A stretch of DNA of 64,000 nt from an uncultured Mycobacteriaceae bacterium (lineage in GTDB: Bacteria; Actinomycetota; Actinomycetes; Mycobacteriales; Mycobacteriaceae). The stretch spans positions 1 to 64,000 of the forward strand of contig CADEGF010000018.1 of NCBI GenBank assembly GCA_902826815.1, read 5' to 3'. Position 1 is the first letter of the stretch. Each line of letters starts with the position of its first letter. Made by a program: the position numbers and the translations under genes. Under the pieces are notes generated by a model. That model was not told the DNA's origin, did no database searches, and was given only the letters and a program-made list of their open reading frames with translations. Positions 1-64,000 of the stretch are shown in pieces.

Positions 1-29
1 CACAGGTTCGATCCCGGCCCTGGCCACCA
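1..29 (+). tRNA. 3' end of a tRNA-like sequence (cut by window edge; possible att remnant)
   Basis: The first 29 bases end in CCTGGCC-A-CCA, which fits a 7-nt 3' acceptor strand, discriminator base and encoded CCA. They are preceded by a T-loop TTCGATC. The acceptor strand would pair with a 5' GGCCAGG, as I recall for actinobacterial tRNA-Phe. The visible T-stem strand ACAGG pairs poorly with CCGGC (A-C and A-G mismatches), unlike a healthy tRNA. This may therefore be a duplicated tRNA 3' end at the edge of an integrated element rather than the working gene. The rest lies outside the window. Confidence 0.6.
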
Positions 30-48
30 TTCCCGTAATGTTTGCCGC

Positions 49-654
49 ATGGTCGCAGCCGATCATCGGGGCGGATCGCCGCTTTCGGATGTCGACCTTC
101 GGGTGCGTGCCCTCGAATCTCTGCTCGTCGAGTCGGGATATGTCGAACGCGAGGCGCTGGACCGCCTGGTAGAAGCCCACGAGACGACGATCGGTCCGCA
201 CATCGGTGCCCGGGCCGTGGCGCGGGCCTGGGTCGACCCGGCCTTCCGGCACGACCTGCTCGCCGACGCCGCCACGGCGATTGCCCCGTTCACCCACCAG
301 GGCCGCGTCGGCGACCAGCTGATCGTCGTGGAGAACACCCCACAGGTGCACAACATGGTCGTGTGCACGCTGTGCTCGTGCTATCCGTGGGACGTGCTCG
401 GTCTGCCGCCGGTCTGGTACAAGTCACCCGCATATCGGTCGAGGGCCGTCAAAGAACCACGCGCCGTACTCGCCGAGCTCGGACTGACCCTCCCGGCCGA
501 AACTGCGGTTCGAGTGTGGGATTCGACAGCCGAACTGCGTTATCTGGTGTTACCGATGCGGCCGGCGGGGACTGACGGCTGGGCCGAGGACCGACTCGCC
601 GACCTGGTCGGGCGGGACGCCATGATCGGCACCGCCGTCCCGGTGGTCGCCTGA
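49..654 (+). CDS. nthA: Cobalt-type nitrile hydratase, alpha subunit
   Basis: Predicted catalytic subunit of nitrile hydratase, which hydrates nitriles to amides in the cytoplasm as an alpha-beta complex. The metal-binding claw CTLCSC is at residues 106-111. Its Thr at the second position is typical of the cobalt rather than the iron class, and two of its cysteines become oxidised in the mature enzyme. The flanking CYPWDVLGLPP and RPAGTDGW segments are also family hallmarks. At 201 aa it is near the normal length. The start lies only 19 nt after the tRNA-like CCA and no strong ribosome site is visible, so an upstream start or read-through from the tRNA promoter is possible. The beta gene overlaps its stop. 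Thiocyanate hydrolase gamma is the main alternative but is longer. Confidence 0.9.
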   Translation: MVAADHRGGSPLSDVDLRVRALESLLVESGYVEREALDRLVEAHETTIGPHIGARAVARAWVDPAFRHDLLADAATAIAPFTHQGRVGDQLIVVENTPQVHNMVVCTLCSCYPWDVLGLPPVWYKSPAYRSRAVKEPRAVLAELGLTLPAETAVRVWDSTAELRYLVLPMRPAGTDGWAEDRLADLVGRDAMIGTAVPVVA

Positions 655-1286
655 TGGACGGCGTGCACGACCTCGGCGGGATGGACGGCTACGGCCCGAT
701 CCACGTCGAACTCGACGAGCCGGTGTTTCACGCTCGGTGGGAAGGCCGGGTGTACGCCATGAACACGGCGATGAGCGCCCGTGGCATCTGGAATATCGAC
801 GTCGGCCGGTTCGCCATCGAGTCGCTACCGCCACAGACCTATGTCACCGGGTCCTACTACCAACTCTGGCTCGCCAAGCTCGAGAAGCTGCTCGACGATT
901 TCGGGCTGATCGGCGACGGCGACAACTCGTCCGACCACGGTTCAGCCTTCACCGTCGCCGATGTCCCTCGCGTCCTGGCCCGCGGATTGTACACCCGTCC
1001 GGCCGCGTCCGCGCCGCGTTTCTCGCCGGGCGAGCAAGTCCGCGCCCGCAACATCCACCCCCGACATCACACGAGGCTGCCGCGCTACACGCGCGGGCAT
1101 GTCGGCGTCGTCGAGCATGTGCACGCACCGAACGTGTTCCCCGACAGCGTTGTTCAGGGAGACGGCGAACAACCCCAGTGGCTGTACACCGTCCGCTTCG
1201 AAGGGAGTGAACTCTGGGGCGACGACGCAGAACCGGGCACCGAGGTTTCCGTCGACGCATTCGAGCCCTATCTGGAAGGGGCCTGA
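654..1286 (+). CDS. nthB: Nitrile hydratase, beta subunit
   Basis: Structural partner of the alpha subunit. The N-terminus reads MDGVHDLGGMDGYGPI, the classic beta-subunit start. The C-terminal half has the SH3-like domain with HPRHHTRLPRYTRGHVG, then VFPDSVV, QWLYTVRF and ELWG, all family signatures. Length is 210 aa, slightly short of the usual 220-235 aa. The start codon overlaps the alpha stop (TGATG), so translation is coupled. Assignment is very secure from motifs and adjacency. Confidence 0.92.
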   Translation: MDGVHDLGGMDGYGPIHVELDEPVFHARWEGRVYAMNTAMSARGIWNIDVGRFAIESLPPQTYVTGSYYQLWLAKLEKLLDDFGLIGDGDNSSDHGSAFTVADVPRVLARGLYTRPAASAPRFSPGEQVRARNIHPRHHTRLPRYTRGHVGVVEHVHAPNVFPDSVVQGDGEQPQWLYTVRFEGSELWGDDAEPGTEVSVDAFEPYLEGA

Positions 1287-1287
1287 A

Positions 1288-1593
1288 ATGACTGAGGTTG
1301 CTTTCGCTGAGCCATGGGAGGCGCGCGCGTTCGCGATGGTGCGCATACTGCGCGACCGACACATCGTCTCGGCCGACGAATGGACCTCCGCACTCGCCGC
1401 TCAGATAGCCGCCGCCGACACCGGTGAGGTGGCTTACCGGCACTGGCTCGCAGCCCTCGAACAGGTACTACGCGAGAAAGGCCTGGTGTCCGAGGAAGAT
1501 CTCGGGCGCTACCGGTCGGCATGGGCGCGAGCGGCACACCGCACACCGCATGGCGAGCCGATTGAGCTGACCGCCAACGATTTTCAGGACTGA
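1288..1593 (+). CDS. Nitrile hydratase activator / accessory protein
   Basis: A 101-aa protein beginning one base after the beta stop. It resembles the N-terminal part of the beta subunit: FAEPWEARAFAMVRIL, then YRHWLAALEQVLREKGLV. This is the pattern of the small activator (P14K/NhlE type) that carries or inserts cobalt into alpha and assists cysteine oxidation. The alpha-beta-activator order is the usual one for cobalt enzymes. No amidase, regulator or cobalt transporter follows, so amide hydrolysis would need an enzyme encoded elsewhere. Confidence 0.8.
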   Translation: MTEVAFAEPWEARAFAMVRILRDRHIVSADEWTSALAAQIAAADTGEVAYRHWLAALEQVLREKGLVSEEDLGRYRSAWARAAHRTPHGEPIELTANDFQD

Positions 1594-1616
1594 TACGGCG
1601 CGCTAGTGCAGTCCGT

Positions 1617-2216
1617 TCATTCGTGAACCCAGCTGTCGATGTCGGGCGCCACTGCCCGCCCGTCCCATCGCTTTACTCCCGGAATCGCGATGTCGAGAAG
1701 CTCCAGCCCCCGTGCCACCGTCTGATTCACAACATCGTCGAGTGTCGACGGCAGCGCGTAGAACGCCGGTACCGGCGGCATGATGATGGCCCCGTTCTTG
1801 GTCGCTTGAGCCATCAGGTCGATGTGGCCGGCATGCAATGGCGTCTCCCGCAGCATCAGGACCACCCTGCGGCGCTCCTTCAGGCACACGTCGGCCGCCC
1901 TGACGACGAGGTTGTCGTCGTAGCAGTGCGCGATGCCGCTCAGGGTCTTGACCGAACAGGGGGCGACCAGCATCCCGGCGGTGACGAACGAGCCCGATGC
2001 GATGGCGGCACCGATATCGCGCGGGCTATACAGCTGATCGGCAAAGGCACGTACCTCGTCGAGTTTGTAGGAGGTTTCGTGTTCGATCGTGCGATGTGCG
2101 GAAGCGGTCAGGACGACGTGGGACTCCACGTCTGGGACATCGCGCAGCAACTCGAGCGCTCGGACGCCGTAGATGGCACCCGACGCGCCGGTGATCGCGA
2201 TGACTACGCGCTTCAT
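1617..2216 (-). CDS. ubiX: UbiX-family flavin prenyltransferase
   Basis: Predicted to prenylate FMN to prenyl-FMN, the cofactor required by UbiD-type decarboxylases. The N-terminus has the flavin-binding ITGASGAIYG (residues 8-17). Further features are MLVAPCSVKTLSGIAH, then ERRRVVLMLRETPLHAGH and the NGAIIMPPVPAFY segment, all typical of UbiX/Pad1. At 199 aa it matches the family. The start at MKRVVIAITG overlaps the stop of the upstream TIGR02444-like gene by four bases, so the two are coupled. Two UbiD genes lie just across the divergent promoter and are its obvious clients. Confidence 0.92.
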   Translation of the reverse strand: MKRVVIAITGASGAIYGVRALELLRDVPDVESHVVLTASAHRTIEHETSYKLDEVRAFADQLYSPRDIGAAIASGSFVTAGMLVAPCSVKTLSGIAHCYDDNLVVRAADVCLKERRRVVLMLRETPLHAGHIDLMAQATKNGAIIMPPVPAFYALPSTLDDVVNQTVARGLELLDIAIPGVKRWDGRAVAPDIDSWVHE

Positions 2217-2800
2217 GACACCGCTCCGGCCTGTCTGGAAGCCGCTGCGGCGATCTTGGTCAGCAGGCGGCTCGCGTTGTCGGTGATCGGATCGGGCGAG
2301 TATGAGCCGATCGCGGCGATCATGCCGGCCATGATGGTTTCCGCCGCGGAGCTGGTGTCGGATACGTCCTCGAGCTCGCTCGACCACCGATCGAGGGCGG
2401 CGAGTTCCACCAGTTCGGCGTCAAGCTCCGCCTTTGCCACCTGGCTCCTCACCTCCTCGGTCCGCTCGCTCGGCGCTGGCGCCGGTCCCGCCTTCAGTTT
2501 GCGCCGAACATCGCGCAGTGAGCGCACCACCTCGGCGTGCCACGCATCTACCAGAGCGCGCGCGCCGGCGATCTGCTCTGCGCCTAGGCTCTGGCCCCTT
2601 ACTGCGCCGACGTATGCCGCCAGCAACAAGATATTGACGTCGAGGTCGAACTCGTCCTGGAGCGATACGCAGGCGGCCGCCACGCCGTCGGTCTGGTGGA
2701 CGGCGACAGCGAACTGGGGCAGGCTGACCCTTGCCGCAGGCGGCTCAACGCTGTACTTGTTGTATTTGCTAGCAACCGCCACGCAGAAAGTATGGAGCAT
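2213..2800 (-). CDS. TIGR02444-like protein (DUF2390)
   Basis: A 195-aa protein of unknown biochemical function. The part that can be recognised is FAVAVHQTDGVAAACVSLQ followed by DEFDLDVNILLLAAYVG, which fits the TIGR02444/DUF2390 pattern (ACLxLQD...DVNxLL). The rest looks helical with charged stretches. The ATG start at 2800 lies inside the first codons of the divergent ubiD gene, and a GTG at 2782 is an alternative. No later start would keep the conserved domain intact. It precedes ubiX with an ATGA overlap, which suggests a role tied to prenyl-FMN enzymes, but that is inference only. Confidence 0.65.
   Translation of the reverse strand: MLHTFCVAVASKYNKYSVEPPAARVSLPQFAVAVHQTDGVAAACVSLQDEFDLDVNILLLAAYVGAVRGQSLGAEQIAGARALVDAWHAEVVRSLRDVRRKLKAGPAPAPSERTEEVRSQVAKAELDAELVELAALDRWSSELEDVSDTSSAAETIMAGMIAAIGSYSPDPITDNASRLLTKIAAAASRQAGAVS
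2766..2775. promoter_or_regulatory. Palindrome in the divergent ubiD / TIGR02444 start region
   Basis: TTGCTAGCAA is a perfect 10-bp palindrome in an AT-rich island (about 2753-2795) where the two divergent transcripts begin. It is a plausible operator or promoter core. It also overlaps the predicted coding start of the minus-strand gene, so that start may be misplaced. Confidence 0.35.
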
Positions 2801-4234
2801 CGCATCGTGCCGTTCAGAGACTTTCGCGAGTTCCTCGACGCGCTGCGTGCCGACGGTGAGCTCATCGACGTCGATCGCGCCGTCGCGCTCGAACTCGAGG
2901 TCGCCAAGGCCATGCGCAAGAGTGCAGCGATTGCCGGGCCTGCCATCGTCTTCACCGACAACGGGACGAAGTTCCCCTTGGTGGGCGGTGTCTACAACTC
3001 GAACGCCAAGGCGCTGCTTGCCTACGGCTGCGACGAGGCCGGTGCGTTCGACGAGATTGTCGAGCGACTGAAAACCCGTATCCCCCCGACGTACGTCGAC
3101 GACGGTCCGGTGCACGAGAACGTGATCGTCGGCGACGACATCGACCTTTCGATTCTGCCGGTACCGCGCTACAGCCCCGACGACGGCGGCCCGTACATCA
3201 CACCGGGATTCGTGGTCAGCCATGACCCCGAGACCGACGTTCCGGACATCGGCCACTACCGCTGCGAGATCATCGACAGGCAGACGATGTCGCTGATGGC
3301 TGCGCCCAGCCACCGGTTCGCCAAGAACCAGGCCAAGGCATTACGCATGGGGCACAAGACGTTTCGTGCCGCTCTGGTCATCGGCGTGGACCCGATGATC
3401 GCCTACACATGCCCGATTCAGGTCCCTGAGGACACCAACGACTGGGAGGTTGTGGGCGGCATGCGAGGCGCGGCCGTCGAGCTCGTCAAATGCCGGACGA
3501 ACGACGTGTCGGTGCCTGCGCACGCCGAGGTCGTCATCGAGTTCGAGGTCGACTTCACCCAGACGGTCGCCGAGGGGCCGCTGGGCGAGTACACCGGCTA
3601 TTACACGCCCGCGTCACCGAAACCCGTTGTGCGGCCGACTGCCATCACCCATCGCAACGGCGCGTACTTCCAGGCCCTTCTGACCGGCAGGCCCACGACT
3701 GAGAATCACATCCTCAAACAGTTGTCGTTCGAGGCGTCGTTCTACGACATGTTCCGTCAACAGTTCCCGACGGTGACGGCGGTGGCCATCCCGCCGTCTG
3801 GCGGCGTCTACTTTCGCGTGGTCATCGCGATGCGGCCGCGCTACGCGGGCGAGGCGCGCAGCGCGATTCTCGCAGCGATGGGCAGCAACCTGCGACCGAA
3901 GACGGTCATCGTCGTCGACCCCGACATCGACGTGCACGACTCGGAACAGGTCGAGTGGGCGTTGGCGTTTCGCACCCAGCCGGCGCAGGACGTCATCGTC
4001 GTCGACAACCTGCCCGGAGGCCCGCTGGACCCGACGGCAGACGAGTCGCTGCCCGCTGATCACCGCACCGGATCGGCGATCGGCATCGACGCGACGTACC
4101 CGTACGGCACGGTGGCGAAGACGGCAGGCGACCTGTGCGGGCCTGCGTCGGAGGAACACGGCGGCCGGGTAGTCGAGGTTGCCGATGTTCCCGGCTGGCG
4201 CGACTACGACTTCCCGGAACTCGATGCGAGGTAG
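2792..4234 (+). CDS. UbiD-family (de)carboxylase, first copy
   Basis: Prenyl-FMN-dependent decarboxylase of the UbiD/Fdc1 superfamily, 480 aa. Residues matching the catalytic set are visible: R157 in GHYRCE, then E261 and E266 in EGPLGEYTGY. The 5-residue Glu spacing is the same as Fdc1 E277/E282. The substrate, probably an aromatic or unsaturated carboxylic acid, cannot be read from sequence. The start MEHRIVPFRDFREFL overlaps the divergent gene's start by nine bases. An SRPBCC gene and a second, distinct UbiD follow on the same strand. Identity to a named enzyme (AroY, PhdA, phenylphosphate carboxylase) is not claimed. Confidence 0.9.
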   Translation: MEHRIVPFRDFREFLDALRADGELIDVDRAVALELEVAKAMRKSAAIAGPAIVFTDNGTKFPLVGGVYNSNAKALLAYGCDEAGAFDEIVERLKTRIPPTYVDDGPVHENVIVGDDIDLSILPVPRYSPDDGGPYITPGFVVSHDPETDVPDIGHYRCEIIDRQTMSLMAAPSHRFAKNQAKALRMGHKTFRAALVIGVDPMIAYTCPIQVPEDTNDWEVVGGMRGAAVELVKCRTNDVSVPAHAEVVIEFEVDFTQTVAEGPLGEYTGYYTPASPKPVVRPTAITHRNGAYFQALLTGRPTTENHILKQLSFEASFYDMFRQQFPTVTAVAIPPSGGVYFRVVIAMRPRYAGEARSAILAAMGSNLRPKTVIVVDPDIDVHDSEQVEWALAFRTQPAQDVIVVDNLPGGPLDPTADESLPADHRTGSAIGIDATYPYGTVAKTAGDLCGPASEEHGGRVVEVADVPGWRDYDFPELDAR

Positions 4235-4242
4235 GAGGATCG

Positions 4243-4665
4243 GTGCCTGAGATCGACCATGAGATCAAGATCAACGCCGCACCTGAGAAGGTGTTCGCTG
4301 CGCTCACGACACTCGACGGGGTGAAGGGCTGGCACAACCCGGGCGCCGAGGGAACCGGTGAGGTGGGCAGCACGTGGGTCTTCGCGTTCGTCGACCATCC
4401 CGAATTCGCCTGGGAGGTCATCTCTTCCGATGAGCCGAATCAGGTGGTGTGGCGGTGTGTGCGCGGGCCGGGGGACTCCGTCGGAACGACGGCGACGTTC
4501 TCGCTGTCGCCAACCGACGACGGCCGCACGTTGCTCGAGCATACCCACGCCGGGTGGCCCGGTACGCACGGCAACTACCGCAAATGCAACACCACATGGG
4601 GCGTACTTCTGCACCACCTTCGCGACTTCGTCGAAACCGGCGACTCCGCACCAGCATTCGAGTGA
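4243..4665 (+). CDS. SRPBCC (START-like, AHSA1-type) protein between two ubiD genes
   Basis: A 140-aa protein of the helix-grip fold. It opens with IDHEIKINAAPEKVFAALTT, then GWHNPGAEGTGEVGSTWVF and a C-terminal helix GVLLHHLRDFVETG, the AHSA1/polyketide-cyclase layout. It starts at GTG 4243 behind a strong AGGAGG at 4233-4238, and that site decides the start. Placement between two UbiD genes suggests it binds the substrate or product of the pathway. No catalytic residue can be assigned. Confidence 0.8.
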   Translation: MPEIDHEIKINAAPEKVFAALTTLDGVKGWHNPGAEGTGEVGSTWVFAFVDHPEFAWEVISSDEPNQVVWRCVRGPGDSVGTTATFSLSPTDDGRTLLEHTHAGWPGTHGNYRKCNTTWGVLLHHLRDFVETGDSAPAFE

Positions 4666-4675
4666 AGGGCCTGTC

Positions 4676-6310
4676 ATGCCCCAGCAGAGCCTGAGTGACT
4701 TCGTCGATGAAATGGAGAAGGCGGGCATGTTGGTCCGCATCACCGAGGAGAAGCGGGTCGACGAGCTCCCGTCGGTGATGGAGGCGAACCCGCTGACCGC
4801 TGTTCTGGTGGAGAAGGTGACCGACTGCGAGTTCCAGTTCCTGGCGAATGCCTACTCCAACCAGGATCAGACCGCATGGGCGCTCGGCTGTGAGAAGAGC
4901 GAAACCGGCCGCAGGATGGTCGAACTCGGCAAGGGCCGCATCAAGCCTGAGATCGTCGACACCGCGCCGTGCAAGGAGGTGATCCTCACCGGCGACGACG
5001 TCGATCTGACCCGGCTACCCCTGTTCCTACACCATGACCGCGACGGTCACGCCTACACCAACGACAACCTGGTCGTGACGAAGCATCCCGACACCGGTGT
5101 CTACGACTGGGGCATCTACCGGAGCATGTTCCGCACCCGCAACGAGAAAATGTTCGACATGACGTGCACGTCGCACCGCGCGCGGCTGCACGCCCAGGCC
5201 GCAGAAGCCAAGGGGCACAACCTCGAACTCGCGATCGTGCTCGGCGGGCCGCTGGTGGACAAGGTCGCCGCACTGACGGGTGTTCCGCCCAACACCGACG
5301 ACTTCGAGGTACTCGGGAGCTTCTACGGTCACCCCGCGAAGCTGGTGAAGTGCGAGACTATCGACCTGCTGGTGCCCGCCAACGCTGAGATCGTGATCGA
5401 GTGCGAGCTGATGGCGACCGAAGGCCTGACCCACGACGAAGGCCCCTACGGCGAGTTCACCGGCATGTACGGCGGTGGTATCAAGTCCAACTATCGCGCG
5501 GTCGTCAAGGCGATGACGTTCCGCAACGGCGGCATCTTTCAGCACGCGACGATCGGCGGAAACCACCCCTGGTACACCGACAACATGTTGCAGCTGCCGA
5601 TGATCGAGTCCGACCTGTACAACGGGCTCGCCATGGCAGGCATCGACGTGAAGGAGGTCCGTGCCCCGCTGGGTGGACTGTCCAACATCGCGTACGCGAA
5701 GATAAAGCCGCGCGGCGCGGGGGACTCCATGCAGGCTCTCGGGGTGATGCTGACCTGCTCGAAACAGGGGTTGCCGAAGATTGCGATGGTCTTCGACGAC
5801 GACGTCGACATCTGGGACGACAACGCGGTGCAGTTCGCGATGGCCTTCCGCTACATGCCGCACCTGGACACCGTGACGATCCCGAGCGGCAACACGATGA
5901 CGGTGGATCCGATGATCGCGGAGGACGCCGCACCGGGCACCTCGTCGAAGATCGGGCTGGACTGCACGATCCCGATCAGTCCCAAGTTCGTGCCTTCGCA
6001 CTTCGACCGGAGCACGGTCTTCGTCCTCGGCGATCCGCCGCCGGACGTCGTGACCATGACGGAGGACGAACTGACCGCGGATATGGAGACCTTGATTGAC
6101 GAGGCACCTCGCACCTGGAAGGAGATTCTCCAGCACTACAACGGGCAGTCCTACAAGGTCGTCTACCGCGCATTCAGCAATCTGCGGCCACGGCTGGGCC
6201 GCTGCAGTGACGCGCCGTGGTACCGATACACGTTCTCCGACACCGACTTCGCCGTCGAAGCGCCCGTTGCGCCTCTGTCAAACTTCGATCCGCGGCACGG
6301 GGCGCACTAG
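4676..6310 (+). CDS. UbiD-family (de)carboxylase, second copy
   Basis: A second prenyl-FMN-dependent decarboxylase, 544 aa and clearly divergent from the first. R149 in GIYRSMF and E255/E260 in EGPYGEFTGMY match the catalytic Arg-Glu-Glu arrangement. Other family segments include GGPLVDKVAALTGVP, LVKCETIDLLVPA and NHPWYTDNMLQLP. It begins 10 nt after the SRPBCC stop, so the three genes look like one operon. Two UbiDs with one shared UbiX suggest either two successive decarboxylations, a heteromeric complex, or a carboxylase/decarboxylase pair. The sequence alone does not choose. Confidence 0.9.
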   Translation: MPQQSLSDFVDEMEKAGMLVRITEEKRVDELPSVMEANPLTAVLVEKVTDCEFQFLANAYSNQDQTAWALGCEKSETGRRMVELGKGRIKPEIVDTAPCKEVILTGDDVDLTRLPLFLHHDRDGHAYTNDNLVVTKHPDTGVYDWGIYRSMFRTRNEKMFDMTCTSHRARLHAQAAEAKGHNLELAIVLGGPLVDKVAALTGVPPNTDDFEVLGSFYGHPAKLVKCETIDLLVPANAEIVIECELMATEGLTHDEGPYGEFTGMYGGGIKSNYRAVVKAMTFRNGGIFQHATIGGNHPWYTDNMLQLPMIESDLYNGLAMAGIDVKEVRAPLGGLSNIAYAKIKPRGAGDSMQALGVMLTCSKQGLPKIAMVFDDDVDIWDDNAVQFAMAFRYMPHLDTVTIPSGNTMTVDPMIAEDAAPGTSSKIGLDCTIPISPKFVPSHFDRSTVFVLGDPPPDVVTMTEDELTADMETLIDEAPRTWKEILQHYNGQSYKVVYRAFSNLRPRLGRCSDAPWYRYTFSDTDFAVEAPVAPLSNFDPRHGAH

Positions 6311-6340
6311 GTGTTCGGCGGGCCCCGAAACGAAAACAAG

Positions 6341-6367
6341 CCGCGCTATCCGCGCTATCCGCGCTTA
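6341..6367. repeat. Triple 9-bp tandem repeat at the 3' end of an SRPBCC gene
   Basis: Two exact CCGCGCTAT units (6341-6349, 6350-6358) and a third CCGCGCTTA (6359-6367). Read on the minus strand, the middle unit supplies the TAG stop of the SRPBCC gene, so slippage here would change its C-terminus. Confidence 0.7.
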
Positions 6368-6858
6368 GAGTATTTCGCCCAATAGCGTTGGCCGTCGCTG
6401 GGCATCTTGCCGAAGGCGGCCTTGATGGCGGGCGCGAGGATCTTGACCGGTAGCGCCAATCTGTCCCTCGGCTCAAGGGCGAGTACCCATGTGAACAGAG
6501 TGTCGTCGCCGTCGGGCTCGACGAGGTAGTCCTCGGCGAACCGCGTGAAGACATTCGCGGTGGACTCGTACACCGCGAACGAGTGCCGCCGTCCCTCCTC
6601 CCAGAGGAAGTAGCGCTCCCGCATGCGCGGGCCGACGGGCGGGGCGACCTCCCGGGTGGTTCCGACGCCGAACGGTCGCGGCGACGTCCAGGTGACGCTC
6701 TTGAGAGTCGCGCCCCAGGCCGCGATCGACTCGTCAGAGATCAGCGACTCCCAGACCTTCGCGGGCGGCGCGGCGAAGCGTTTCTGATAGGTGAAGACGT
6801 GCGGCGCCGATGCGAGAAAATTCTCATCGGCGGGTTCGAGCGGATACCAGCGCGTCAC
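6355..6858 (-). CDS. SRPBCC family protein
   Basis: A 167-aa START-like protein convergent with the second ubiD. It has the START-like beginning VFTYQKRFAAPPAKVWESLI, then SIAAWGATLKSVTWTSPRPFGVGTTREV and a C-terminal helix KILAPAIKAAFGKMP. This is the layout of polyketide-cyclase-like proteins in mycobacteria. The substrate is unknown. The stop lies in a short tandem repeat. The 5' end faces the regulatory region ahead of the P450 operon, so it may share that control. Confidence 0.75.
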   Translation of the reverse strand: MTRWYPLEPADENFLASAPHVFTYQKRFAAPPAKVWESLISDESIAAWGATLKSVTWTSPRPFGVGTTREVAPPVGPRMRERYFLWEEGRRHSFAVYESTANVFTRFAEDYLVEPDGDDTLFTWVLALEPRDRLALPVKILAPAIKAAFGKMPSDGQRYWAKYSKRG

Positions 6859-6910
6859 AACTGACCAGCATGCCGCATCGGAGCCGGCACCAACAAAGAC
6901 GCTTTATTGC

Positions 6911-6918
6911 ACATATGT
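6911..6918. promoter_or_regulatory. ACATATGT palindrome in the intergenic region
   Basis: A perfect 8-bp palindrome within the AT-rich sequence TTTATTGCACATATGTAG, between the divergent SRPBCC and P450 genes. It may be a promoter element or a minor operator. Evidence is limited to symmetry and position. Confidence 0.25.
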
Positions 6919-6938
6919 AGAAGGGGGTTGTCGTCGCC

Positions 6939-6976
6939 GGTACGTTCGCGTACCGTAGCCGGTACCTTGGAGTACC
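6939..6976. promoter_or_regulatory. Tandem GGTAC-N6-GTACC operators before the P450 operon
   Basis: Two 16-bp inverted repeats in series: GGTACGTTCGCGTACC (6939-6954) and GGTACCTTGGAGTACC (6961-6976). Their centres are 22 bp apart, about two helical turns, which would place two dimers on the same face of DNA. The second ends 13 bp before the P450 start codon, so binding there would block transcription or translation initiation. TetR- or MarR-type repression is likely; the protein is not identifiable in the window. Confidence 0.75.
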
Positions 6977-6989
6977 ACGGAGGGGCGAT

Positions 6990-8339
6990 ATGGGCGAGGC
7001 CACGACAGATCCCGTGCGGTTGCCACCGGGGCCTCGGATTCCGAAGGCCCTGATGGGCATCGCATTCCTGACCGCACGCCATCGCGCGGTCGCTGCGATC
7101 GGCCGCCGGTTCGGGGACGCGTTCACGATGAACCTGCCGATCTTCGGGGAGACCGTCGTCATCAGTGACCCGGCGTTGATCAAGGACCTGTCCACCACCA
7201 GCAGCGACCTCGTCGGCCGGGCGTCCAACCTCGGCACCGTCCTCGGTCCTGGCTCGACGTTCAGCCTGGACGGCGACGAGCATCGCGCCAGGCGGAAGCT
7301 GCTCGTGCCGCCGTTCCACGGCAAGCGGATGGTCGGTTACGAGGCGATCGTCGAAGAAGAAGTCATGCGCGAGCTCGCGAGCTGGCCCGAGGGTCGGGAG
7401 TTCGAGACGCTGCAGCCGATGATGCGGATCACCCTCAACGCCATCCTTCGTACCGTGTTCGGTGCACAGGGCAGTGCTTTCGACGAGCTCCGTGAGCTGT
7501 TCCCACCGATGATTCCGCTCGCGTCGCGAATGGCATTGATGCCCGCGGCTTTTCAGCGTGACCTCGGCCCGTGGAGCCCGTGGGGACGCGTCCAGCGGTA
7601 CCGCAGGCGCTACGACGAGATCATTGCCGACCTCATCGCCGAGGCCCGCAACGATCCCGCGTTCTCCGAGCGCAACGACGTGCTCGCGCTCATGCTGTCG
7701 GCGCGCTACGAGGACGGTTCGCCCATCTCCGACGACCATATCGCCGACGAACTCCTCACCCTGCTGTCGGCAGGCCACGAGACGACGGCCACGACGCTGG
7801 CGTGGGCTGTCGAGCGGATGCGCAGGCATCCGCGGCTGCTGACCAGGCTCAGCGCCGAGGTCGACGCAGGCGGTACCGAACTGCTGCAGGCCACGATCTG
7901 GGAAGTGCAGCGCATCCGCCCCGTGGTGGAGGCCACCATCAGGATCGTCCGGGAACGAATACGGCTGGGCGAGTGGGTCATCCCCGAAGGCCACGCCGTC
8001 ATCGCCAGCATCACGATGTCGCACTCGTCCGAGCGGAACTTCGCCGACCCCAAGGCGTTCAACCCGGACCGCTTCCTCGGCGGCAACCCCGATACGCACA
8101 CCTGGATTCCCTACGGCGGGGGCATCCGCCGGTGTATCGGCGCCGCATTCGCCAACATGGAGATGAACGTGACACTGAAGACGTTGTTGCGCGAATTCGA
8201 GTTCGGTACAACGTATGCCGCAGGCGAACGCAATCACTCGCGTGGCGTCGCCACAGCACCGGCACACGGCGGGCGCGCCGTTGTCAACCGAAGACGAGCA
8301 CGAGTGAGGATCGGGAACTCAGAGAAGGTGTCGGCATGA
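6990..8339 (+). CDS. Cytochrome P450 (CYP138-like)
   Basis: Soluble haem-thiolate monooxygenase, 449 aa. The I-helix motif AGHETT is at 261-266, the ExxR pair is E305/R308 (EVQR), and the haem-binding loop YGGGIRRCIG has its ligand at C382. The overall look (LPPGPRIPKALMGIAFL start, long form) recalls mycobacterial CYP138, though I cannot confirm the subfamily. The substrate is unknown. It heads a tightly packed operon (hydrolase, SDR, quinone reductase), overlaps the next gene by ATGA, and has a ribosome site GGAGGGG just upstream. Electron-transfer partners are not encoded nearby. Confidence 0.9.
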   Translation: MGEATTDPVRLPPGPRIPKALMGIAFLTARHRAVAAIGRRFGDAFTMNLPIFGETVVISDPALIKDLSTTSSDLVGRASNLGTVLGPGSTFSLDGDEHRARRKLLVPPFHGKRMVGYEAIVEEEVMRELASWPEGREFETLQPMMRITLNAILRTVFGAQGSAFDELRELFPPMIPLASRMALMPAAFQRDLGPWSPWGRVQRYRRRYDEIIADLIAEARNDPAFSERNDVLALMLSARYEDGSPISDDHIADELLTLLSAGHETTATTLAWAVERMRRHPRLLTRLSAEVDAGGTELLQATIWEVQRIRPVVEATIRIVRERIRLGEWVIPEGHAVIASITMSHSSERNFADPKAFNPDRFLGGNPDTHTWIPYGGGIRRCIGAAFANMEMNVTLKTLLREFEFGTTYAAGERNHSRGVATAPAHGGRAVVNRRRARVRIGNSEKVSA

Positions 8340-9256
8340 CCGAAGAACAGACTGTCGTCGACGTCGGCCGCGGTATCGAACTGTGCTACGAACAGATCGG
8401 CGATCCGAATGATCCGCCGGTCGTGCTCATCGGCGGGCTGGGCCAACAGTTGCACGGCTCCTGGCCGACGGACTTCGCGACGGCACTTGCCGCACGCGGC
8501 TATCGCGTCACCCGGTTCGACAACCGCGACGTCGGACGGTCCACACACATGGACTTCCCGGCGCCGAAGCCGCTCGCGATCCTGCGCGGCGGCAGCCACC
8601 CGCGGCAGTACCACCTCGGCGACATGGCGCGCGACACCGTCGGCCTGCTCGATGTGCTCGGCTACCAGGATGCCCATCTGGCCGGAATCTCGATGGGCGG
8701 CATGATCGCTCAGACCGTCGCCGCGCACTATCCGGGCCGGGCGCGCACGCTGACGTCGATCATGTCCACCACCGGTGCGCCGCGAATCGGACGGCCCGCG
8801 ATGTCGACATGGCGGCGGTTGGCGACGGCCAAGCCGCCGCGTACCCGCGACGAGGCGATGGAGCGCGACGTCGCGATCTTCCGTCACATCGGATCACACG
8901 GCTTCCCCTTCGACGAACGCCGCGTGCGCGACCGGGCAGCCGTCGGCTGGGACCGCGATCCGACGAGTGCGGGCACCCCGCGTCAGCTCGCCGCCATCTT
9001 CCGCTCAGGCGATCGCACACGCGAGCTCGGCGGAATCGACGTGCCCACCTTGGTGATCCACGGCGACCGCGACCGGATGGTCAATCCGACCGGAGGCACG
9101 GCGACGGCCTGTGCCATCTCCGGCGCACGGCTGGAGACCATCCCCGGCATGGGCCACGACCTACCGGCAGGGGCGTGGGATCGCCTGATGAACCTGATCA
9201 CCGACCACGTCGCCTCGGCGCACACCAACCAAACCGAACTGAGGGAACAACGATGA
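8336..9256 (+). CDS. Alpha/beta hydrolase
   Basis: A 306-aa alpha/beta-fold hydrolase. The oxyanion segment GGLGQQLHGSWP is near residue 40. The nucleophile S119 is in GISMGG, and the catalytic His is in GMGHDLP near the C-terminus. The acid is probably the Asp in HGDRDRMV. It likely cleaves an ester or lactone made by the P450/SDR pathway. Its start overlaps the P450 stop and its stop overlaps the SDR start, so all three are co-translated. No signal peptide. Confidence 0.88.
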   Translation: MTEEQTVVDVGRGIELCYEQIGDPNDPPVVLIGGLGQQLHGSWPTDFATALAARGYRVTRFDNRDVGRSTHMDFPAPKPLAILRGGSHPRQYHLGDMARDTVGLLDVLGYQDAHLAGISMGGMIAQTVAAHYPGRARTLTSIMSTTGAPRIGRPAMSTWRRLATAKPPRTRDEAMERDVAIFRHIGSHGFPFDERRVRDRAAVGWDRDPTSAGTPRQLAAIFRSGDRTRELGGIDVPTLVIHGDRDRMVNPTGGTATACAISGARLETIPGMGHDLPAGAWDRLMNLITDHVASAHTNQTELREQR

Positions 9257-10113
9257 GCAAGACAGCAAGAATCAGCGGCCGCACCGTCGTCATCTCAGGC
9301 GCGGCGTCGGGAATCGGGCGCGGACTCGCGCAACGGCTCTCGGCGCACGGCTGCCCGGTCGCACTCACCGACATCGACGAGCTCGGCCTGAAGGAGACCG
9401 AAGCGGGTCTGTCCGGCCCGAGCCTGACGCGGGTGCTCGACGTCCGCGACGCGGACGCCCAGCGAGACTTCGCAACAGAGGTGCGCGACTGGGCACCCGC
9501 CCCGCTGGGCGCGGTGTTCAACAACGCGGGCGTCGCTGTCTCATCCAGTGTTCTCGACTCGGACGTCGACGACGACAACTGGTTGTGGGACATCAACTTT
9601 CACGGTGTCGTCAACGGCACGCGGGCGTTCCTGCCGATTCTCGTCGAGCAGGATTCCGGTGCGATCGTCAACACCTCCAGCGTGTTCGGCCTTGCCGGGA
9701 TGCCCAACCAAAGCGCCTACTGCTCGGCGAAGTTCGCCGTCCGCGGTTTCACCGACTCGCTCCGTCAGGAGCTGCGCGGCACCGGGGTCAGGGCGATCAA
9801 CGTGCATCCCGGCGGGATCGACACCAACATCGTGCGCAACGCCCGGTTCCGCAAGGACCCCGAAGGGCGGGGCCGCACCCACGAGCAGATGGCGCAGGAG
9901 TTCGCCGCCATCACCATGACTCAGCCTGATAAGGCCGCCGAGATCATCCACAAGGGTGTCGAGAGCGGCAAGGCCCGCATCCTCGTCGGTCCCGATGCGT
10001 ATCTCTTCGACATCCTGACCCGGGTGGCACCCACTCACTACTACGACCTTCTCGGCGCGGTCGTCGGCCGCCTGCGGAGTCGCGCGCAGCAGCCGGCCGA
10101 CGCGACCGTCTGA
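9253..10113 (+). CDS. Short-chain dehydrogenase/reductase
   Basis: Classical SDR, 286 aa. The NAD(P)-binding SGAASGIG is at residues 15-22, NNAG is at the usual place, and the catalytic Ser is in NTSSVFG with Y156 and K160 in YCSAK. The C-terminal extension (about 60 aa past the core, ending RSRAQQPADATV) is common in mycobacterial SDRs that act on lipid-like alcohols. It probably oxidises an alcohol made by the P450. Coupled to the hydrolase by ATGA and followed 5 bp later by a quinone-reductase-like gene. Confidence 0.88.
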   Translation: MSKTARISGRTVVISGAASGIGRGLAQRLSAHGCPVALTDIDELGLKETEAGLSGPSLTRVLDVRDADAQRDFATEVRDWAPAPLGAVFNNAGVAVSSSVLDSDVDDDNWLWDINFHGVVNGTRAFLPILVEQDSGAIVNTSSVFGLAGMPNQSAYCSAKFAVRGFTDSLRQELRGTGVRAINVHPGGIDTNIVRNARFRKDPEGRGRTHEQMAQEFAAITMTQPDKAAEIIHKGVESGKARILVGPDAYLFDILTRVAPTHYYDLLGAVVGRLRSRAQQPADATV

Positions 10114-10118
10114 TCCGC

Positions 10119-11123
10119 ATGCGCGCCGTCGTCATCACCAAACACGGTGACATCTCCGTGCTGAAGGTTCAGGAGAGGCCGGACCCGCCGCCACCGCCGA
10201 AGGGTCAGGTGCGGGTCGCGGTGCGGGCCACGGGTGTGAACTTCGCCGATCACCTTGCGCGCGTTGGCCTCTACCCCGATGCGCCCAAGCCGCCTTGCGT
10301 CGTCGGATACGAGGTCGCTGGCACGATCGAGGCGGTCGGCGACGGCGTCGACCCCGCTCGTGTCGGCGAACGTGTCTTCGGTGGAACACGCTTCGGCGGC
10401 TATGCCGAGATCGTCAACATCGCCGCTGTCGACGCGATCCCGCTGCCGGAATCGTTGAGCTTCGAGCAGGGCGCCGCGATACCCGTCAACTACTCAACGG
10501 CGTGGGCGGCGTTGCACGGCTACGGTTCGCTGCGTGCCGGAGAGCGGGTGCTGATCCATGCTGCGGCCGGCGGTGTCGGCATCGCGGCGATCCAGTTGGC
10601 CAAGGCCGCGGGCGCCGAGATTCACGGCACGGCCTCGCCGGGAAAGCATGCGAGGCTCGTCGAGTACGGGGTCGATCGCACCATCGACTACCGCCAGGAC
10701 GGTTGGTGGAAAGGGCTGCCGCCGTACGACATCGTGCTCGATGCGATGGGCGGAAAATCGCTGAAGCGTTCCTATCGGCTCATCCGACCGGGTGGTCGGA
10801 TCGTCGCGTACGGCTTTTCGGCCATGCAACAGGGTGAGAAGCGCTCGCTGCGGACCGCTCTGCCGCAATTGCTGCCGATGCTCCGCGGCTTCAACCTGGT
10901 CAATCAGTTGTCGGATTCGAAGACCGTCATCGGGCTGAACATGCTCAAGCTGTGGGACGACAGGGGCACGCTGGAGCCGTGGATCGGCCCACTCACCTCA
11001 GTACTGGCCGACGGCGTCGCCGTCCCGGTCGTCCACGAGGCGGTGCCGTTCGCCAACGCCGGTGAGGCGCATCGGATTCTGGCTGCGCGCGAGAACGTCG
11101 GCAAGGTGGTGTTGGTGCCCTAA
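10119..11123 (+). CDS. NADPH:quinone reductase-like MDR oxidoreductase
   Basis: Zinc-free medium-chain reductase of 334 aa, close to the VAT-1/quinone oxidoreductase group. The N-terminal GroES-like domain includes GVNFADHLARVGLYP and GYEVAGTIEAVG. The Rossmann domain carries AAAGGVGIAAIQLAKAAGA. No zinc-ligand cysteines are evident. It likely reduces an enone or quinone intermediate with NADPH. It is the last gene of the P450 operon and meets the convergent MBL gene tail to tail with a 4-bp overlap. Confidence 0.85.
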   Translation: MRAVVITKHGDISVLKVQERPDPPPPPKGQVRVAVRATGVNFADHLARVGLYPDAPKPPCVVGYEVAGTIEAVGDGVDPARVGERVFGGTRFGGYAEIVNIAAVDAIPLPESLSFEQGAAIPVNYSTAWAALHGYGSLRAGERVLIHAAAGGVGIAAIQLAKAAGAEIHGTASPGKHARLVEYGVDRTIDYRQDGWWKGLPPYDIVLDAMGGKSLKRSYRLIRPGGRIVAYGFSAMQQGEKRSLRTALPQLLPMLRGFNLVNQLSDSKTVIGLNMLKLWDDRGTLEPWIGPLTSVLADGVAVPVVHEAVPFANAGEAHRILAARENVGKVVLVP

Positions 11124-11917
11124 GCAGGGTGATCCGAAGTGGCCTTCGCACGTTCGAACAGCTCGATGTCGTGTGCGGGCACGATGCAAAGGTCCGGTTC
11201 CGCCTTGGCATACAGCTCCGACAGGCGAGCGTGGTTGTCCCACATCTTCTTTCGATCGAACGCCACAAGGGTTTCCATGGCCCACAGAGTGCGCGGCACA
11301 TGGCTGCCGTCCAGGGAGCCGTAGTGATAGAAGGCGTCGCCGCAATGCAATACCCAGCGGTGACCGCCGTCGACGGCGACGCAGGCATGGCCGCGGGAGT
11401 GGCCGGGCAGCGAGACGAGCACGATGCCGGGTGCGATGTCGTTGAGTTCCTTGGCCGCCGCGAAGCCCCGCCAGGCTTCCCCCGCAGGATCGTGTTCGAC
11501 GACGTCGCGGTCCTTCACCCACTGTTGTAGGCCGTATCGGACCTTCTCGGCGCGGGTGGGTGAGGCGAACGCCGCAAGGGCTTCTGCTGAGGTGATGTGA
11601 AGCTTCGCATTCGGGAAATCAGCTGCCCCTCCGACGTGGTCGGTATCGAGGTGGGTCAGCACGATGTGGCGAACGTCGTCACGACGAAAGCCCATGTTCT
11701 CGAGCTGGTTGGCTGCGGCTTCGCCGGCCTGAAATTGTGGTCGGGTGACGAAACGGACCGGGCCGACTCGGCCCTTCGGGTCGGCGCAGTCGTCGATACC
11801 GAATCCGGAGTCGACGAGGACGAGGCCGTTATCGGTTTCCAGCAGCAGGACGTGGCATACGCACTGCGGTCCCCTGACAGGGTGCATGGTGCCGCAGTTG
11901 AGATGGTGGACCTTCAC
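11120..11917 (-). CDS. MBL-fold metallohydrolase (lactonase-like)
   Basis: Metallo-beta-lactamase-fold hydrolase of 265 aa. The metal motif HLDTDHVGG begins at residue 89. Later ligands appear as the His in LPGHSRGH and the Asp in HCGDAFYH. The layout resembles N-acyl-homoserine lactonases and related lactone or thioester hydrolases, but mycobacterial members have diverse roles and no substrate is assigned. Its start overlaps the stop of the upstream SnoaL-like gene by ATGA, so the two form an operon. Confidence 0.85.
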   Translation of the reverse strand: MKVHHLNCGTMHPVRGPQCVCHVLLLETDNGLVLVDSGFGIDDCADPKGRVGPVRFVTRPQFQAGEAAANQLENMGFRRDDVRHIVLTHLDTDHVGGAADFPNAKLHITSAEALAAFASPTRAEKVRYGLQQWVKDRDVVEHDPAGEAWRGFAAAKELNDIAPGIVLVSLPGHSRGHACVAVDGGHRWVLHCGDAFYHYGSLDGSHVPRTLWAMETLVAFDRKKMWDNHARLSELYAKAEPDLCIVPAHDIELFERAKATSDHPA

Positions 11918-12363
11918 TGATCTCCCACCAGGGCCAGTATTTCGCCGCGGCCGATCTGGGTGACCAGGCTCGCGGAGTCGAAGTAGACGCGCTCGTTGAC
12001 GATCCGGTCTCCGTCGAAGAAGAACACCGCGATGATCGGCACGCGGAACGCCTTACCCGTCGGCGGAAACCCGTAAAACTCACCGAGATTGGTTCCCAGC
12101 AGATCGAACTCGACGATCACCGTGTCCTCGGTGACGTGATAGCGGACGTTGTCGTGGCGCTGATCCGGGAACGCGGTCCTGGTCATGCGGTAATAGCCCA
12201 TGACCTCCTCGTCACCGTCGAAGACCTGCCCCGTCGGCATGATCTCGTATCGCGGGTGACCGTTGAAGGTGGCCAGGGTCCGATCGAATTCCTTGGTCAC
12301 CTCGGTGTCCATGTGTTCGCGGATGATCTCGAGGCGGCGTTGCCGCAGATCGTCATCGATCAT
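11914..12363 (-). CDS. SnoaL-like / NTF2-fold protein
   Basis: A 149-aa protein of the SnoaL polyketide-cyclase/ester-cyclase type. It has helices at the start (RRLEIIREHMDTEV), then GDEEVMGYYRMTRTAFPDQRH and a beta-sheet section ending ERVYFDSASLVTQIG. Such proteins bind small hydrophobic molecules or act as cyclases and isomerases. It is the first gene of a two-gene operon with the MBL hydrolase. No active-site residue can be named with confidence. Confidence 0.75.
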   Translation of the reverse strand: MIDDDLRQRRLEIIREHMDTEVTKEFDRTLATFNGHPRYEIMPTGQVFDGDEEVMGYYRMTRTAFPDQRHDNVRYHVTEDTVIVEFDLLGTNLGEFYGFPPTGKAFRVPIIAVFFFDGDRIVNERVYFDSASLVTQIGRGEILALVGDQ

Positions 12364-12464
12364 CCGTCAACTGTAAGCCGAGGCCGGACCATGTCAGTGC
12401 GGATCTTTGGGCGTTAGTGTTGGCCTTGGTGACATCCGCACGGTGAGAAAGCCTGGGCAGCCCG

Positions 12465-13148
12465 ATGAGCAACGAACACCTCATTCCAGAACTGGCTCCG
12501 TACTGGAAGCGGCTGGACTTTCCCATGCTGTTGTCGCGGCCTGCCGCATTTCTGTCGATCGCTCAGAACAACTGCGTCTACACGCCCGGCGGCAAGCTGT
12601 ATGCCGAGCGCCACGACCAGCGTGGCAGCCTGCAGGCCACCGTTCGCGCGGTGCGGGCCGCCAGGAAGTCCGACAGCTTCCGGTCCTTCAACTGGGTGGG
12701 CTATTCGGAGTACCGCGACGACTATCCGAAATCAGCGCTCGACGAAGTGCAGTACGCGGCGTGGACGGATGGCGACGACGCCGACGCGGCGCAGATCGCG
12801 TGGGACAACGAGCTCGTCCCTGAACTGCGCGAGCTTGCTGAGCCTGGCGACAATGAGTTCTTCGAGGTTGCGTTCCAGTCGGCGTTCATCGGGACCCAAC
12901 TGCCGCTGGAGCTGACCCGCAAACGGATCGAAGTCATCGTCATCACCGGCACTCACTTGGACTGGTGTGTCGAGGGGAATGCCCGAGCGGCAAGAGATTT
13001 CGGCTACGTGCCGATCGTGATCGGCGATGCCACCGGGGCCGAAACGGCGGACCAGGAAAAGGCCGCGTTCGAGCGGATCAATCGATACTTCGCGCCGGTG
13101 ATCACGTCACGTCAGTTCGTCGAGTACCTCGGATTCGACGACGCGTGA
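12465..13148 (+). CDS. Isochorismatase-like cysteine hydrolase
   Basis: A 227-aa member of the cysteine hydrolase (isochorismatase-fold) family. The nucleophile is C168 in LDWCVEGNARAARDFGY, corresponding to the family's D-x-C-V motif, followed by PIVIGDATGAETADQEK. The N-terminal half carries an unusual insertion (YAERHDQRGSLQATVRAVRA) in place of the compact DxQ start, so the substrate class is unclear. An 8-bp inverted repeat (12397-12404 / 12434-12441) lies in the 101 bp upstream. It stands alone between divergent and convergent neighbours. Confidence 0.75.
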   Translation: MSNEHLIPELAPYWKRLDFPMLLSRPAAFLSIAQNNCVYTPGGKLYAERHDQRGSLQATVRAVRAARKSDSFRSFNWVGYSEYRDDYPKSALDEVQYAAWTDGDDADAAQIAWDNELVPELRELAEPGDNEFFEVAFQSAFIGTQLPLELTRKRIEVIVITGTHLDWCVEGNARAARDFGYVPIVIGDATGAETADQEKAAFERINRYFAPVITSRQFVEYLGFDDA

Positions 13149-13182
13149 CGGGCTGGCTGCGGCTCCGCTGCGCCGGCGTGCG

Positions 13183-13662
13183 TCAGACCACGAACTCGGT
13201 TGGCGAGGTCGCCAGCTTGTGCCTGCGCTGCCGCTCGATCGTCGCGAAGTAGAAGGCGAAGGCGAACACGCAGCTGGTGAACAGGCTGGACACAAAGAAC
13301 AACCACGGACGTCGAATCCCGCGCCGGTATCCGTCGACGATGGTGAACAGTGGCAACAGGATCACGTTGATGACGGTGTAGTCGAGGACCTGTGAACTAG
13401 ATGCGGGATTGGCGTATCCCAGCGCGATGAACTCCGACCAGTTGGGTTGGCCGATAAACGGATTGGGTGCGTACTCGTACACGTATCGGATGTTGAAGTA
13501 CCAGCACAGCGGCAGCGAAACGATTCCGATGGCCCAGTAGGCGATCTCCAGCTTCGACAGCTGCGGACCTGTCGCAACGCGCCTGAAGACGGCCGGATTC
13601 GATTTGACGACGAACGCGATGACCCCGGTGCCGAGGATCGCGTGCACGATTAGGGCAACCAT
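13183..13662 (-). CDS. DUF2834-like integral membrane protein
   Basis: A 159-aa membrane protein with about four hydrophobic segments (roughly 2-18, 40-56, 92-108, 118-140). The loop YEYAPNPFIGQPNWSEFIAL between the second and third resembles DUF2834 proteins. Function unknown. The start codon at 13662 was chosen because the longer version runs through the operator into the TetR promoter. It is divergent from the TetR gene and 30 bp from a perfect operator palindrome, so it is very probably repressed by that TetR. Confidence 0.7.
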   Translation of the reverse strand: MVALIVHAILGTGVIAFVVKSNPAVFRRVATGPQLSKLEIAYWAIGIVSLPLCWYFNIRYVYEYAPNPFIGQPNWSEFIALGYANPASSSQVLDYTVINVILLPLFTIVDGYRRGIRRPWLFFVSSLFTSCVFAFAFYFATIERQRRHKLATSPTEFVV

Positions 13663-13691
13663 TTTTGAAGTCTCTCGGCCGATTTGAGTTT

Positions 13692-13705
13692 TGTCAATAT
13701 TGACA
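13692..13705. promoter_or_regulatory. TetR operator O1: perfect 14-bp palindrome
   Basis: TGTCAATATTGACA is a perfect palindrome between the DUF2834 gene and the TetR gene, about 30 bp from each start codon. A variant with the same GTCA-N4-TGAC core lies on the other side of the TetR gene at 14350-14361, which supports a common binding protein. Confidence 0.8.
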
Positions 13706-13732
13706 TAACCGCCGTGGGGTAACTTACGCCTC

Positions 13733-14338
13733 ATGGTCCGACCTGCCCAGACGGCGCGCAGCGAGCGCACCCGGGAGGCGTTGCGTCAGGCGGCAGTGGT
13801 CCGGTTCCTCGCCCAGGGTGTCGAGGAGACGTCGGCCGAGCAGATCGCCGCCGATGCCGGAGTATCGCTGCGGACCTTCTACCGCCACTTCGCGTCCAAG
13901 CACGATCTGCTGTTCGCCGACTATGACGTCGGCCTGCAGTGGTTCCGGTCGGCGCTGGCAGAGCGGTCTCCCGGCGAATCGATCATCGAATCCGTCCAGT
14001 CGGCGATCCTGGCCAGACCGTATGACGACTGGGCGGTCGCCGAGATTCCGGCCTTGCGAGCACAGGAACTCGATCCGGGTCGGATCGTCCGGCACATCCG
14101 TCAGGTCGAAACTGAATTCGCCGAGGTCATCGAGGAACACCTGGCCGGCGACAACCCGCCCAAAACCGGCTCCGACGACCGAATGCGGATCACCGTCACG
14201 GCGCGGTGCATCGCCGCGGCGGTGTTCGGCGCGATGGAGGTGTGGATGCTGGGGGAGAACCGGTCGCTTCCGGAGTTGCAGCGGCTGTGCCGAGCCGCGC
14301 TGAAGACCTTGCAGCAGGGGATCGGCGACACCATGTAA
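13733..14338 (+). CDS. TetR-family transcriptional regulator
   Basis: A 201-aa repressor with an N-terminal TetR helix-turn-helix. RTREALRQAAVVRFL is followed by EQIAADAGVSLRTFYRHFASK (residues about 40-60). The C-terminal ligand domain is variable. The gene sits between two operators sharing GTCA-N4-TGAC and between two target-like genes (a membrane protein and a desaturase-like oxidoreductase). It is therefore very probably autoregulated and local. The ligand is unknown, but the oxidoreductase suggests a lipid or isoprenoid. Confidence 0.88.
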   Translation: MVRPAQTARSERTREALRQAAVVRFLAQGVEETSAEQIAADAGVSLRTFYRHFASKHDLLFADYDVGLQWFRSALAERSPGESIIESVQSAILARPYDDWAVAEIPALRAQELDPGRIVRHIRQVETEFAEVIEEHLAGDNPPKTGSDDRMRITVTARCIAAAVFGAMEVWMLGENRSLPELQRLCRAALKTLQQGIGDTM

Positions 14339-14349
14339 ATCCAAGTTTC

Positions 14350-14361
14350 GTCATTATTGAC
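14350..14361. promoter_or_regulatory. TetR operator O2 and nested inverted repeat
   Basis: GTCATTATTGAC repeats the GTCA-N4-TGAC core of O1, 30 bp before the desaturase-like start codon. It overlaps another inverted repeat, GACAAA-AC-TTTGTC (14359-14372), so this site could hold two offset dimers. Confidence 0.7.
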
Positions 14362-14391
14362 AAAACTTTGTCCCCGTGTCAGCCTCAGCGA

Positions 14392-15954
14392 ATGGCGGAC
14401 TTTGACGCGATCGTCGTCGGCGCGGGCCACAACGGATTGACCGCAGCCGCACTCATGCAGAAGGCCGGGCTTCGCACGCTGTGCCTGGACTTCAAGCTGT
14501 ACGCCGGCGGAATGGCTTCCACGGTAGAGCTTTTCGACGGGTTCAAGTTCGAGATCGCCGGCTCGGTGCAGGTCCCGACATCGGCCACCGTCAGCCGCGA
14601 ACTCGGCCTCGACGCGCTGCCGACGGTGGATCTCGACGTCATGTCGGTATCGCTGCGCGGCGTCGGCGACGAACCGCTGATCTACTACACCGACCCGATG
14701 AAGCTGCTCACCCACATCAACGAGGCGCACGGCGCGGAAGCCGTCAACGGGATGGCCGGTCTGATGGCGTGGTGTCAGGCGCCGACGCGGGCGCTCGGTC
14801 GCTTCGACGCCGGGCAGCCGCCGAAGACGCTCGACGAGATGTATGCCTGCGCGACAAACGAATTCGAGCGCTCGACGATCACCGACATGTTGTTCGGCTC
14901 GGTCTGCGATGTGATCGACCGCTACCTTCCGGACAAGGAGAAGAACGGCGCGCTGCGCGGCATGCTGTCGCTTCTGGCCTGTAACACCACCTATCGCGGT
15001 CCCGCCACACCGGGTACGGCCGCGGCGCTTGCGTACGGGTTCGCCGTACCCGACGAGAACGCGTTGCTGGTGAAGAAACTGCGGGGCGGCATCGGTGCGC
15101 TCACCGGACACCTCCAGGAGTTGTTCACCGCAGGCGGCGGCGAACTACGGCTGCGCAGCAAGGTCGACGAGATTCTGGTGACCGACGGCCGGGTCGCCGG
15201 GGTTCGCCTCGAGGACGGGTCGACGATCACCGCGCCGATCGTCGTCTCGGGTATCGCACCCGACGTCACCGTGAACGGCCTCGTCGACTCCAACGCGGTG
15301 CCCGCCGACGTTCGCGAACGGTTCTCCCGGTCCGACCATCGCGGAAGCTACCTGCAGATGCATTTCGCGCTGGACGGCATACCGGAGTTCGCGGCGCCCT
15401 ACGAGGTGCTCAACGATCCCGAAATGCAGTCCAACATCGGCATTTTCAGCACACCCGAGGAACTGCAGCAGCAGTGGGAGGACTGCAGGCGCGGCATCGT
15501 GCCCGCCGACCCGTCGATCGCCCTGCAGATTCCGTCGGTGAACGACCCGGGCCTGGCGCCGGAGGGCAAGCATGCGGCGTCGGCGTTCTCGCTGTGGTTT
15601 CCCGTCGAGGAGAGCCAGTCGAGCTACGGCGATATGAAGGTCGAGATGGGGCAGCGGGTGATCGACAAGATCACCAAACTGGCGCCGAACTTCGAGGACC
15701 TGATCATCCGGCACACCACGTTCACGCCCAAGCACATGGGCACCATGTTCGGGGCGCCGGGCGGCGACTACTGCCACGGCCTGATCCATCCCGACCAGAT
15801 CGGGCCGAACAGGCCCGGCCCGAAAGGCTATGTCGACCAGCCGATCCCCATCGAAGGCCTGTATCTCGGTAGCGCAGGCTGCCACGGCGGGCCCGGCATC
15901 ACGTTCATCCCCGGCTACAACGCCGCCAAGCAGGCCCTCGCCGACGTTTCATAG
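14392..15954 (+). CDS. FAD-dependent phytoene-desaturase-like oxidoreductase
   Basis: A 520-aa flavoprotein of the CrtI/PYROXD2 type. The dinucleotide-binding motif VVGAGHNGLTAA is near residue 8, with the CrtI-like segment YAGGMAST soon after. The C-terminal FAD-binding end is LYLGSAGCHGGPGITFIPG with NAAKQ. These enzymes desaturate or isomerise carotenoid-like or other hydrophobic substrates. No other carotenoid genes are present, so the substrate remains open. It follows the TetR gene with its own operator and probably its own promoter. Confidence 0.85.
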   Translation: MADFDAIVVGAGHNGLTAAALMQKAGLRTLCLDFKLYAGGMASTVELFDGFKFEIAGSVQVPTSATVSRELGLDALPTVDLDVMSVSLRGVGDEPLIYYTDPMKLLTHINEAHGAEAVNGMAGLMAWCQAPTRALGRFDAGQPPKTLDEMYACATNEFERSTITDMLFGSVCDVIDRYLPDKEKNGALRGMLSLLACNTTYRGPATPGTAAALAYGFAVPDENALLVKKLRGGIGALTGHLQELFTAGGGELRLRSKVDEILVTDGRVAGVRLEDGSTITAPIVVSGIAPDVTVNGLVDSNAVPADVRERFSRSDHRGSYLQMHFALDGIPEFAAPYEVLNDPEMQSNIGIFSTPEELQQQWEDCRRGIVPADPSIALQIPSVNDPGLAPEGKHAASAFSLWFPVEESQSSYGDMKVEMGQRVIDKITKLAPNFEDLIIRHTTFTPKHMGTMFGAPGGDYCHGLIHPDQIGPNRPGPKGYVDQPIPIEGLYLGSAGCHGGPGITFIPGYNAAKQALADVS

Positions 15955-15960
15955 CGGGAC

Positions 15961-15976
15961 CCCCGGTGTTTCGGGG
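15961..15976 (+). terminator. Short hairpin after the desaturase-like gene
   Basis: CCCCG and CGGGG flank a GTGTTT loop 7 bp after the stop codon. The stem is short and no U-tract follows, so this is only a weak terminator candidate. Confidence 0.3.
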
Positions 15977-16002
15977 CGCCGCCAGCGGGCATCCACCCGG
16001 GC

Positions 16003-16983
16003 ATGGGGTGGACAGTTGCAGTCACAGGGCCCACGGGCGACATCGGCATATCGGCGGTCAGCGCCCTCGACCGAGATCCCGAAGTAGAGCGTGTCATCGG
16101 AATGGCCCGCAGGCCCTTCGACCCGTCCGAACAGGGATGGACCAAAACCGAGTACCGGCAGGGCGACATCCTCGACCGCGCCGCCGTGGATGCCCTGGTC
16201 GCCGACGCCGATATCGTCGTCCACCTCGCATTCATCATCATGGGGTCGCGAGAGGACAGCGCTCGGGTCAACCTGGCCGGAACTCGCAACGTCTTCGAGG
16301 CGACGGTGGCGGCCCATCGACCCCGGCGGCTTGTCTACACCTCGTCGGTCGCCGCCTACGGATACCACTCCGACAATCCTCTTCCCATCACCGAGGAAGT
16401 ACCGACGAGGGGCTCGCCCGAGCACTATTACTCCGAGCAGAAAGCGGCTTGCGAGGCCACCCTCGTCGAGGTCACTTCGGGCTCCGAGCTCGAGGTGTTC
16501 GTCCTGCGGCCCTGCATCGTCGCCGGGCCGAAGGCGCCCGCGCTCGCCGACGCGATGCCGTGGAGCCGACTTCCCGATGCGGTGCGGAAAATGTCACGGG
16601 CATGGCCCGCTCTCAAGCCGCCCTTTCCGGATCCGGGCACGCCCGTGCAACTCGTTCACCACGACGACGTGGCCGCCGCGATCGTGCTGGCCGCAACGAC
16701 TTCCGCACCTCCTGGTGCGTACAACCTCGCAGCCGAGGGCGTGCTGTCGATGTCAGATGTCGGTGTCGCACTCGGCGCCAGGCCGGTGCCGGTGCCACGT
16801 CTGGTGGTATCGGCAGCGTCTGAAGTCGTCGCCCGCGTGCCGTTTCTTCCGTCGGGACTGGAGTGGCTTCACGCTGGCCGCACGTCGACGGTGATGGACA
16901 CGAGCAAGGCGAAGTCGCAGCTGGGCTGGACTCCGAAATACACCGCCGCCGAGACACTGTCGGGGCTCGCGGAGTCGATCTAG
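16003..16983 (+). CDS. NAD-dependent epimerase/dehydratase family protein
   Basis: Extended SDR of 326 aa. It begins with the Rossmann motif VTGPTGDIG (residues 7-15) and has the active-site pair in YYSEQKAA and the typical RPCIVAGP segment. This places it among NAD-dependent epimerase/dehydratase or 3-beta-HSD-like enzymes; the substrate is unknown. Its end meets a convergent small gene with no gap. Confidence 0.8.
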   Translation: MGWTVAVTGPTGDIGISAVSALDRDPEVERVIGMARRPFDPSEQGWTKTEYRQGDILDRAAVDALVADADIVVHLAFIIMGSREDSARVNLAGTRNVFEATVAAHRPRRLVYTSSVAAYGYHSDNPLPITEEVPTRGSPEHYYSEQKAACEATLVEVTSGSELEVFVLRPCIVAGPKAPALADAMPWSRLPDAVRKMSRAWPALKPPFPDPGTPVQLVHHDDVAAAIVLAATTSAPPGAYNLAAEGVLSMSDVGVALGARPVPVPRLVVSAASEVVARVPFLPSGLEWLHAGRTSTVMDTSKAKSQLGWTPKYTAAETLSGLAESI

Positions 16984-17151
16984 TTACTGCGTGTGGTCGC
17001 CGGTGTCCGCGGGGCCGCTAGGCGTCGCGCCGCCCTCGTCGGACCAGTCGCCGCTGCCGCCGGCATCTTTGGCCGGATCGCTCACCACGTCGTCGTCCGC
17101 ACCCTCTGGCCCGGAATCTGTTTCGGCGGTGTCGGGCTTCTCTTTGTTCAT
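16984..17151 (-). CDS. Small acidic hypothetical protein
   Basis: A 55-aa, strongly acidic, Gly/Ser/Asp-rich peptide beginning MNKEKPDTAETDSGPEGADD and ending DTGDHTQ. It has no recognisable domain and is probably disordered. An alternative start at 17184 adds eleven residues but runs toward the repeat element. Codon use fits a real gene, but the small size keeps confidence moderate. Convergent with the epimerase. Confidence 0.5.
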   Translation of the reverse strand: MNKEKPDTAETDSGPEGADDDVVSDPAKDAGGSGDWSDEGGATPSGPADTGDHTQ

Positions 17152-17190
17152 CGCCACGGAATACCCGGCGGCAACGGCTTTCACGCACGC

Positions 17191-17262
17191 CTTGCACCGC
17201 GAGCGTGCGCAGTTGCACAGAATTCTGCGGCGAGTCGTGCGCAGACGCGCACGCTCGCGGGG
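17191..17262. repeat. Dispersed imperfect palindrome, copy A
   Basis: Perfect 14-bp arms CCGCGAGCGTGCGC (17197-17210) and GCGCACGCTCGCGG (17247-17260) flank a 36-nt middle. The element starts with CTTGCA and contains CACAGAAT and TCGTGCGCA, shared with copy B at 49025-49096. It lies just behind the stop codon of the minus-strand zinc-finger gene, consistent with a terminator or 3'-end element. Confidence 0.8.
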
Positions 17263-17267
17263 CGAAC

Positions 17268-17621
17268 TCAGCTGTCGCGGCGACGCAACTGGTCCGCCCA
17301 GTCATTGGGCACCCGGCCGCGGGGGCCGGGGACGGTCTCATCCCTGGGTCGGCAGTCGGGCGCCGCGAGTTCGGGACCGTCGTAATACTCGTTTGTCTGG
17401 TAGTTCCAGAACCAGTCCTCGCCCGGCTCGAATGAACGGATGATCGGATGACCGGATTCGCGCCAGTGCGCCGAGGCGTGCCGCGCCATCGAGTCGTCGC
17501 AACAGCCGATGTGACCGCAGGCCGCGCACCGTCGCAGATGCACCCACCAGCCCCCGGCGGCATCGCATTCAACGCAACCCGTGCCGCTCGGGGGCACGTT
17601 GGGGTCGACATCTGTGCTCAT
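17268..17621 (-). CDS. UBP-type zinc-finger protein
   Basis: A 117-aa protein that is almost entirely one UBP-type zinc finger. The ligands sit in GCVECDAAGG, RRCAACGHIGCCDDS and the histidines of ARHASAHWRESGHPII, followed by GEDWFWNY. In eukaryotes this domain binds the ubiquitin C-terminus; bacterial single-domain versions are widespread and of unknown function. The start at 17621 is preferred over one seven codons upstream. Stop codon is followed by repeat copy A. Confidence 0.82.
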   Translation of the reverse strand: MSTDVDPNVPPSGTGCVECDAAGGWWVHLRRCAACGHIGCCDDSMARHASAHWRESGHPIIRSFEPGEDWFWNYQTNEYYDGPELAAPDCRPRDETVPGPRGRVPNDWADQLRRRDS

Positions 17622-17657
17622 GGATTCGAAGCCTACAGACACCAGCGAGCTCGATGT

Positions 17658-18632
17658 TCAACGCAAAGAATCAACGCGTGCCGTTGTCCGGAACCGGTCC
17701 CGGTAGGCCCTCGGCGAGATTCCGAGCTCGCTGACGAATACCCTGCGCAGGGTCTCGGGGCTGCCGAAGCCTGCGGTCCTTGCGGCATCGGCTACCGACC
17801 TGCCTGCGTCGAGCGCCGCCCGTGCCGCGTCGATCCGTATCGCTTCGACGTAACGCGCCGGCGTGGTGCCGAGTTCGGTCTGGAACAGCCGGGTGAGCTG
17901 TCGCGTACTCAAAGATGCCTGGGAAGCAAGGGATTTGACGTTGTGGTCTTCGGCCGGGTTGGCTGCGATGGCATCGGTGACCACCCGCAGTGCGGATCGT
18001 TTGGGCGGTCTCGCTTCAACCGCGGCGGAGAATTGCGATTGGCCGCCGGAACGGTTGAGGAACACCACAAGCGAGCGCGCCACCTCACGAACCAGATCGG
18101 GACCGTGGTCGTCTTCGACGAGGTGCAGTGCAAGGTCAATGCCCGCCGAGACGCCTGCCGATGTGTACAGGTCGTCGTCTCGAACGAAGATCGCGTCGGG
18201 TTCGACCACCACATCCGGGTACGCCCGCGCCAGCAGTCGGGTGTGACGCCAGTGTGTGGTCGCCCGGCGGCCTGCCAGCAGACCCGCACGCGCCAGAATG
18301 AACGAGCCCGTGCAGATCGACGCCATCCGGTGGCTGCGCGATCGGAGCCTCTGCACCGCGGAGACCAGCTCCGGGTCGATCGGCCTGCCGACCAACTCGT
18401 CGCCACCGGACACTATTGCGGTGTCAGCCAATTCGATGTCATCGATGCGCGTGGTCACCGCGAAGCGCGTTCCGATCGAAGTCGTCACGTCCGCTCCGTC
18501 CACGGATGCAACCACCAACCGGTATGACGCACCGAACCGGTTAGCCTCCGCGAAAACCTCGGTGGGGCCTGCGACGTCGAGCAGCTTCATGCCATCGAAG
18601 ACGACGACGGCGACGACGTGCTCGGTGGGCAT
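17658..18632 (-). CDS. GlxA-family AraC-type regulator
   Basis: A 324-aa transcription factor. The N-terminal DJ-1/PfpI-like domain (about 1-190) contains VFDGMKLLDVAGPTEVF and the conserved cysteine in SICTGSFILARAGLLAGR. The C-terminal double helix-turn-helix of the AraC family spans roughly 220-320, with SLSTRQLTRLFQTELG and GFGSPETLRRVF. Such proteins activate catabolic genes in response to small nitrogenous or quaternary amine compounds. It is divergent from the HD-domain gene, a likely target. A longer form starting at 18680 is possible. Confidence 0.87.
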   Translation of the reverse strand: MPTEHVVAVVVFDGMKLLDVAGPTEVFAEANRFGASYRLVVASVDGADVTTSIGTRFAVTTRIDDIELADTAIVSGGDELVGRPIDPELVSAVQRLRSRSHRMASICTGSFILARAGLLAGRRATTHWRHTRLLARAYPDVVVEPDAIFVRDDDLYTSAGVSAGIDLALHLVEDDHGPDLVREVARSLVVFLNRSGGQSQFSAAVEARPPKRSALRVVTDAIAANPAEDHNVKSLASQASLSTRQLTRLFQTELGTTPARYVEAIRIDAARAALDAGRSVADAARTAGFGSPETLRRVFVSELGISPRAYRDRFRTTARVDSLR

Positions 18633-18715
18633 GACACCACCGTATGTCGCTTTCTGTGGGAAGGATGGCGGATCGGACATGGGCGACGCGGTGCCCGCGG
18701 GCCAACACTGGTCCT

Positions 18716-19354
18716 ATGACACACACCATCGCCGGGATCACGATTCCCGACACCCCGCTGGTGCGGGATACCACCGAATACGTCCGTGACGTGGAGAACG
18801 ATCTGCTGTTCGACCATTCCCGCCGCGTCTTTCTCTTCGGCGCACTTGCGGGACGGCGCCGCGGACTCGATCCCGACCTGGAACTGCTCTATGTCGGCGC
18901 CATGTTTCATGATGTCGGACTGACGCAGGGTTACCGCGAATCGCAGGCGCGCTTCGAGGTCGACGGGGCCAACGCCGCACGCGACTTCCTGCTGGCGCGG
19001 GGCGCCGACGAAGCTACCGCGCGCAAGGTGTGGCTGAGCATTGCGCTGCACACGACACCGGGCATCCCCGAGTTCCTCGATCCCGAGATCGCGCTCGTCA
19101 CCGCAGGCGTAGAGACCGACGTGCTCGGTATCGGGCGCGACGAGCTGACCGAGGGCGCGCTTGCCGCGGTGACGGCCGCTCACCCGAGGCCCGATTTCAA
19201 GCGCCGTATCCTTGCTGCGTTCACCGACGGCAATGTCCATCGGCCGCGCAGCACCTTCGGCAATGTCAACGCCGACGTCCTCGCCCGCTACGACCCGACG
19301 TTCGTCCGAGACGATTTCGTCGAGATCATCCTCGACAACAAGTGGCCGGAGTGA
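18716..19354 (+). CDS. HD-domain phosphohydrolase-like protein
   Basis: A 212-aa HD-superfamily protein. The metal-binding signature is seen as H in LLFDHSRRVFLFG, HD in GAMFHDVGL and H in SIALHTTPGI. The family includes nucleotide phosphohydrolases and cyanamide hydratase-like enzymes. This one looks closest to the small cyanamide-hydratase-like HD group, with low certainty. It is divergent from the GlxA-type regulator across 83 bp, suggesting regulation by it. Confidence 0.8.
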   Translation: MTHTIAGITIPDTPLVRDTTEYVRDVENDLLFDHSRRVFLFGALAGRRRGLDPDLELLYVGAMFHDVGLTQGYRESQARFEVDGANAARDFLLARGADEATARKVWLSIALHTTPGIPEFLDPEIALVTAGVETDVLGIGRDELTEGALAAVTAAHPRPDFKRRILAAFTDGNVHRPRSTFGNVNADVLARYDPTFVRDDFVEIILDNKWPE

Positions 19355-19411
19355 CTGTCCTTTTCGGGCGATAAAGCGTGTCGGCGGAACAGCGGCAACT
19401 AGGGTCGCGCT

Positions 19412-19855
19412 ATGGCTATTAGCGATTCGCGTGAGGTCGTCATCGAAGCGACGCCGGAGGAGATCCTCGACGTCATCGCCGACGTCGAGTCCGCGCCGGA
19501 CTGGTCATCGCAGCACCAGGGTGCCGAGATCCTGGACACCGACGACAACGGCAGGCCGGGTCAGGTCAAGCTCAAGCTGAAAACCATGGGCATTTCCGAC
19601 GAACAAGTCGTCCAGTACGAGTGGACGGACAACTCCGCCGGCTGGACGCTGGTGAGCTCGAGCCAGCTGAAGGCACAGGACGCCAAGTACACGCTGACGC
19701 CCGACGGCGACAAGACCAAGGTCCTCTTCGAGATCACCGTCGACCCGGCAGTGCCGATCCCCGGCTTCGTGATGAAGCGGGCGATGAAGGGCGGGCTCGA
19801 GTCGGCCACCGACGGGCTGCGCAAGCAGGTGCTGAAAATCAAAAAAGGCCGCTAG
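19412..19855 (+). CDS. SRPBCC protein (Rv0854-like)
   Basis: A 147-aa START-like protein: SREVVIEATPEEILDVIADV at the start and a C-terminal helix KRAMKGGLESATDGLRKQVLK. It is closely similar to the protein at 31224-31664 and by position corresponds to the Rv0854/Rv0856/Rv0857 group of M. tuberculosis. It probably binds a lipid or other hydrophobic ligand; no enzymatic role is known. In the ancestral order it would sit near far, from which it is now separated by about 10 kb. Confidence 0.85.
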   Translation: MAISDSREVVIEATPEEILDVIADVESAPDWSSQHQGAEILDTDDNGRPGQVKLKLKTMGISDEQVVQYEWTDNSAGWTLVSSSQLKAQDAKYTLTPDGDKTKVLFEITVDPAVPIPGFVMKRAMKGGLESATDGLRKQVLKIKKGR

Positions 19856-19881
19856 GGCCCGGGCTCTCGTAGGCTCGTTGG

Positions 19882-22494
19882 GTGCGTCTGTCATGGCCAC
19901 TGACCGGCCGCAACGCGGAGATGAGAGCCGTCGGCGCGGCTATCTCGTCGCCCGATGTCGGCGGAATCCTGATACGCGGCGCAGCGGGGGTGGGAAAAAG
20001 TCGGATCGCCCGTGAGGCGCTGTCGGCTGCCGCGTCACGAGGCCGGGAAACCCGTTGGACCGTCGGCGCGTCGTCGGCGCGCTCAATCCCGCTCGGCGCG
20101 TTCGCCGCGTGGGCGCCGTCGGGTGTCACCGACACCGTCGCGTTGTTGCGGGGTGTCGTCGAATCGCTGACCGCGGCGCCGTCGAACGCAGAGGTGGTCA
20201 TCGGAGTCGACGATGCGCACCTACTCGACGATCTGTCGACGTTCGTCGTGCATCAGATCGTTTCGCGCGGCGCGGCGAAGGTGATCCTCACCGTCCGCGA
20301 CGATGCACCGCTTCCGGCTGCGCTACAAGAGATTTGGACCCTCGGCCGCTTCGATCGGCTCGAGCTCCAACCGCTGCCGCCTGACGAAACCACGGCGTTG
20401 CTTTCCGCGGCCCTAGGGGGATCGGTAGCACCGGACGCCGCTTCGCGGCTGTGGAAGCTGACGCACGGCAATGCGCTGTACCTGCAGAACATCGTCGAAC
20501 AGGAGATCGCCGACGGCCGAATCGCGCACGAGCGCGAAAGCTGGCGATGGACGGGCGATCCACACCTGCCGCCGGGCCTGACGGAGCTGATCGAATCCCG
20601 CATCGGCGATCTGCCGTCCGCGGTCGGCGACGTCCTCGATGTGCTGGCGGTCGGTGAACCGATCGAGCTCGCGACGCTGTCGCGACTCACCGACGCCGGT
20701 GCCGTCGAGGAAGCCGATGTGCGCGGTCTCATCACGGTCGAACCGGCAGGCGGTGGCATCGACGTCCGCGTTGCGCATCCGTTGTACGGGGAGGTGCGCC
20801 GCAAGCGCACGGCACCGACGAGGCTCCGACGACTGCGCGGCCTGGTCGCTGGAGAACTCGCGGCCTCCGATGACCGCGACGACGTTCGAGTTGTCGTGCG
20901 CCGCGCGGCGTTGAGCCTCGACTCCGACCTCGCACCCGACGCCGACCTGCTCGCCCGGGCGGCGCACGGCGCTGTCTGGCTGGCCGACCTCGCCCTCGCG
21001 GACCGACTCGCAGAGGCGGCGGTGGAGGCGGGCGGCGGACCCGAGCCGAGCTTCATCCGGGCGCACGCGTTGTCCTGGCTCGGGTACGGGCAGGAGGCGG
21101 AGGCTGTGCTCGCAGGCATCCGCACGAGCGAGTTGACCGATCAGCAGCGGGCCAGGTTCGCATTCCTCCGATCGAGCAATATGCTTTGGGCGCTTGGTGA
21201 TCCGGTGCGAGCGAAGGCGCTCATCGATGAGGCGGCGGGCAGCGCACCGCAGGACGCCCGCACGTACATCGATGCGTTTCTGACCGTGTATTGGTTTGCA
21301 ATGGACCAGCCACAGGCTTCTGTGCAGGCTGCGAAAAGCCTTGTACTGGAAGATATTCCCGTCGTCGGCGCGGAGATGGCCTGGGCGCTCGCGCAGATCG
21401 CCGCGGATGCGGGTCGGACCGCAGAAGCCGTAGACGTCGCGACGGCAGGGTATGACGTCGCGACACGCACTCTCGACGCCCCGCAGATGAGATTCAACAT
21501 CGCCGACGCGCATGTCAGCGCCCTGCTGTTGGCGGGCCGGGTCGCAGACGCGGTCGAGGTGGCCCACCGAATCCGCGGGCAGGCCGATGAGCTGCCTGGT
21601 GCGGCAGGGCTGCTCGGCGCGGCGATCGCGGGTCGCGCCGCCCTCGGTGCGGGCGACATCCAGAATGCGTGCCTGTTGCTGCAGCAAGCCGCGCACGGGC
21701 TCACCGCGTCGCATGCAGGCGGCTGGGGATACCGCTATCGAGTGGCGCATGCGACAGCACTCGCCATTCGTGGTTCGAGCGACGAAGCCGCGGCGACACT
21801 CGACGCCCTCGAAGGAGTGCAGCGCGCGTTTCGACAGCTGGACTTCGAAAATGGACTCGCCAAGGCCTGGGTCGCCGCAAGCCAGGGGGCAGTCAGCGAA
21901 GGGATCGCGATTGTGCGTGCGGTGGCCGAGAAGGCCAGAACTGCAGGCAGATTCGCAGAAGAAGTGATGTGCCTGCAGACCGCAACCCAGTTCGGGTATC
22001 AGTCGGGTGCGGCCAGGTTGTCCGAGCTGGAGTCGGTCGTCGAGGGACCCCGGGTTGGCCTTGCCGCGCGGTTCGCCGCCGCACTCCATCACGGTGGCGG
22101 CGCTGAATTGGCCGCGCTGTCCGAAGAATTCGAGCGCATCGGCGATCTCGTGGCCGCCATGGACGCGGCGGCGCACGCCGCGATTGCCTACCGTCGCCGG
22201 GACAAGCGTGGATCGGCGCTGGGTTGCTCGACACGTGCCGACGCACTGGCCGCACAGTCCGGCGCGGCCACGCCTGCGCTCCGACAGGCGACTGAGGCGC
22301 TGCCCCTGACCGACCGCGAAACCGAGATCGTGATGCTCATCGGCGAGGGGCTGTCCAACCGCGCCATCGCCGAACGGCTGACTCTTTCCGTGCGCACAGT
22401 CGAGAGCTACGTCTATCGGGCCATGATGAAGACCGAGACGACCAGCCGCGACGAACTCGCCGCGCTGATACCGCGCCGTAAGGGCGATCGGTAG
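19882..22494 (+). CDS. Large LuxR-type ATPase regulator (LAL family)
   Basis: An 870-aa STAND-type regulator. The Walker A GAAGVGKS is at residues 33-40, and the Walker-B-like VVIGVDDAHLLDD follows near 110. There is a long helical TPR-like middle. A C-terminal LuxR helix-turn-helix carries LTDRETEIVMLIGEGLSNRA and LSVRTVESYVYRAMMK. Start is GTG at 19882. The N-terminus lacks a cyclase domain, unlike the two proteins at 23647-29966 that share its ATPase/TPR architecture. The trigger is unknown; the orphan acyltransferase downstream on the same strand is a candidate partner. Confidence 0.88.
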   Translation: MRLSWPLTGRNAEMRAVGAAISSPDVGGILIRGAAGVGKSRIAREALSAAASRGRETRWTVGASSARSIPLGAFAAWAPSGVTDTVALLRGVVESLTAAPSNAEVVIGVDDAHLLDDLSTFVVHQIVSRGAAKVILTVRDDAPLPAALQEIWTLGRFDRLELQPLPPDETTALLSAALGGSVAPDAASRLWKLTHGNALYLQNIVEQEIADGRIAHERESWRWTGDPHLPPGLTELIESRIGDLPSAVGDVLDVLAVGEPIELATLSRLTDAGAVEEADVRGLITVEPAGGGIDVRVAHPLYGEVRRKRTAPTRLRRLRGLVAGELAASDDRDDVRVVVRRAALSLDSDLAPDADLLARAAHGAVWLADLALADRLAEAAVEAGGGPEPSFIRAHALSWLGYGQEAEAVLAGIRTSELTDQQRARFAFLRSSNMLWALGDPVRAKALIDEAAGSAPQDARTYIDAFLTVYWFAMDQPQASVQAAKSLVLEDIPVVGAEMAWALAQIAADAGRTAEAVDVATAGYDVATRTLDAPQMRFNIADAHVSALLLAGRVADAVEVAHRIRGQADELPGAAGLLGAAIAGRAALGAGDIQNACLLLQQAAHGLTASHAGGWGYRYRVAHATALAIRGSSDEAAATLDALEGVQRAFRQLDFENGLAKAWVAASQGAVSEGIAIVRAVAEKARTAGRFAEEVMCLQTATQFGYQSGAARLSELESVVEGPRVGLAARFAAALHHGGGAELAALSEEFERIGDLVAAMDAAAHAAIAYRRRDKRGSALGCSTRADALAAQSGAATPALRQATEALPLTDRETEIVMLIGEGLSNRAIAERLTLSVRTVESYVYRAMMKTETTSRDELAALIPRRKGDR

Positions 22495-22513
22495 TACCCA
22501 ACTGTCCACGCTG

Positions 22514-22557
22514 CGCGATTGCAGTGGTCGGCTACTGCGCTCCCGGCGGCAATCGCG
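22514..22557. repeat. 9-bp inverted repeat between LuxR and acyltransferase genes
   Basis: CGCGATTGC (22514-22522) and GCAATCGCG (22549-22557) are perfect inverted arms separated by 26 nt, between the LuxR stop and the acyltransferase start. They could form a terminator/attenuator hairpin or be a split operator. No U-tract follows. Confidence 0.45.
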
Positions 22558-22573
22558 AGCCACCATTTCAAGC

Positions 22574-23596
22574 ATGGCCGATCGAAGCCGTGCCGACGGA
22601 CACCAGCACTGCACAGATTCGACCGAGCAGGTGCCACCGCGATTTGCGCTTGCGACCGCCGACTCCTGGGTGCCTGCGCCGGTGGTGGTGACGGGAAAGG
22701 CCACCACCACCGGTGGAACCGTCCTCGTATTTCCTGGTCAGGGGGCCCAGTGGGCAGGCATTGCGCTTGAATTGCTGGAATCTGCTCCCGTCTTCGCTGA
22801 AGAGATGAGGCTTTGCGACGCAGCGTTCTCCGAGTTCTTCGACTGGTCGCTGATCGATGCAGTGCGAGGCGAGGTTGGATCGCCGAGCCTCGACCGGGTC
22901 GATGTGGTGCAGCCTGTGCTGTTCGCGGGGATGGTGTCGTTGGCCGCGCAATGGCGCGCCCTGGGAATCCAACCTGACGCCGTCCTCGGGCATTCGCACG
23001 GAGAAGTCGCGGCCGCCTACGTCGCGGATGCCCTCTCGTTGCGAGACGCGGCCAAGGTGATCACGTTGCGTAGCCGGGCGATCAGGGCAATAGCCGGCGC
23101 CGGTGGCATGGTCTCGATCCGCTGGCCGCTCGAACGGGTTCTCTCGCTCATCGAGCGATGGCATCAATCGATTTCCGTCGCCGCGCAGAACGGTCCGTCT
23201 TCGACCGTGGTTACCGGGGACGCAATGGCGTTGGACGAGCTGATGGTCGAATGCGAGCGGAAGCATGTGCCGGCCACCCGGCATCCCATCGATTGCGCCT
23301 CGCATTCGACCCAGGTCGAAGCGCTGCGAGAGACACTGCGCGAGACACTTTCCGGGCTGCATCCGCGAATCGGCGATATCGCCTACATCTCCGGGGTGAC
23401 TGGCGCCAGGCTGGACACGTCGATCCTCGATGGCGACTACTGGTTCGCCAATCTGCGGCAACCTGTGCTATTCGAACAGGCTGTCCGCTGGTCGTACGAG
23501 CATGGTTATCGCAGGTTCATCGAAGCCAGTCCGCAACCGACGCTCAGTGCAGTCATCAGAGAATTGTTGGAAGAGTGCTGCGATGATGACTCGTGA
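22574..23596 (+). CDS. Orphan polyketide-synthase-type acyltransferase domain
   Basis: A 340-aa free-standing AT domain. VFPGQGAQWAGI opens the fold, the nucleophile S141 is in GHSHGE (a His where most have Ser or Ala), and the selectivity motif reads CASH (residues 241-244) rather than HAFH or YASH. The C-terminal ASPQPTLSAVI is also typical. In type I PKSs this domain loads malonyl or methylmalonyl units onto ACP. Here no ketosynthase, ACP or other PKS gene is near, so it either acts in trans or has been recruited for another acyl transfer. The first ~45 aa are not part of the domain. Confidence 0.82.
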   Translation: MADRSRADGHQHCTDSTEQVPPRFALATADSWVPAPVVVTGKATTTGGTVLVFPGQGAQWAGIALELLESAPVFAEEMRLCDAAFSEFFDWSLIDAVRGEVGSPSLDRVDVVQPVLFAGMVSLAAQWRALGIQPDAVLGHSHGEVAAAYVADALSLRDAAKVITLRSRAIRAIAGAGGMVSIRWPLERVLSLIERWHQSISVAAQNGPSSTVVTGDAMALDELMVECERKHVPATRHPIDCASHSTQVEALRETLRETLSGLHPRIGDIAYISGVTGARLDTSILDGDYWFANLRQPVLFEQAVRWSYEHGYRRFIEASPQPTLSAVIRELLEECCDDDS

Positions 23597-23646
23597 TTCG
23601 GGCAACCGTCAGTTCACACACGAGCAGGCCCGGGGGTGTTCTCGCT

Positions 23647-26600
23647 TCAAGGCAGCGCTGCGAAGCCAAGCGATCTCGTCATTGCGAGGTAGCGAGCAAA
23701 ATAGTCCCTCGCGGCATCCATATCGCCGCGGGCCCTGGCCAGAAGTCCACCCAGCCCCAGCACCGTGATCTCGAGCAGCGCCGAATCATGCTCGGCCCGC
23801 AGGCTACTCATCCGGTCGATCTCCGCTTCAGCCTCGGTCAGGTCGTCCTTCTCGCCACGCTCAATCAGCGTCTGTACCAAGAGGCCGGTGGCCCCGACTG
23901 CGAACCCGAGTCGTCCCGCCCGGTGCAACTCATCGGCGGCGTCGCGCATCGCCGGGATGGCAGCATCACGGTCGCCGCGCCTGGCCTTCTCACGCGCTAC
24001 CCACCCCTGGGCCATCGGGATGTGGTACGGAGCGCGCTTGCGCCAGGTGTCGAGGGCCTGCTCCATCAGTTCCAGCCCGCGTTGCCGGTCGGCCGCGGCG
24101 GGATCGTTCAGCAAAGCGAAGCTCAAACAGTAGTTCGCCAGGCTCAATGCGTAATCGTTACCCGCCCGCTCGGCGGAATGCCTGGCCTCCTCGATCGCGC
24201 GCATCGCGGCGTCGTCGACCGGAACCACCCCGTAGGCGATGCCCATGCCATAGGCCCAGGTGACGACGACGGCGAGGGTTGCCGGATCACTACGTCGCGC
24301 CATCGTGACGGCGTCGTCGAGATCCTCCCGCCATCCGTTACGGCCGAGCCACCATCTGGCAATGCCGCGAAATGCCAACGCGGTCGCCAGCGGTGATCCG
24401 ACGCCGAAGTCGGCGCCCATTACGGCGTCGCCGTCGGTCATGTCGATGACGATCTGCGACCACCGCAACACCGACTCGACGTCACCGACGTCGAACCAGG
24501 CGGCCAGCGCGACGAACGCCAATCCGACGGTCATGGTGGGGTCACCGATCGACTCGAGCAGCGCCATCTGTTCAGACACCAGCCGTGCCGCCTCGCGAGC
24601 ACGCCCGGCATAGAGGAGTTCCGTTGCGAGCCCGCTCATTCCGATGGCCAGCGAGACCTTGTCCCCGGCTTCCGCGCACAGTTCCCGCAACTCCTCGAAG
24701 TGACCGCGGCTTTCCTCGATCGCCAGTGCCTGCCAATCGGTGACGCACAGCATTCTGCGTGGCGCGATTCGCATCAAAAGCTGATCGGGATCCTCGGCGG
24801 GCAGTTCGTCAGCGATCGCACGGGCTCTCTCCCAGCCGGTCCTGGCTGAGGCGAGATCACGGATGGTTGACCACGCGCCTGCGCGCATGTGCCAGCGATA
24901 GGCCTCGTGCAGTTCGCCTGCGGCGTGGAGATGCTCGGCTATCTGGGCAGCGTTCTCCTCCACCGACTCGGCCGCACGGTCCTCGATCAATGCCGCCAGG
25001 CGCCGATGCCACTTGGCGCGATCGGATTTCAGCTGCGATTCATAGGCCACCGCGCGGATCAGCGGATGGTGGAAGGCGTACTCGGCATTTGCGATGAACC
25101 GCACCTGGTCGATCAGTTCCGCATCCAGCAATTCGTCGAATACCGCCTCGACACCCAGAGCGGTGAGCATCTCAGCCCCGAAGTGTGCGCCGATCACCGA
25201 CGCCGCGGTCAACGTGCTCTTGGCCGAGAGGCTCAGGCGATCGATCCGCGCCTTGATGGCTGCCTCCACCGTCGCGGGCACGCTCAATTCGGCGAGATCC
25301 GCTCGACATGTGTACCTGCCACGCTGGCCGGTCAGCACCCCGCGCTGCACCAACTCGCGCACCATCTCCTCGGCGAAGAACGGATTCCCTGCGGCCCGGG
25401 CGGCGATGATCGCTGTCAGCTCGCGGACCGAGGGATCTGTACCCAGCAGGTCGCCGAGCAGCGCCACGATATCCGAATCGCCAAGTGGGGCAAGGGCTAT
25501 AGTTTGAGATCCATGTACCCGCGTCAACGTACCCGGATATTCCGGACGGGATGTGACCAGCACCATTGACGGCGTTTGCGGAATGACGGTGAGGAAGTCG
25601 GCGAGCATCGACTCGCTTACGGCATCGATCCAGTGCACATCCTCGATGATCAAGAGCGCGGGTGTGGTGCGTGCCAGTGACGCAGTGTTGATCAGTCCAG
25701 TGAGCCGGCGTCGTCGGGCGTCCGGGTCGATTTGGGGCAGCGGTACTTCCGGGTCGGCGACGCCGAGCAAGTCATCGAGCAGGAGCAGATCCGGTGGGTG
25801 GGCGTCGGGGAGCTGCGCCCTCAGCCGGACCCGTGCGGTTTCGCCATCGAGGTCAGCGATGCCGGTGGCAGTGCGCAGCAGCCGCGCTACCGCGTGGAAG
25901 GGGATATCGCTGGCGTGGGATTCGCAAAAGGCCCAAAACACCTCCATCCCGCGGGCAGCCGCCAGTGCCGCGACTTCTCGTGCCGCCCGGCTCTTCCCGA
26001 TCCCGGGTGGGCCAACCACGTTGACGACGCCGCCGCGACCCTTGATTGCGCGATCCACCATGGCGTCGAGGACCGCCATCTCCCAGTTCCGACCGACCAG
26101 GTTCGCGTCCGCACGCTCGACGATGCGATCCCGCGGGGCGATCGCGACGAGCTGACGCACCGGAACCGGTTGGTCTGCGCCCTTGATGTGCACCAACTCG
26201 GTGTCCTCGAGGACCGCAGTTCGCTCGACCAACTGCGCGGTGGCCTCGCTGAGCAGCACCCCGCCGTGCGGAGCGACAGACTCCATGCGCTGCGCATATC
26301 CGACGGTCTCCCCGATCGCGGCGTAACCCGTTACACCAGAACCCATCTCACCGGCGACGACGCGACCCGAATTCAATCCGACCCGCAGCCGCAGCGAGAT
26401 GTTGTCACGACGCTGCGCCTTCGCGGCGAGCTGCCCGGCCTCGGCTTGGATGTCCAGCGCCGCTAAGCATGCCCGGATCGCATGATCCTCCAGCGCCGCC
26501 GGTGCGCCGAACAACGCCATCAAACCGTCACCGGTGAACTTCTCCATCGTGCCGCCATAGCGCTGCACCACCGCCGCGCCGCGGCCGACCAGCTCGGCCA

Positions 26601-26796
26601 TGATCTCTCGCAACCGCTCCGGACCCACCGCTGCCGCGATGTCCATCGACCGCACCACATCGGCGAACAGCACCGTCACCTGCTTGTACTCCGCTGTGTC
26701 AGCCGAAGTCGCAATAGCGGCACCGCACTCGTCGCAGAACTTGGCGTTCTCCCGCAGTGCCGTGCCGCACGTTGCGCACGGCTTGCCTGCCGTCAT
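23647..26796 (-). CDS. Zinc-ribbon / class III cyclase / AAA / TPR protein, copy 1
   Basis: A 1049-aa multidomain signalling protein. It has a zinc ribbon with CATCG and CDECG (residues 7-25). The class III cyclase domain starts near 38, with metal Asp D46 (LFADVV), K86 and D90 in EKFTGDG. The AAA ATPase has GPPGIGKS and the Walker B LLIIEDVHWID, followed by a long TPR-like C-terminus. The Asn of the usual VN..R motif is Gly here (GETVGYAQR), so catalytic activity is uncertain even with the Lys present. The start overlaps the paralogue's stop by ATGA. Confidence 0.88.
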   Translation of the reverse strand: MTAGKPCATCGTALRENAKFCDECGAAIATSADTAEYKQVTVLFADVVRSMDIAAAVGPERLREIMAELVGRGAAVVQRYGGTMEKFTGDGLMALFGAPAALEDHAIRACLAALDIQAEAGQLAAKAQRRDNISLRLRVGLNSGRVVAGEMGSGVTGYAAIGETVGYAQRMESVAPHGGVLLSEATAQLVERTAVLEDTELVHIKGADQPVPVRQLVAIAPRDRIVERADANLVGRNWEMAVLDAMVDRAIKGRGGVVNVVGPPGIGKSRAAREVAALAAARGMEVFWAFCESHASDIPFHAVARLLRTATGIADLDGETARVRLRAQLPDAHPPDLLLLDDLLGVADPEVPLPQIDPDARRRRLTGLINTASLARTTPALLIIEDVHWIDAVSESMLADFLTVIPQTPSMVLVTSRPEYPGTLTRVHGSQTIALAPLGDSDIVALLGDLLGTDPSVRELTAIIAARAAGNPFFAEEMVRELVQRGVLTGQRGRYTCRADLAELSVPATVEAAIKARIDRLSLSAKSTLTAASVIGAHFGAEMLTALGVEAVFDELLDAELIDQVRFIANAEYAFHHPLIRAVAYESQLKSDRAKWHRRLAALIEDRAAESVEENAAQIAEHLHAAGELHEAYRWHMRAGAWSTIRDLASARTGWERARAIADELPAEDPDQLLMRIAPRRMLCVTDWQALAIEESRGHFEELRELCAEAGDKVSLAIGMSGLATELLYAGRAREAARLVSEQMALLESIGDPTMTVGLAFVALAAWFDVGDVESVLRWSQIVIDMTDGDAVMGADFGVGSPLATALAFRGIARWWLGRNGWREDLDDAVTMARRSDPATLAVVVTWAYGMGIAYGVVPVDDAAMRAIEEARHSAERAGNDYALSLANYCLSFALLNDPAAADRQRGLELMEQALDTWRKRAPYHIPMAQGWVAREKARRGDRDAAIPAMRDAADELHRAGRLGFAVGATGLLVQTLIERGEKDDLTEAEAEIDRMSSLRAEHDSALLEITVLGLGGLLARARGDMDAARDYFARYLAMTRSLGFAALP

Positions 26797-29700
26797 TGGA
26801 TCATCGCCTTGGCGGCGTCGATGTGTCCCTCGAAGCCAAGGGATTCCGCCATTTCGCGATAGCGGCTCGTCAAGTCCTGGTAGTCGGCGTCGTCACCGCG
26901 GGCGCGGGCTGTCAGCGCACGCAGCCGAAGCAGCGTGATGTCGAGCACCGCCGAAGCGGGATCGGTTTGTGCGTTCGCCATCCGCTCGATCTCGATCTGC
27001 GCCTCGGCCAAATCGCCATTACCGCCACGCTCGAGGAGTGTCTCCACGAAAACGCTTGTGCTGCAAATGTCCCACCCGATCCGCCCTGCCTGATGCAGCT
27101 CGCTGACGGCCTGACGCATCACCGAAATGGCCCCGTCCCGGTCACCGCTGCCGGCCATCTCCCTGGCGACCCACACGTGCGCAACCGGGACGAGCGAAGG
27201 CGCATGCTCCGGCAGCAACACGTCGCGGGCGTGGATCATCATCTCCATCCCGCGACGACGGTCGACGGCGGTGGGCCGATACAGCAGCGCCGTACCCAGC
27301 GCGAAATGTGCGCCTGCGCGCCCGAAATCGTTTCCCAGTTCCTCGGCCCTCAGCATCGCCTCTTCGAACGGGCGCAACGTGGAGTCATCGGCTTGAATGA
27401 CCCCGTAGATCACTGAGGCGAAAGTCCAGGCGATGACGAGGGCGAAGGTGCTCGGATCGCTGTGTCCGGCGATCTCGATGGCGTCGTCGAAGTCCTGATG
27501 CCACCCGTCGTGACCAAACCAGAACCGGGCAATGCCGCGAAACGCCAGCGCGATCGCCAGCGGCGACCCGATACCGAAGCCTGCGCCGAGTACGGGGTCG
27601 CCGTCAGCCAGGTCGATAACGCGCTGGGACCACCGCAGAATCTCGCCGAAGTCGCCGGAATTGAACCAGTTGGCGAACGCTGGGAACGACAGGCCGACGG
27701 TTAACGCGGGGTCGCCGATCGACTCGAGCAGCGCCATCTGTTCGGATACCAGCCGGGAACCCTCACCCGGACGTCCGGAGTAGAGCAGTTCGGTTGCCAG
27801 CCCGGTCATGCCGATGGCCAGGGAGACCTTGTCGCCGGCGGCGCCGCACAACTCCCGCAGCTCCGCGAACCGGCCCCAGCCTTTCTGCACCGGTCGGGCC
27901 TGCCAATCGGTGACGCACAACATCGTCCGCGGGGCGATGCGCATCGGCAGCCGGGTGGGGTCATCGTCTGGGAGTGCATCCGCGATCGCGAGCGCCCGGT
28001 CCCAGCTGAGCCTGGCTGCGTTGAGATCGCGGCCGGTCAACCACGCGGCTGCGCGCATGTGCCAGCCGAAGGCCGCATGCACGTCGCAGGCATTCTGCAG
28101 ATGCTCAGCGATCAGGGCCGCGTTCTCCTCTGCCGAAGCCGGATCACCGTGCTGGATCGCCGAGGCCAGGCGGCGATGTGATTCGGCGCGGTCGGATTTC
28201 AGCTGTGACTCGTAGGCCACGGTGCGGATCAGCGGATGGCAGAAGGCGTACTCGACGTTCGGTGTGAACCGCATCTGATCGATGAGTTGCGTGGCGACCA
28301 ACTCATCGAAGACCGGATCGATGCCGAGCTCCGTCAGTAGTTCGGTGCTGAAGCGCGATCCAATCACCGACGCCGCGTTCAACGTTCGCTTCGCAGGTGC
28401 CGCAAGGCGGTCGATGCGTGCCTCGATCGCCGCTTGCACCGTGGCCGGTACGCGCATTTCGGCGATGTCCGCGTGACACATGTAGTGGCCGTGATCACCG
28501 GTCAGCACGCCGCGCTGGATGAGCTCGCGGACTATCTCACCGGCGAAGAACGGGTTTCCGTCGGCCCGGTCGGCGATGATCTTCACCAGTTCGCCGACCG
28601 AGGAGTCGGACCCCAGCAGATCTTCGATCAGCGTCACGGTGTCTGAATCACCCAGCGGGGCAAGCGCTATCGCCTGGGCGCCGCGGACCCGGGTCAGCGC
28701 TCCCTCATATTCGGGGCGGGCCGTGATCAGCACCACTGTCGGGGTGCGGGCGACTACGGTGAGGAAGTCGGCGAGCATCGATTCGCTGACCGCATCAATC
28801 CAGTGCACGTCCTCGATGATGAAAAGCGCGGGCTCGGTTCGCGCCAGCGACGTGGTGTTGATCAGCGCTGTCAATCGGCGTCGCCGTTTGTCCGGATCGA
28901 ATTGGGGCAGAGGTTTTTCCGGTTCCAGGATGCCGAGAAGGTCATCAAGTAGCAGCAGATCCTGCGGATCGGCATCGAGCGGCACAGTCTCTCGCAACCG
29001 TCGGCGAGCCGAATCGTCGTCGAGATCCGATACTCCACTGCCCGCGCGAAGCAACTGTGTCACCGCATGAAACGGGACGTCGCGGGCATGTGACTCACAG
29101 AACGTCCAGAAGACCTGGACCCCGCGGTCGGCGGCAAGCGCGGCGGCTTCGCGAGCGACCCGGCTCTTGCCGATGCCCGGCGGTCCCACAACTGTCACGA
29201 CGCCGCCGCGGCCGCCGACGGCACGCTCGACGATGGCGTCGAGCGCAGCCAACTCCCATCGCCGGCCGACCAATGCCGCCTCGACGCGTCCGACCATGCC
29301 GTCCGGCGGGTTGATCGCCAGCAGCCGGCGGGCGGTCACCGGTTCGTCGGCGCCCTTGATCCGCACCCACTCCGGCTCGGCCAGCACTGCGTTGTGCTCG
29401 ACGAGCTGGGCCGTCGACTCCGAGAGCATCACTCCGCCCGGCGGCGCCGCCGATTCCATCCGCTGCGCGAAACCGACTGGCTCGCCCATCGCGGCGTACC
29501 CCAGCGATCCCGAACCGATCTCGCCTGCGATCACCCGACCCGAGTTCAGGCCAACCCGCAACTGCAGCGCAACGGCGTCGCGGCTCTGTACCTCGGCGGC
29601 CAGCTGTTTCGCATCCTCCTGGATGGCCAGCGCCGCAAGGCAAGCCCGAAAAGCATGATCCTCCAACGCAACTGGAGCACCAAATAGGGCCATCACGCCG

Positions 29701-29966
29701 TCGCCGTGGTATTCCACGGTCCCGCCGAAGCGCTCGACGACTGCCGCAGCTCGCTCCAGGAGCTCGGTCATGATCTCGCGCAAGCGCTCGACGTCGAGGG
29801 CGGCTGCGATGTCCGTCGACCGCACCACATCGGCGAATAGGAGTGTCACCTGCTTGTACTGCGGGGAGTCGATCGATGCGCGGGTCGGCGCGCCGCATTC
29901 ATCGCAGAACTTCGCGTTCGCCCGCAGGCCTGTGCCGCACGACCCGCACGCCACGCCCGCCGTCAT
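26793..29966 (-). CDS. Zinc-ribbon / class III cyclase / AAA / TPR protein, copy 2
   Basis: A 1057-aa paralogue of the neighbouring protein, sharing its domain order. It has a zinc ribbon (CGSCG, CDECG), cyclase-like domain, GPPGIGKS ATPase and TPR-like tail. In the cyclase the metal Asp D46 and D89 remain, but VEYHGDG replaces MEKFTGDG. One residue is deleted and the adenine-selecting Lys is gone. The VN..R Asn is also Gly. It is therefore probably a non-catalytic or altered nucleotide-sensing domain. Start placed at MTAGVACGSCG by alignment with copy 1; upstream starts would add an unrelated 42-aa stretch. Confidence 0.88.
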   Translation of the reverse strand: MTAGVACGSCGTGLRANAKFCDECGAPTRASIDSPQYKQVTLLFADVVRSTDIAAALDVERLREIMTELLERAAAVVERFGGTVEYHGDGVMALFGAPVALEDHAFRACLAALAIQEDAKQLAAEVQSRDAVALQLRVGLNSGRVIAGEIGSGSLGYAAMGEPVGFAQRMESAAPPGGVMLSESTAQLVEHNAVLAEPEWVRIKGADEPVTARRLLAINPPDGMVGRVEAALVGRRWELAALDAIVERAVGGRGGVVTVVGPPGIGKSRVAREAAALAADRGVQVFWTFCESHARDVPFHAVTQLLRAGSGVSDLDDDSARRRLRETVPLDADPQDLLLLDDLLGILEPEKPLPQFDPDKRRRRLTALINTTSLARTEPALFIIEDVHWIDAVSESMLADFLTVVARTPTVVLITARPEYEGALTRVRGAQAIALAPLGDSDTVTLIEDLLGSDSSVGELVKIIADRADGNPFFAGEIVRELIQRGVLTGDHGHYMCHADIAEMRVPATVQAAIEARIDRLAAPAKRTLNAASVIGSRFSTELLTELGIDPVFDELVATQLIDQMRFTPNVEYAFCHPLIRTVAYESQLKSDRAESHRRLASAIQHGDPASAEENAALIAEHLQNACDVHAAFGWHMRAAAWLTGRDLNAARLSWDRALAIADALPDDDPTRLPMRIAPRTMLCVTDWQARPVQKGWGRFAELRELCGAAGDKVSLAIGMTGLATELLYSGRPGEGSRLVSEQMALLESIGDPALTVGLSFPAFANWFNSGDFGEILRWSQRVIDLADGDPVLGAGFGIGSPLAIALAFRGIARFWFGHDGWHQDFDDAIEIAGHSDPSTFALVIAWTFASVIYGVIQADDSTLRPFEEAMLRAEELGNDFGRAGAHFALGTALLYRPTAVDRRRGMEMMIHARDVLLPEHAPSLVPVAHVWVAREMAGSGDRDGAISVMRQAVSELHQAGRIGWDICSTSVFVETLLERGGNGDLAEAQIEIERMANAQTDPASAVLDITLLRLRALTARARGDDADYQDLTSRYREMAESLGFEGHIDAAKAMIQ

Positions 29967-30038
29967 CTCGAAGACCACCGATCCATTGGGCTCGCCCCCA
30001 ATTGCCCAGAGGATAGGACGCACACCAGCCGAAGGCGG

Positions 30039-30048
30039 GCTAATTAGC
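30039..30048. promoter_or_regulatory. GCTAATTAGC palindrome between cyclase copy 2 and far
   Basis: A perfect 10-bp palindrome in the 128-bp divergent region (29967-30094). It is placed to act as an operator for far, the cyclase pair, or both. No further support. Confidence 0.35.
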
Positions 30049-30094
30049 AGAAGCGTCAGGCGAGCTGGCTCACACGCTGAGATACGTTGCATTC

Positions 30095-31174
30095 GTGACC
30101 AACACGGGACCCCTGGCAGGCGTGAAAGTGATCGAGCTCGGCGGTATCGGTCCAGGGCCGCATGCGGCGATGATGCTGGCCGACTTGGGCGCCGACGTGG
30201 TGCGCGTGCGTCGACCAGGCGGTCTGACGATGCCAGCCGAGGACGTCGACCTGCTGCACCGCGGTAAGCGGATCGTCGACATGGACGTCAAGAACCAGCC
30301 GCAGCTTCTGCTCGATCTGGCGGCCAAGGCCGACGTGCTACTCGACTGCTTTCGTCCAGGTACCTGCGAACGGCTCGGCATCGGGCCGGCTGACTGCGCG
30401 GCGGTCAACCCGCGGCTGATCTTCGCCCGCATCACCGGGTGGGGTCAGGACGGTCCGCTCGCGATGACCGCCGGCCATGACATCAATTACCTCTCGCAGA
30501 CCGGTGCGCTGTCCGCGATCGGCTACCGCGACCGGCCGCCGGTGGCACCGCTGAACCTGGTCGCCGACTTCGGCGGCGGGTCGATGTTCGTTCTCGTCGG
30601 CATCGTCGCAGCGCTGTACGAACGGGAGAAATCGGGCCAGGGTCAGGTGATCGACGCGGCGATGGTGGACGGCGTCAGCATCCTGGCGCAGATGATGTGG
30701 ACGATGAAGCAGACCGGCTCGCTTTCAGACGAGCGCGAGTCGTTCCTGCTCGACGGTGGCGCACCGTTCTACCGCACATACGAGTGCTCCGACGGCAGGT
30801 GCATGGCCGTCGGCGCGATCGAGCCGCAGTTCTTCGCGCAATTGCTGGCAGGCCTGGGTTTGTCCGCTGACGAGGTGCCAAGCCAGTTTGAGATCGGCGC
30901 CTACCCGGACATGCACAAGATCTTCACAGAGCGGTTCGCGAGCAGGACGCGAGACGAGTGGGCCGACGTCTTCGCGGGTACCGACGCATGCGTGACGCCG
31001 GTCCTGACGTGGACCGAGGCCGCGGAAAACGAGCACCTCAGAGCCCGTTCCACGGTGATGGAGAACGACGGTGTCGAACAGGCTGCGCCCGCACCGCGAT
31101 TTTCGCGGACTCCATCGGGACCGGTCGGCGCACCGCCGAAGGGCACCACGGAACTCGACGAAATCGGGTGGTGA
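30095..31174 (+). CDS. far: Alpha-methylacyl-CoA racemase-like CoA transferase III family protein
   Basis: A 359-aa protein of the type III CoA-transferase fold. H128 in AGHDINYL and D158 in VADFGGGS align with catalytic H126 and D156 of M. tuberculosis MCR. It should epimerise 2-methylacyl-CoA esters from branched-chain lipid or sterol side-chain degradation, though a CoA-transferase or fatty-acid-CoA racemase role is possible. Start is GTG. By position it equals far (Rv0855). An SRPBCC gene follows 49 bp downstream, as in M. tuberculosis. Confidence 0.87.
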   Translation: MTNTGPLAGVKVIELGGIGPGPHAAMMLADLGADVVRVRRPGGLTMPAEDVDLLHRGKRIVDMDVKNQPQLLLDLAAKADVLLDCFRPGTCERLGIGPADCAAVNPRLIFARITGWGQDGPLAMTAGHDINYLSQTGALSAIGYRDRPPVAPLNLVADFGGGSMFVLVGIVAALYEREKSGQGQVIDAAMVDGVSILAQMMWTMKQTGSLSDERESFLLDGGAPFYRTYECSDGRCMAVGAIEPQFFAQLLAGLGLSADEVPSQFEIGAYPDMHKIFTERFASRTRDEWADVFAGTDACVTPVLTWTEAAENEHLRARSTVMENDGVEQAAPAPRFSRTPSGPVGAPPKGTTELDEIGW

Positions 31175-31223
31175 CTCGCGAGTCGGCGGACGCGTGCGCG
31201 ACAAGAGGATTACATTTGCCGAC

Positions 31224-31664
31224 ATGGCCGTTCGAGCCTCGCGGGAGATCGTCTTCGACGCGCCAGTCGACACGATCCTCGACGTCCTCGCCGACATCGA
31301 GGCGGTGCCGGCCTGGTCGTCTCTGCACAAGACGGCCGAAGTTCTCGACCGGCACCCCGACGGCAGGCCCCATCACGTCAAGGTCACGCTGAAGATCATG
31401 GGGGTCACCGACAAGGAGATCCTCGAGTACCACTGGGGTGATCGCTGGATGGTGTGGGACTCCTCTGAGACCTTCCAGCAGCGGGGACTGCACGGCGAGT
31501 ACAACCTCACACCCGAAGGCGAAGACCGGACGCGGGTGCGCTTCGACATCATCTTGGAGCTGGGCGCGCCGGTGCCCGCCTTCCTGATCAAGCGGGCCAA
31601 GAAGCAGGTGCTCGACGTCGCGACCGAGAGTCTGCGCCAGCGGGTCGCACAGATCGCCGACTGA
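31224..31664 (+). CDS. SRPBCC protein (Rv0856/Rv0857-like)
   Basis: A 146-aa START-like protein with SREIVFDAPVDTILDVLADI at the start and KRAKKQVLDVATESLRQRV at the end. It parallels the protein at 19412-19855. It follows far in the same order as M. tuberculosis Rv0855-Rv0856/Rv0857. Possibly a lipid or acyl carrier; function unproven. A GTG at 31192 could lengthen it by about ten residues. Confidence 0.85.
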   Translation: MAVRASREIVFDAPVDTILDVLADIEAVPAWSSLHKTAEVLDRHPDGRPHHVKVTLKIMGVTDKEILEYHWGDRWMVWDSSETFQQRGLHGEYNLTPEGEDRTRVRFDIILELGAPVPAFLIKRAKKQVLDVATESLRQRVAQIAD

Positions 31665-31700
31665 CACTCAACGCGCAAGCATTGGAATCAGCCGGAGCGG

Positions 31701-32173
31701 ATGGCCGGCTTCAGGAATGGCCTGGCGCGCGGCCCTGTTGGTCGCGATATGCCGACTGCAATAGTGCTCTCTGGCCATTCGGATGCCGTCAACGGTGAGC
31801 TCGCCGACGGCACGATGCCCTATCTCGCCGGGCCGCGGACGATCGCGGAGTTCATCGAACCGACCATCGCGAAGGCCGCAGCGGACGCAGGCAGGCCTGC
31901 TCCGCGCATCATCGCCACGATGTTGAAGAGGGACGTCGAGCCGTCGCCGAGGCGTTGAGCTTCTACGAGACGATTCCGTGGTATCAGAAGGTGATCGCGC
32001 CGGAAGGTCTGGCCAGCGCCGCCGACCTCGCGGCGATCGGGTCCGCCGAGTCGGTGGCGCGCAAGTTGCAGAGCTACCTCGATGCGGGCGCGACCGACGT
32101 CGTGCTGAGCCCCGTCGACCGGTCGGACACCACCGATCGCGAATCGCCGTGGGCCGTCGCGGCTTCGCTCTAG
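31701..32173 (+). pseudogene. Remnant of an F420-dependent LLM oxidoreductase
   Basis: Two frames together read as the C-terminal third of a luciferase-like F420 enzyme. GPRTIAEFIEPTIAKAAADA is in one frame, then after a frameshift near 31915-31935 the other frame continues with EALSFYETIPWYQKVIAPEG and ESVARKLQSYLDAGATDVVL. The N-terminal ~190 aa are absent and a short junction segment is lost. Neither half could fold as an enzyme, so this is a decaying gene. It ends at a long inverted repeat. Confidence 0.75.
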
Positions 32174-32176
32174 CCA

Positions 32177-32227
32177 TTGGTGAATCTGACGACGGAAAAC
32201 GCTGAAATTCGTCGTCAGTTTCACCAA
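32177..32227. terminator. 18-bp inverted repeat between pseudogene and dapC
   Basis: TTGGTGAATCTGACGACG (32177-32194) and CGTCGTCAGTTTCACCAA (32210-32227) are inverted copies with one mismatch around a 15-nt loop. They lie between two convergent units, 11 bp from the dapC stop. A bidirectional hairpin terminator is the simplest reading. Confidence 0.7.
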
Positions 32228-32238
32228 CGAGCAGCGGG

Positions 32239-33399
32239 CTAGCTGCGTAGCACGGCCAGTCGCCTGATGGCCTCGTCGAGCGTGTCGTCGCGTTTGCAGA
32301 AGGCGAAGCGCGCCAAGTGGTTCCACTCGTTGTCGCTCGATTCGCAGAACGCCGACATCGGAATGGCCGCTACCCCCGCCTTCTCCGGTAGCTCGGCGCA
32401 GAACGTCGTGCTGTCCTCGTAGCCCAGCGGCCGCGGGTCTGCGCAGAGGAAGTACGTGCCGAAGCTGTCGTGCACCTCGAAGCCCAGATCGTCGAGCGCG
32501 GTGCCCAGCCGGTCGCGCTTGGCCTGCAACGAGTCCCGCAGCGCTGCCACCCACTCATCTTCGGTATTCAATGCGTGGGCGACGGCGGGTTGGAACGGCG
32601 CGCCGCCGACATAACTCAGATACTGCTTGGCCGCGCGGATGCCGTTGATGAGATCCGCAGGGCCGCAAGCCCATCCGATCTTCCACCCGGTGACGTTGAA
32701 CATCTTGGCCGCGCTGGAGATGGTGATCGTCCGGTCGGCCATCCCCGGGTAGTTGGCCAGCGGCAGGTGGCGGCGGCCGTCAAACACCAGATGCTCGTAG
32801 ACCTCGTCGGTGATCACCAGCAGGTCGGCGTCCACCGCAAGCTTGGCGATCGCCGCGAGTTCGGCGTCCGACGCCACCATCCCGGTCGGGTTGTGCGGAG
32901 AGTTGACCATCAGGGCCTTGGTCTTCGGCGTCACCGCGCGGCGCAGACCGTCGACGTCGATCGCGAAGCCGCCGCCGTCGGCCACCATCGGCACCGCGCG
33001 GCGCTCACATCCCGCCATTGCGATGACGGGGGAATAGGAGTCGTAGAACGGCTCGATCAGTAGCACCTCGCTGCCCGGCTCGACGAGCCCGATGACCGAC
33101 GCGGCGATCGCCTCGGTGGCGCCGACGGTGACGAGCACCTCGGTGTCCGGGTCGTATTCGGTGCCGAAGTTCCGCTTGCGTTGCGCGGCGATGGCTTCAC
33201 GCAGCGGTGCGATGCCAAGGCCGGGCGGGTACTGGTTGACGCCGTCGGCGATCGCGTTCTCCGCTGTCTTGAGCATCGCGGGCGGGCCGTCCTCATCGGG
33301 GAAGCCCTGACCGAGGTTCACCGCTCCGATGCGCGCGGCCAGCGCCGACATCTCGGCGAAAATCGTCACCGCATAGGGCTGCAACCGCTTCACAGTCAT
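32239..33399 (-). CDS. dapC: N-succinyldiaminopimelate aminotransferase (DapC-like)
   Basis: A 386-aa class I PLP aminotransferase. The PLP lysine lies in SSAAKMFNVTGWKIGW, with NPTGMV and FCADPRP-like segments typical of the group. In M. tuberculosis the equivalent gene (Rv0858c) is annotated as dapC of lysine/peptidoglycan biosynthesis and is likewise next to fadA. The family also includes kynurenine and methionine aminotransferases, so substrate is inferred from synteny. Divergent from the OYE gene across 54 bp. Confidence 0.85.
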   Translation of the reverse strand: MTVKRLQPYAVTIFAEMSALAARIGAVNLGQGFPDEDGPPAMLKTAENAIADGVNQYPPGLGIAPLREAIAAQRKRNFGTEYDPDTEVLVTVGATEAIAASVIGLVEPGSEVLLIEPFYDSYSPVIAMAGCERRAVPMVADGGGFAIDVDGLRRAVTPKTKALMVNSPHNPTGMVASDAELAAIAKLAVDADLLVITDEVYEHLVFDGRRHLPLANYPGMADRTITISSAAKMFNVTGWKIGWACGPADLINGIRAAKQYLSYVGGAPFQPAVAHALNTEDEWVAALRDSLQAKRDRLGTALDDLGFEVHDSFGTYFLCADPRPLGYEDSTTFCAELPEKAGVAAIPMSAFCESSDNEWNHLARFAFCKRDDTLDEAIRRLAVLRS

Positions 33400-33453
33400 G
33401 GGCTCCGAGCCTATGCCAGGAATGAATACGGGCCTCGGTGCGCTGTCAGCGGC

Positions 33454-34560
33454 ATGGCCTTCACCCTCGACGAGAATTCGGCACTGCTGCGTCCCGCGAT
33501 GATCGGCGAGGTCTCGACCGCCAATCGGTTGTTCATGGCCCCGCTGACCCGCTCACGCGCGGAGTCCGATGCGACGCCGTCGGAGTTGGCCGCGCTCTAC
33601 TACGCGCAGCGCGCGTCCGCAGGCCTGATCGTCAGCGAGGCGACGGCGGTGTCGGCGGCGGCCAATGGCGCCTACCCGAATACGCCGGGGATGTTCACCG
33701 ATCGGCATCAGCGGCGGTGGGCCGAGATCGCCGATGCCGTGCATGCCGAGGGCAGTCGCATGTTCGTGCAGTTGTGGCATGTCGGCCGAATGGGTCATCC
33801 CGAGATCGGTGGCGGCGAAACGGTCGCGCCGTCGGCGATCGCCGCCGACATGACCGCGCACACGCCGACGGGTAAGAAGCCGCTTCCGGTGCCGCGCGCC
33901 CTGCGCACCGATGAGATTCCCGACATCGTCTCCGACTTCCGCGACGCGGCCCGCCGTGCCGTCGACGCCGGGATGGACGGAGTCGAGATCCATTCGGCGA
34001 ACGGCTATCTGCTGCACGAGTTCCTCTCGGATGTGACCAATCGCCGCGATGACATATACGGCGGTTCGGCGGACAACCGCGCCCGGTTGACGGCCGAAGT
34101 GGTCGACGCCGTCGCCGACGAGATCGGCGCGGGCCGGGTCGGGCTGCGGATCTCGCCTGGAAACAGCGCGGGCGATATGCGAGAGATCGACGAGGAGTCG
34201 GCCTACGAGGCGCTGCTGAACCGCATCGCGTCGCTGGGCCTGGCATACCTGCACCTGGTGATCGAGCCGACGCAGCCCGCGTTCGCCGTCGTCCGCTCGC
34301 TGTGGGACGGCACGCTGGTGCTCAACACTCCGCGCGGCGTCGAGACGAACTTTTGCGAACTCGAGAACCTCGTCGATTGGGACGTCGTCGGTGCAGTCGC
34401 CGTAGGTCGTGCCTACCTCGCCAACCCGGACCTGATCGATCGCCTGATGCGGGGCGCCGAACTCAACGAACCCGACGCCGCGACGTTCTACGCCCCTGGC
34501 CCCGTCGGCTACATCGACTACCCGACACTCGCGGAGTTCGATTCACTGGACGTCGCCTGA
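33454..34560 (+). CDS. Old yellow enzyme-type alkene reductase
   Basis: A 368-aa FMN enzyme of the OYE family. APLTRSRA near the start contacts FMN, H180/N183 in EIHSANGYLLHEF form the substrate-binding pair, and GRAYLANPDL is the C-terminal phosphate-binding segment. It likely reduces alpha,beta-unsaturated carbonyls or nitro compounds with NAD(P)H. It is interpolated between dapC and fadA, which are adjacent in M. tuberculosis. Confidence 0.88.
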   Translation: MAFTLDENSALLRPAMIGEVSTANRLFMAPLTRSRAESDATPSELAALYYAQRASAGLIVSEATAVSAAANGAYPNTPGMFTDRHQRRWAEIADAVHAEGSRMFVQLWHVGRMGHPEIGGGETVAPSAIAADMTAHTPTGKKPLPVPRALRTDEIPDIVSDFRDAARRAVDAGMDGVEIHSANGYLLHEFLSDVTNRRDDIYGGSADNRARLTAEVVDAVADEIGAGRVGLRISPGNSAGDMREIDEESAYEALLNRIASLGLAYLHLVIEPTQPAFAVVRSLWDGTLVLNTPRGVETNFCELENLVDWDVVGAVAVGRAYLANPDLIDRLMRGAELNEPDAATFYAPGPVGYIDYPTLAEFDSLDVA

Positions 34561-34591
34561 CAACACTCGCGAACGTGGTGAGGGTGACGAA

Positions 34592-34617
34592 CCTCCCAAC
34601 CAACAGGTTGGCCGAGG
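34592..34617. promoter_or_regulatory. Inverted repeat ahead of fadA
   Basis: CCAACC (34596-34601) and GGTTGG (34606-34611) flank AACA, with outer CCTC/GAGG pairing. It sits 81 bp before the fadA start in the 137-bp leader, so it could be an operator for fatty-acid control or a hairpin terminating OYE transcription. Confidence 0.45.
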
Positions 34618-34697
34618 CTGTTAGGCTGGCGCGTAGAGGACAACCGCCCATGCGGGCAGGTCTCCCAAATAACCCCACCTGAACAGGAACTATCTTC

Positions 34698-35909
34698 ATG
34701 TCTGAAGAAGCCTTCATTTACGAGGCCATTCGCACGCCTCGCGGTAAGAACAAGAACGGCGCCCTCAACGAGGTCAAGCCGGTCAACCTCGTCGTCGGAC
34801 TGATCGACGAGCTCCGCGTCCGTTTTCCCGACCTGGACGAGAACCTGATCAGCGACGTCATCCTCGGCGTCGTCTCGCCCGTCGGCGACCAGGGCGGCGA
34901 CATCGCCCGCACCGCCGCGCTGGTGGCCAAGCTGCCCGAGACCACCGGCGGCTTCCAGCTCAACCGCTTCTGCGCGTCCGGCCTCGAGGCCGTCAACACC
35001 GCCGCGCAGAAGGTCCGCTCCGGCTGGGACGACCTGGTGCTTGCCGGCGGCGTCGAGTCGATGAGCCGTGTCCCGATGGGCTCCGACGGCGGCGCATGGG
35101 CCACCGACCCCGAGACCAACTACCGCATCGGCTTCGTCCCGCAGGGCATCGGCGCCGACCTGATCGCGACCATCGAGGGCTTCTCCCGCGAGGACGTCGA
35201 CCGCTACGCGCTGCGCAGCCAGGAGAAGGCCGCCGCCGCATGGTCGGGTGGCTACTTCGCCAAGTCCGTCGTTCCCGTCAGGGACCAGAACGGTCTGGTC
35301 ATCCTCGACCACGACGAGCACATGCGCGCCGACACCACGCTGGAGGGCCTGGGCAAGCTGAAGACCGCGTTCGACGGCGTCGGCGCGATGGGTGGCTTCG
35401 ACGATGTGGCGCTGCAGAAGTACCACTACGTCGAGAAGATCAACCACGTCCACACCGGCGGCAACAGCTCCGGCATCGTCGACGGCGCCGCACTGGTGCT
35501 CGTGGGCTCAGAAAAGGTGGGGAAGGCTCAAAATCTCACCCCCCGCGCGCGCATCGTCGCCACCGCCACCAGCGGCGCCGACCCCGTCATCATGCTCACC
35601 GGCCCGACGCCTGCCACCAAGAAGGTGCTCGACCGCGCGGGCCTGACGGTCGACGACATCGACCTGTTCGAGCTGAACGAGGCCTTCGCCTCTGTGGTGC
35701 TGAAGTTCCAGAAGGACCTCAACATCCCCGACGAGAAGCTCAATGTCAACGGTGGCGCCATCGCGATGGGCCACCCGCTCGGCGCCACCGGCGCCATGAT
35801 CACCGGAACCATGGTCGACGAGCTCGAGCGCCGCAACGCGCGCCGCGCACTCGTCACGCTGTGCATCGGCGGCGGCATGGGTGTCGCGACCATCATTGAG
35901 AGGGTTTAA
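34698..35909 (+). CDS. fadA: Acetyl-CoA acyltransferase (thiolase), FadA
   Basis: Beta subunit of the fatty-acid oxidation complex, 403 aa. It performs the final thiolytic cleavage of 3-ketoacyl-CoA. The nucleophile C92 is in RFCASG, H359 in MGHPLG and C389 in LCIGGG, all as expected. The gene leads a two-gene operon with fadB 4 nt downstream. In M. tuberculosis the products form an alpha2-beta2 trifunctional enzyme. Upstream lie an inverted repeat and a 137-bp leader. Confidence 0.95.
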
Positions 35910-35913
35910 GGCA

Positions 35914-38070
35914 ATGGCAGACAACACCATTCAGTGGGACAAGGATGCCGACGGCATCGTCACCCTGACGCTGGACGACCCGAACGGCTCGGCCAACGTG
36001 ATGAACGAGCACTACCGCGAGTCCATGCACAAGACGGTCGAACGTCTTGTCGCCGAGAAGGATTCGATCACCGGCGTCGTCATCACCAGCGCCAAGAAGA
36101 CCTTCTTCGCCGGCGGTGACCTCAACACCATCATCCAGGCGGGCCCCGAAAACGCGGGCGAGTTCTTCGCCGAGGTCGAGGGCATCAAGCGCGACCTCCG
36201 CGCGCTGGAGACGCTGGGTAAGCCCGTCGTCGCCGCCATCAATGGCGCCGCGCTCGGCGGTGGCCTGGAGATCTGCCTGGCCACCCACCACCGCATCATC
36301 GCCGACGTACCCGGTGCGGTCGTCGGCTTCCCCGAGGTGACGTTGGGCCTGCTGCCCGGCGCCGGTGGCGTCACGCGCAGCGTGCGGATGTTCGGCATCC
36401 AGCAGGCGTTCATGGAGGTACTCAGCCAGGGCACCCGGTTCAAGCCGGGTAAGGCCCGCGACATCGGACTGGTCGACGAGGTGCTGCCGACGGTCGAGGA
36501 ACTGGTGCCGAGGGCTAAGGCCTGGATAAGGGAGTTCAAGGACAATCCCGAGGCACACACGCAGCCGTGGGATGCCAAGGGCTACAAGATGCCCGGCGGC
36601 ACCCCGTCCAGCCCAGGCCTGGCAGGCATCCTGCCGTCATTCCCGGCCTTGCTGAAGAAGCAGCTCAAGGGTGCGCCGATGCCTGCACCGCGGGCCATCC
36701 TGGACTCCGCCGTCGAGGGCGCGCAGGTCGACTTCGACACCGCGTCGCGCATCGAGAGCCGCTACTTCACGCATCTGGTCACCGGTCAGGTCGCCAAGAA
36801 CATGATCCAGGCGTTCTTCTTCGACCTTCAGCACATCAACGGGGGCGGCTCGCGGCCCGACGGCATCGCCAAGCAGGAGATCAAGAAGATCGGCGTGCTG
36901 GGCGCGGGCATGATGGGCGCTGGCATCGCCTACGTCTCGGCCAAGGCGGGATACGACGTCGTGCTCAAGGACGTGTCGCAGGAAGCCGCGGACAAGGGCA
37001 AGGGCTATTCGGAGAAGCTGGAAGCCAAGGCGCTCGAGCGGGGCAAGACCACGCAGGAGCGCTCCGACGCGCTACTGGCCCGCATCACGCCGACCGCCGA
37101 CGCTGCCGACCTCAAGGGTGTCGACTTCGTCATCGAGGCCGTGTTCGAGTCGGTTGAGCTGAAGCACAAGGTGTTCGGTGAGATCGAGGACATCGTCGAG
37201 CCGAACGCTCTGCTTGGCTCGAACACCTCCACGCTGCCGATCACCGGTCTTGCGGCAGGCGTGAAGCGCCAGGAGGACTTCATCGGGATCCACTTCTTCT
37301 CGCCGGTCGACAAGATGCCTCTGGTCGAGATCATCAAGGGCGAGAAGACATCCGACGAAGCGCTGGCGCGGGTGTTCGACTACACGCTGGCCATCGGCAA
37401 GACCCCGATCGTGGTCAACGACAGCCGCGGGTTCTTCACCAGCCGCGTCATCGGCACGTTCGTCAACGAGGCGCTCGCCATGCTCGGCGAAGGCGTCGCG
37501 CCCGCCAGCATCGAGCAGGCGGGCAGCCAGGCCGGCTATCCCGCGCCGCCGCTGCAGCTGTCCGACGAACTCAACCTCGAGCTGATGCACAAGATCGCCG
37601 TCGCATCCCGCAAGGGTGTCGAGGACGAAGGCGGCACCTACACGCCGCATCCGGCCGAGGCGGTCGTCGAGAAGATGATCGAGCTCGAGCGGCCATCGCG
37701 GCTGAAGGGCGCCGGCTTCTACGAATACGTCGACGGCAAGCGCACCGGTCTGTGGCCGGGTCTGGCCGAGGCGTTCAAGTCCGGCTCGACCGAGTTGCCG
37801 TTGCAGGACATGATCGACCGGATGCTGTTCGCCGAGGCGCTGGAGACCCAGAAGTGCCTCGACGAGGGCGTGCTGACGTCGACCGCCGACGCCAACATCG
37901 GCTCGATCATGGGCATCGGCTTCCCGCCGTACACCGGTGGCAGCGCGCAGTTCATCGTCGGCTACCAGGGTGCAGGCGGTACCGGCAAGGAAGCCTTCGT
38001 CGCCCGCGCCAAGGAACTGGCCGCCCGCTACGGTGACCGCTTCAACCCGCCGGCGTCGCTGACCTCCTAG
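35914..38070 (+). CDS. fadB: Fatty-acid oxidation complex alpha subunit, FadB
   Basis: Bifunctional enoyl-CoA hydratase / 3-hydroxyacyl-CoA dehydrogenase, 718 aa. The hydratase N-domain has NGAALGGGLEICLATHHR. The dehydrogenase has the NAD motif GAGMMGAG from residue 330 and HFFSPVDKMPLVEII. It acts with FadA in beta-oxidation of long-chain fatty acids. Start follows a short AAGGCA spacer after the fadA stop. The transcript ends at a strong hairpin at 38084-38122. Confidence 0.95.
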   Translation: MADNTIQWDKDADGIVTLTLDDPNGSANVMNEHYRESMHKTVERLVAEKDSITGVVITSAKKTFFAGGDLNTIIQAGPENAGEFFAEVEGIKRDLRALETLGKPVVAAINGAALGGGLEICLATHHRIIADVPGAVVGFPEVTLGLLPGAGGVTRSVRMFGIQQAFMEVLSQGTRFKPGKARDIGLVDEVLPTVEELVPRAKAWIREFKDNPEAHTQPWDAKGYKMPGGTPSSPGLAGILPSFPALLKKQLKGAPMPAPRAILDSAVEGAQVDFDTASRIESRYFTHLVTGQVAKNMIQAFFFDLQHINGGGSRPDGIAKQEIKKIGVLGAGMMGAGIAYVSAKAGYDVVLKDVSQEAADKGKGYSEKLEAKALERGKTTQERSDALLARITPTADAADLKGVDFVIEAVFESVELKHKVFGEIEDIVEPNALLGSNTSTLPITGLAAGVKRQEDFIGIHFFSPVDKMPLVEIIKGEKTSDEALARVFDYTLAIGKTPIVVNDSRGFFTSRVIGTFVNEALAMLGEGVAPASIEQAGSQAGYPAPPLQLSDELNLELMHKIAVASRKGVEDEGGTYTPHPAEAVVEKMIELERPSRLKGAGFYEYVDGKRTGLWPGLAEAFKSGSTELPLQDMIDRMLFAEALETQKCLDEGVLTSTADANIGSIMGIGFPPYTGGSAQFIVGYQGAGGTGKEAFVARAKELAARYGDRFNPPASLTS

Positions 38071-38083
38071 CCCGCCCGGATGC

Positions 38084-38122
38084 AAAGCCCCCGGGGCACC
38101 GACAGGTGCCTTCGGGGGCTTT
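38084..38122. terminator. Bidirectional hairpin terminator between fadB and the lipase gene
   Basis: AAAGCCCCC (38084-38092) pairs with GGGGGCTTT (38114-38122), and inside it GGCACC pairs with GGTGCC around GACA. Symmetry gives an A-rich and a T-rich flank for both strands, so it can end fadB and the convergent lipase transcripts. Confidence 0.85.
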
Positions 38123-38125
38123 CGG

Positions 38126-39853
38126 CTATGCAGCCAGTTCGGCGCTGTCCGGGTGAAGCTGCGGGTTCGCCTCGGGATTGGCTTCGAGTTCTTCGAGAAC
38201 GGTGGACCACACCTGGGGGCTCAACACCACGCCGAGATGTCCGGCCGGATAGCCCGGATACCGGTCCTGCAGAACGATATTGGTGACGTTGTCCCCCTCA
38301 AGGGCCTGCTGGGTGTACGGGGTGACGATCTCATCGTTGCGCGTGATGATGTTGGTGTAGATGACGCGGGGGTCGGTGTCTTGGTCTCCGTAGGTCACCT
38401 GCTGGAAATCCGAACCCACAGTCTGCTGGATGAGAGCGGGCCCGATGATATTGGTGACCGCGATCACCAGCGGGCCGAATACCGGCACGTTCAACAGGCC
38501 GACCAGGCCGTTGAAATCCGTGCCGTGATTGCTCGGGGCGATGCCGATGACCTGTGACACCTTGTCGGCACCGCCTTCGACATTGTTGATGTAGTACGCG
38601 GGCAGGATGCCACCGCCCTGCGAATGGCCGACGAGTATCACTTTCTCGGCGCCGGTCTCTTCGAGCACTCTGTCGATCTCAGCGTCCAACTCGTCGGCAG
38701 ACTCCCTGATATCGCCCGTCGCCTGGATCGGCGAGTTGGGGCTGTTCGTCACGTTGCCGTAGTTGAAGGTGTAGACCTTGTAGCCGGCGTTGGCCAGGAC
38801 CGGCGCTCCGACTCCCCAGTTGGTTCCCTGTGTCGCCGTCGTCCCGTTCAACAGGATGATCGGCAGCGGATGCTCGTCGGTGACGCTGATCGAATCGTCA
38901 TTTGCACCGGGCGGCGACTTCTGAGGATTGAAGAAAGACAGCCCGTCGAGTACCCCGTACGTCACCCGAAACCGGCCTGGACTGTCTGCGTCGAGCGGCG
39001 CGCCGATCACGGCCCTGCTCGCGGCCGCGGCCGTGTTCGCCAAAGCTGTGGCAAGCGCGTAGGGCACGCCGGCAAAGTCGCTGGGGCCGAAAGCCTGTGC
39101 GACGGTGTCGGCGACGGAGTAAACGATCGATGCCGCGACCACTCCGACATCGGATATCAGCCCGGTGGCCTGCCTGCCGAGCTGCGGGACGTTTATTGCG
39201 TCGATACCGGCCGATGTACCGGGTGCCGGCGGATTCGCGGGCGTAATGTTCGCCGCCACCGGCTTGAGGTCAGGTGTCTGCACCGACGGCCGTGCTCGGG
39301 GCGTGACGGCCCGCTGCGGTGCGACAGTGGTCGGCTTCAGTGCTTTCAAGGGCTTCGCCGCCGCGACGGTCAAATCGACTCGGCGGTCGCTATGGAGTGC
39401 GCGCGGTACCTGCCACAGCTTGGGCTTCGCAGAGAGTTCCGATTCCGGCGTTGACGACGGCTCCGCGGCACCCGCGTTCGGCACGTCGGCGTCCGCGTTC
39501 GGCACGTCGGCGTCCGGTGCGTCCGGTTTCGAAGCCGATCTCCTGGGCGACGGTTTGGTGCTCGTGGTGTCGTCCGCGTTCGCCTCGACGCGGCTGGGCT
39601 TGCGATCCCTGACTGGGGAGTCGCGATGTCGCGTCGGCCGCTGGAGCAGGCCACCGGGTCGTCTCGGCGAATCGGACTGCGACGCGCGGGGGGCGTCCGG
39701 CTTGGCCTCGTGCCGTCCGGGTCCGACCTGGGAGGACGATTCGCCATCCGCCGATGCCGGGCCGTCGGCGTGGGCAACGCCGCCCGAAACCGCGACGGTC
39801 AACCAAGCCGATAACACGAACGCGCCGAAGACGACCCGCAACCACCTCGACAT
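38126..39853 (-). CDS. Secreted lipase/esterase with long disordered N-terminal region
   Basis: A 575-aa exported protein. A signal peptide (about 1-30, ending VAHA) is followed by about 170 residues of charged, Pro/Ala/Ser-rich, probably disordered sequence with a duplicated DADVPNA segment. The catalytic domain starts near 290 (LPIILLNGTTATQGTNW) and has the nucleophile S411 in GHSQGG and a probable catalytic His in GHLGVVL. It resembles extracellular triacylglycerol lipases of the LipA/EstA type. It is absent from this position in M. tuberculosis. Confidence 0.82.
   Translation of the reverse strand: MSRWLRVVFGAFVLSAWLTVAVSGGVAHADGPASADGESSSQVGPGRHEAKPDAPRASQSDSPRRPGGLLQRPTRHRDSPVRDRKPSRVEANADDTTSTKPSPRRSASKPDAPDADVPNADADVPNAGAAEPSSTPESELSAKPKLWQVPRALHSDRRVDLTVAAAKPLKALKPTTVAPQRAVTPRARPSVQTPDLKPVAANITPANPPAPGTSAGIDAINVPQLGRQATGLISDVGVVAASIVYSVADTVAQAFGPSDFAGVPYALATALANTAAAASRAVIGAPLDADSPGRFRVTYGVLDGLSFFNPQKSPPGANDDSISVTDEHPLPIILLNGTTATQGTNWGVGAPVLANAGYKVYTFNYGNVTNSPNSPIQATGDIRESADELDAEIDRVLEETGAEKVILVGHSQGGGILPAYYINNVEGGADKVSQVIGIAPSNHGTDFNGLVGLLNVPVFGPLVIAVTNIIGPALIQQTVGSDFQQVTYGDQDTDPRVIYTNIITRNDEIVTPYTQQALEGDNVTNIVLQDRYPGYPAGHLGVVLSPQVWSTVLEELEANPEANPQLHPDSAELAA
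39474..39515. repeat. Duplicated 21-bp unit in the lipase linker
   Basis: GCGTTCGGCACGTCGGCGTC plus a final C occurs twice head to tail (39474-39494, 39495-39515). It encodes the repeated PNADADV-type segment of the disordered linker and could vary in copy number between strains. Confidence 0.7.
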
Positions 39854-39925
39854 ATGCAGTCCTTCCCACCCTTGAGGCTTGCACTGTATCCAGACAGGGG
39901 TGAGACGTTTAGGCTTTTGCCGGAG

Positions 39926-41134
39926 CTAAAGCGTGGTGCTCGCGGGATACTCGGGCAGCGGCATCGAGTCGTAGAGCCTGACACCCTTGCTGTTGAGTCT
40001 GGCGAGCGTCTGGGTCACACCGAGCGGCAGAACGGACACCATGCGCGCGACACCGATGAGGGCTCGTACGCCCCAACGACTTCCGGGCACGATCGTCTTC
40101 GAGTTGACGCGGGCGAGGGACCGGCTGCCGACGACGGACGGCATCATCGTGCGTTCGTAGGCGGCGTACGCCGCAGCGTAATCGCCACCCGCCTTGGCGA
40201 TTTCGCCTGCCAGCACGTAAGCGCCGTAGACCGCGAGGCTGGTGCTGTTCCCGACTGCGGGGCCGGGGCAGTAGCCGGCGTCGCCCACCAGCGTCACACG
40301 ACCTCGCGACCAGCTGGTCAACTCCAACTGCGTGATGGCGTCGAAGTAGAACGTCGGCGTCCGCTCGATCTCTTGCAGCCAGCGGTCGACCTGTGCCGAG
40401 ATCCCGCCGAACGCGGCGCGCAGCTGGTCCTGCTGGCGCGGAATATCGCGGTGGTCGTAGTCGAGCGGCGTGCGCGGCCGGAAGATGAACACCGCACGTG
40501 CGTCGTCGAGGTGGTCGGCGGTGTAGACCATCGCGACCCGGTCGGGTTCGAAGTAGCCGTCCATTTCGCCATCGCGGGCAAGCGATTTCGGCACCGAAAC
40601 CACCGACAGGTAACCGCCGAGGAAGCGTTCGGGCACTTCCTCGCCGAACACGATCCTGCGAACCCCGGAGTGCAGCCCGTCGGCGCCGACGATGAGGTCG
40701 AACTTTCTGGGCGCACCGTGCAGAAACGTTACGTCGCCGTCGTCGCTGATCGTCGTGATCTCGTCGCCGAATACGTACTCGACGTCGTTGCGGCTCGCGT
40801 CGTAGTAGATCTCGCTGAGGTCGTCGCGCATGATCTCGACGTGCCGATCGGACACTGCGCCGATGATCTTGAGGTAGTCGATGCGGGCCGGCTTCGATGC
40901 CCACGACCGGTGCACCCGCAGCACCGTGGTGCCGGTCGCATGGTCCTCGATGTGGGGCAGCACCCCCATCCGTTCGGATATCTCCATCGCAGGACGGAAC
41001 AGGTCGACCGCGTGCCCACCTGTCTTACGAAGCGTGGGTGCGCGTTCGACGACCGTGACGTCGAACCCATGACGGGTCAGCCAATAGGCCAGCACGGGGC
41101 CTGCGACGCTCGCCCCCGATATCAGGATCTGCAT
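39926..41134 (-). CDS. FAD-dependent monooxygenase (PHBH / TetX-like)
   Basis: A 402-aa class A flavoprotein monooxygenase. The FAD-binding GASVAGPVLAYWL is near residue 7, IVGADGLHSGVRR (the DG motif) is mid-protein, and GDAGYCPGPAVG binds the ribityl chain. These enzymes hydroxylate aromatic or polyketide-like compounds with NAD(P)H and oxygen. It is divergent from a TetR gene across 42 bp containing a clear operator, so it is probably the regulator's target. Substrate unknown. Confidence 0.87.
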   Translation of the reverse strand: MQILISGASVAGPVLAYWLTRHGFDVTVVERAPTLRKTGGHAVDLFRPAMEISERMGVLPHIEDHATGTTVLRVHRSWASKPARIDYLKIIGAVSDRHVEIMRDDLSEIYYDASRNDVEYVFGDEITTISDDGDVTFLHGAPRKFDLIVGADGLHSGVRRIVFGEEVPERFLGGYLSVVSVPKSLARDGEMDGYFEPDRVAMVYTADHLDDARAVFIFRPRTPLDYDHRDIPRQQDQLRAAFGGISAQVDRWLQEIERTPTFYFDAITQLELTSWSRGRVTLVGDAGYCPGPAVGNSTSLAVYGAYVLAGEIAKAGGDYAAAYAAYERTMMPSVVGSRSLARVNSKTIVPGSRWGVRALIGVARMVSVLPLGVTQTLARLNSKGVRLYDSMPLPEYPASTTL

Positions 41135-41140
41135 GTCCGA

Positions 41141-41166
41141 TAGCTTACCGATCGTTAAGTAAGCTA
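41141..41166. promoter_or_regulatory. TetR operator between monooxygenase and TetR genes
   Basis: Perfect 8-bp outer arms TAGCTTAC (41141-41148) and GTAAGCTA (41159-41166) enclose a near-palindrome CTTACCGATCGTTAAG (41144-41159). It fills most of the 42-bp divergent gap, so one dimer could repress both genes. Confidence 0.8.
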
Positions 41167-41176
41167 GGGTGGCTAC

Positions 41177-41722
41177 GTGGCGAGGCCCCCGTCGGAGACC
41201 CGGCAGCGCATCCAGGATGTCGCCCGCGAGCTCTTCACGGAGAAGGGCATGCAGCGCACCAGCCTGCAGGACATCGCGGGTCGGCTGGGAATCACCAAGC
41301 CCGCGCTCTACTACCACTTCAGCTCGCGGGAAGAACTCGTCCGCAGCATCCTGCAGCCGTTGATCGACGAAGGGGAGACCTTCGTCGCCGAGCATGAACG
41401 CAAACGGGGTTCGGCGCGCGCCACGCCCCGCGAACTGCTCGAGGGTTATTTCGATTTCCACTTCAGGCACCGCGCCGACCTGGTGCTCGTCGTGGCGGAG
41501 CTGACGACGCTGGCCGACCTCGGCCTGATCGACGCGATGCTCGCCTGGCGGGAGCGGCTGTGCAGGCTGGTTTTCGGCAGAAGGCCGACGTTGCGGCAGT
41601 CGACGCGCGCGGTGATCGCATTCGGTGGGTTACAGGACTGTTGCCTGCAGTTTCCGGACGCGTCCTATGACCAACTCCGCAAGGCGACGGTAGAAGGCGC
41701 GATGGCGGCCCTTGGCATCTGA
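41177..41722 (+). CDS. TetR-family transcriptional regulator
   Basis: A 181-aa repressor. The N-terminal TetR domain reads TRQRIQDVARELFTEKG, followed by LQDIAGRLGITKPALYYHFS, the usual recognition helix. Start is GTG at 41177 just behind the operator. It is predicted to control itself and the divergent flavin monooxygenase. The C-terminal ligand domain is variable and gives no ligand. Confidence 0.88.
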   Translation: MARPPSETRQRIQDVARELFTEKGMQRTSLQDIAGRLGITKPALYYHFSSREELVRSILQPLIDEGETFVAEHERKRGSARATPRELLEGYFDFHFRHRADLVLVVAELTTLADLGLIDAMLAWRERLCRLVFGRRPTLRQSTRAVIAFGGLQDCCLQFPDASYDQLRKATVEGAMAALGI

Positions 41723-41760
41723 CCGGCGGGATCGTCGACACCCTTGGCTATGGTCGAGGC

Positions 41761-43251
41761 GTGATCGAACCCTTTACCGAAAGGTTCGCCGCAGGGTTGG
41801 CCGGCTACGGCGATGGGCAGTGCATCTCCTACCAGGGCCGGTGGTACTCGGGCGACGACGTGACCGCCTACGGCGACGCCATCGCGTCCCTGTTGCGGGA
41901 AGCGGGGGTGCCAGACGATGCGCCGGTCGGGCTGGTGGTCCGCAACCGGCTCCCGCATGCCGCGGCGATCATGGGGTTCATCGCGGCCGGCCGGACAGTC
42001 TCGATGATCTACTCGTTCCAATCCGCGGATGCGATCGGCCGCGACATCGAGAAGTTGGAGCTGTCGGCCATCGTCGCCGACGCCGAGGACTGGACTGACG
42101 AGGTCGTCGCCGCGGCCAAGCGGGCGGGCAGCGCAGGTGTCGCGCTTTCGATGCGCGCGCCGACCGTCGCCGCAGTCGCGAACCTGGAGCGTCGCGACCA
42201 GTCCCGTCGTCATGCCGAGCCGGAACCCGGTGTGGCGCTTCAGATTCTGAGCAGCGGGACAACCGGCCCACCCAAACGGCAGTCGATCAAGACGCAGGTA
42301 CTCGAACGGACCGTCTTCAGCGTCACCAGTGGCGAGGCCGCCCCGCCTGGTGCGCCGCCGGAGTTCTCGTACTGGCAGTTCGGCGGCATCGGGGTCTGCC
42401 AACTGATCGCGGGTGCCTACAACGGCAGGCGGATCGTCATCCTGGAGCGGTTCTCCATCGAGGGCTGGGTGAACGCGGTCAAGACGCACGGCATCAAGCG
42501 ATCGGGCGTGCAGCCCGCGGTCATCCGCATGCTGCTCGACGCCGACGTAGGAAAACAAGACCTGGCCTCGCTGGACTTCTTGATCAGCGCGTCGGGGCCG
42601 CTCGACCCGGAGACCCGCGACGAATTCGAGGCTCGCTACGGCATCCCGGTCAAATTGGCCTACGGCGCAACCGAATTCGCAGGCTCCCTGTGCGCGTGGA
42701 CTCCGGAGATGGATCGTGAGTTCGGTACGTCCAAGCGCAACAGCGTCGGCAGGGCGCTGCCGGACACCGGTCTGCGCATCGTCGATGCGGACACCGGTGC
42801 CGAGCTGGGTGTCGGTGAGCGCGGGCTGCTGGAAGCCAGGATCACCGCGATCAGTGCGGACTGGATTCGCACCACCGACATCGCCTCGATCGACGACGAC
42901 GGGTTCGTCACGCTGCACGGCAGGGCGGACGGCGCCATCAATCGCGGCGGGTTCAAGATCCTGCCGGAAACCGTTCGCGCAGTGTTGATTTCCCACCCAG
43001 CGGTACGCGATGCCTGCGTGGTCGGTGTGCCTGATGCACGCCTGGGCCAGGTGCCGTTCGCCGCCATCGAAACCGTGCCCGGTGAGCCGGTGCCGACCGA
43101 CGACGAGCTCAAGGAGCTGGTCCGGCAGTCGCTGCCGGTCTACAACGTGCCCGTCGCGTTCACCGTCGTCGACGAACTCCCGCGCAATCCGGCCCTGAAG
43201 GTGAGCATTCCGGCCGTCGCCGCGCTCTACGACGCGCGCGCAAGCAGGTAG
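41761..43251 (+). CDS. AMP-forming acyl-CoA synthetase-like enzyme
   Basis: A 496-aa adenylate-forming enzyme (FadD/ANL superfamily). The phosphate-binding loop is SSGTTGPPKR, the acceptor-binding YGATEF follows, and DG.V..HGRADGAINRGGFKI is the C-terminal hinge region. The family's C-terminal catalytic lysine is present in NPALKVS. It activates a carboxylic acid, perhaps fatty or aromatic; chain length cannot be judged. Its last 25 bp overlap the convergent methyltransferase gene. Start is GTG. Confidence 0.85.
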   Translation: MIEPFTERFAAGLAGYGDGQCISYQGRWYSGDDVTAYGDAIASLLREAGVPDDAPVGLVVRNRLPHAAAIMGFIAAGRTVSMIYSFQSADAIGRDIEKLELSAIVADAEDWTDEVVAAAKRAGSAGVALSMRAPTVAAVANLERRDQSRRHAEPEPGVALQILSSGTTGPPKRQSIKTQVLERTVFSVTSGEAAPPGAPPEFSYWQFGGIGVCQLIAGAYNGRRIVILERFSIEGWVNAVKTHGIKRSGVQPAVIRMLLDADVGKQDLASLDFLISASGPLDPETRDEFEARYGIPVKLAYGATEFAGSLCAWTPEMDREFGTSKRNSVGRALPDTGLRIVDADTGAELGVGERGLLEARITAISADWIRTTDIASIDDDGFVTLHGRADGAINRGGFKILPETVRAVLISHPAVRDACVVGVPDARLGQVPFAAIETVPGEPVPTDDELKELVRQSLPVYNVPVAFTVVDELPRNPALKVSIPAVAALYDARASR

Positions 43252-43823
43252 TACCGGCCCGGGTCCTTGCCGTTGTGGTTCATGGCCGGTTCGCTGCCCG
43301 ACGCCAGTAGCGTCCACGGGCCCTCGAAAAGCTGCGCGACGTCCGACGGCTCGATGCCCGGCACCCCGTAGGACCCGCCGGGGATGAACTCGACGAGCAG
43401 GAGGCGGGCGTCGGGCGCGGCAGCCGCCGTCACCTCCCGCACATAGTCGTGGCGGTCCTCGTCGTTCATCCCGTGCAGGCAGCCGTTGTCGACGATGAGC
43501 GCGAAGTTCGATCCGATGCCCTCCTCGCACAGGCGGGTGACGTCGGCCTGCTGGAAGCGGATGTCGACGTTTTTCGCCGATGCTTTCGCCCGCGCCTTGT
43601 CGACCGCCTTCTGCACGTAGTCCACGCCGGTCACCTGCCAGCCGTGGTTGGCCAGGTAGATCGAGTTGTCGCCTGTGCCGCAACCGATGTCGAGGGCTGT
43701 CGCAGGGGACGGTGCCTGGTCACCCTCGATCAGGTTCGTCAAGCTGGTCGGCAGCGGATGACCGTCCCACGGCGTGAATCCGAGCCGGTAGAAGGTCCGG
43801 AACAACAGCTGCCGCGAGCCCAC
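43227..43823 (-). CDS. Class I SAM-dependent methyltransferase
   Basis: A 198-aa methyltransferase. The SAM-binding motif ALDIGCGTGDNSIYLA is near residue 43, with VDNGCLHGM as a later motif, resembling TehB/thiopurine-type small methyltransferases. Substrate is unknown. The GTG start lies one base after the stop of the upstream PNPOx-like gene, so the two are co-translated; its end overlaps the synthetase gene. Confidence 0.85.
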   Translation of the reverse strand: MGSRQLLFRTFYRLGFTPWDGHPLPTSLTNLIEGDQAPSPATALDIGCGTGDNSIYLANHGWQVTGVDYVQKAVDKARAKASAKNVDIRFQQADVTRLCEEGIGSNFALIVDNGCLHGMNDEDRHDYVREVTAAAAPDARLLLVEFIPGGSYGVPGIEPSDVAQLFEGPWTLLASGSEPAMNHNGKDPGRYYLLARAS

Positions 43824-43824
43824 G

Positions 43825-44250
43825 TCAGAACGCTCCGAGGTCAGACGACAGCCAGTGCTCCGGCTTCATGTGGATGATCACCGACGGGCCGTGGTCGCGG
43901 CGGGCCATCTCGAGATAGGGCTCGACCGCTTCGGGCGGCAGGTAGCGCTTCGTCACCTCTACGAGCAATTCGTCGGTGGCAGGCTCGATGCGGCTGACCG
44001 GCCCGTCCACCGCGACATAGCGGACAGACGGTTGCACCCGCTCGACCATCAGGGTGAACTCGCCCTGCGTCTCGATGAGCCGATGCTTGCGGGAGCCTTC
44101 ACCGGTGAGCACCCACGGCTCACCGCCAGGACTGTACTGATACCAAACGGGCACGGTCAGCGGGCCGCGCTTGTCACCAGCGCTCACCGACAGCGCCGCG
44201 ACGTGCGGTTCGGCCAGAAACTGTTCGCGTTCTTCCTTGGATAGGGCCAT
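43825..44250 (-). CDS. Pyridoxamine 5'-phosphate oxidase-like (F420/flavin-binding) protein
   Basis: A 141-aa split-barrel protein: LAEPHVAALSVSAGDKRGPL, then PVWYQYSPGGEPWVLTGE and SVRYVAVDGPV. It belongs to the FMN/F420/haem-binding PNPOx-like family common in mycobacteria; the exact cofactor cannot be told from these motifs. Divergent from an F420-type oxidoreductase across 37 bp. First gene of a two-gene unit with the methyltransferase. Confidence 0.8.
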   Translation of the reverse strand: MALSKEEREQFLAEPHVAALSVSAGDKRGPLTVPVWYQYSPGGEPWVLTGEGSRKHRLIETQGEFTLMVERVQPSVRYVAVDGPVSRIEPATDELLVEVTKRYLPPEAVEPYLEMARRDHGPSVIIHMKPEHWLSSDLGAF

Positions 44251-44287
44251 GATCGCCAGGCTAGTCGCGGTCGTAAAGTGCAGTCTC

Positions 44288-45277
44288 ATGGACTTCGGAT
44301 TGTTTATCCCGCAGGGCTGGCGTCTTGATCTCGTCGACATTCCCACCGAAAACCACTGGCCGGTGATGCATGAGCTGGCCACCTACGCCGACAACGGCGC
44401 ATGGGATTCGCTGTGGGTGTACGACCACTTCCACACCGTGCCGGTGCCGACGGATGAGGCGACGCACGAGGCGTGGTCGCTGATGTCGGCGTACGCGGCG
44501 AGTACGTCGCGCATCAAGCTGGGCCAGATGTGCACGGCGATGGGCTATCGCAACCCGGTCTATCTGGCCAAGGTGGCGGCCACCGCCGACATCATCTCCG
44601 GCGGCCGCGTCCAGATGGGCATCGGCGGCGGCTGGTACGAGCACGAGTGGAAGGCCTACGGGTACGGCTTCCCCTCGGCGGGCGAACGGCTCGGCCGGCT
44701 CGACGAGGGCGTCCAGATCATGCGCGATGCGTGGCGCGACGGCCGAGTCACGCTGGACGGCAAGTACTACCAGGTCGACGACGCCATCGTCGCGCCGAAG
44801 CCGCTGCAGGACGGCGGTCCTCCACTATGGATCGCGGGCGGCGGCGAGAAGGTGACGCTGAAGATCGCGGCGAAGTATGCCCAGTACACCAACTTCAGTT
44901 CAGAGCCCGACGTGTTCGCACACAAGTCGCAGGTGCTGGCCGATCACTGTCGCAATGTGGGCACCGACTACGGCGCCATCGTCCGCTCGTCGAACTTCAA
45001 CGCCGTCATCGGCGATTCGGAGGCCGACGTCTCCGACCGCATCGCCCGGCTTCGCGAGAGGCAGGTCCGCGTGGCGAACGAGAAAGCCGTCGACTCCATG
45101 CTCGGCACGGCGAAGTCGCCCGATTCGCTCGGCTGCACAGCCGAGCAGGCCGTCGACAGGCTCAAGCGGATGCGCGACCTCGGCTGCACCTACGCGATCC
45201 TCTACTTCCCCGAGGCGGCCTACGACCGCTCCGGCATCGAACTGTTCGAGCAGAAGGTGATCCCGGAACTGAGCTAG
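44288..45277 (+). CDS. F420-dependent LLM-class oxidoreductase
   Basis: A 329-aa luciferase-like monooxygenase-fold enzyme. Typical segments are LWVYDHFHTVP near residue 40, GGRVQMGIGGGWYEHEW mid-protein and the GGPPLWIAGGGE strand. The overall pattern is that of F420-dependent enzymes of TIGR03560 type in mycobacteria. It likely reduces a ketone, quinone or aldehyde with F420H2. Substrate unknown. Confidence 0.85.
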   Translation: MDFGLFIPQGWRLDLVDIPTENHWPVMHELATYADNGAWDSLWVYDHFHTVPVPTDEATHEAWSLMSAYAASTSRIKLGQMCTAMGYRNPVYLAKVAATADIISGGRVQMGIGGGWYEHEWKAYGYGFPSAGERLGRLDEGVQIMRDAWRDGRVTLDGKYYQVDDAIVAPKPLQDGGPPLWIAGGGEKVTLKIAAKYAQYTNFSSEPDVFAHKSQVLADHCRNVGTDYGAIVRSSNFNAVIGDSEADVSDRIARLRERQVRVANEKAVDSMLGTAKSPDSLGCTAEQAVDRLKRMRDLGCTYAILYFPEAAYDRSGIELFEQKVIPELS

Positions 45278-45280
45278 CCG

Positions 45281-45853
45281 CTATGGGATCGGCGTGATCG
45301 GTACCGTTCCGGGAGCCGGCGGCGGCGCTCCGTCGAAGTACCCGGGTGGCGGCGGACCGGTCAGCGGGTAGTAGCCCTCGGGCAGCGGCGGACCGCCGCC
45401 CGGTGTCTCCGCGCTCGGCGGGGCCTCGGATCCCGGTGCGTTCAGCGATTTGAATCCGGGTGGCAGCTGCGGTGGCGGACCGGCGCCAGGGGGCGGCGGC
45501 GCGCCGCCCGGCATCTGGCCTTCCGGCGTCTCGGCGAAGTTGTACGGGTCATTGGCCTGATTCCAGGCATCCTTCAGAAATCCCAACGGACCGCTGGAGT
45601 TGCCTGACCCGTACTTCGGGTCTTGGATCTCCGGCACCATCGGTGGCCCGACCGGCGGCGGAGCCGCGATCACGTCGCCGCCAACGGGCACACCTGCGGG
45701 GACGGGCTCGATAATCGGCTGGCCTGGGGGAATCGGCTCTCCCGGCGCAGGGGGAGGGGGCGGGGGTTCGGCGTTCGCCTGGGCCGCAAGACCCAACGCG
45801 CCAAATGCGATGACCGTCCCTGTGATCGCCGCTGCGGCGATTCTTCGTGTCAT
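45281..45853 (-). CDS. Proline-rich exported protein
   Basis: A 190-aa secreted or surface protein. The signal peptide ends AAQANA near residue 28. The mature chain is dominated by Pro/Gly runs such as [18 protein letters not shown], with one less biased segment GPLGFLKDAWNQANDPYNFAET. It resembles other mycobacterial proline-rich cell-wall proteins, which are of unknown function. Confidence 0.75.
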   Translation of the reverse strand: MTRRIAAAAITGTVIAFGALGLAAQANAEPPPPPPAPGEPIPPGQPIIEPVPAGVPVGGDVIAAPPPVGPPMVPEIQDPKYGSGNSSGPLGFLKDAWNQANDPYNFAETPEGQMPGGAPPPPGAGPPPQLPPGFKSLNAPGSEAPPSAETPGGGPPLPEGYYPLTGPPPPGYFDGAPPPAPGTVPITPIP

Positions 45854-45872
45854 GGGTCACGAGGCTATCTGT

Positions 45873-46478
45873 TCATCGCGCGATAGGCATCCACACCCCG
45901 GACGCCACCGCATCGCGGAAGCTCAGCAGTCGCGGTCCGGTCAGTTCGTAGAGCTGCCCGATGTGGCGGTCGTCGGTCAGCGCGGCCACCACGACGTCGG
46001 CGATGTCGTCGACGTCCACGAACGGTTCCAATGCGTCGTCGACCGGTAACGAAACGGTGCCCGCGAGCACCTCGTCGAGCCAGGCACCTTCATCGAAGTT
46101 CTGCGCGAAGAACGCGCACCGCACGATCGTCCAGGCCAGACCGGACGCTCTGACGACGTCCTCGGCGCGCTCGGCCTCGGTTTCGTTGCGGCCCGACAGA
46201 AGCACCACATGCCGCACCCCGGCTTCGTCGGCGACCTTGGTGAGCATGCCGATGGCCTCGACCGAGCCGGGCACGGCCAGGTCCGGGTAGTAGGTGATGT
46301 AGGCCTTGTCGACGCCGGCCAGCGCAGGTGCCCAGGTATGCGGATTCTCCCAGTCGAAGGGGATCTCGGCGCTCCGCGAACCGTGCCTGACGGAGACTCC
46401 TTTAGATTGCAATTGATCCGCTACGCGCGTTCCGGTCTTGCCGGTGCTGCCGATGACGAGAATGGTGGTGTTGATCAT
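45873..46478 (-). CDS. NmrA-like NAD(P)-binding protein, C-terminally short
   Basis: A 201-aa atypical SDR. The Rossmann motif VIGSTGKTGTRVADQL is near residue 8, followed by the YITYYPDL and VLLSGRNETEAERAE region. Related proteins are 270-290 aa; this one stops shortly after LLSFRDAVA with an unrelated-looking tail (SGVWMPIAR), so a C-terminal truncation is likely. A perfect 12-bp palindrome immediately precedes its start. A longer start at 46514 exists. Confidence 0.75.
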   Translation of the reverse strand: MINTTILVIGSTGKTGTRVADQLQSKGVSVRHGSRSAEIPFDWENPHTWAPALAGVDKAYITYYPDLAVPGSVEAIGMLTKVADEAGVRHVVLLSGRNETEAERAEDVVRASGLAWTIVRCAFFAQNFDEGAWLDEVLAGTVSLPVDDALEPFVDVDDIADVVVAALTDDRHIGQLYELTGPRLLSFRDAVASGVWMPIAR

Positions 46479-46479
46479 G

Positions 46480-46491
46480 GTTCGATCGAAC
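46480..46491. promoter_or_regulatory. GTTCGATCGAAC palindrome before the NmrA-like and cupin genes
   Basis: A perfect 12-bp palindrome directly upstream of the NmrA-like start and about 75 bp from the divergent cupin gene. Symmetry and location fit a repressor site, but a fortuitous coding palindrome (if the longer NmrA start is used) cannot be excluded. Confidence 0.45.
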
Positions 46492-46564
46492 AGCCCAAGA
46501 TCGAGACGATCCATGGCTCAAACACTCGATTGCATGTCCGATCGTCTGACGAAGGAGGCCGGGT

Positions 46565-46909
46565 ATGAACAAGGTTTCTCTCACCGCGCTCGCGCGTGAG
46601 CATCTCGAAACGGCACGCGCGGCCAGCAGTGGCCGCAGCTCACACACCGTCTACGGCGGTCACGAGCATTCGCTGCGCCAAACCCTGATCGCACTGAAGG
46701 CCGGTAGCGGCCTTGACGAGCACGACAGCCCGGGCGAAGCGACGTTGCAGGTGTTTCAGGGCAGAGTCCGCGTCACGAACGCAACGGCGGGCTGGGAGGG
46801 CTCACCCGGCGATCACATCGTCATCCCGACGACGCGGCATGGACTGCATGCACTCGAGGACTCGGTGGTCCTGCTGACCGTCGCGAAAGCCGTTGGGCCG
46901 CACGTCTAG
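46565..46909 (+). CDS. Cupin-domain protein
   Basis: A 114-aa single cupin. It carries SLRQTLIALKAGSGLDEHDSP in the first motif region, then VFQGRVRVT and PGDHIVIPTTRHGLHALED, the second cupin motif with its histidines. Such proteins may bind a metal or act in stress or small-molecule sensing; role unknown. Preceded by AAGGAGG-like ribosome site and convergent with the VOC gene across repeat copy C. Confidence 0.82.
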   Translation: MNKVSLTALAREHLETARAASSGRSSHTVYGGHEHSLRQTLIALKAGSGLDEHDSPGEATLQVFQGRVRVTNATAGWEGSPGDHIVIPTTRHGLHALEDSVVLLTVAKAVGPHV

Positions 46910-46913
46910 TTTC

Positions 46914-46976
46914 GCCGAGCGCGCAGCGTTGTACGCGACACCAACGCCGGGCTGGGTGTACAAGACCGCACGCTCG
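46914..46976. repeat. Dispersed imperfect palindrome, copy C (divergent)
   Basis: Outer arms CGAGCGCGC and GCACGCTCG (one mismatch) flank a middle with GTGTACAAGACCGCACGCTCG-like similarity to copy B (GTGTGCAAACCCGCACGCTC). It lies between the convergent cupin and VOC genes, directly behind the minus-strand VOC stop, the same placement as copies A and B. Confidence 0.55.
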
Positions 46977-47327
46977 TCAGCGTTGGTGACTGAGTACGTT
47001 GATGACGTAGCCAGAGGGGTCGGTGAAGAAGAATCGGCGAACGCCCCAGTCCTCGTCGCTGAGGGGATGCACGATTGTCAGCCCGGCAGCCACGGCGGCT
47101 TCGTAGGCGGCGTCGACGTCGTCGACCTCGATCGAGATGTTCGGATTGACCGGCGCCGTCGCGTCCTTTGTCATCAAGCTGACCTGGTGGCGGAGTTCGT
47201 CGTCGGCCAGCGTGACAATCCAGCCGAGGTTCATCACCTCTCGCAGTCCCAGAACTCGCACGTATGCCTCGCGGGCCGCCTCCAGGTCCGGCACGCTGAG
47301 GATCGGCATGACCCGCCGAACAGTCAT
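46977..47327 (-). CDS. VOC (glyoxalase/bleomycin-resistance fold) protein
   Basis: A 116-aa VOC-superfamily protein: MPILSVPDLEAAREAYVRVL at the start, NISIEVDDVDAAYEAAVAAG in the middle and RRFFFTDPSGYVINVLSH at the end. Metal ligand positions are partly recognisable, but activity is undefined. Its start overlaps the XPB helicase stop by four bases, so it is co-translated with the helicase. Confidence 0.82.
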   Translation of the reverse strand: MTVRRVMPILSVPDLEAAREAYVRVLGLREVMNLGWIVTLADDELRHQVSLMTKDATAPVNPNISIEVDDVDAAYEAAVAAGLTIVHPLSDEDWGVRRFFFTDPSGYVINVLSHQR

Positions 47328-48973
47328 ATCGCGGGGCCGAGCAGGTCGTCGGCGTCCTTGATGATGTAGCCGTAGCCCTGTTCGGCCAGGAAGCGCTGGC
47401 GGTGTGCGGCGTAGTCGGCGTCCAGGCTGTCGCGCGACACCACCGAATAGAAGATCGCACCGCCGCCGTCAGCCTTCGGCCGCAGCAGGCGGCCCAGCCG
47501 TTGCGCCTCTTCCTGGCGCGATCCGAAGGTCCCCGAAACCTGTACGGCCACATTGGCTTCCGGTAGGTCGATGGAGAAATTGGCGACCTTGGACACGACG
47601 AGCGTCGGGATCTCGCCCCGGCGGAACTCGTCGTACAGCGCCTCCCGCTCGGCAGTCTTGGTCGAGCCCTGGATCACCGGCGCGTTGAGTTCCAGTCCGA
47701 GCTCGTCGAGCTGGTCGAGGTATGCGCCGATCACCAGGGTCTGGTCGCCCTTGTGTTTTTCAAGAATCGACTTCACCACCGCGATCTTCGAATGCACCGT
47801 CGAACAGAGTTTGTAGCGTTCGTCGGGTTCGGCGACGGCGTACAGCATCCGCTCGTTGTCGGTCATCGTCACCCGCACCTCGATGCACTCCGCCGGTGCG
47901 ATCCAGCCTTGCGCCTCGATGTCCTTCCACGGCGCGTCATAGCGCTTCGGCCCGATCAGGCTGAACACATCGCCCTCGCGGCCGTCCTCGCGGATCAGGG
48001 TGGCCGTCAGGCCGAGCCGTCGCCGCGACTGCAGGTCGGCGGTCATCCGGAAGACCGGCGCGGGCAGCAGATGCACCTCGTCGTAGATGATCAGGCCCCA
48101 GTCGCGGCTGTCGAACAGCTCGAGGTGGCGGTACTCGCCCTTGGTGCGACGGGTGATCACCTGGTACGTCGCGATGGTGACCGGGCGGATCTCCTTCTTC
48201 TCGCCGGAGTACTCGCCGATCTCTTCCTCGGTCAGCGACGTGCGATTGATCAGCTCGCGCTTCCACTGCCTGCCCGCGACCGTGTTGGTGACAAGGATCA
48301 GCGTCGTCGCGCCTGCCTTCGCCATCGCCGCGGCGCCGACCAGGGTCTTACCCGCGCCGCACGGCAGCACGACGACGCCGGAGCCGCCCTGCCAGAACGA
48401 GTCGGCGGCCATCTCCTGGTAGTCGCGCAGGTGCCAGCTCTGCTGATCGAGGCTGATCGGGTGCTTCTCGCCGTCGACGTAACCGGCCAGATCCTCTGCG
48501 GGCCAACCGATTTTGAGCAGCATCTGCTTGACCCGGCCGCGCTCGCTGTTGTGCACGATGACGGTGTCGTCATCGAGGCGTGCGCCAAGCATCGGCGCGA
48601 TCTTCTTGTGCCGAAGCACCTCCTCGAGGACCGCGCGGTCGAGGCTCACCAGCGTCAGGCCGTGCGCGGGATCCTTGACCAGTTGAAGACGGCCGTAGCG
48701 GGCCATGGTGTCGACGATGTCGACGAGAAGCGGCTGCGGCACCGCGTAGCGCGAGAACGACACCAGTGCGTCGACGACCTGTTCGGCGTCATGGCCCGCG
48801 GCACGCGCGTTCCACAGCGCCAGCGGCGTGATCCGGTAGGTGTGCACATGCTCGGGGGCGCGCTCCAGCTCCGCGAACGGAGCGATTGCCGCGCGCGCAG
48901 CGCCAGCTTGGTCGTGGTCGACTTCGAGCAGCACCGTCTTGTCGGACTGCACGATCAGGGGGCCGTCGGTCAT
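47324..48973 (-). CDS. ercc3: XPB/Ercc3-type DNA helicase
   Basis: A 549-aa superfamily 2 helicase, bacterial counterpart of archaeal and eukaryotic XPB, implicated in DNA repair or transcription-linked unwinding. Walker A CGAGKT contains K209, Walker B/DEVH is IIYDEVHLLPAP, and QRLGRLLRPK is motif VI. By position it is Rv0861c. Start chosen at MTDGPLIVQSDKTVL. It overlaps a VOC gene downstream; its upstream neighbour on the same strand is the WYL-domain partner gene. Confidence 0.92.
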   Translation of the reverse strand: MTDGPLIVQSDKTVLLEVDHDQAGAARAAIAPFAELERAPEHVHTYRITPLALWNARAAGHDAEQVVDALVSFSRYAVPQPLLVDIVDTMARYGRLQLVKDPAHGLTLVSLDRAVLEEVLRHKKIAPMLGARLDDDTVIVHNSERGRVKQMLLKIGWPAEDLAGYVDGEKHPISLDQQSWHLRDYQEMAADSFWQGGSGVVVLPCGAGKTLVGAAAMAKAGATTLILVTNTVAGRQWKRELINRTSLTEEEIGEYSGEKKEIRPVTIATYQVITRRTKGEYRHLELFDSRDWGLIIYDEVHLLPAPVFRMTADLQSRRRLGLTATLIREDGREGDVFSLIGPKRYDAPWKDIEAQGWIAPAECIEVRVTMTDNERMLYAVAEPDERYKLCSTVHSKIAVVKSILEKHKGDQTLVIGAYLDQLDELGLELNAPVIQGSTKTAEREALYDEFRRGEIPTLVVSKVANFSIDLPEANVAVQVSGTFGSRQEEAQRLGRLLRPKADGGGAIFYSVVSRDSLDADYAAHRQRFLAEQGYGYIIKDADDLLGPAI

Positions 48974-49024
48974 TTTGTCCATTATCCCGACTCTTGCGAC
49001 ATGCCCCGCATCGAGCGTGCGCCC

Positions 49025-49096
49025 CTTGCACCGCGAGCGTGCACAGAATGCCAGGTTTCCGCAGCGTGTCGTGTGCAAACCCGCACGCTCGCGGGG
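49025..49096. repeat. Dispersed imperfect palindrome, copy B
   Basis: CTTGCA then arms CCGCGAGCGTGC (49031-49042) and GCACGCTCGCGG (49083-49094) around a 40-nt middle containing CACAGAAT and TCGTGTGCAAAC. It closely matches copy A. It lies 24 bp behind the stop of the minus-strand Rv0862c-like gene and 51 bp before the helicase start. Confidence 0.8.
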
Positions 49097-49120
49097 TGAA
49101 GGCAACGGCAGAGGAGGCGC

Positions 49121-51370
49121 TCAGGCGTCGTCGGCCGACACCACCGAGGTGACGCGGTGGATGGCGAAGTCCCTCACCCGGCCGGTCGCGGGGTCCCAGG
49201 CGGTCAGCTGACCACCGCGGACGCTGACCGGGGCCACCACGCGCTGGGTGGCCACTCCCGCCGGATCGACGTAGCCGATCACGACCGAACTCTGCAGCCT
49301 GGCCGCCTCCTGCAACTGCGAGATCGCCACCGCCGGGTCGATCCGCATATTGGCGAACGGCTGAGCGGCCACCTTGCGCAGCACCGCGACGATCGCGTTG
49401 AGAGTCTGGCCCGCCGCGGGGGCCAGCTGCCGCGGGGCGCGACGGGTCGCAGGGACGGGCACGCGGGCGCCGCGGGCGCGGATGTCGACGATCGTCCCTG
49501 TGGAGTCCTCCGCGGCGGGTGCGAACCCCGCGGTGCGCAGCGCTGTGAGCACCTCCGAGATCGGCGCCTGCGACACCGCGACGGTCGGCGCGAGCAGCCT
49601 CATCTCCAGCGGCTCGGCGGCGGGCGCGCCAACCGCCTGGGCGAGCAGTGCGGGATCCTCACAGCGCACGAACGACGCGGCCATCCCGACCCGCAGCTGG
49701 CCGTGCCTGCGGGCGACATCGTCGATGAGATACGTAAGCCCCTGTGGTACAGGTGTTTTCGAATGACGCTCGAACAGGGCGTGCAACTCGCTCGCGGTGC
49801 GGCCGGTGTCGAGCGCGCGCCGAATGGACGCCTCGCTGATCCGGTAAACCATGGCCGCACCCGCGGACTCCACCGTCGCAACCGACGCCAACTGGTCGGC
49901 GAGGTCGCGTTCGAGGGGTCCTGGCACGATGACGGTCAGGTCGGCCTGCAGCAGGAAGTGGTCGATGGGTTTGGGTAGCACCTTCGCCATCGCGTCGACA
50001 GCGTCGGCGTCGCCTGCGAGCAGCTTGCGGCCAGGGCTGGTCATCGCGCCGCGGCCGACGATGCCAAGCGCATGTGACTCGGCCAGGAGATCCCCGACTG
50101 GCTGCGGCTGAAGTCGCACCGCCCATCGCGGGCGTCGCCAGATCATCGCCCGCGACGCCTCATCCGCATTCATGCCCGCGCCTGCGGGCAGGTCGGCGAG
50201 CACGCTCAACAACAATCTGCGGTCAAGCGGAGCTGCCGTCGAATAGAGCGAATCCGAAAGGGCCGCATAGGGTTTGCCGTCCGGTCCACGGCCACCGATC
50301 AGCCCGGGTCTTCCGGGTAGGTCGAGCCAGGTGGACGCCAGCAGATGCCAGCGCGCTGCGACAGGGGACTCGACGAACCGGTCGGCGGCCACCGTCGGCG
50401 CCCAGTACGGTCCCGTGCCGTCGGCCGGTTCGGGGTCGGGCAGGCCCGCCGCGATCAACCCTGCGGCCGCCGACAGCTCGATGATCAGCCCGAGCCGTTG
50501 CTCGTCGATACCGGTCACCTTCGTCAACCGCTTGACGTCGCGGACACCGAGGCCACCGCTGCGCAGCTCGGGAACCGGTGTGGCACCAAGCGTTTCGAGC
50601 ACCAACTCGACTTCGCGCAACACATCGATGACCGCACCCGCCGCCACCGCGTCGACATCCTTGGCGGTCGTCGTCGACACCGCGGAATCGGGTGGCGTCA
50701 ACTCGACAGGCCCGGGGATCTCGCCGCGCAATGTCTGACCGACCAGCCGGGGCAGGATCACCGTTTCGGCATCGACCTGGCGAAGCAGGCCCGCCGCCAA
50801 CAGCCGCTGCACCGGCCGGTCCGGCGGTGTGCCGGGGGCCGCGTCACGGGTGCGGCCCATCGGCGAGCCCTCCATCAGCCGCCGCAGCAGATCGCGCTGC
50901 GCGTCGTCGACGACGGCGAGTCGGTCGGCGATCTCGGCGCCGCCATACTCGGGCCCCTCCAGAACGGCCTGGCCCGGATACCAGGGCAGGCCCGCAGAGG
51001 CCTCGGCCGCCACCCGGACCTCGGAATCGCCCCACAGCAGCGCCCGCTCGCGCAGGTCGTCGACCGCGACGGCGATCGCCTCCGCACCGACCCGGTCACC
51101 GAGCAGCGCGGTCAGCTTGGTCAGCGGCACCGGCGTGGTCTCGGCATGCAGGGTGAGCAGCGCATCGAGCACCCCCAGCCGCAGAAAGTCCAGCCCGTCG
51201 GCGGCGGCCTTGACGGACTGCCTGGACTGCGCGCGGGCAGCCAGCGCAGCGATACTGCCTGGCGGCGGCTGGGTCAGGTCGGGCCGCAACTCGAGCAGCC
51301 GGATCAGCCGCTCGTCAGGCAAATCGGCTAGCCAGGCGCCCAGAGGGGTACCCGGTTTGTGTTCGGACAT
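49121..51370 (-). CDS. Helicase-associated protein with WYL-like C-terminus (Rv0862c-like)
   Basis: A 749-aa protein by position equal to Rv0862c. The N-terminal part ([19 protein letters not shown]) and the central region are of the XPB-associated 'helicase C-terminal/Rad25-like' type. It has no Walker motifs. The last ~60 residues ([20 protein letters not shown] to [11 protein letters not shown]) resemble a WYL-like domain, a fold that often senses nucleic acid or ligands. Probably a partner of the helicase encoded next. Divergent from the Rv0863-like gene across 66 bp. Confidence 0.8.
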
Positions 51371-51436
51371 TACTGACCAGCGTAAAGCAGCCTGCCGGTC
51401 TCGCCACCGGGCGCAGGGCCTGCCACAATGTGAGGC

Positions 51437-51628
51437 GTGGCAGACAAGAAGCAGAAGGCCCGCTATGTCGACAACGGCTGGCCGGCAACGGATGGCGAAG
51501 ACGACCACGCGGTCAGCGAGCTGGCCGCCGACCGCACGGGTGCGCTGTCGCCCTTCGGCGAGCTGACATTCCCGCTGCCTCCCGAGGATCTGCCGTATAC
51601 CCACCCGGTCACCGTCGTCAACAGGTAA
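51437..51628 (+). CDS. Small conserved protein (Rv0863-like)
   Basis: A 63-aa protein beginning at [23 protein letters not shown], ending [16 protein letters not shown]. No known domain. The position between the helicase-associated gene and moaC matches Rv0863. The two-base spacing to moaC makes it the head of the moaC-mog-moaE operon. Confidence 0.75.
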
Positions 51629-51630
51629 CG

Positions 51631-52137
51631 GTGGCTGGAGCTGATTCCGGCCCGGCCGGGCCCTGGCTGTCGCACCTCGACGAAACGGGCGCGGCGCACA
51701 TGGTCGACGTGACCGGTAAGGACGCCAGCAAGCGCACCGCTGTGGCGGCGGGCACCCTGCGCACCCGTGCGGACGTGGTGGAACTCATCGCCTCGGGTGG
51801 TCTGCCCAAGGGCGATGCCCTTGCCACCGCCCGAATCGCAGGCATCCTCGCGGCCAAGCGCACGAGCGAGCTGATCCCGCTGTGCCATCAGCTCGCATTG
51901 ACCGGCGTCGACGTCGACTTCGAGATCGGTGAGGCCGGCCAGTCGGGCACGGTGACCATCACCGCCACCGTGCGCAGCACCGACCGCACCGGCGTGGAGA
52001 TGGAGGCGCTGACGGCGGTGAGCGTGGCCGCGCTGACGCTCTACGACATGCTCAAGGCCGTCGACCCTTCAGCGAGCATCGGTGACATCAGGGTGCTGCG
52101 CAAGGAAGGCGGCAAGACGGGTACATGGACCAGGTGA
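51631..52137 (+). CDS. moaC: Cyclic pyranopterin monophosphate synthase, MoaC
   Basis: A 168-aa enzyme that, after MoaA, forms cPMP in molybdenum-cofactor synthesis. Conserved segments: [25 protein letters not shown] and the catalytic-site region [23 protein letters not shown] start at 51631, two bases after the small gene. Its end overlaps mog by 13 bp. The partners moaA and moaD are on the opposite strand across rpfA. Confidence 0.93.
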
Positions 52138-52613
52138 CGCGCACGGCGAGGGTGATCATCGCGTCCACCCGCGCGGCGACCGGCGTCTACGAGGACCGTA
52201 CCGGCCCGATCATCGTCGACTGGCTGAACCGCCGAGGCATCGTCACTCCGGGGCCCGTCGTGGTCGCCGACGGCAGTGCGGTGGTGCAGGCGCTGTTCGC
52301 GGCGGTCGGCGAAAACGTCAGTGCGATAATCACTTCCGGCGGTACCGGCATTTCGCCGACGGACGGGACCGCCGATGCGACGGCCAACATCGTCGACTAT
52401 CAGATCCCCGGGCTTGCCGATGCGATCAGGCGCTCGGGGCTACCGCACGTGCCGACGTCGGTGCTGTCGCGCGGCGTCTGCGGGGTAAGGAACGGCACGC
52501 TGATCGTGAACCTGCCGGGTTCAACGGGCGGCGTCAAGGACGGGCTCGGGGTTCTCGACGACGTGCTCGACCATGCGCTCGATCAACTCGCGGGGAAGGA
52601 CCACACACAATGA
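52125..52613 (+). CDS. mog: Molybdopterin adenylyltransferase-type protein, Mog/MoaB
   Basis: A 162-aa MogA/MoaB-fold protein acting at the molybdopterin adenylylation step. The family motif is [17 protein letters not shown], and the [13 protein letters not shown] segment closes the active site. It overlaps moaC by 13 bp and moaE by 3 bp. Name follows M. tuberculosis Rv0865 position. Confidence 0.9.
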
Positions 52614-53038
52614 CCGCCGTCGTGCTGCGCGCCGATCTGTCCGAGCAGACCATCGAGCTCGCCGAGCACGAGGGCGTCGTCGCCCATCAGGCCGCCGGTG
52701 CCGTGGTCGGATTCGCTGGTGTGGTGCGCGATCACGACGGCGGCCGCACGGTGACGCGACTGGAGTACTCCGCGCATCCGTCGGCGCAACAGACCCTGGC
52801 CGAGGTGGCCGCCGAGATCGCGGCCGACAGCGACGGCGTACGGGCGATCGCGGTCAGCCACCGCATCGGTCCGCTTGCGATCGGAGACGCCGCGTTGGTC
52901 GCGGCTGTCGCGGCCGATCATCGGCAGGCGGCGTTCGACACATGTGCCCGACTGGTGGACAGCGTCAAGGCGCGACTACCGGTGTGGAAGCACCAGTTCT
53001 TCGCCGACGGATCCGACGAATGGGTGGGATCCGCCTAA
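52610..53038 (+). CDS. moaE: Molybdopterin synthase large subunit, MoaE
   Basis: A 142-aa subunit that, with thiocarboxylated MoaD, converts cPMP to molybdopterin. Signature features: [16 protein letters not shown] early, and the C-terminal lysine-bearing [20 protein letters not shown]. Last gene of the plus-strand operon; it meets rpfA tail to tail 10 bp later. Its partner moaD is at 54881-55165 on the other strand. Confidence 0.93.
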
Positions 53039-53048
53039 CCGGAGCCGA

Positions 53049-54461
<1,413 letters not shown>

Positions 54462-54462
54462 C

Positions 54463-54658
54463 TAATGCGCCCACGAGGTCAGCTGTCGGGTTCGGGCTGG
54501 AGAGGTTGCCCGGCCGGCCGTCGGTGACAACGGTTCGGCTTCACCCCAAGGAACCGCAAGCGGCTCCTGGTCCTTTTTATCGGTGGACCGGTGGGTCCCC
54601 CGCCCCCATCCAAGTTGTTCGTTGTTTTCCCTGCCCAACGGATGGGGCTCGGCGCTAT
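54463..54658 (-). promoter_or_regulatory. ydaO-type c-di-AMP riboswitch in the rpfA leader
   Basis: Read on the minus strand, the leader contains hallmark ydaO segments in order: GCGGGGGACCCA, then TTGGGGTGAAGCC, then AGCCCGAACCCGACAGCTGA with CCTCG. P1 can form from AGCGCC near 54652-54657 and GGGCGC near 54467-54472. A further helix joins CCCCATCC with GGATGGGG. The 3' end lies about 20 nt before the rpfA ATG. The ydaO class binds c-di-AMP and is known upstream of rpf genes in actinobacteria. Confidence 0.93.
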
Positions 54659-54864
54659 CGGACAGGAAGGGCTAGACGATTAAGGTCGACTGGCTTGCGG
54701 AAGAACATAACCGCTCTGTGCGTTGTAGTCATTTTTTGCTCGACTCAGCGTTTTGCAGGTGGGCAAATCCTAATAACGCTCTAAACCCGCAGGAGTTTCG
54801 GGCGTTTCTGCTGGTATGAATCCAGCTCCACCAGTCCGTAGCCAGCTTGTGACCATTTCGTTAT
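54659..54864 (-). other. rpfA promoter region
   Basis: This AT-richer stretch lies between the riboswitch and the CRP site and holds no convincing gene. A possible -10 box TATGTT (complement of 54704-54709) would start transcription near 54696, about 40 nt before the riboswitch P1. No firm -35 is seen. The region is the only sizeable gene-free part of the window besides the riboswitch. Confidence 0.4.
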
Positions 54865-54880
54865 GTGACGTATATCACAA
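54865..54880. promoter_or_regulatory. CRP-type site upstream of rpfA
   Basis: TGTGACGTATATCACA matches the ideal TGTGA-N6-TCACA CRP consensus on both half-sites. It abuts the 3' end of moaD, and the nearest downstream minus-strand promoter is that of rpfA. The M. tuberculosis CRP (Rv3676) is known to act on rpfA. The distance to the guessed start (about 175 bp) is longer than usual, so the true promoter may be nearer. Confidence 0.8.
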
Positions 54881-55165
54881 TCACCCGCCCGCAAAGGGCG
54901 GCAACACATCGATTATCTGGCCGTTCGACAGCTCGGTCGCCCGGTCGCGAACGGCGATCCCGTCGCACAGAAACGAGCATCGTTGCAATACCTTTGCGAG
55001 CTCGGGACCGCGGGTGGCGAGGCTCTCGACCAGGCCCGCGACCGTGGTCCCCGTGGCGACGCGCAGGCTCTCGGTCTCGGTTCCCGCGGCCGCCCGCGCG
55101 GCGGCGAAATAGCGGACGGTCAGCAGCGGTGTCGTCCCCGCCTCTGCCGTGGGCATCGTCTCCAT
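54881..55165 (-). CDS. moaD: Molybdopterin synthase small subunit, MoaD
   Basis: A 94-aa ubiquitin-like sulfur carrier. LLTVRYFAAARAAAGTE opens the fold, and the C-terminus DVLPPFAGG ends in the Gly-Gly that is adenylated and thiocarboxylated. It pairs with MoaE. Four bp after the moaA stop, so co-transcribed with moaA and YccF. A second ATG three codons in is a possible start. Confidence 0.9.
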   Translation of the reverse strand: METMPTAEAGTTPLLTVRYFAAARAAAGTETESLRVATGTTVAGLVESLATRGPELAKVLQRCSFLCDGIAVRDRATELSNGQIIDVLPPFAGG

Positions 55166-55169
55166 ATCG

Positions 55170-56222
55170 TTATCCGCCGATCGCGCTCATCGGGCGGTCG
55201 GGCTGCACGAAGTCCGGGTCGTTGATGCCGTGCCCTGCCGGCTTGGCCCACATCGCCGCGCGCCAGGCAGCCTCGACCGCATCGTCGTCAGCGCCTGCGC
55301 GCATCAGGCCGCGTAGATCGGTCTCCTCGCGGGAGAACAGGCAGCTGCGGACCTGGCCGTCGGCGGTGAGCCGGGTGCGGTCACAGGCCGAGCAGAACGC
55401 GTGTGACACCGACGCGATGATGCCGACGGTCGCGGGTCCGCCGTCGACGAGCCACAGCTGCGCGGGTGCGGAGCCACGCGGAGCCGGGTCGGGCGTCAGC
55501 AGGAAGTGGCGCGACAGCGCGGCGTGAATATCGTCGGCTGCGAGCGTTGCGCCACGCGACCACGCGTGTCCGGCGTCCAGCGGCATCTGCTCGATGATGC
55601 GCAGTTGATAGTCGTGGTCGAGGCAGAAGCGCAGCAGCGTCACCGCGTCCTCGAGCCCGGTCTCCGGGTCGAGCACCGCGTTCACCTTCACCGGCCGCAG
55701 GCCGGCCCGATGCGCTGCGGCGAGGCCGGCCAGCACATCGTTGAGCCGGTTGCGGCGGGTGATGTGTGCGAAGTGCTCGGCGTCGACGGTGTCGAGCGAG
55801 ACGTTGATCCGGTTCACGCCAGCCCGCTTGAGGCCTTCGGCGCGACGGTCGAGACCAATCCCGTTGGTGGTCAACGCGATTTCGGGGCGAGGTGCAAGCG
55901 CGGCGGTGGCGGCCACGACGTCTTCGAGCCGTTTGGCCAGCAGGGGCTCTCCGCCGGTGAAGCGGACGCGGGTGACTCCGAGCCGGGTCACCGCGATGCC
56001 CAGAAGGCGGGTGAGTTCGGCGGTGCTGAGCAGCTGATCGCCCGACATCCAGTCGAGCCCCTCTGCGGGCATGCAGTACGTGCACCGCAGGTTGCAGCGG
56101 TCCGTCAGCGACACCCGAAGGTCGGTGGCGACGCGGCCGTAGGTGTCCAGCAGCGGGCCGTCGGTCGGTGCGGGCCCAACGGGGCGCATCACCGACGGAA
56201 CGCCGAGCGCGATCACCGTCAT
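55170..56222 (-). CDS. moaA: GTP 3',8-cyclase, MoaA
   Basis: A 350-aa radical-SAM enzyme that, with MoaC, converts GTP to cPMP. N-terminal cluster cysteines C43, C47 and C50 lie in CNLRCTYC; the second cluster is seen in AFCSACDRTRLTADGQVRSC. The C-terminus is the conserved Gly-Gly (SAIGG). The start at MTVIALGVPSV overlaps the upstream YccF stop by ATGA. Confidence 0.93.
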   Translation of the reverse strand: MTVIALGVPSVMRPVGPAPTDGPLLDTYGRVATDLRVSLTDRCNLRCTYCMPAEGLDWMSGDQLLSTAELTRLLGIAVTRLGVTRVRFTGGEPLLAKRLEDVVAATAALAPRPEIALTTNGIGLDRRAEGLKRAGVNRINVSLDTVDAEHFAHITRRNRLNDVLAGLAAAHRAGLRPVKVNAVLDPETGLEDAVTLLRFCLDHDYQLRIIEQMPLDAGHAWSRGATLAADDIHAALSRHFLLTPDPAPRGSAPAQLWLVDGGPATVGIIASVSHAFCSACDRTRLTADGQVRSCLFSREETDLRGLMRAGADDDAVEAAWRAAMWAKPAGHGINDPDFVQPDRPMSAIGG

Positions 56223-56635
56223 GCGGCGGCCCGCGAAGAGATTGAGGACAACGAGCGTGTCTCGTCTACGGGCACGATCTCCTTGCCCAGCGGTACCAGC
56301 GAGACCGGAATGAGCTTGAGGTTGGCCAGTGCCAGCGGGATGCCGATGATCGTGACGGCCATCGCGACGGCGGTGACGACGTGCGCGATCGCCAGCCAGA
56401 TGCCGAACAGCAGCACCCAGATGACGTTGCCGATCAGGGCGCCGGGCCGAGTTCCCGGCTTGTCGATGACGGTGCGCCCGAACGGCCACAACGCGTAGGA
56501 GGCGATGCGCAGCGAGGCGAACCCGAACGGGATCGTGATGATCAGAACGAAGCAGATCAGTGCCGCCAGCAGGTAGCCCAGCGCCAGCCACAGGCCGCCG
56601 AAGACCAGCCAAATGATGTTCAGTATCAGGCGCAT
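56219..56635 (-). CDS. YccF-domain inner membrane protein (Rv0870c-like)
   Basis: A 138-aa membrane protein with two YccF repeats: LNIIWLVFGGLWLALGYLLA and later IGNVIWVLLFGIWLAIAHVV, plus the IPFGFASLRIASYALWPFGR motif. Several hydrophobic segments. Function unknown. First gene of the minus-strand unit with moaA and moaD. Confidence 0.85.
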   Translation of the reverse strand: MRLILNIIWLVFGGLWLALGYLLAALICFVLIITIPFGFASLRIASYALWPFGRTVIDKPGTRPGALIGNVIWVLLFGIWLAIAHVVTAVAMAVTIIGIPLALANLKLIPVSLVPLGKEIVPVDETRSLSSISSRAAA

Positions 56636-56716
56636 CTCTTCCTCCAGCCGGTGGTTTCAGCCTACCGAGTAATGGGGGTGCTGGTCGGCGGGGCCTCCGA
56701 GTAGGATCTTCTCAAC

Positions 56717-56741
56717 GCGTCCCAGCGAAACGGCGGGACGC
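56717..56741. promoter_or_regulatory. Hairpin in the YccF-cspB intergenic region
   Basis: GCGTCCC (56717-56723) and GGGACGC (56735-56741) enclose 11 nt and are followed by TTTCCTT. It could be a terminator remnant for upstream plus-strand transcription or part of the cspB 5' leader, where cold-shock mRNAs often carry structure. Confidence 0.4.
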
Positions 56742-56781
56742 TTTCCTTATGTAGTTACGAGATTGCGAGCGGGTGAGACCA

Positions 56782-57198
56782 GTGCCGACCGGCAGGGTGA
56801 AGTGGTACGACGCCGAGAAGGGCTTCGGCTTTCTGTCGCAGGAGGAAGGCGAGGACGTCTACGTCCGGTCCTCTGCGCTGCCCGCCGGTGTCGAGGGACT
56901 CAAGGCGGGCCAGAAGGTCGAGTTCGGAATGGCCGCGGGTCGCCGCGGCCCCCAGGCGCTGAGCGTGAAGATCCTCGACGCGCCGCCGAGCCTGACCCGC
57001 ACCCGCCGCGAGGCCGCCGCGGCCGAGCACAAGCACTCGCCCGACGAACTGCACGGCATGGTCGAGGACATGATCACGTTGTTGGAGGGTGCGGTGCAGC
57101 CTGAGCTGCGCAAGGGCCGCTACCCCGACCGCAAGGTCGCGCGCCGGGTTTCCGAAGTGGTCCGCGCCGTCGCAAGCGAACTCGACGGCCAGGCCTAA
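56782..57198 (+). CDS. cspB: Cold-shock domain protein CspB-like
   Basis: A 138-aa protein with an N-terminal cold-shock domain: [20 protein letters not shown], then VYVRSSAL. The RNP motifs bind single-stranded RNA or DNA. A helical tail of about 70 aa ([20 protein letters not shown]) is characteristic of this mycobacterial group (Rv0871). GTG at 56782 was chosen because the conserved domain begins there; one at 56773 adds three residues. Confidence 0.88.
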
Positions 57199-57226
57199 AC
57201 CTCGCGCGGGAGGGCATGCTGTAGGC

Positions 57227-58258
57227 GTGTCCTATGTCTCCGGCGGTGGCGAGTTCAACCGCGACACCAAATACATCACCACCCGTATCACTTCGCGCAC
57301 GCGAGGAGCAGAGGGGGGCGGGGCCGGTCGCGACGGCTATCCCGTCGAACCTGGTCGCTACCGGCTGATCGTCGCGCGGGCGTGCCCGTGGGCCAACCGC
57401 GCGATCATCGTCCGTCGCCTGCTCGGCCTGGAAGACGTGCTGTCCATCGGCTTCTGCGGGCCAACGCATGACGAGCGCAGTTGGACCTTCGACCTCGACC
57501 CTGGCGGTGTCGACCCGGTGCTCAAGATCCCGCGGCTGCAGGACGCGTACTTCGCCCGCATCCCGGACTATCCGAAGGGCATCACCGTGCCCGCGATCGT
57601 CGACGTGCCGACCGGTCAAGTCGTCACCAACGACTTCCCGCAGATGACCCTCGACCTGTCCACCGAGTGGACCAAGTATCACCGCGACGGCGCACCCGAG
57701 CTGTACCCCGAGGCGCTGCGCGCCGAGATCGACGAGGTCGCCGAGCGCATCTACACAGAGGTCAACAACGGCGTCTACCGATGCGGCTTCGCCGGCTCAC
57801 AGGAGGCCTACGACAGTGCCTACGACCGGTTGTTCACCGCGCTGGATTGGCTCAACGAACGGCTGCAGAATCAGCGGTACCTCGTCGGCGACACCATCAC
57901 CGAGGCCGACGTCCGGCTGTTCACCACGCTGGCCCGGTTCGACCCCGTCTATCACGGTCACTTCAAGTGCAACCGGTCCAAGCTCGACGAGATGCCGGCG
58001 CTGTGGGCATACGCGCGCGACCTGTTCCAGACACCGGGCTTCGGCGACACCACCGACTTCGTTCAGATCAAGCAGCACTACTACATCGTGCACGCCGACA
58101 TCAACCCGACGCGGATCGTTCCGAAGGGGCCTGAGCTGTCCAACTGGCTGACGCCGCACGGCCGGGAGGCGTTGGGCGGCAGACCCTTTGGCGACGGTAC
58201 GCCGCCGGGCCCGACGCGGGATGGCGAGCGGGTGCCCGCGGGTCACGGAGCGGCTTAG
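57227..58258 (+). CDS. Xi-class GST-like (glutathionyl-hydroquinone reductase family) protein
   Basis: A 343-aa protein with the GS-HQR signature. The catalytic Cys is C53 in ARACPWANRA. The rest shows NDFPQMTLDLSTEW, NNGVYRCGFAGSQ and the C-terminal helical domain FDPVYHGHFKCN. The family reduces glutathionyl-hydroquinones. Mycobacteria use mycothiol instead of glutathione, so the physiological thiol is probably different. GTG start 28 bp after cspB. Confidence 0.87.
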   Translation: MSYVSGGGEFNRDTKYITTRITSRTRGAEGGGAGRDGYPVEPGRYRLIVARACPWANRAIIVRRLLGLEDVLSIGFCGPTHDERSWTFDLDPGGVDPVLKIPRLQDAYFARIPDYPKGITVPAIVDVPTGQVVTNDFPQMTLDLSTEWTKYHRDGAPELYPEALRAEIDEVAERIYTEVNNGVYRCGFAGSQEAYDSAYDRLFTALDWLNERLQNQRYLVGDTITEADVRLFTTLARFDPVYHGHFKCNRSKLDEMPALWAYARDLFQTPGFGDTTDFVQIKQHYYIVHADINPTRIVPKGPELSNWLTPHGREALGGRPFGDGTPPGPTRDGERVPAGHGAA

Positions 58259-58743
58259 GGCCAGTCGGTCTTCACCGACCACTCCGCGTGCGTCCAGGGA
58301 AACTCGTTGCCCTGCTCATCGCGGACCAGCGTGGGTAGCTGCACCGCGAAGCCGAAAAGCCTGCCGCGCTGCGGGTCCATCGTGGGGATCGTGACGGCGT
58401 GCGTGCTGCCCGGCCGGAACTCGTTGACGACGTCGGAGTCCTCATAGGTTCGCACCAGAAGCCATGGCGCGCTTGCGATCGCGGGCGGCACTGACAGCTG
58501 AATGGGGTCGGGGTGATGCGGATTGACGGCCAATTCACCATCGGTGCGCGGGGTTTCACAATCGGTCGGGTTGAGCACCGCGCAGTACTGGTAGGGCCCG
58601 ATGCGCACCAACTGCCCGCGGGTGTAGGCACTGATCTCCGGATGATCGGATTTGGGATGCAGGGTCAGCCGCCAGATCAGCACGCCGGTCGCGACGGAGG
58701 CCAACACCGCGACGGCTGCGAGTACCGCCAGACCTCTCTTCAC
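58255..58743 (-). CDS. DUF2771 family membrane-anchored protein
   Basis: A 162-aa protein with one N-terminal membrane segment (LAVLAAVAVLASVATGVLIW) and an extracytoplasmic domain with a pair of cysteines in YQYCAVLNPTDCETP. It matches DUF2771 (Rv0875c-like by position). Function unknown. GTG start overlaps the stop of the MFS gene, so it is co-translated with it. Confidence 0.78.
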   Translation of the reverse strand: MKRGLAVLAAVAVLASVATGVLIWRLTLHPKSDHPEISAYTRGQLVRIGPYQYCAVLNPTDCETPRTDGELAVNPHHPDPIQLSVPPAIASAPWLLVRTYEDSDVVNEFRPGSTHAVTIPTMDPQRGRLFGFAVQLPTLVRDEQGNEFPWTHAEWSVKTDWP

Positions 58744-60410
58744 GCCCGTGGCACCCCGGCCGGATCGGTCCAGCCGCCTTGCGGCGCTGCCAGCACGGGT
58801 CGATTGCCGCCGAGGCCCGGGATGAGGGAGTCGCCTCGGTAGCTCACCAACGTCTGCGCCAGCCCGAGAATCAGGACCGTCGAGATCACCGTAAAGCCAA
58901 CGTGCAGTTGGGTGTACACGAGCACGCCCGTCGCCCCGCCGAGCACCCACGCCAATTGCAGCAGCGACTCGGAACGTCCGAACGCCGATGCGCGCGACTC
59001 CTCGGGCAGATCGTGCTGAAGCGAGGCGTCGAGTGAGGCCTTGGCGATCGCACTCGCCGCGGAGGTCACCAGTGTCGCGAGTACTGCCACCATCAGTTTT
59101 CCGGTCAGCGCCGTGGCGAGCGCGGCCAACGTGACCGCGGTCGTGCTGCGAACGACCAGTTGTGCCGGATGCCCGAGCGTCAGCCGCGCGCTCGCGTAGT
59201 TGCCGCCGAATGTACCGATCGCCGCAGCGGCCCCGATCAGGCCGAGGATCATCAGCTGCTCCCAGCCACTCTTGTCATGCGACTTGGCCACGAAGGCGGG
59301 GTAGAGGAACAGGAATCCCACCATCACCTTGATGGTGCAGTTACCCCACAGGGCGGTGATGATGGTGCGGCCCAACGGCTGTCGGGCTTTGTTGCGGTCG
59401 GGCCTGCGCTGGGGAAGGCGACGCAGTTCACCCTCGCCGCCGTGATAGCTCAGCGTGGTGGGGACCTCGCCCTCGGTGACCTCAACCCATTTCGGGATGC
59501 GCATCGACAGCACGGCACCGGCAAGTGAGAGCGCGACGATGACGTAGAGCGCGCCGGGCATCTGGAAGAGGTTGAACAGATAATCGGCCCCTACGGCGAC
59601 GGCCCCGCCGACAATCGTTCCGCCGAGCAGGCCGAACACGGTCAACCGCGAATTCACCCTGACAAGGTCGATGGTCGGCGGCAGCACGCGCGGCGTCAGC
59701 GCGCTGCGCAGCACGCTGAATGACTTGGACAACACCATCATTCCCAGCGCGCACGGGTAGAGCACCCACGACGGGTAGCTGCCCGTCGCTCCGTCGTAGT
59801 TGGCGATCAGGATCACCACGAGTGCGGTGCGCAGTCCGAATGACATGGCCAGCGCGAGCCTGCGGCCGTGCTGCAGGCGGTCAAGCGCCGGGCCGATCAG
59901 CGGGGCGATGATGGCGAACGGCGCGATCGTGATGAGCAGATACAGTGCGACCTTGCTCTTGCTTTCACCGGAGGCCGCGGCGAAGAACAACGTGTTGGCC
60001 AACGCCACGGCCATCGCGGCGTCGACGGCGAAGTTGGCCATCACCGGGTAGGTCAGCGCGGTGAGGCCCGACTTGTCGGCGCCGTCGGCGGTGGCGGCGC
60101 GGTGGAACAGGCCGTACATCTTCGAGCCCATCTCGCGGCTGCGCTGCCCGGCTGACCGCGGGCCTTGCGGCTTCTGTCCAAGACCCTCGCCGATGCCGGG
60201 ATCGCTGCGGCTCGCCGTTCGCCCCTCGAGCGGAGGCAGATAGCGATTGGCGCTCGGCGTCGAGCGGCGCTGACGCCCGTCGCTGGGGTAGTTCGCCATG
60301 CCCGGGTGTTCGTCAGCGGGCGGCCGCGGCGGGTAGTACCGGGGATCACGCGGGCCCGCCCTGTCCCTGGGGTCACGCCGCGATCCGCTCACACCAAGAT
60401 TCTCCCCCAT
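58740..60410 (-). CDS. MFS transporter with long cytoplasmic N-terminus (Rv0876c-like)
   Basis: A 556-aa MFS-type transporter. The first ~120 residues are charged, Pro/Arg-rich and probably disordered. About twelve membrane segments follow, for example VALYLLITIAPFAIIAPLIG and LVHPYRG-like loops. The last 40 residues again are polar. Position matches Rv0876c. Substrate unknown. Operon with DUF2771 gene; divergent from the DUF3027 gene. Confidence 0.83.
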   Translation of the reverse strand: MGENLGVSGSRRDPRDRAGPRDPRYYPPRPPADEHPGMANYPSDGRQRRSTPSANRYLPPLEGRTASRSDPGIGEGLGQKPQGPRSAGQRSREMGSKMYGLFHRAATADGADKSGLTALTYPVMANFAVDAAMAVALANTLFFAAASGESKSKVALYLLITIAPFAIIAPLIGPALDRLQHGRRLALAMSFGLRTALVVILIANYDGATGSYPSWVLYPCALGMMVLSKSFSVLRSALTPRVLPPTIDLVRVNSRLTVFGLLGGTIVGGAVAVGADYLFNLFQMPGALYVIVALSLAGAVLSMRIPKWVEVTEGEVPTTLSYHGGEGELRRLPQRRPDRNKARQPLGRTIITALWGNCTIKVMVGFLFLYPAFVAKSHDKSGWEQLMILGLIGAAAAIGTFGGNYASARLTLGHPAQLVVRSTTAVTLAALATALTGKLMVAVLATLVTSAASAIAKASLDASLQHDLPEESRASAFGRSESLLQLAWVLGGATGVLVYTQLHVGFTVISTVLILGLAQTLVSYRGDSLIPGLGGNRPVLAAPQGGWTDPAGVPRA

Positions 60411-60478
60411 CGCGCTGACGGCGTCGTGCAGCCGACCGGGTGTGGCTGCGCGGTTGCCGGTCAGGCACTATTGAGCCC

Positions 60479-61362
60479 GTGGACAGCGTGACGGAATCCA
60501 CCGAGGACGGCTCGGCGGCACCGGCGATCGAGCGATCGGCGGATCTGGAGGCGGTGCTGATGGGCGCCGTCGATCTCGCGCGTGCGGCGATCATCGAGCA
60601 CAGCGGGGATACCGTCGGCGACTATCTTGGCGCGACGTTCGACGATTCCACCGCCGCCACCCACCGTTTTCTGGCCAATCAGCCCGGATATCAGGGCTGG
60701 CAGTGGGCTGTCGTGGTGGCGGCCCATCCGGGCGCCGACCACGCGACGATCAGCGAGGTGGTGCTGGTGCCAGGGCCGACGTCGCTGCTGGCGCCGAAGT
60801 GGGTGCCCTGGCAGGAGCGGCTGCAGCCTGGCGATCTCGGCCCGGGCGACCTTCTGGCCGCACCCACCGAGGACCCCCGCCTTGTGCCCGGCTTCGCCGC
60901 GACCGGCGATCCCGCGATCGACGACGTCGCCTACGAACTCGGGCTGGGCCGCCGCCGTCTGCTCAGCCAGCTGGGTCGGCTCGACGCCGCCCAGAGATGG
61001 CACGACGGCGACTACGGTCCAGGATCGGCCATGGCGCGGTCCACCCGCAGGGTGTGCCGGGACTGCGGCTTCTATCTGCCGGTGACCGGGGCGCTGGGCC
61101 TGATGTTCGGCGTCTGCGCCAACGAGTTGTCGGCCGACGGCCACGTGGTCGATGCCGAATACGGCTGCGGCGCGCACTCCGACACGCCTGCCCCTGCGGG
61201 GACGGGCTCACCGCTGTACGACCCCTACGACGACGGCGTCGTCGAGGTGGTCGAGTCCCTGCCGCCGAGCGCCGAAGAGTCACCGGCACCGGCCGCAGAG
61301 GACGAGCCGAGCGACGAGCAGCCGAGCGACGAGCCCGATCAGCAGCCAAGCGACGAACCGGA

Positions 61363-61378
<16 letters not shown>
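60479..61378 (+). CDS. DUF3027 family protein (Rv0877-like)
   Basis: A 299-aa soluble protein. Typical DUF3027 pieces: LMGAVDLARAAIIEH, QPGYQGWQWAVVVAAHPG and APKWVPWQERLQPGD. A short cysteine-bearing stretch RVCRDCGFYLPVTG is followed by a strongly acidic tail (DEPSDEQPSDEPDQQPSDEP). Function unknown. GTG start at 60479; a second GTG is three codons in. Its end overlaps the convergent UvrA-like gene. Confidence 0.82.
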
Positions 61379-63714
<2,336 letters not shown>

Positions 63715-63718
63715 GCGG

Positions 63719-64000
63719 TCACCTCGCAGGCTCGGTCCCCGCATGCGGTGTTGTCGATTCGCTCGCAAGCTTCGCCACCTGCTGGATGCGGACCGTGTTG
63801 CCCGCGGGATCACGGAACGCACAGTCGCGTGAGCCCCACGGCTGGTCGGTGGGTTCCTGCATGACTTCGGCGCCGCTGGCCTGCGCGCGCTCGAAAACGG
63901 CCTCGAGATCGTTGGTGGCCAACATGATGCTGGCGTAGGTGCCCTTGGCCATCATCTCGGCGATGACGCGGCGCTCGTCGTCGGTGACACCGGGGTCGGC
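63719..64000 (-). CDS. VOC-family protein, cut by the window edge
   Basis: The last 93 or so residues of a VOC protein: [20 protein letters not shown], then [20 protein letters not shown] and [18 protein letters not shown]. Reading continues in frame through 64000, so the N-terminal ~half is outside the window. It ends 4 bp before the UvrA-like start, suggesting co-transcription. Function undefined. Confidence 0.8.

Follow-up and report, generated by a model that had tools for sequence, protein, structure and literature searches.

A candidate prenyl-FMN cassette in a mycobacterial genome, with two UbiD-family enzymes and TIGR02444 as a candidate cofactor factor

Near the start of the 64,000-nucleotide stretch analysed here (the window), from an uncultured Mycobacteriaceae bacterium, genes for one UbiX, two different UbiDs and two small proteins lie side by side, and the question raised by this locus is whether they form a single system of prenyl-FMN (prFMN) chemistry, based on a rare cofactor derived from vitamin B2, and, if so, what the small proteins do in it. 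An earlier note had read here one UbiX, two UbiDs, an SRPBCC protein and a TIGR02444-like protein, and all five genes are indeed present (Table 1). Their association is more than chance, because the set recurs in dozens of genomes, and it reaches beyond the mycobacteria.

Table 1. Genes of the cassette, with the profile matches that identify their products.
Product	Position	Strand	Evidence and remarks
UbiX-family flavin prenyltransferase, 199 aa	1617..2216	minus	PF02441 1.2e-39; NF004685; second gene of minus-strand pair
TIGR02444/DUF2390 protein	2213..2800	minus	TIGR02444 5e-23, PF09523 2.2e-24; first gene of minus-strand pair
UbiD1, expected prFMN-dependent (de)carboxylase, 480 aa	2792..4234	plus	PF01977, PF20695, PF20696
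SRPBCC/AHSA1 protein, 140 aa, GTG start	4243..4665	plus	PF08327 7.4e-12
UbiD2, second expected prFMN-dependent (de)carboxylase, 544 aa	4676..6310	plus	PF01977, PF20695, PF20696

At the junction of the minus-strand pair, as read in the sequence, the stop codon of TIGR02444 and the start codon of UbiX overlap as ATGA. Two gene starts admit alternatives: GTG 2807 instead of 2792 for UbiD1, and, for TIGR02444, the listed ATG 2800 (195 aa) or a position near GTG 2731, to which the alignment of its relatives points. Curated subfamily scores place UbiX well above threshold (NF004685, 251.9 bits against a cut-off of 188; TIGR00421, 219.1 against 108.9); the sole other PF02441 match in the genome, on contig C37, is perhaps CoaBC, judging by frame length. 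A PF01977 search of the same genome at an E-value of 0.001 returned UbiD1 and UbiD2 and no further UbiD.

Both UbiDs carry the N-terminal (PF20695), rift-related (PF01977) and C-terminal (PF20696) UbiD domains above cut-offs, and UbiD2 is in addition extended at its C-terminus by about 100 residues. The complete Arg-Glu-Glu motif noticed earlier in both enzymes is borne out by alignment: the residues that we take, from work on Fdc1/UbiD, to make up the motif are invariant in UbiD1 (R157, E261 and E266; 22 of 22 aligned sequences) and in UbiD2 (R149, E255 and E260; 24 of 24). An aromatic acid is a plausible substrate for the two enzymes, and decarboxylation is the presumed direction. Neither is orthologous to any solved UbiD, and in a tree built by a quick method and containing several long branches each falls in a clade of its own, neither of the two clades having a solved structure or an NCBIfam equivalog among its members, which lends support to the reading of the earlier note. 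Both remain below the cut-offs of the profiles for VdcC (NF041204, 650 bits; UbiD1 288, UbiD2 184.2), the alpha and beta proteins of phenylphosphate carboxylase (TIGR02723, 564.6; 159.1 and 130.1; TIGR02724, 468.95; 199.5 and 75.3), ubiquinone UbiD (NF008175, 788; 206.3 and 110.6) and the menaquinone-type decarboxylase (TIGR03701, 495.9; 232.7 and 155.2).

Among characterised enzymes, HmfF of Pelotomaculum, a furandicarboxylate decarboxylase, gives both UbiDs their highest-scoring profile match (291 and 182 bits); it provides the best solved relative of UbiD1 (6h6v) and the best Foldseek match (6h6x, 1.8e-32) of the UbiD2 model m492d49129681 (mean pLDDT 76.7). Its His296 aligns with the invariant H306 of UbiD1, whereas the positions of Arg304 and Arg331, both with roles in HmfF, are Phe and variable in UbiD1. 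As regards the vanillate decarboxylase VdcBCD of Sedimentibacter, chain 7ae4 is the best single-sequence solved match of UbiD2 (116 bits) and a Pro-Trp pair aligns in the same region; yet a true relative in genome G086 reaches 552 bits to 7ae4, and the window UbiDs lie far below the VdcC cut-off.

A scan of a species-representative collection for UbiD2 by exact peptide patterns, a procedure that misses distant relatives, matched 71 stretches, of which 58 were confirmed, in mycobacteria and their kin, Alphaproteobacteria, Legionella and others. UbiD1 accompanies UbiD2 at 47 of these 58 loci (46 whole and one, L077, in two pieces) and was not found in the stretch examined at the other 11; a number of the loci, L069, L100 and L101 among them, are short, so that a gene not found there may lie beyond the stretch. 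Conversely, genome G086 carries UbiD1 without UbiD2. Within the genus, UbiD2 of at least 79% identity occurs in 8 of 148 genomes, our own included, and UbiD1 stands beside it in every one. UbiX is encoded at 46 of the 58 loci, and a match was found elsewhere in all 12 cassette genomes searched for want of an adjacent copy, although one of these matches (G560) is only 41% identical and two contain an internal stop. The genes are thus found together in other genomes, and the co-occurrence test proposed in the earlier note did not go against it. We propose that the five genes make up a travelling, horizontally mobile set, a self-contained prenyl-FMN cassette of sub-modules.

The new observation made here is a genomic tie between TIGR02444 and UbiX, seen in mycobacteria as well as in Alphaproteobacteria. 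The window protein is a clear family member (TIGR02444, 81.7 bits against a cut-off of 48.3; PF09523, 86.3 against 25). Its AlphaFold2 model is all-helical (mean pLDDT 89.7) and a structure search with it returned no significant match of any kind, PDB included, so that it is gene context that ties the protein to prFMN. In mycobacterial genomes the pair is contiguous or overlapping, and 18 of 19 same-strand TIGR02444/UbiX pairs are spaced by -4 to +4 nt. TIGR02444 occurs in 11 of the 148 genus genomes, in 8 of them next to UbiD1. A ninth (L145) has it in an operon UbiD-SRPBCC-UbiX-TIGR02444 with another, distant UbiD; a tenth (L146) has it beside the deletion scar of such an operon, in which residues 1-26 of that UbiD are joined to 156-189 of its UbiX; and the eleventh lies on a contig of gammaproteobacterial look. 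In a draw of 396 Actinomycetota the only copy was that of the window.

An even draw of 190 alphaproteobacterial genomes, some of them incomplete, shows UbiX in 59 of 61 TIGR02444 carriers versus 21 of 129 non-carriers (table 59/2/21/108; Fisher p 1.6e-28, in a test that ignores phylogeny), and the convergent gene order in this class may be one inherited event. Of the 63 alphaproteobacterial TIGR02444 genes, 24 lie within 1 kb of ubiX and 31 within 10 kb, and 21 of the 80 UbiX-bearing genomes have no TIGR02444. Caulobacter vibrioides, a control genome, carries a TIGR02444 gene as well. An equivalent draw of 185 Gammaproteobacteria, again including incomplete genomes, yielded TIGR02444 in 16, with UbiX nearby in one of these within flanks of at most 1.5 kb. 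Among non-mycobacterial-type cassettes, 17 of 34 genomes searched had no TIGR02444, and L091 alone among 35 loci has it inside the cassette; UbiD2 in these hosts can therefore do without it. Searches of whole genomes likewise found no copy in two that carry the cassette (L048 and L062), and located one elsewhere in two others that have none beside ubiX (L056 and L058). Nonetheless, TIGR02444 may have a part in preparing the cofactor or delivering it, since it goes with the cofactor-making enzyme in many Alphaproteobacteria too, and the guess that this gene may serve the cofactor has gained support from its linkage to UbiX in other genomes.

The SRPBCC gene goes with UbiD2. Its product (PF08327, 46 bits against a cut-off of 22.1) has as closest solved chain the Aha1 domain protein 2m89 (3.1e-27), and H6, W30, F55, W57, GPG75-77, W105, C115 and W119 are invariant in 22 of 22 aligned sequences. 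The gene lies 8-60 bp upstream of UbiD2 at 53 of the 58 loci, in several phyla; at one further locus it is 694 bp away with UbiX in between, and at 4 loci it was not found. As far as the gene pairing goes, this fits the earlier suggestion of a START-like partner for a decarboxylase, whose putative role would be to hold a ligand.

There is precedent for small cofactor factors of this sort (PMC10865409, PMC13040415). The solved UbiD chains include 6da6, with 135 bits to UbiD1 and 103 to UbiD2 and best for neither. We take this chain to be PhdA. The PhdA-PhdB-PhdC system of Mycolicibacterium fortuitum comprises a phenazine-1-carboxylate decarboxylase, a UbiX and a prFMN maturase, and resembles the window in that a single mycobacterial operon joins a UbiD and a UbiX to a small gene for cofactor maturation (PMC13040415). 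The window differs in its two UbiDs and in having TIGR02444 and SRPBCC as small partners; among the ten proteins encoded at 49-8339, family profiles detected no HpaC-like flavin reductase, the kind to which PhdC belongs. In the LpdB-LpdC-LpdD gallate decarboxylase of Lactobacillus plantarum, the prFMNH2-binding chaperone LpdD is small, is transcribed together with UbiX and assists the loading of UbiD; it resembles the Pba3/4 chaperone (PMC10865409). The TIGR02444 model is all-helical and has no significant structural match. Both LpdD and PhdC have been assayed through protocatechuate decarboxylation by E. coli UbiD in whole cells.

The best explanation, to which we give nearly an even chance, is a mobile prFMN cassette in which TIGR02444-UbiX would serve the cofactor and UbiD1-SRPBCC-UbiD2 the decarboxylation of acids. 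The minus-strand pair would be the supply side: UbiX would make prFMNH2, and TIGR02444 might bind UbiX or prFMN and aid handover or oxidative maturation for apo-UbiD, by analogy with LpdD and PhdC. The plus-strand operon would carry out the chemistry, with the non-orthologous UbiD1 and UbiD2 each taking a different acid or the two attacking carboxyl groups in succession, and the helix-grip SRPBCC protein as a UbiD2 partner holding substrate, product or cofactor. More tentatively, and with a chance somewhat below even, the TIGR02444/DUF2390 proteins may be prenyl-FMN factors of a family not yet described, acting as UbiX partner, chaperone or maturase both in specialised cassettes and, in many Alphaproteobacteria, on the route to ubiquinone. 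On this reading the SRPBCC protein linked to UbiD, in which a set of Cys, Trp and His residues is invariant, would be a second new type of partner, whose task would be to bind either the substrate or prFMN for UbiD2.

A FUSC-type exporter travels with UbiD1 in Alphaproteobacteria, a hint of aromatic acids. Of the 32 non-mycobacterial-type loci that extend 4 kb to either side, 24 have FUSC_2, and each of these 24 also has UbiD1. The codon-composition rule of the open-reading-frame maps misses genes, as it did FUSC of L087, which a further search found. The cassette could then be a resistance device that removes carboxyl groups from toxic (hetero)aromatic acids, aided in Alphaproteobacteria by export, rather than a route of catabolic feeding, and no ring-cleavage or CoA-ligase family was seen to recur at more than 5 of 35 such loci, the families being judged by eye or, for six of them, by a Pfam scan. 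We consider this rather unlikely: a FUSC-like match was found by tblastn at only one of 21 mycobacterial-type loci (L066; 32%, 1.3 kb downstream), and the amidohydrolase (8/35), TctC protein (7/35) and sulfatase (6/35) at some alphaproteobacterial loci, like the isochorismatase-like hydrolase near the cassette in L091, would fit catabolism.

The divergences of UbiD1 and UbiD2 are weakly correlated at mycobacterial-type loci (r 0.31; 231 pairs, 22 loci), as would be expected of two independent decarboxylases sharing one UbiX, with TIGR02444 and SRPBCC as passengers outside prFMN chemistry. The occurrence of either UbiD without the other agrees with this, as do the cassettes found without TIGR02444 or SRPBCC. 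Passengers, however, would hardly explain the steady position of SRPBCC before UbiD2, its recurrence in L145 with UbiX, TIGR02444 and a distant UbiD, the several different gene orders in which TIGR02444 accompanies UbiX, or the copies kept elsewhere in L056 and L058, and we deem this reading unlikely.

Phenylphosphate carboxylase combines two UbiD-like proteins with further small subunits, and UbiD1 and UbiD2 might similarly form a heteromer with SRPBCC as small subunit. The two are same-strand neighbours at all 22 mycobacterial-type loci holding both, and their divergences correlate at the other loci (r 0.86; 276 pairs, 24 loci). But they fall far short of the corresponding family cut-offs (UbiD1 199.5 of 469 for beta, UbiD2 130.1 of 564.6 for alpha), identities are discordant in mycobacteria (e.g. 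75% for UbiD1 and 92% for UbiD2 in L048), and UbiD2 without UbiD1 at 11 loci, UbiD1 alone in G086 and the weak mycobacterial correlation tell against the heteromer that the earlier note had contemplated, which now appears distinctly improbable. The flanking nitrile hydratase and P450 do not belong to the cassette. A nitrile pathway with the cassette as one step is very improbable: the nitrile hydratase genes (49-1593) stop 23 bp from ubiX and recur beside the system in L080, but this is 1 of 58 collection loci against 0 of 9 genus loci of about 20 kb each, including G124 with a 92% identical UbiD2, and no amidase was found among the ten proteins scanned and four further window proteins.

UbiD enzymes are sought as catalysts that form and cleave C-C bonds with CO2, yet failure of cofactor loading and maturation prevents the isolation of some of them in active form. 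The small genes that neighbour UbiDs have been described as diverse, many of them without an established function. The mobile cassette proposed here is of the UbiX/UbiD kind, and its candidate cofactor factor, TIGR02444, is open to test. The loading question can be put directly to experiment with a helper family recognisable by its gene context, which has relatives in many Alphaproteobacteria, and with two UbiD clades lacking a solved member. Should TIGR02444 prove idle, the cassette would still be an undescribed decarboxylase pair with a dedicated small partner gene.

The UbiX/UbiD gene set of the window is a cassette that moves as a unit, and its genes very probably work together. The host genome is mycobacterial (6.87 Mb, with the window on contig C18), its closest named relatives are Mycolicibacterium, and the five genes make up two divergent groups at 1617-6310. 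Their proteins pass the curated family cut-offs, save UbiD2 against TIGR00148 (227 bits, cut-off 245; all three Pfam domains passed), and UbiD1 and UbiD2 are the only PF01977 genes in the host genome. The cassette is flanked in the window by nitrile hydratase and P450 genes; the nitrile hydratase alpha subunit has CTLCSC at residue 106, from which we take it to be of the Co type, and nitrile hydratase adjoins the cassette also in locus L080. The contig opens with an apparent 3' tRNA end (positions 1-29; T arm, acceptor and CCA, by eye), about 20 bp ahead of the nitrile hydratase start; no second copy of these bases was found within the window.

Features of the cassette and its upstream neighbour, in window positions
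Feature	Positions	Strand	Arrangement
Nitrile hydratase alpha, beta and accessory genes	49-1593		convergent with ubiX
ubiX	1617-2216	minus	4-nt ATGA overlap with the TIGR02444 gene
TIGR02444/DUF2390	2213 to 2731 or 2800	minus	ahead of ubiX
UbiD1	2792-4234	plus	first of the plus-strand trio
SRPBCC/AHSA1	4243-4665	plus	8 bp gap after UbiD1
UbiD2	4676-6310	plus	10 bp gap after SRPBCC

Within the genus, UbiD2 at an identity of at least 79% occurs in 8 of 148 genomes (the window's own included), with UbiD1 adjoining in each; UbiD1 occurs in nine, the ninth (G086) carrying TIGR02444 and UbiD1 without UbiD2. Genome G086 also holds a relative of the vanillate decarboxylase VdcC with its own UbiX (L148, 5010-7042). 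The species-representative collection yielded 58 UbiD2 loci, of which 23 are of the mycobacterial type (Mycobacteriaceae, Antrihabitans, Gordonia and one Actinomycetes MAG). The other 35 belong to Reyranella, Ancylobacter, Aquabacter, Acidisoma, Chelatococcus and other Alphaproteobacteria, to Legionella massiliensis, to single betaproteobacterial, acidobacterial and Chlamydiia MAGs, and to two Actinomycetota MAGs (L098, L099). UbiX is present in 46 of the 58 loci and so is UbiD1, the latter additionally in two pieces in L077. When UbiX was sought elsewhere in 12 genomes without an adjacent copy (those of 11 of the 12 UbiX-free loci, L069 being left out, and G086), all 12 gave a match, at only 41% identity in G560 and with a stop inside the match in G540 and G565. 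The host flanks vary among loci: of the 23 mycobacterial-type loci, 11 carry a universal-stress gene and 9 a uvrA-like one (named by eye), and M. brisbanense-type loci are flanked by ipdA-ipdB-ipdC-like genes (by eye). In three mycobacterial loci (L065, L104, L043), TIGR02444-UbiD1(-UbiD2) adjoins such ipdA, ipdB and ipdC-like genes of cholesterol-ring breakdown (by eye); no SRPBCC was found there and UbiX is not adjoining. On a Methylobacterium nodulans plasmid (L106, 11329-11873), SRPBCC and UbiD2 are separated by a UbiX that is broken into two pieces.

The residues R157, E261 and E266 are kept in 22/22 aligned UbiD1 relatives, and R149, E255 and E260 in 24/24 of UbiD2; judged by this conservation, both should therefore be catalysts. 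The two are about 33% identical. A tree of 45 rows, built by a quick method and with long branches present, includes E. coli UbiD and further UbiDs of mycobacteria and places the two in separate clades (SH-aLRT 99-100). HmfF is the best solved relative of both by profile (291 bits for UbiD1, 182 for UbiD2); with single sequences, UbiD1 is again closest to HmfF (212 bits) and UbiD2 to VdcC (116 bits), on a scale where the true VdcC relative of G086 reaches 552 bits. All NCBIfam equivalog and exception cut-offs listed for the two proteins are missed by a wide margin. Among the functional residues of HmfF, the His296 position is kept in UbiD1, but those of Arg304 and Arg331 are not. The C-terminus of UbiD2 is extended by some 100 residues; its model, middling as a whole (mean pLDDT 76.7), confidently predicts helices at 463-506 in this part.

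The two enzymes keep different company. In 53 of the 58 loci SRPBCC precedes UbiD2 by 8-60 bp, and in one more by 694 bp, with UbiX between; it was not found in the four remaining loci, of M. brisbanense type. The usual alphaproteobacterial order is SRPBCC-UbiD2-UbiX, with UbiD1 nearby and adjoining a FUSC_2 exporter. A family represented by a CopC-domain protein directly follows UbiX in 10 of the 35 non-mycobacterial-type loci (e.g. L083, 12240-12623). Of these 35 loci, 32 have 4 kb of sequence to either side; 24 of the 32 contain FUSC (23 by clustering, and L087 by tblastn), every one with UbiD1 (in L077 the two pieces), and the eight FUSC-free loci have UbiD1 only in Legionella (FUSC/UbiD1 table 23/0/2/7, Fisher p 1.1e-5, before L087 was added). 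Together with the position of SRPBCC, this table therefore ties UbiD1 to the exporter and UbiD2 to SRPBCC. An obligate UbiD1-UbiD2 heteromer is not contradicted by the pairwise identities of the two enzymes in the other loci (r 0.86; 276 pairs, 24 loci), but their weak correlation in the mycobacterial type (r 0.31; 231 pairs, 22 loci) counts against it; there UbiX and TIGR02444 give r 0.68 (136 pairs, 17 loci) and SRPBCC and UbiX r 0.75 (153 pairs, 18 loci), all being raw r values. We consider it somewhat probable that SRPBCC is a true partner of UbiD2. The protein is invariant at H6, W30, F55, W57, GPG, W105, C115 and W119 in 22/22 sequences, a set including the L145 and L042 proteins, which are partners of other UbiDs, and its nearest solved chain is the Aha1 domain protein 2m89 (3e-27).

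TIGR02444 accompanies UbiX in several arrangements: overlapping in mycobacteria, reversed in L145 and convergent in Alphaproteobacteria. It occurs in 11 of the 148 genus genomes, adjoining UbiD1 in eight, and in one of 396 genomes of an even phylum-wide draw, the window's own. The TIGR02444 contig of G120 (L147) looks gammaproteobacterial and, by eye, like a contamination. At 18 of 19 same-strand loci the offset between TIGR02444 and ubiX is -4 to +4 nt. The exception, L145 (406-3619, genome G138), is an operon UbiD-SRPBCC-UbiX-TIGR02444 in reversed order; it represents a simplified form of the cassette, and its UbiD is a third, distant one (550 aa, only 30% identical to UbiD1). Beside a lone TIGR02444 in G105, a 112-aa frame (L146, 8701-9039) joins residues 1-26 of an L145-type UbiD to 156-189 of its UbiX, and is a deletion scar. 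In the genomes of L056 and L058, TIGR02444 is absent beside ubiX and found elsewhere; L048 and L062 come from genomes that lack it altogether. Aquabacter spiritensis keeps a TIGR02444-UbiX pair (UbiX 73% identical) apart from its SRPBCC-UbiD2 pair. In an even draw of 190 alphaproteobacterial genomes, TIGR02444 occurs in 61 and UbiX in 80 (both 59, TIGR02444 alone 2, UbiX alone 21, neither 108; Fisher p 1.6e-28, which ignores shared ancestry). Of their 63 TIGR02444 genes, 24 are at most 1 kb from ubiX and 31 at most 10 kb (28 convergent, two in the same direction, one divergent); the convergent order may have been inherited once. For 28 of the 63, the contig holds no UbiX match. Because mycobacteria use menaquinone and not ubiquinone, it is UbiX, and not ubiquinone, with which TIGR02444 is linked.

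TIGR02444 is lacking in 17 of the 34 non-mycobacterial-type cassette genomes searched and lies within the cassette only at L091 of the 35 loci. Among 185 gammaproteobacterial genomes it occurs in 16, and the short stretches flanking it contain UbiX in one of these. It gave no match in the E. coli control genome, and some Reyranella-type genomes carry it instead in the neighbourhood of purE and a small DUF465-like gene (by eye). At best, therefore, it is one among several means of serving the cofactor. The protein is predicted to be all-helical (mean pLDDT 89.7) and is invariant at G39, Q48, W87, L95, R96, R99, E125, E129 and E132 in 26/26 sequences; sequence and structure searches returned no significant solved relative. 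LpdD is a prFMNH2-binding chaperone (PMC10865409) and PhdC a prFMN maturase (PMC13040415), small prFMN factors with folds other than that of TIGR02444. Its gene context suits TIGR02444 to a role of this kind, with putative binding, and we hold a cofactor role to be about as likely as not.

In the scheme we propose, UbiX would make prFMNH2, TIGR02444 would help it into UbiD or through oxidation, and UbiD2 with SRPBCC, and UbiD1 alone, would decarboxylate (hetero)aromatic or acrylic acids. Aromatic acids are the favoured candidate substrates because FUSC adjoins UbiD1 and because UbiD2 has a Pro-Trp pair in common with the phenolic-acid decarboxylase 7ae4. The decarboxylating direction is inferred from the hosts of the cassette, which are mainly aerobic. 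A sister system in genome G054 (L042, 9696-13923) comprises a UbiD2-like gene (43%), one resembling luciferase, UbiX and SRPBCC; its neighbours are PrpD-like and PrpF-like by eye, and the system may give a clue to the substrate class.
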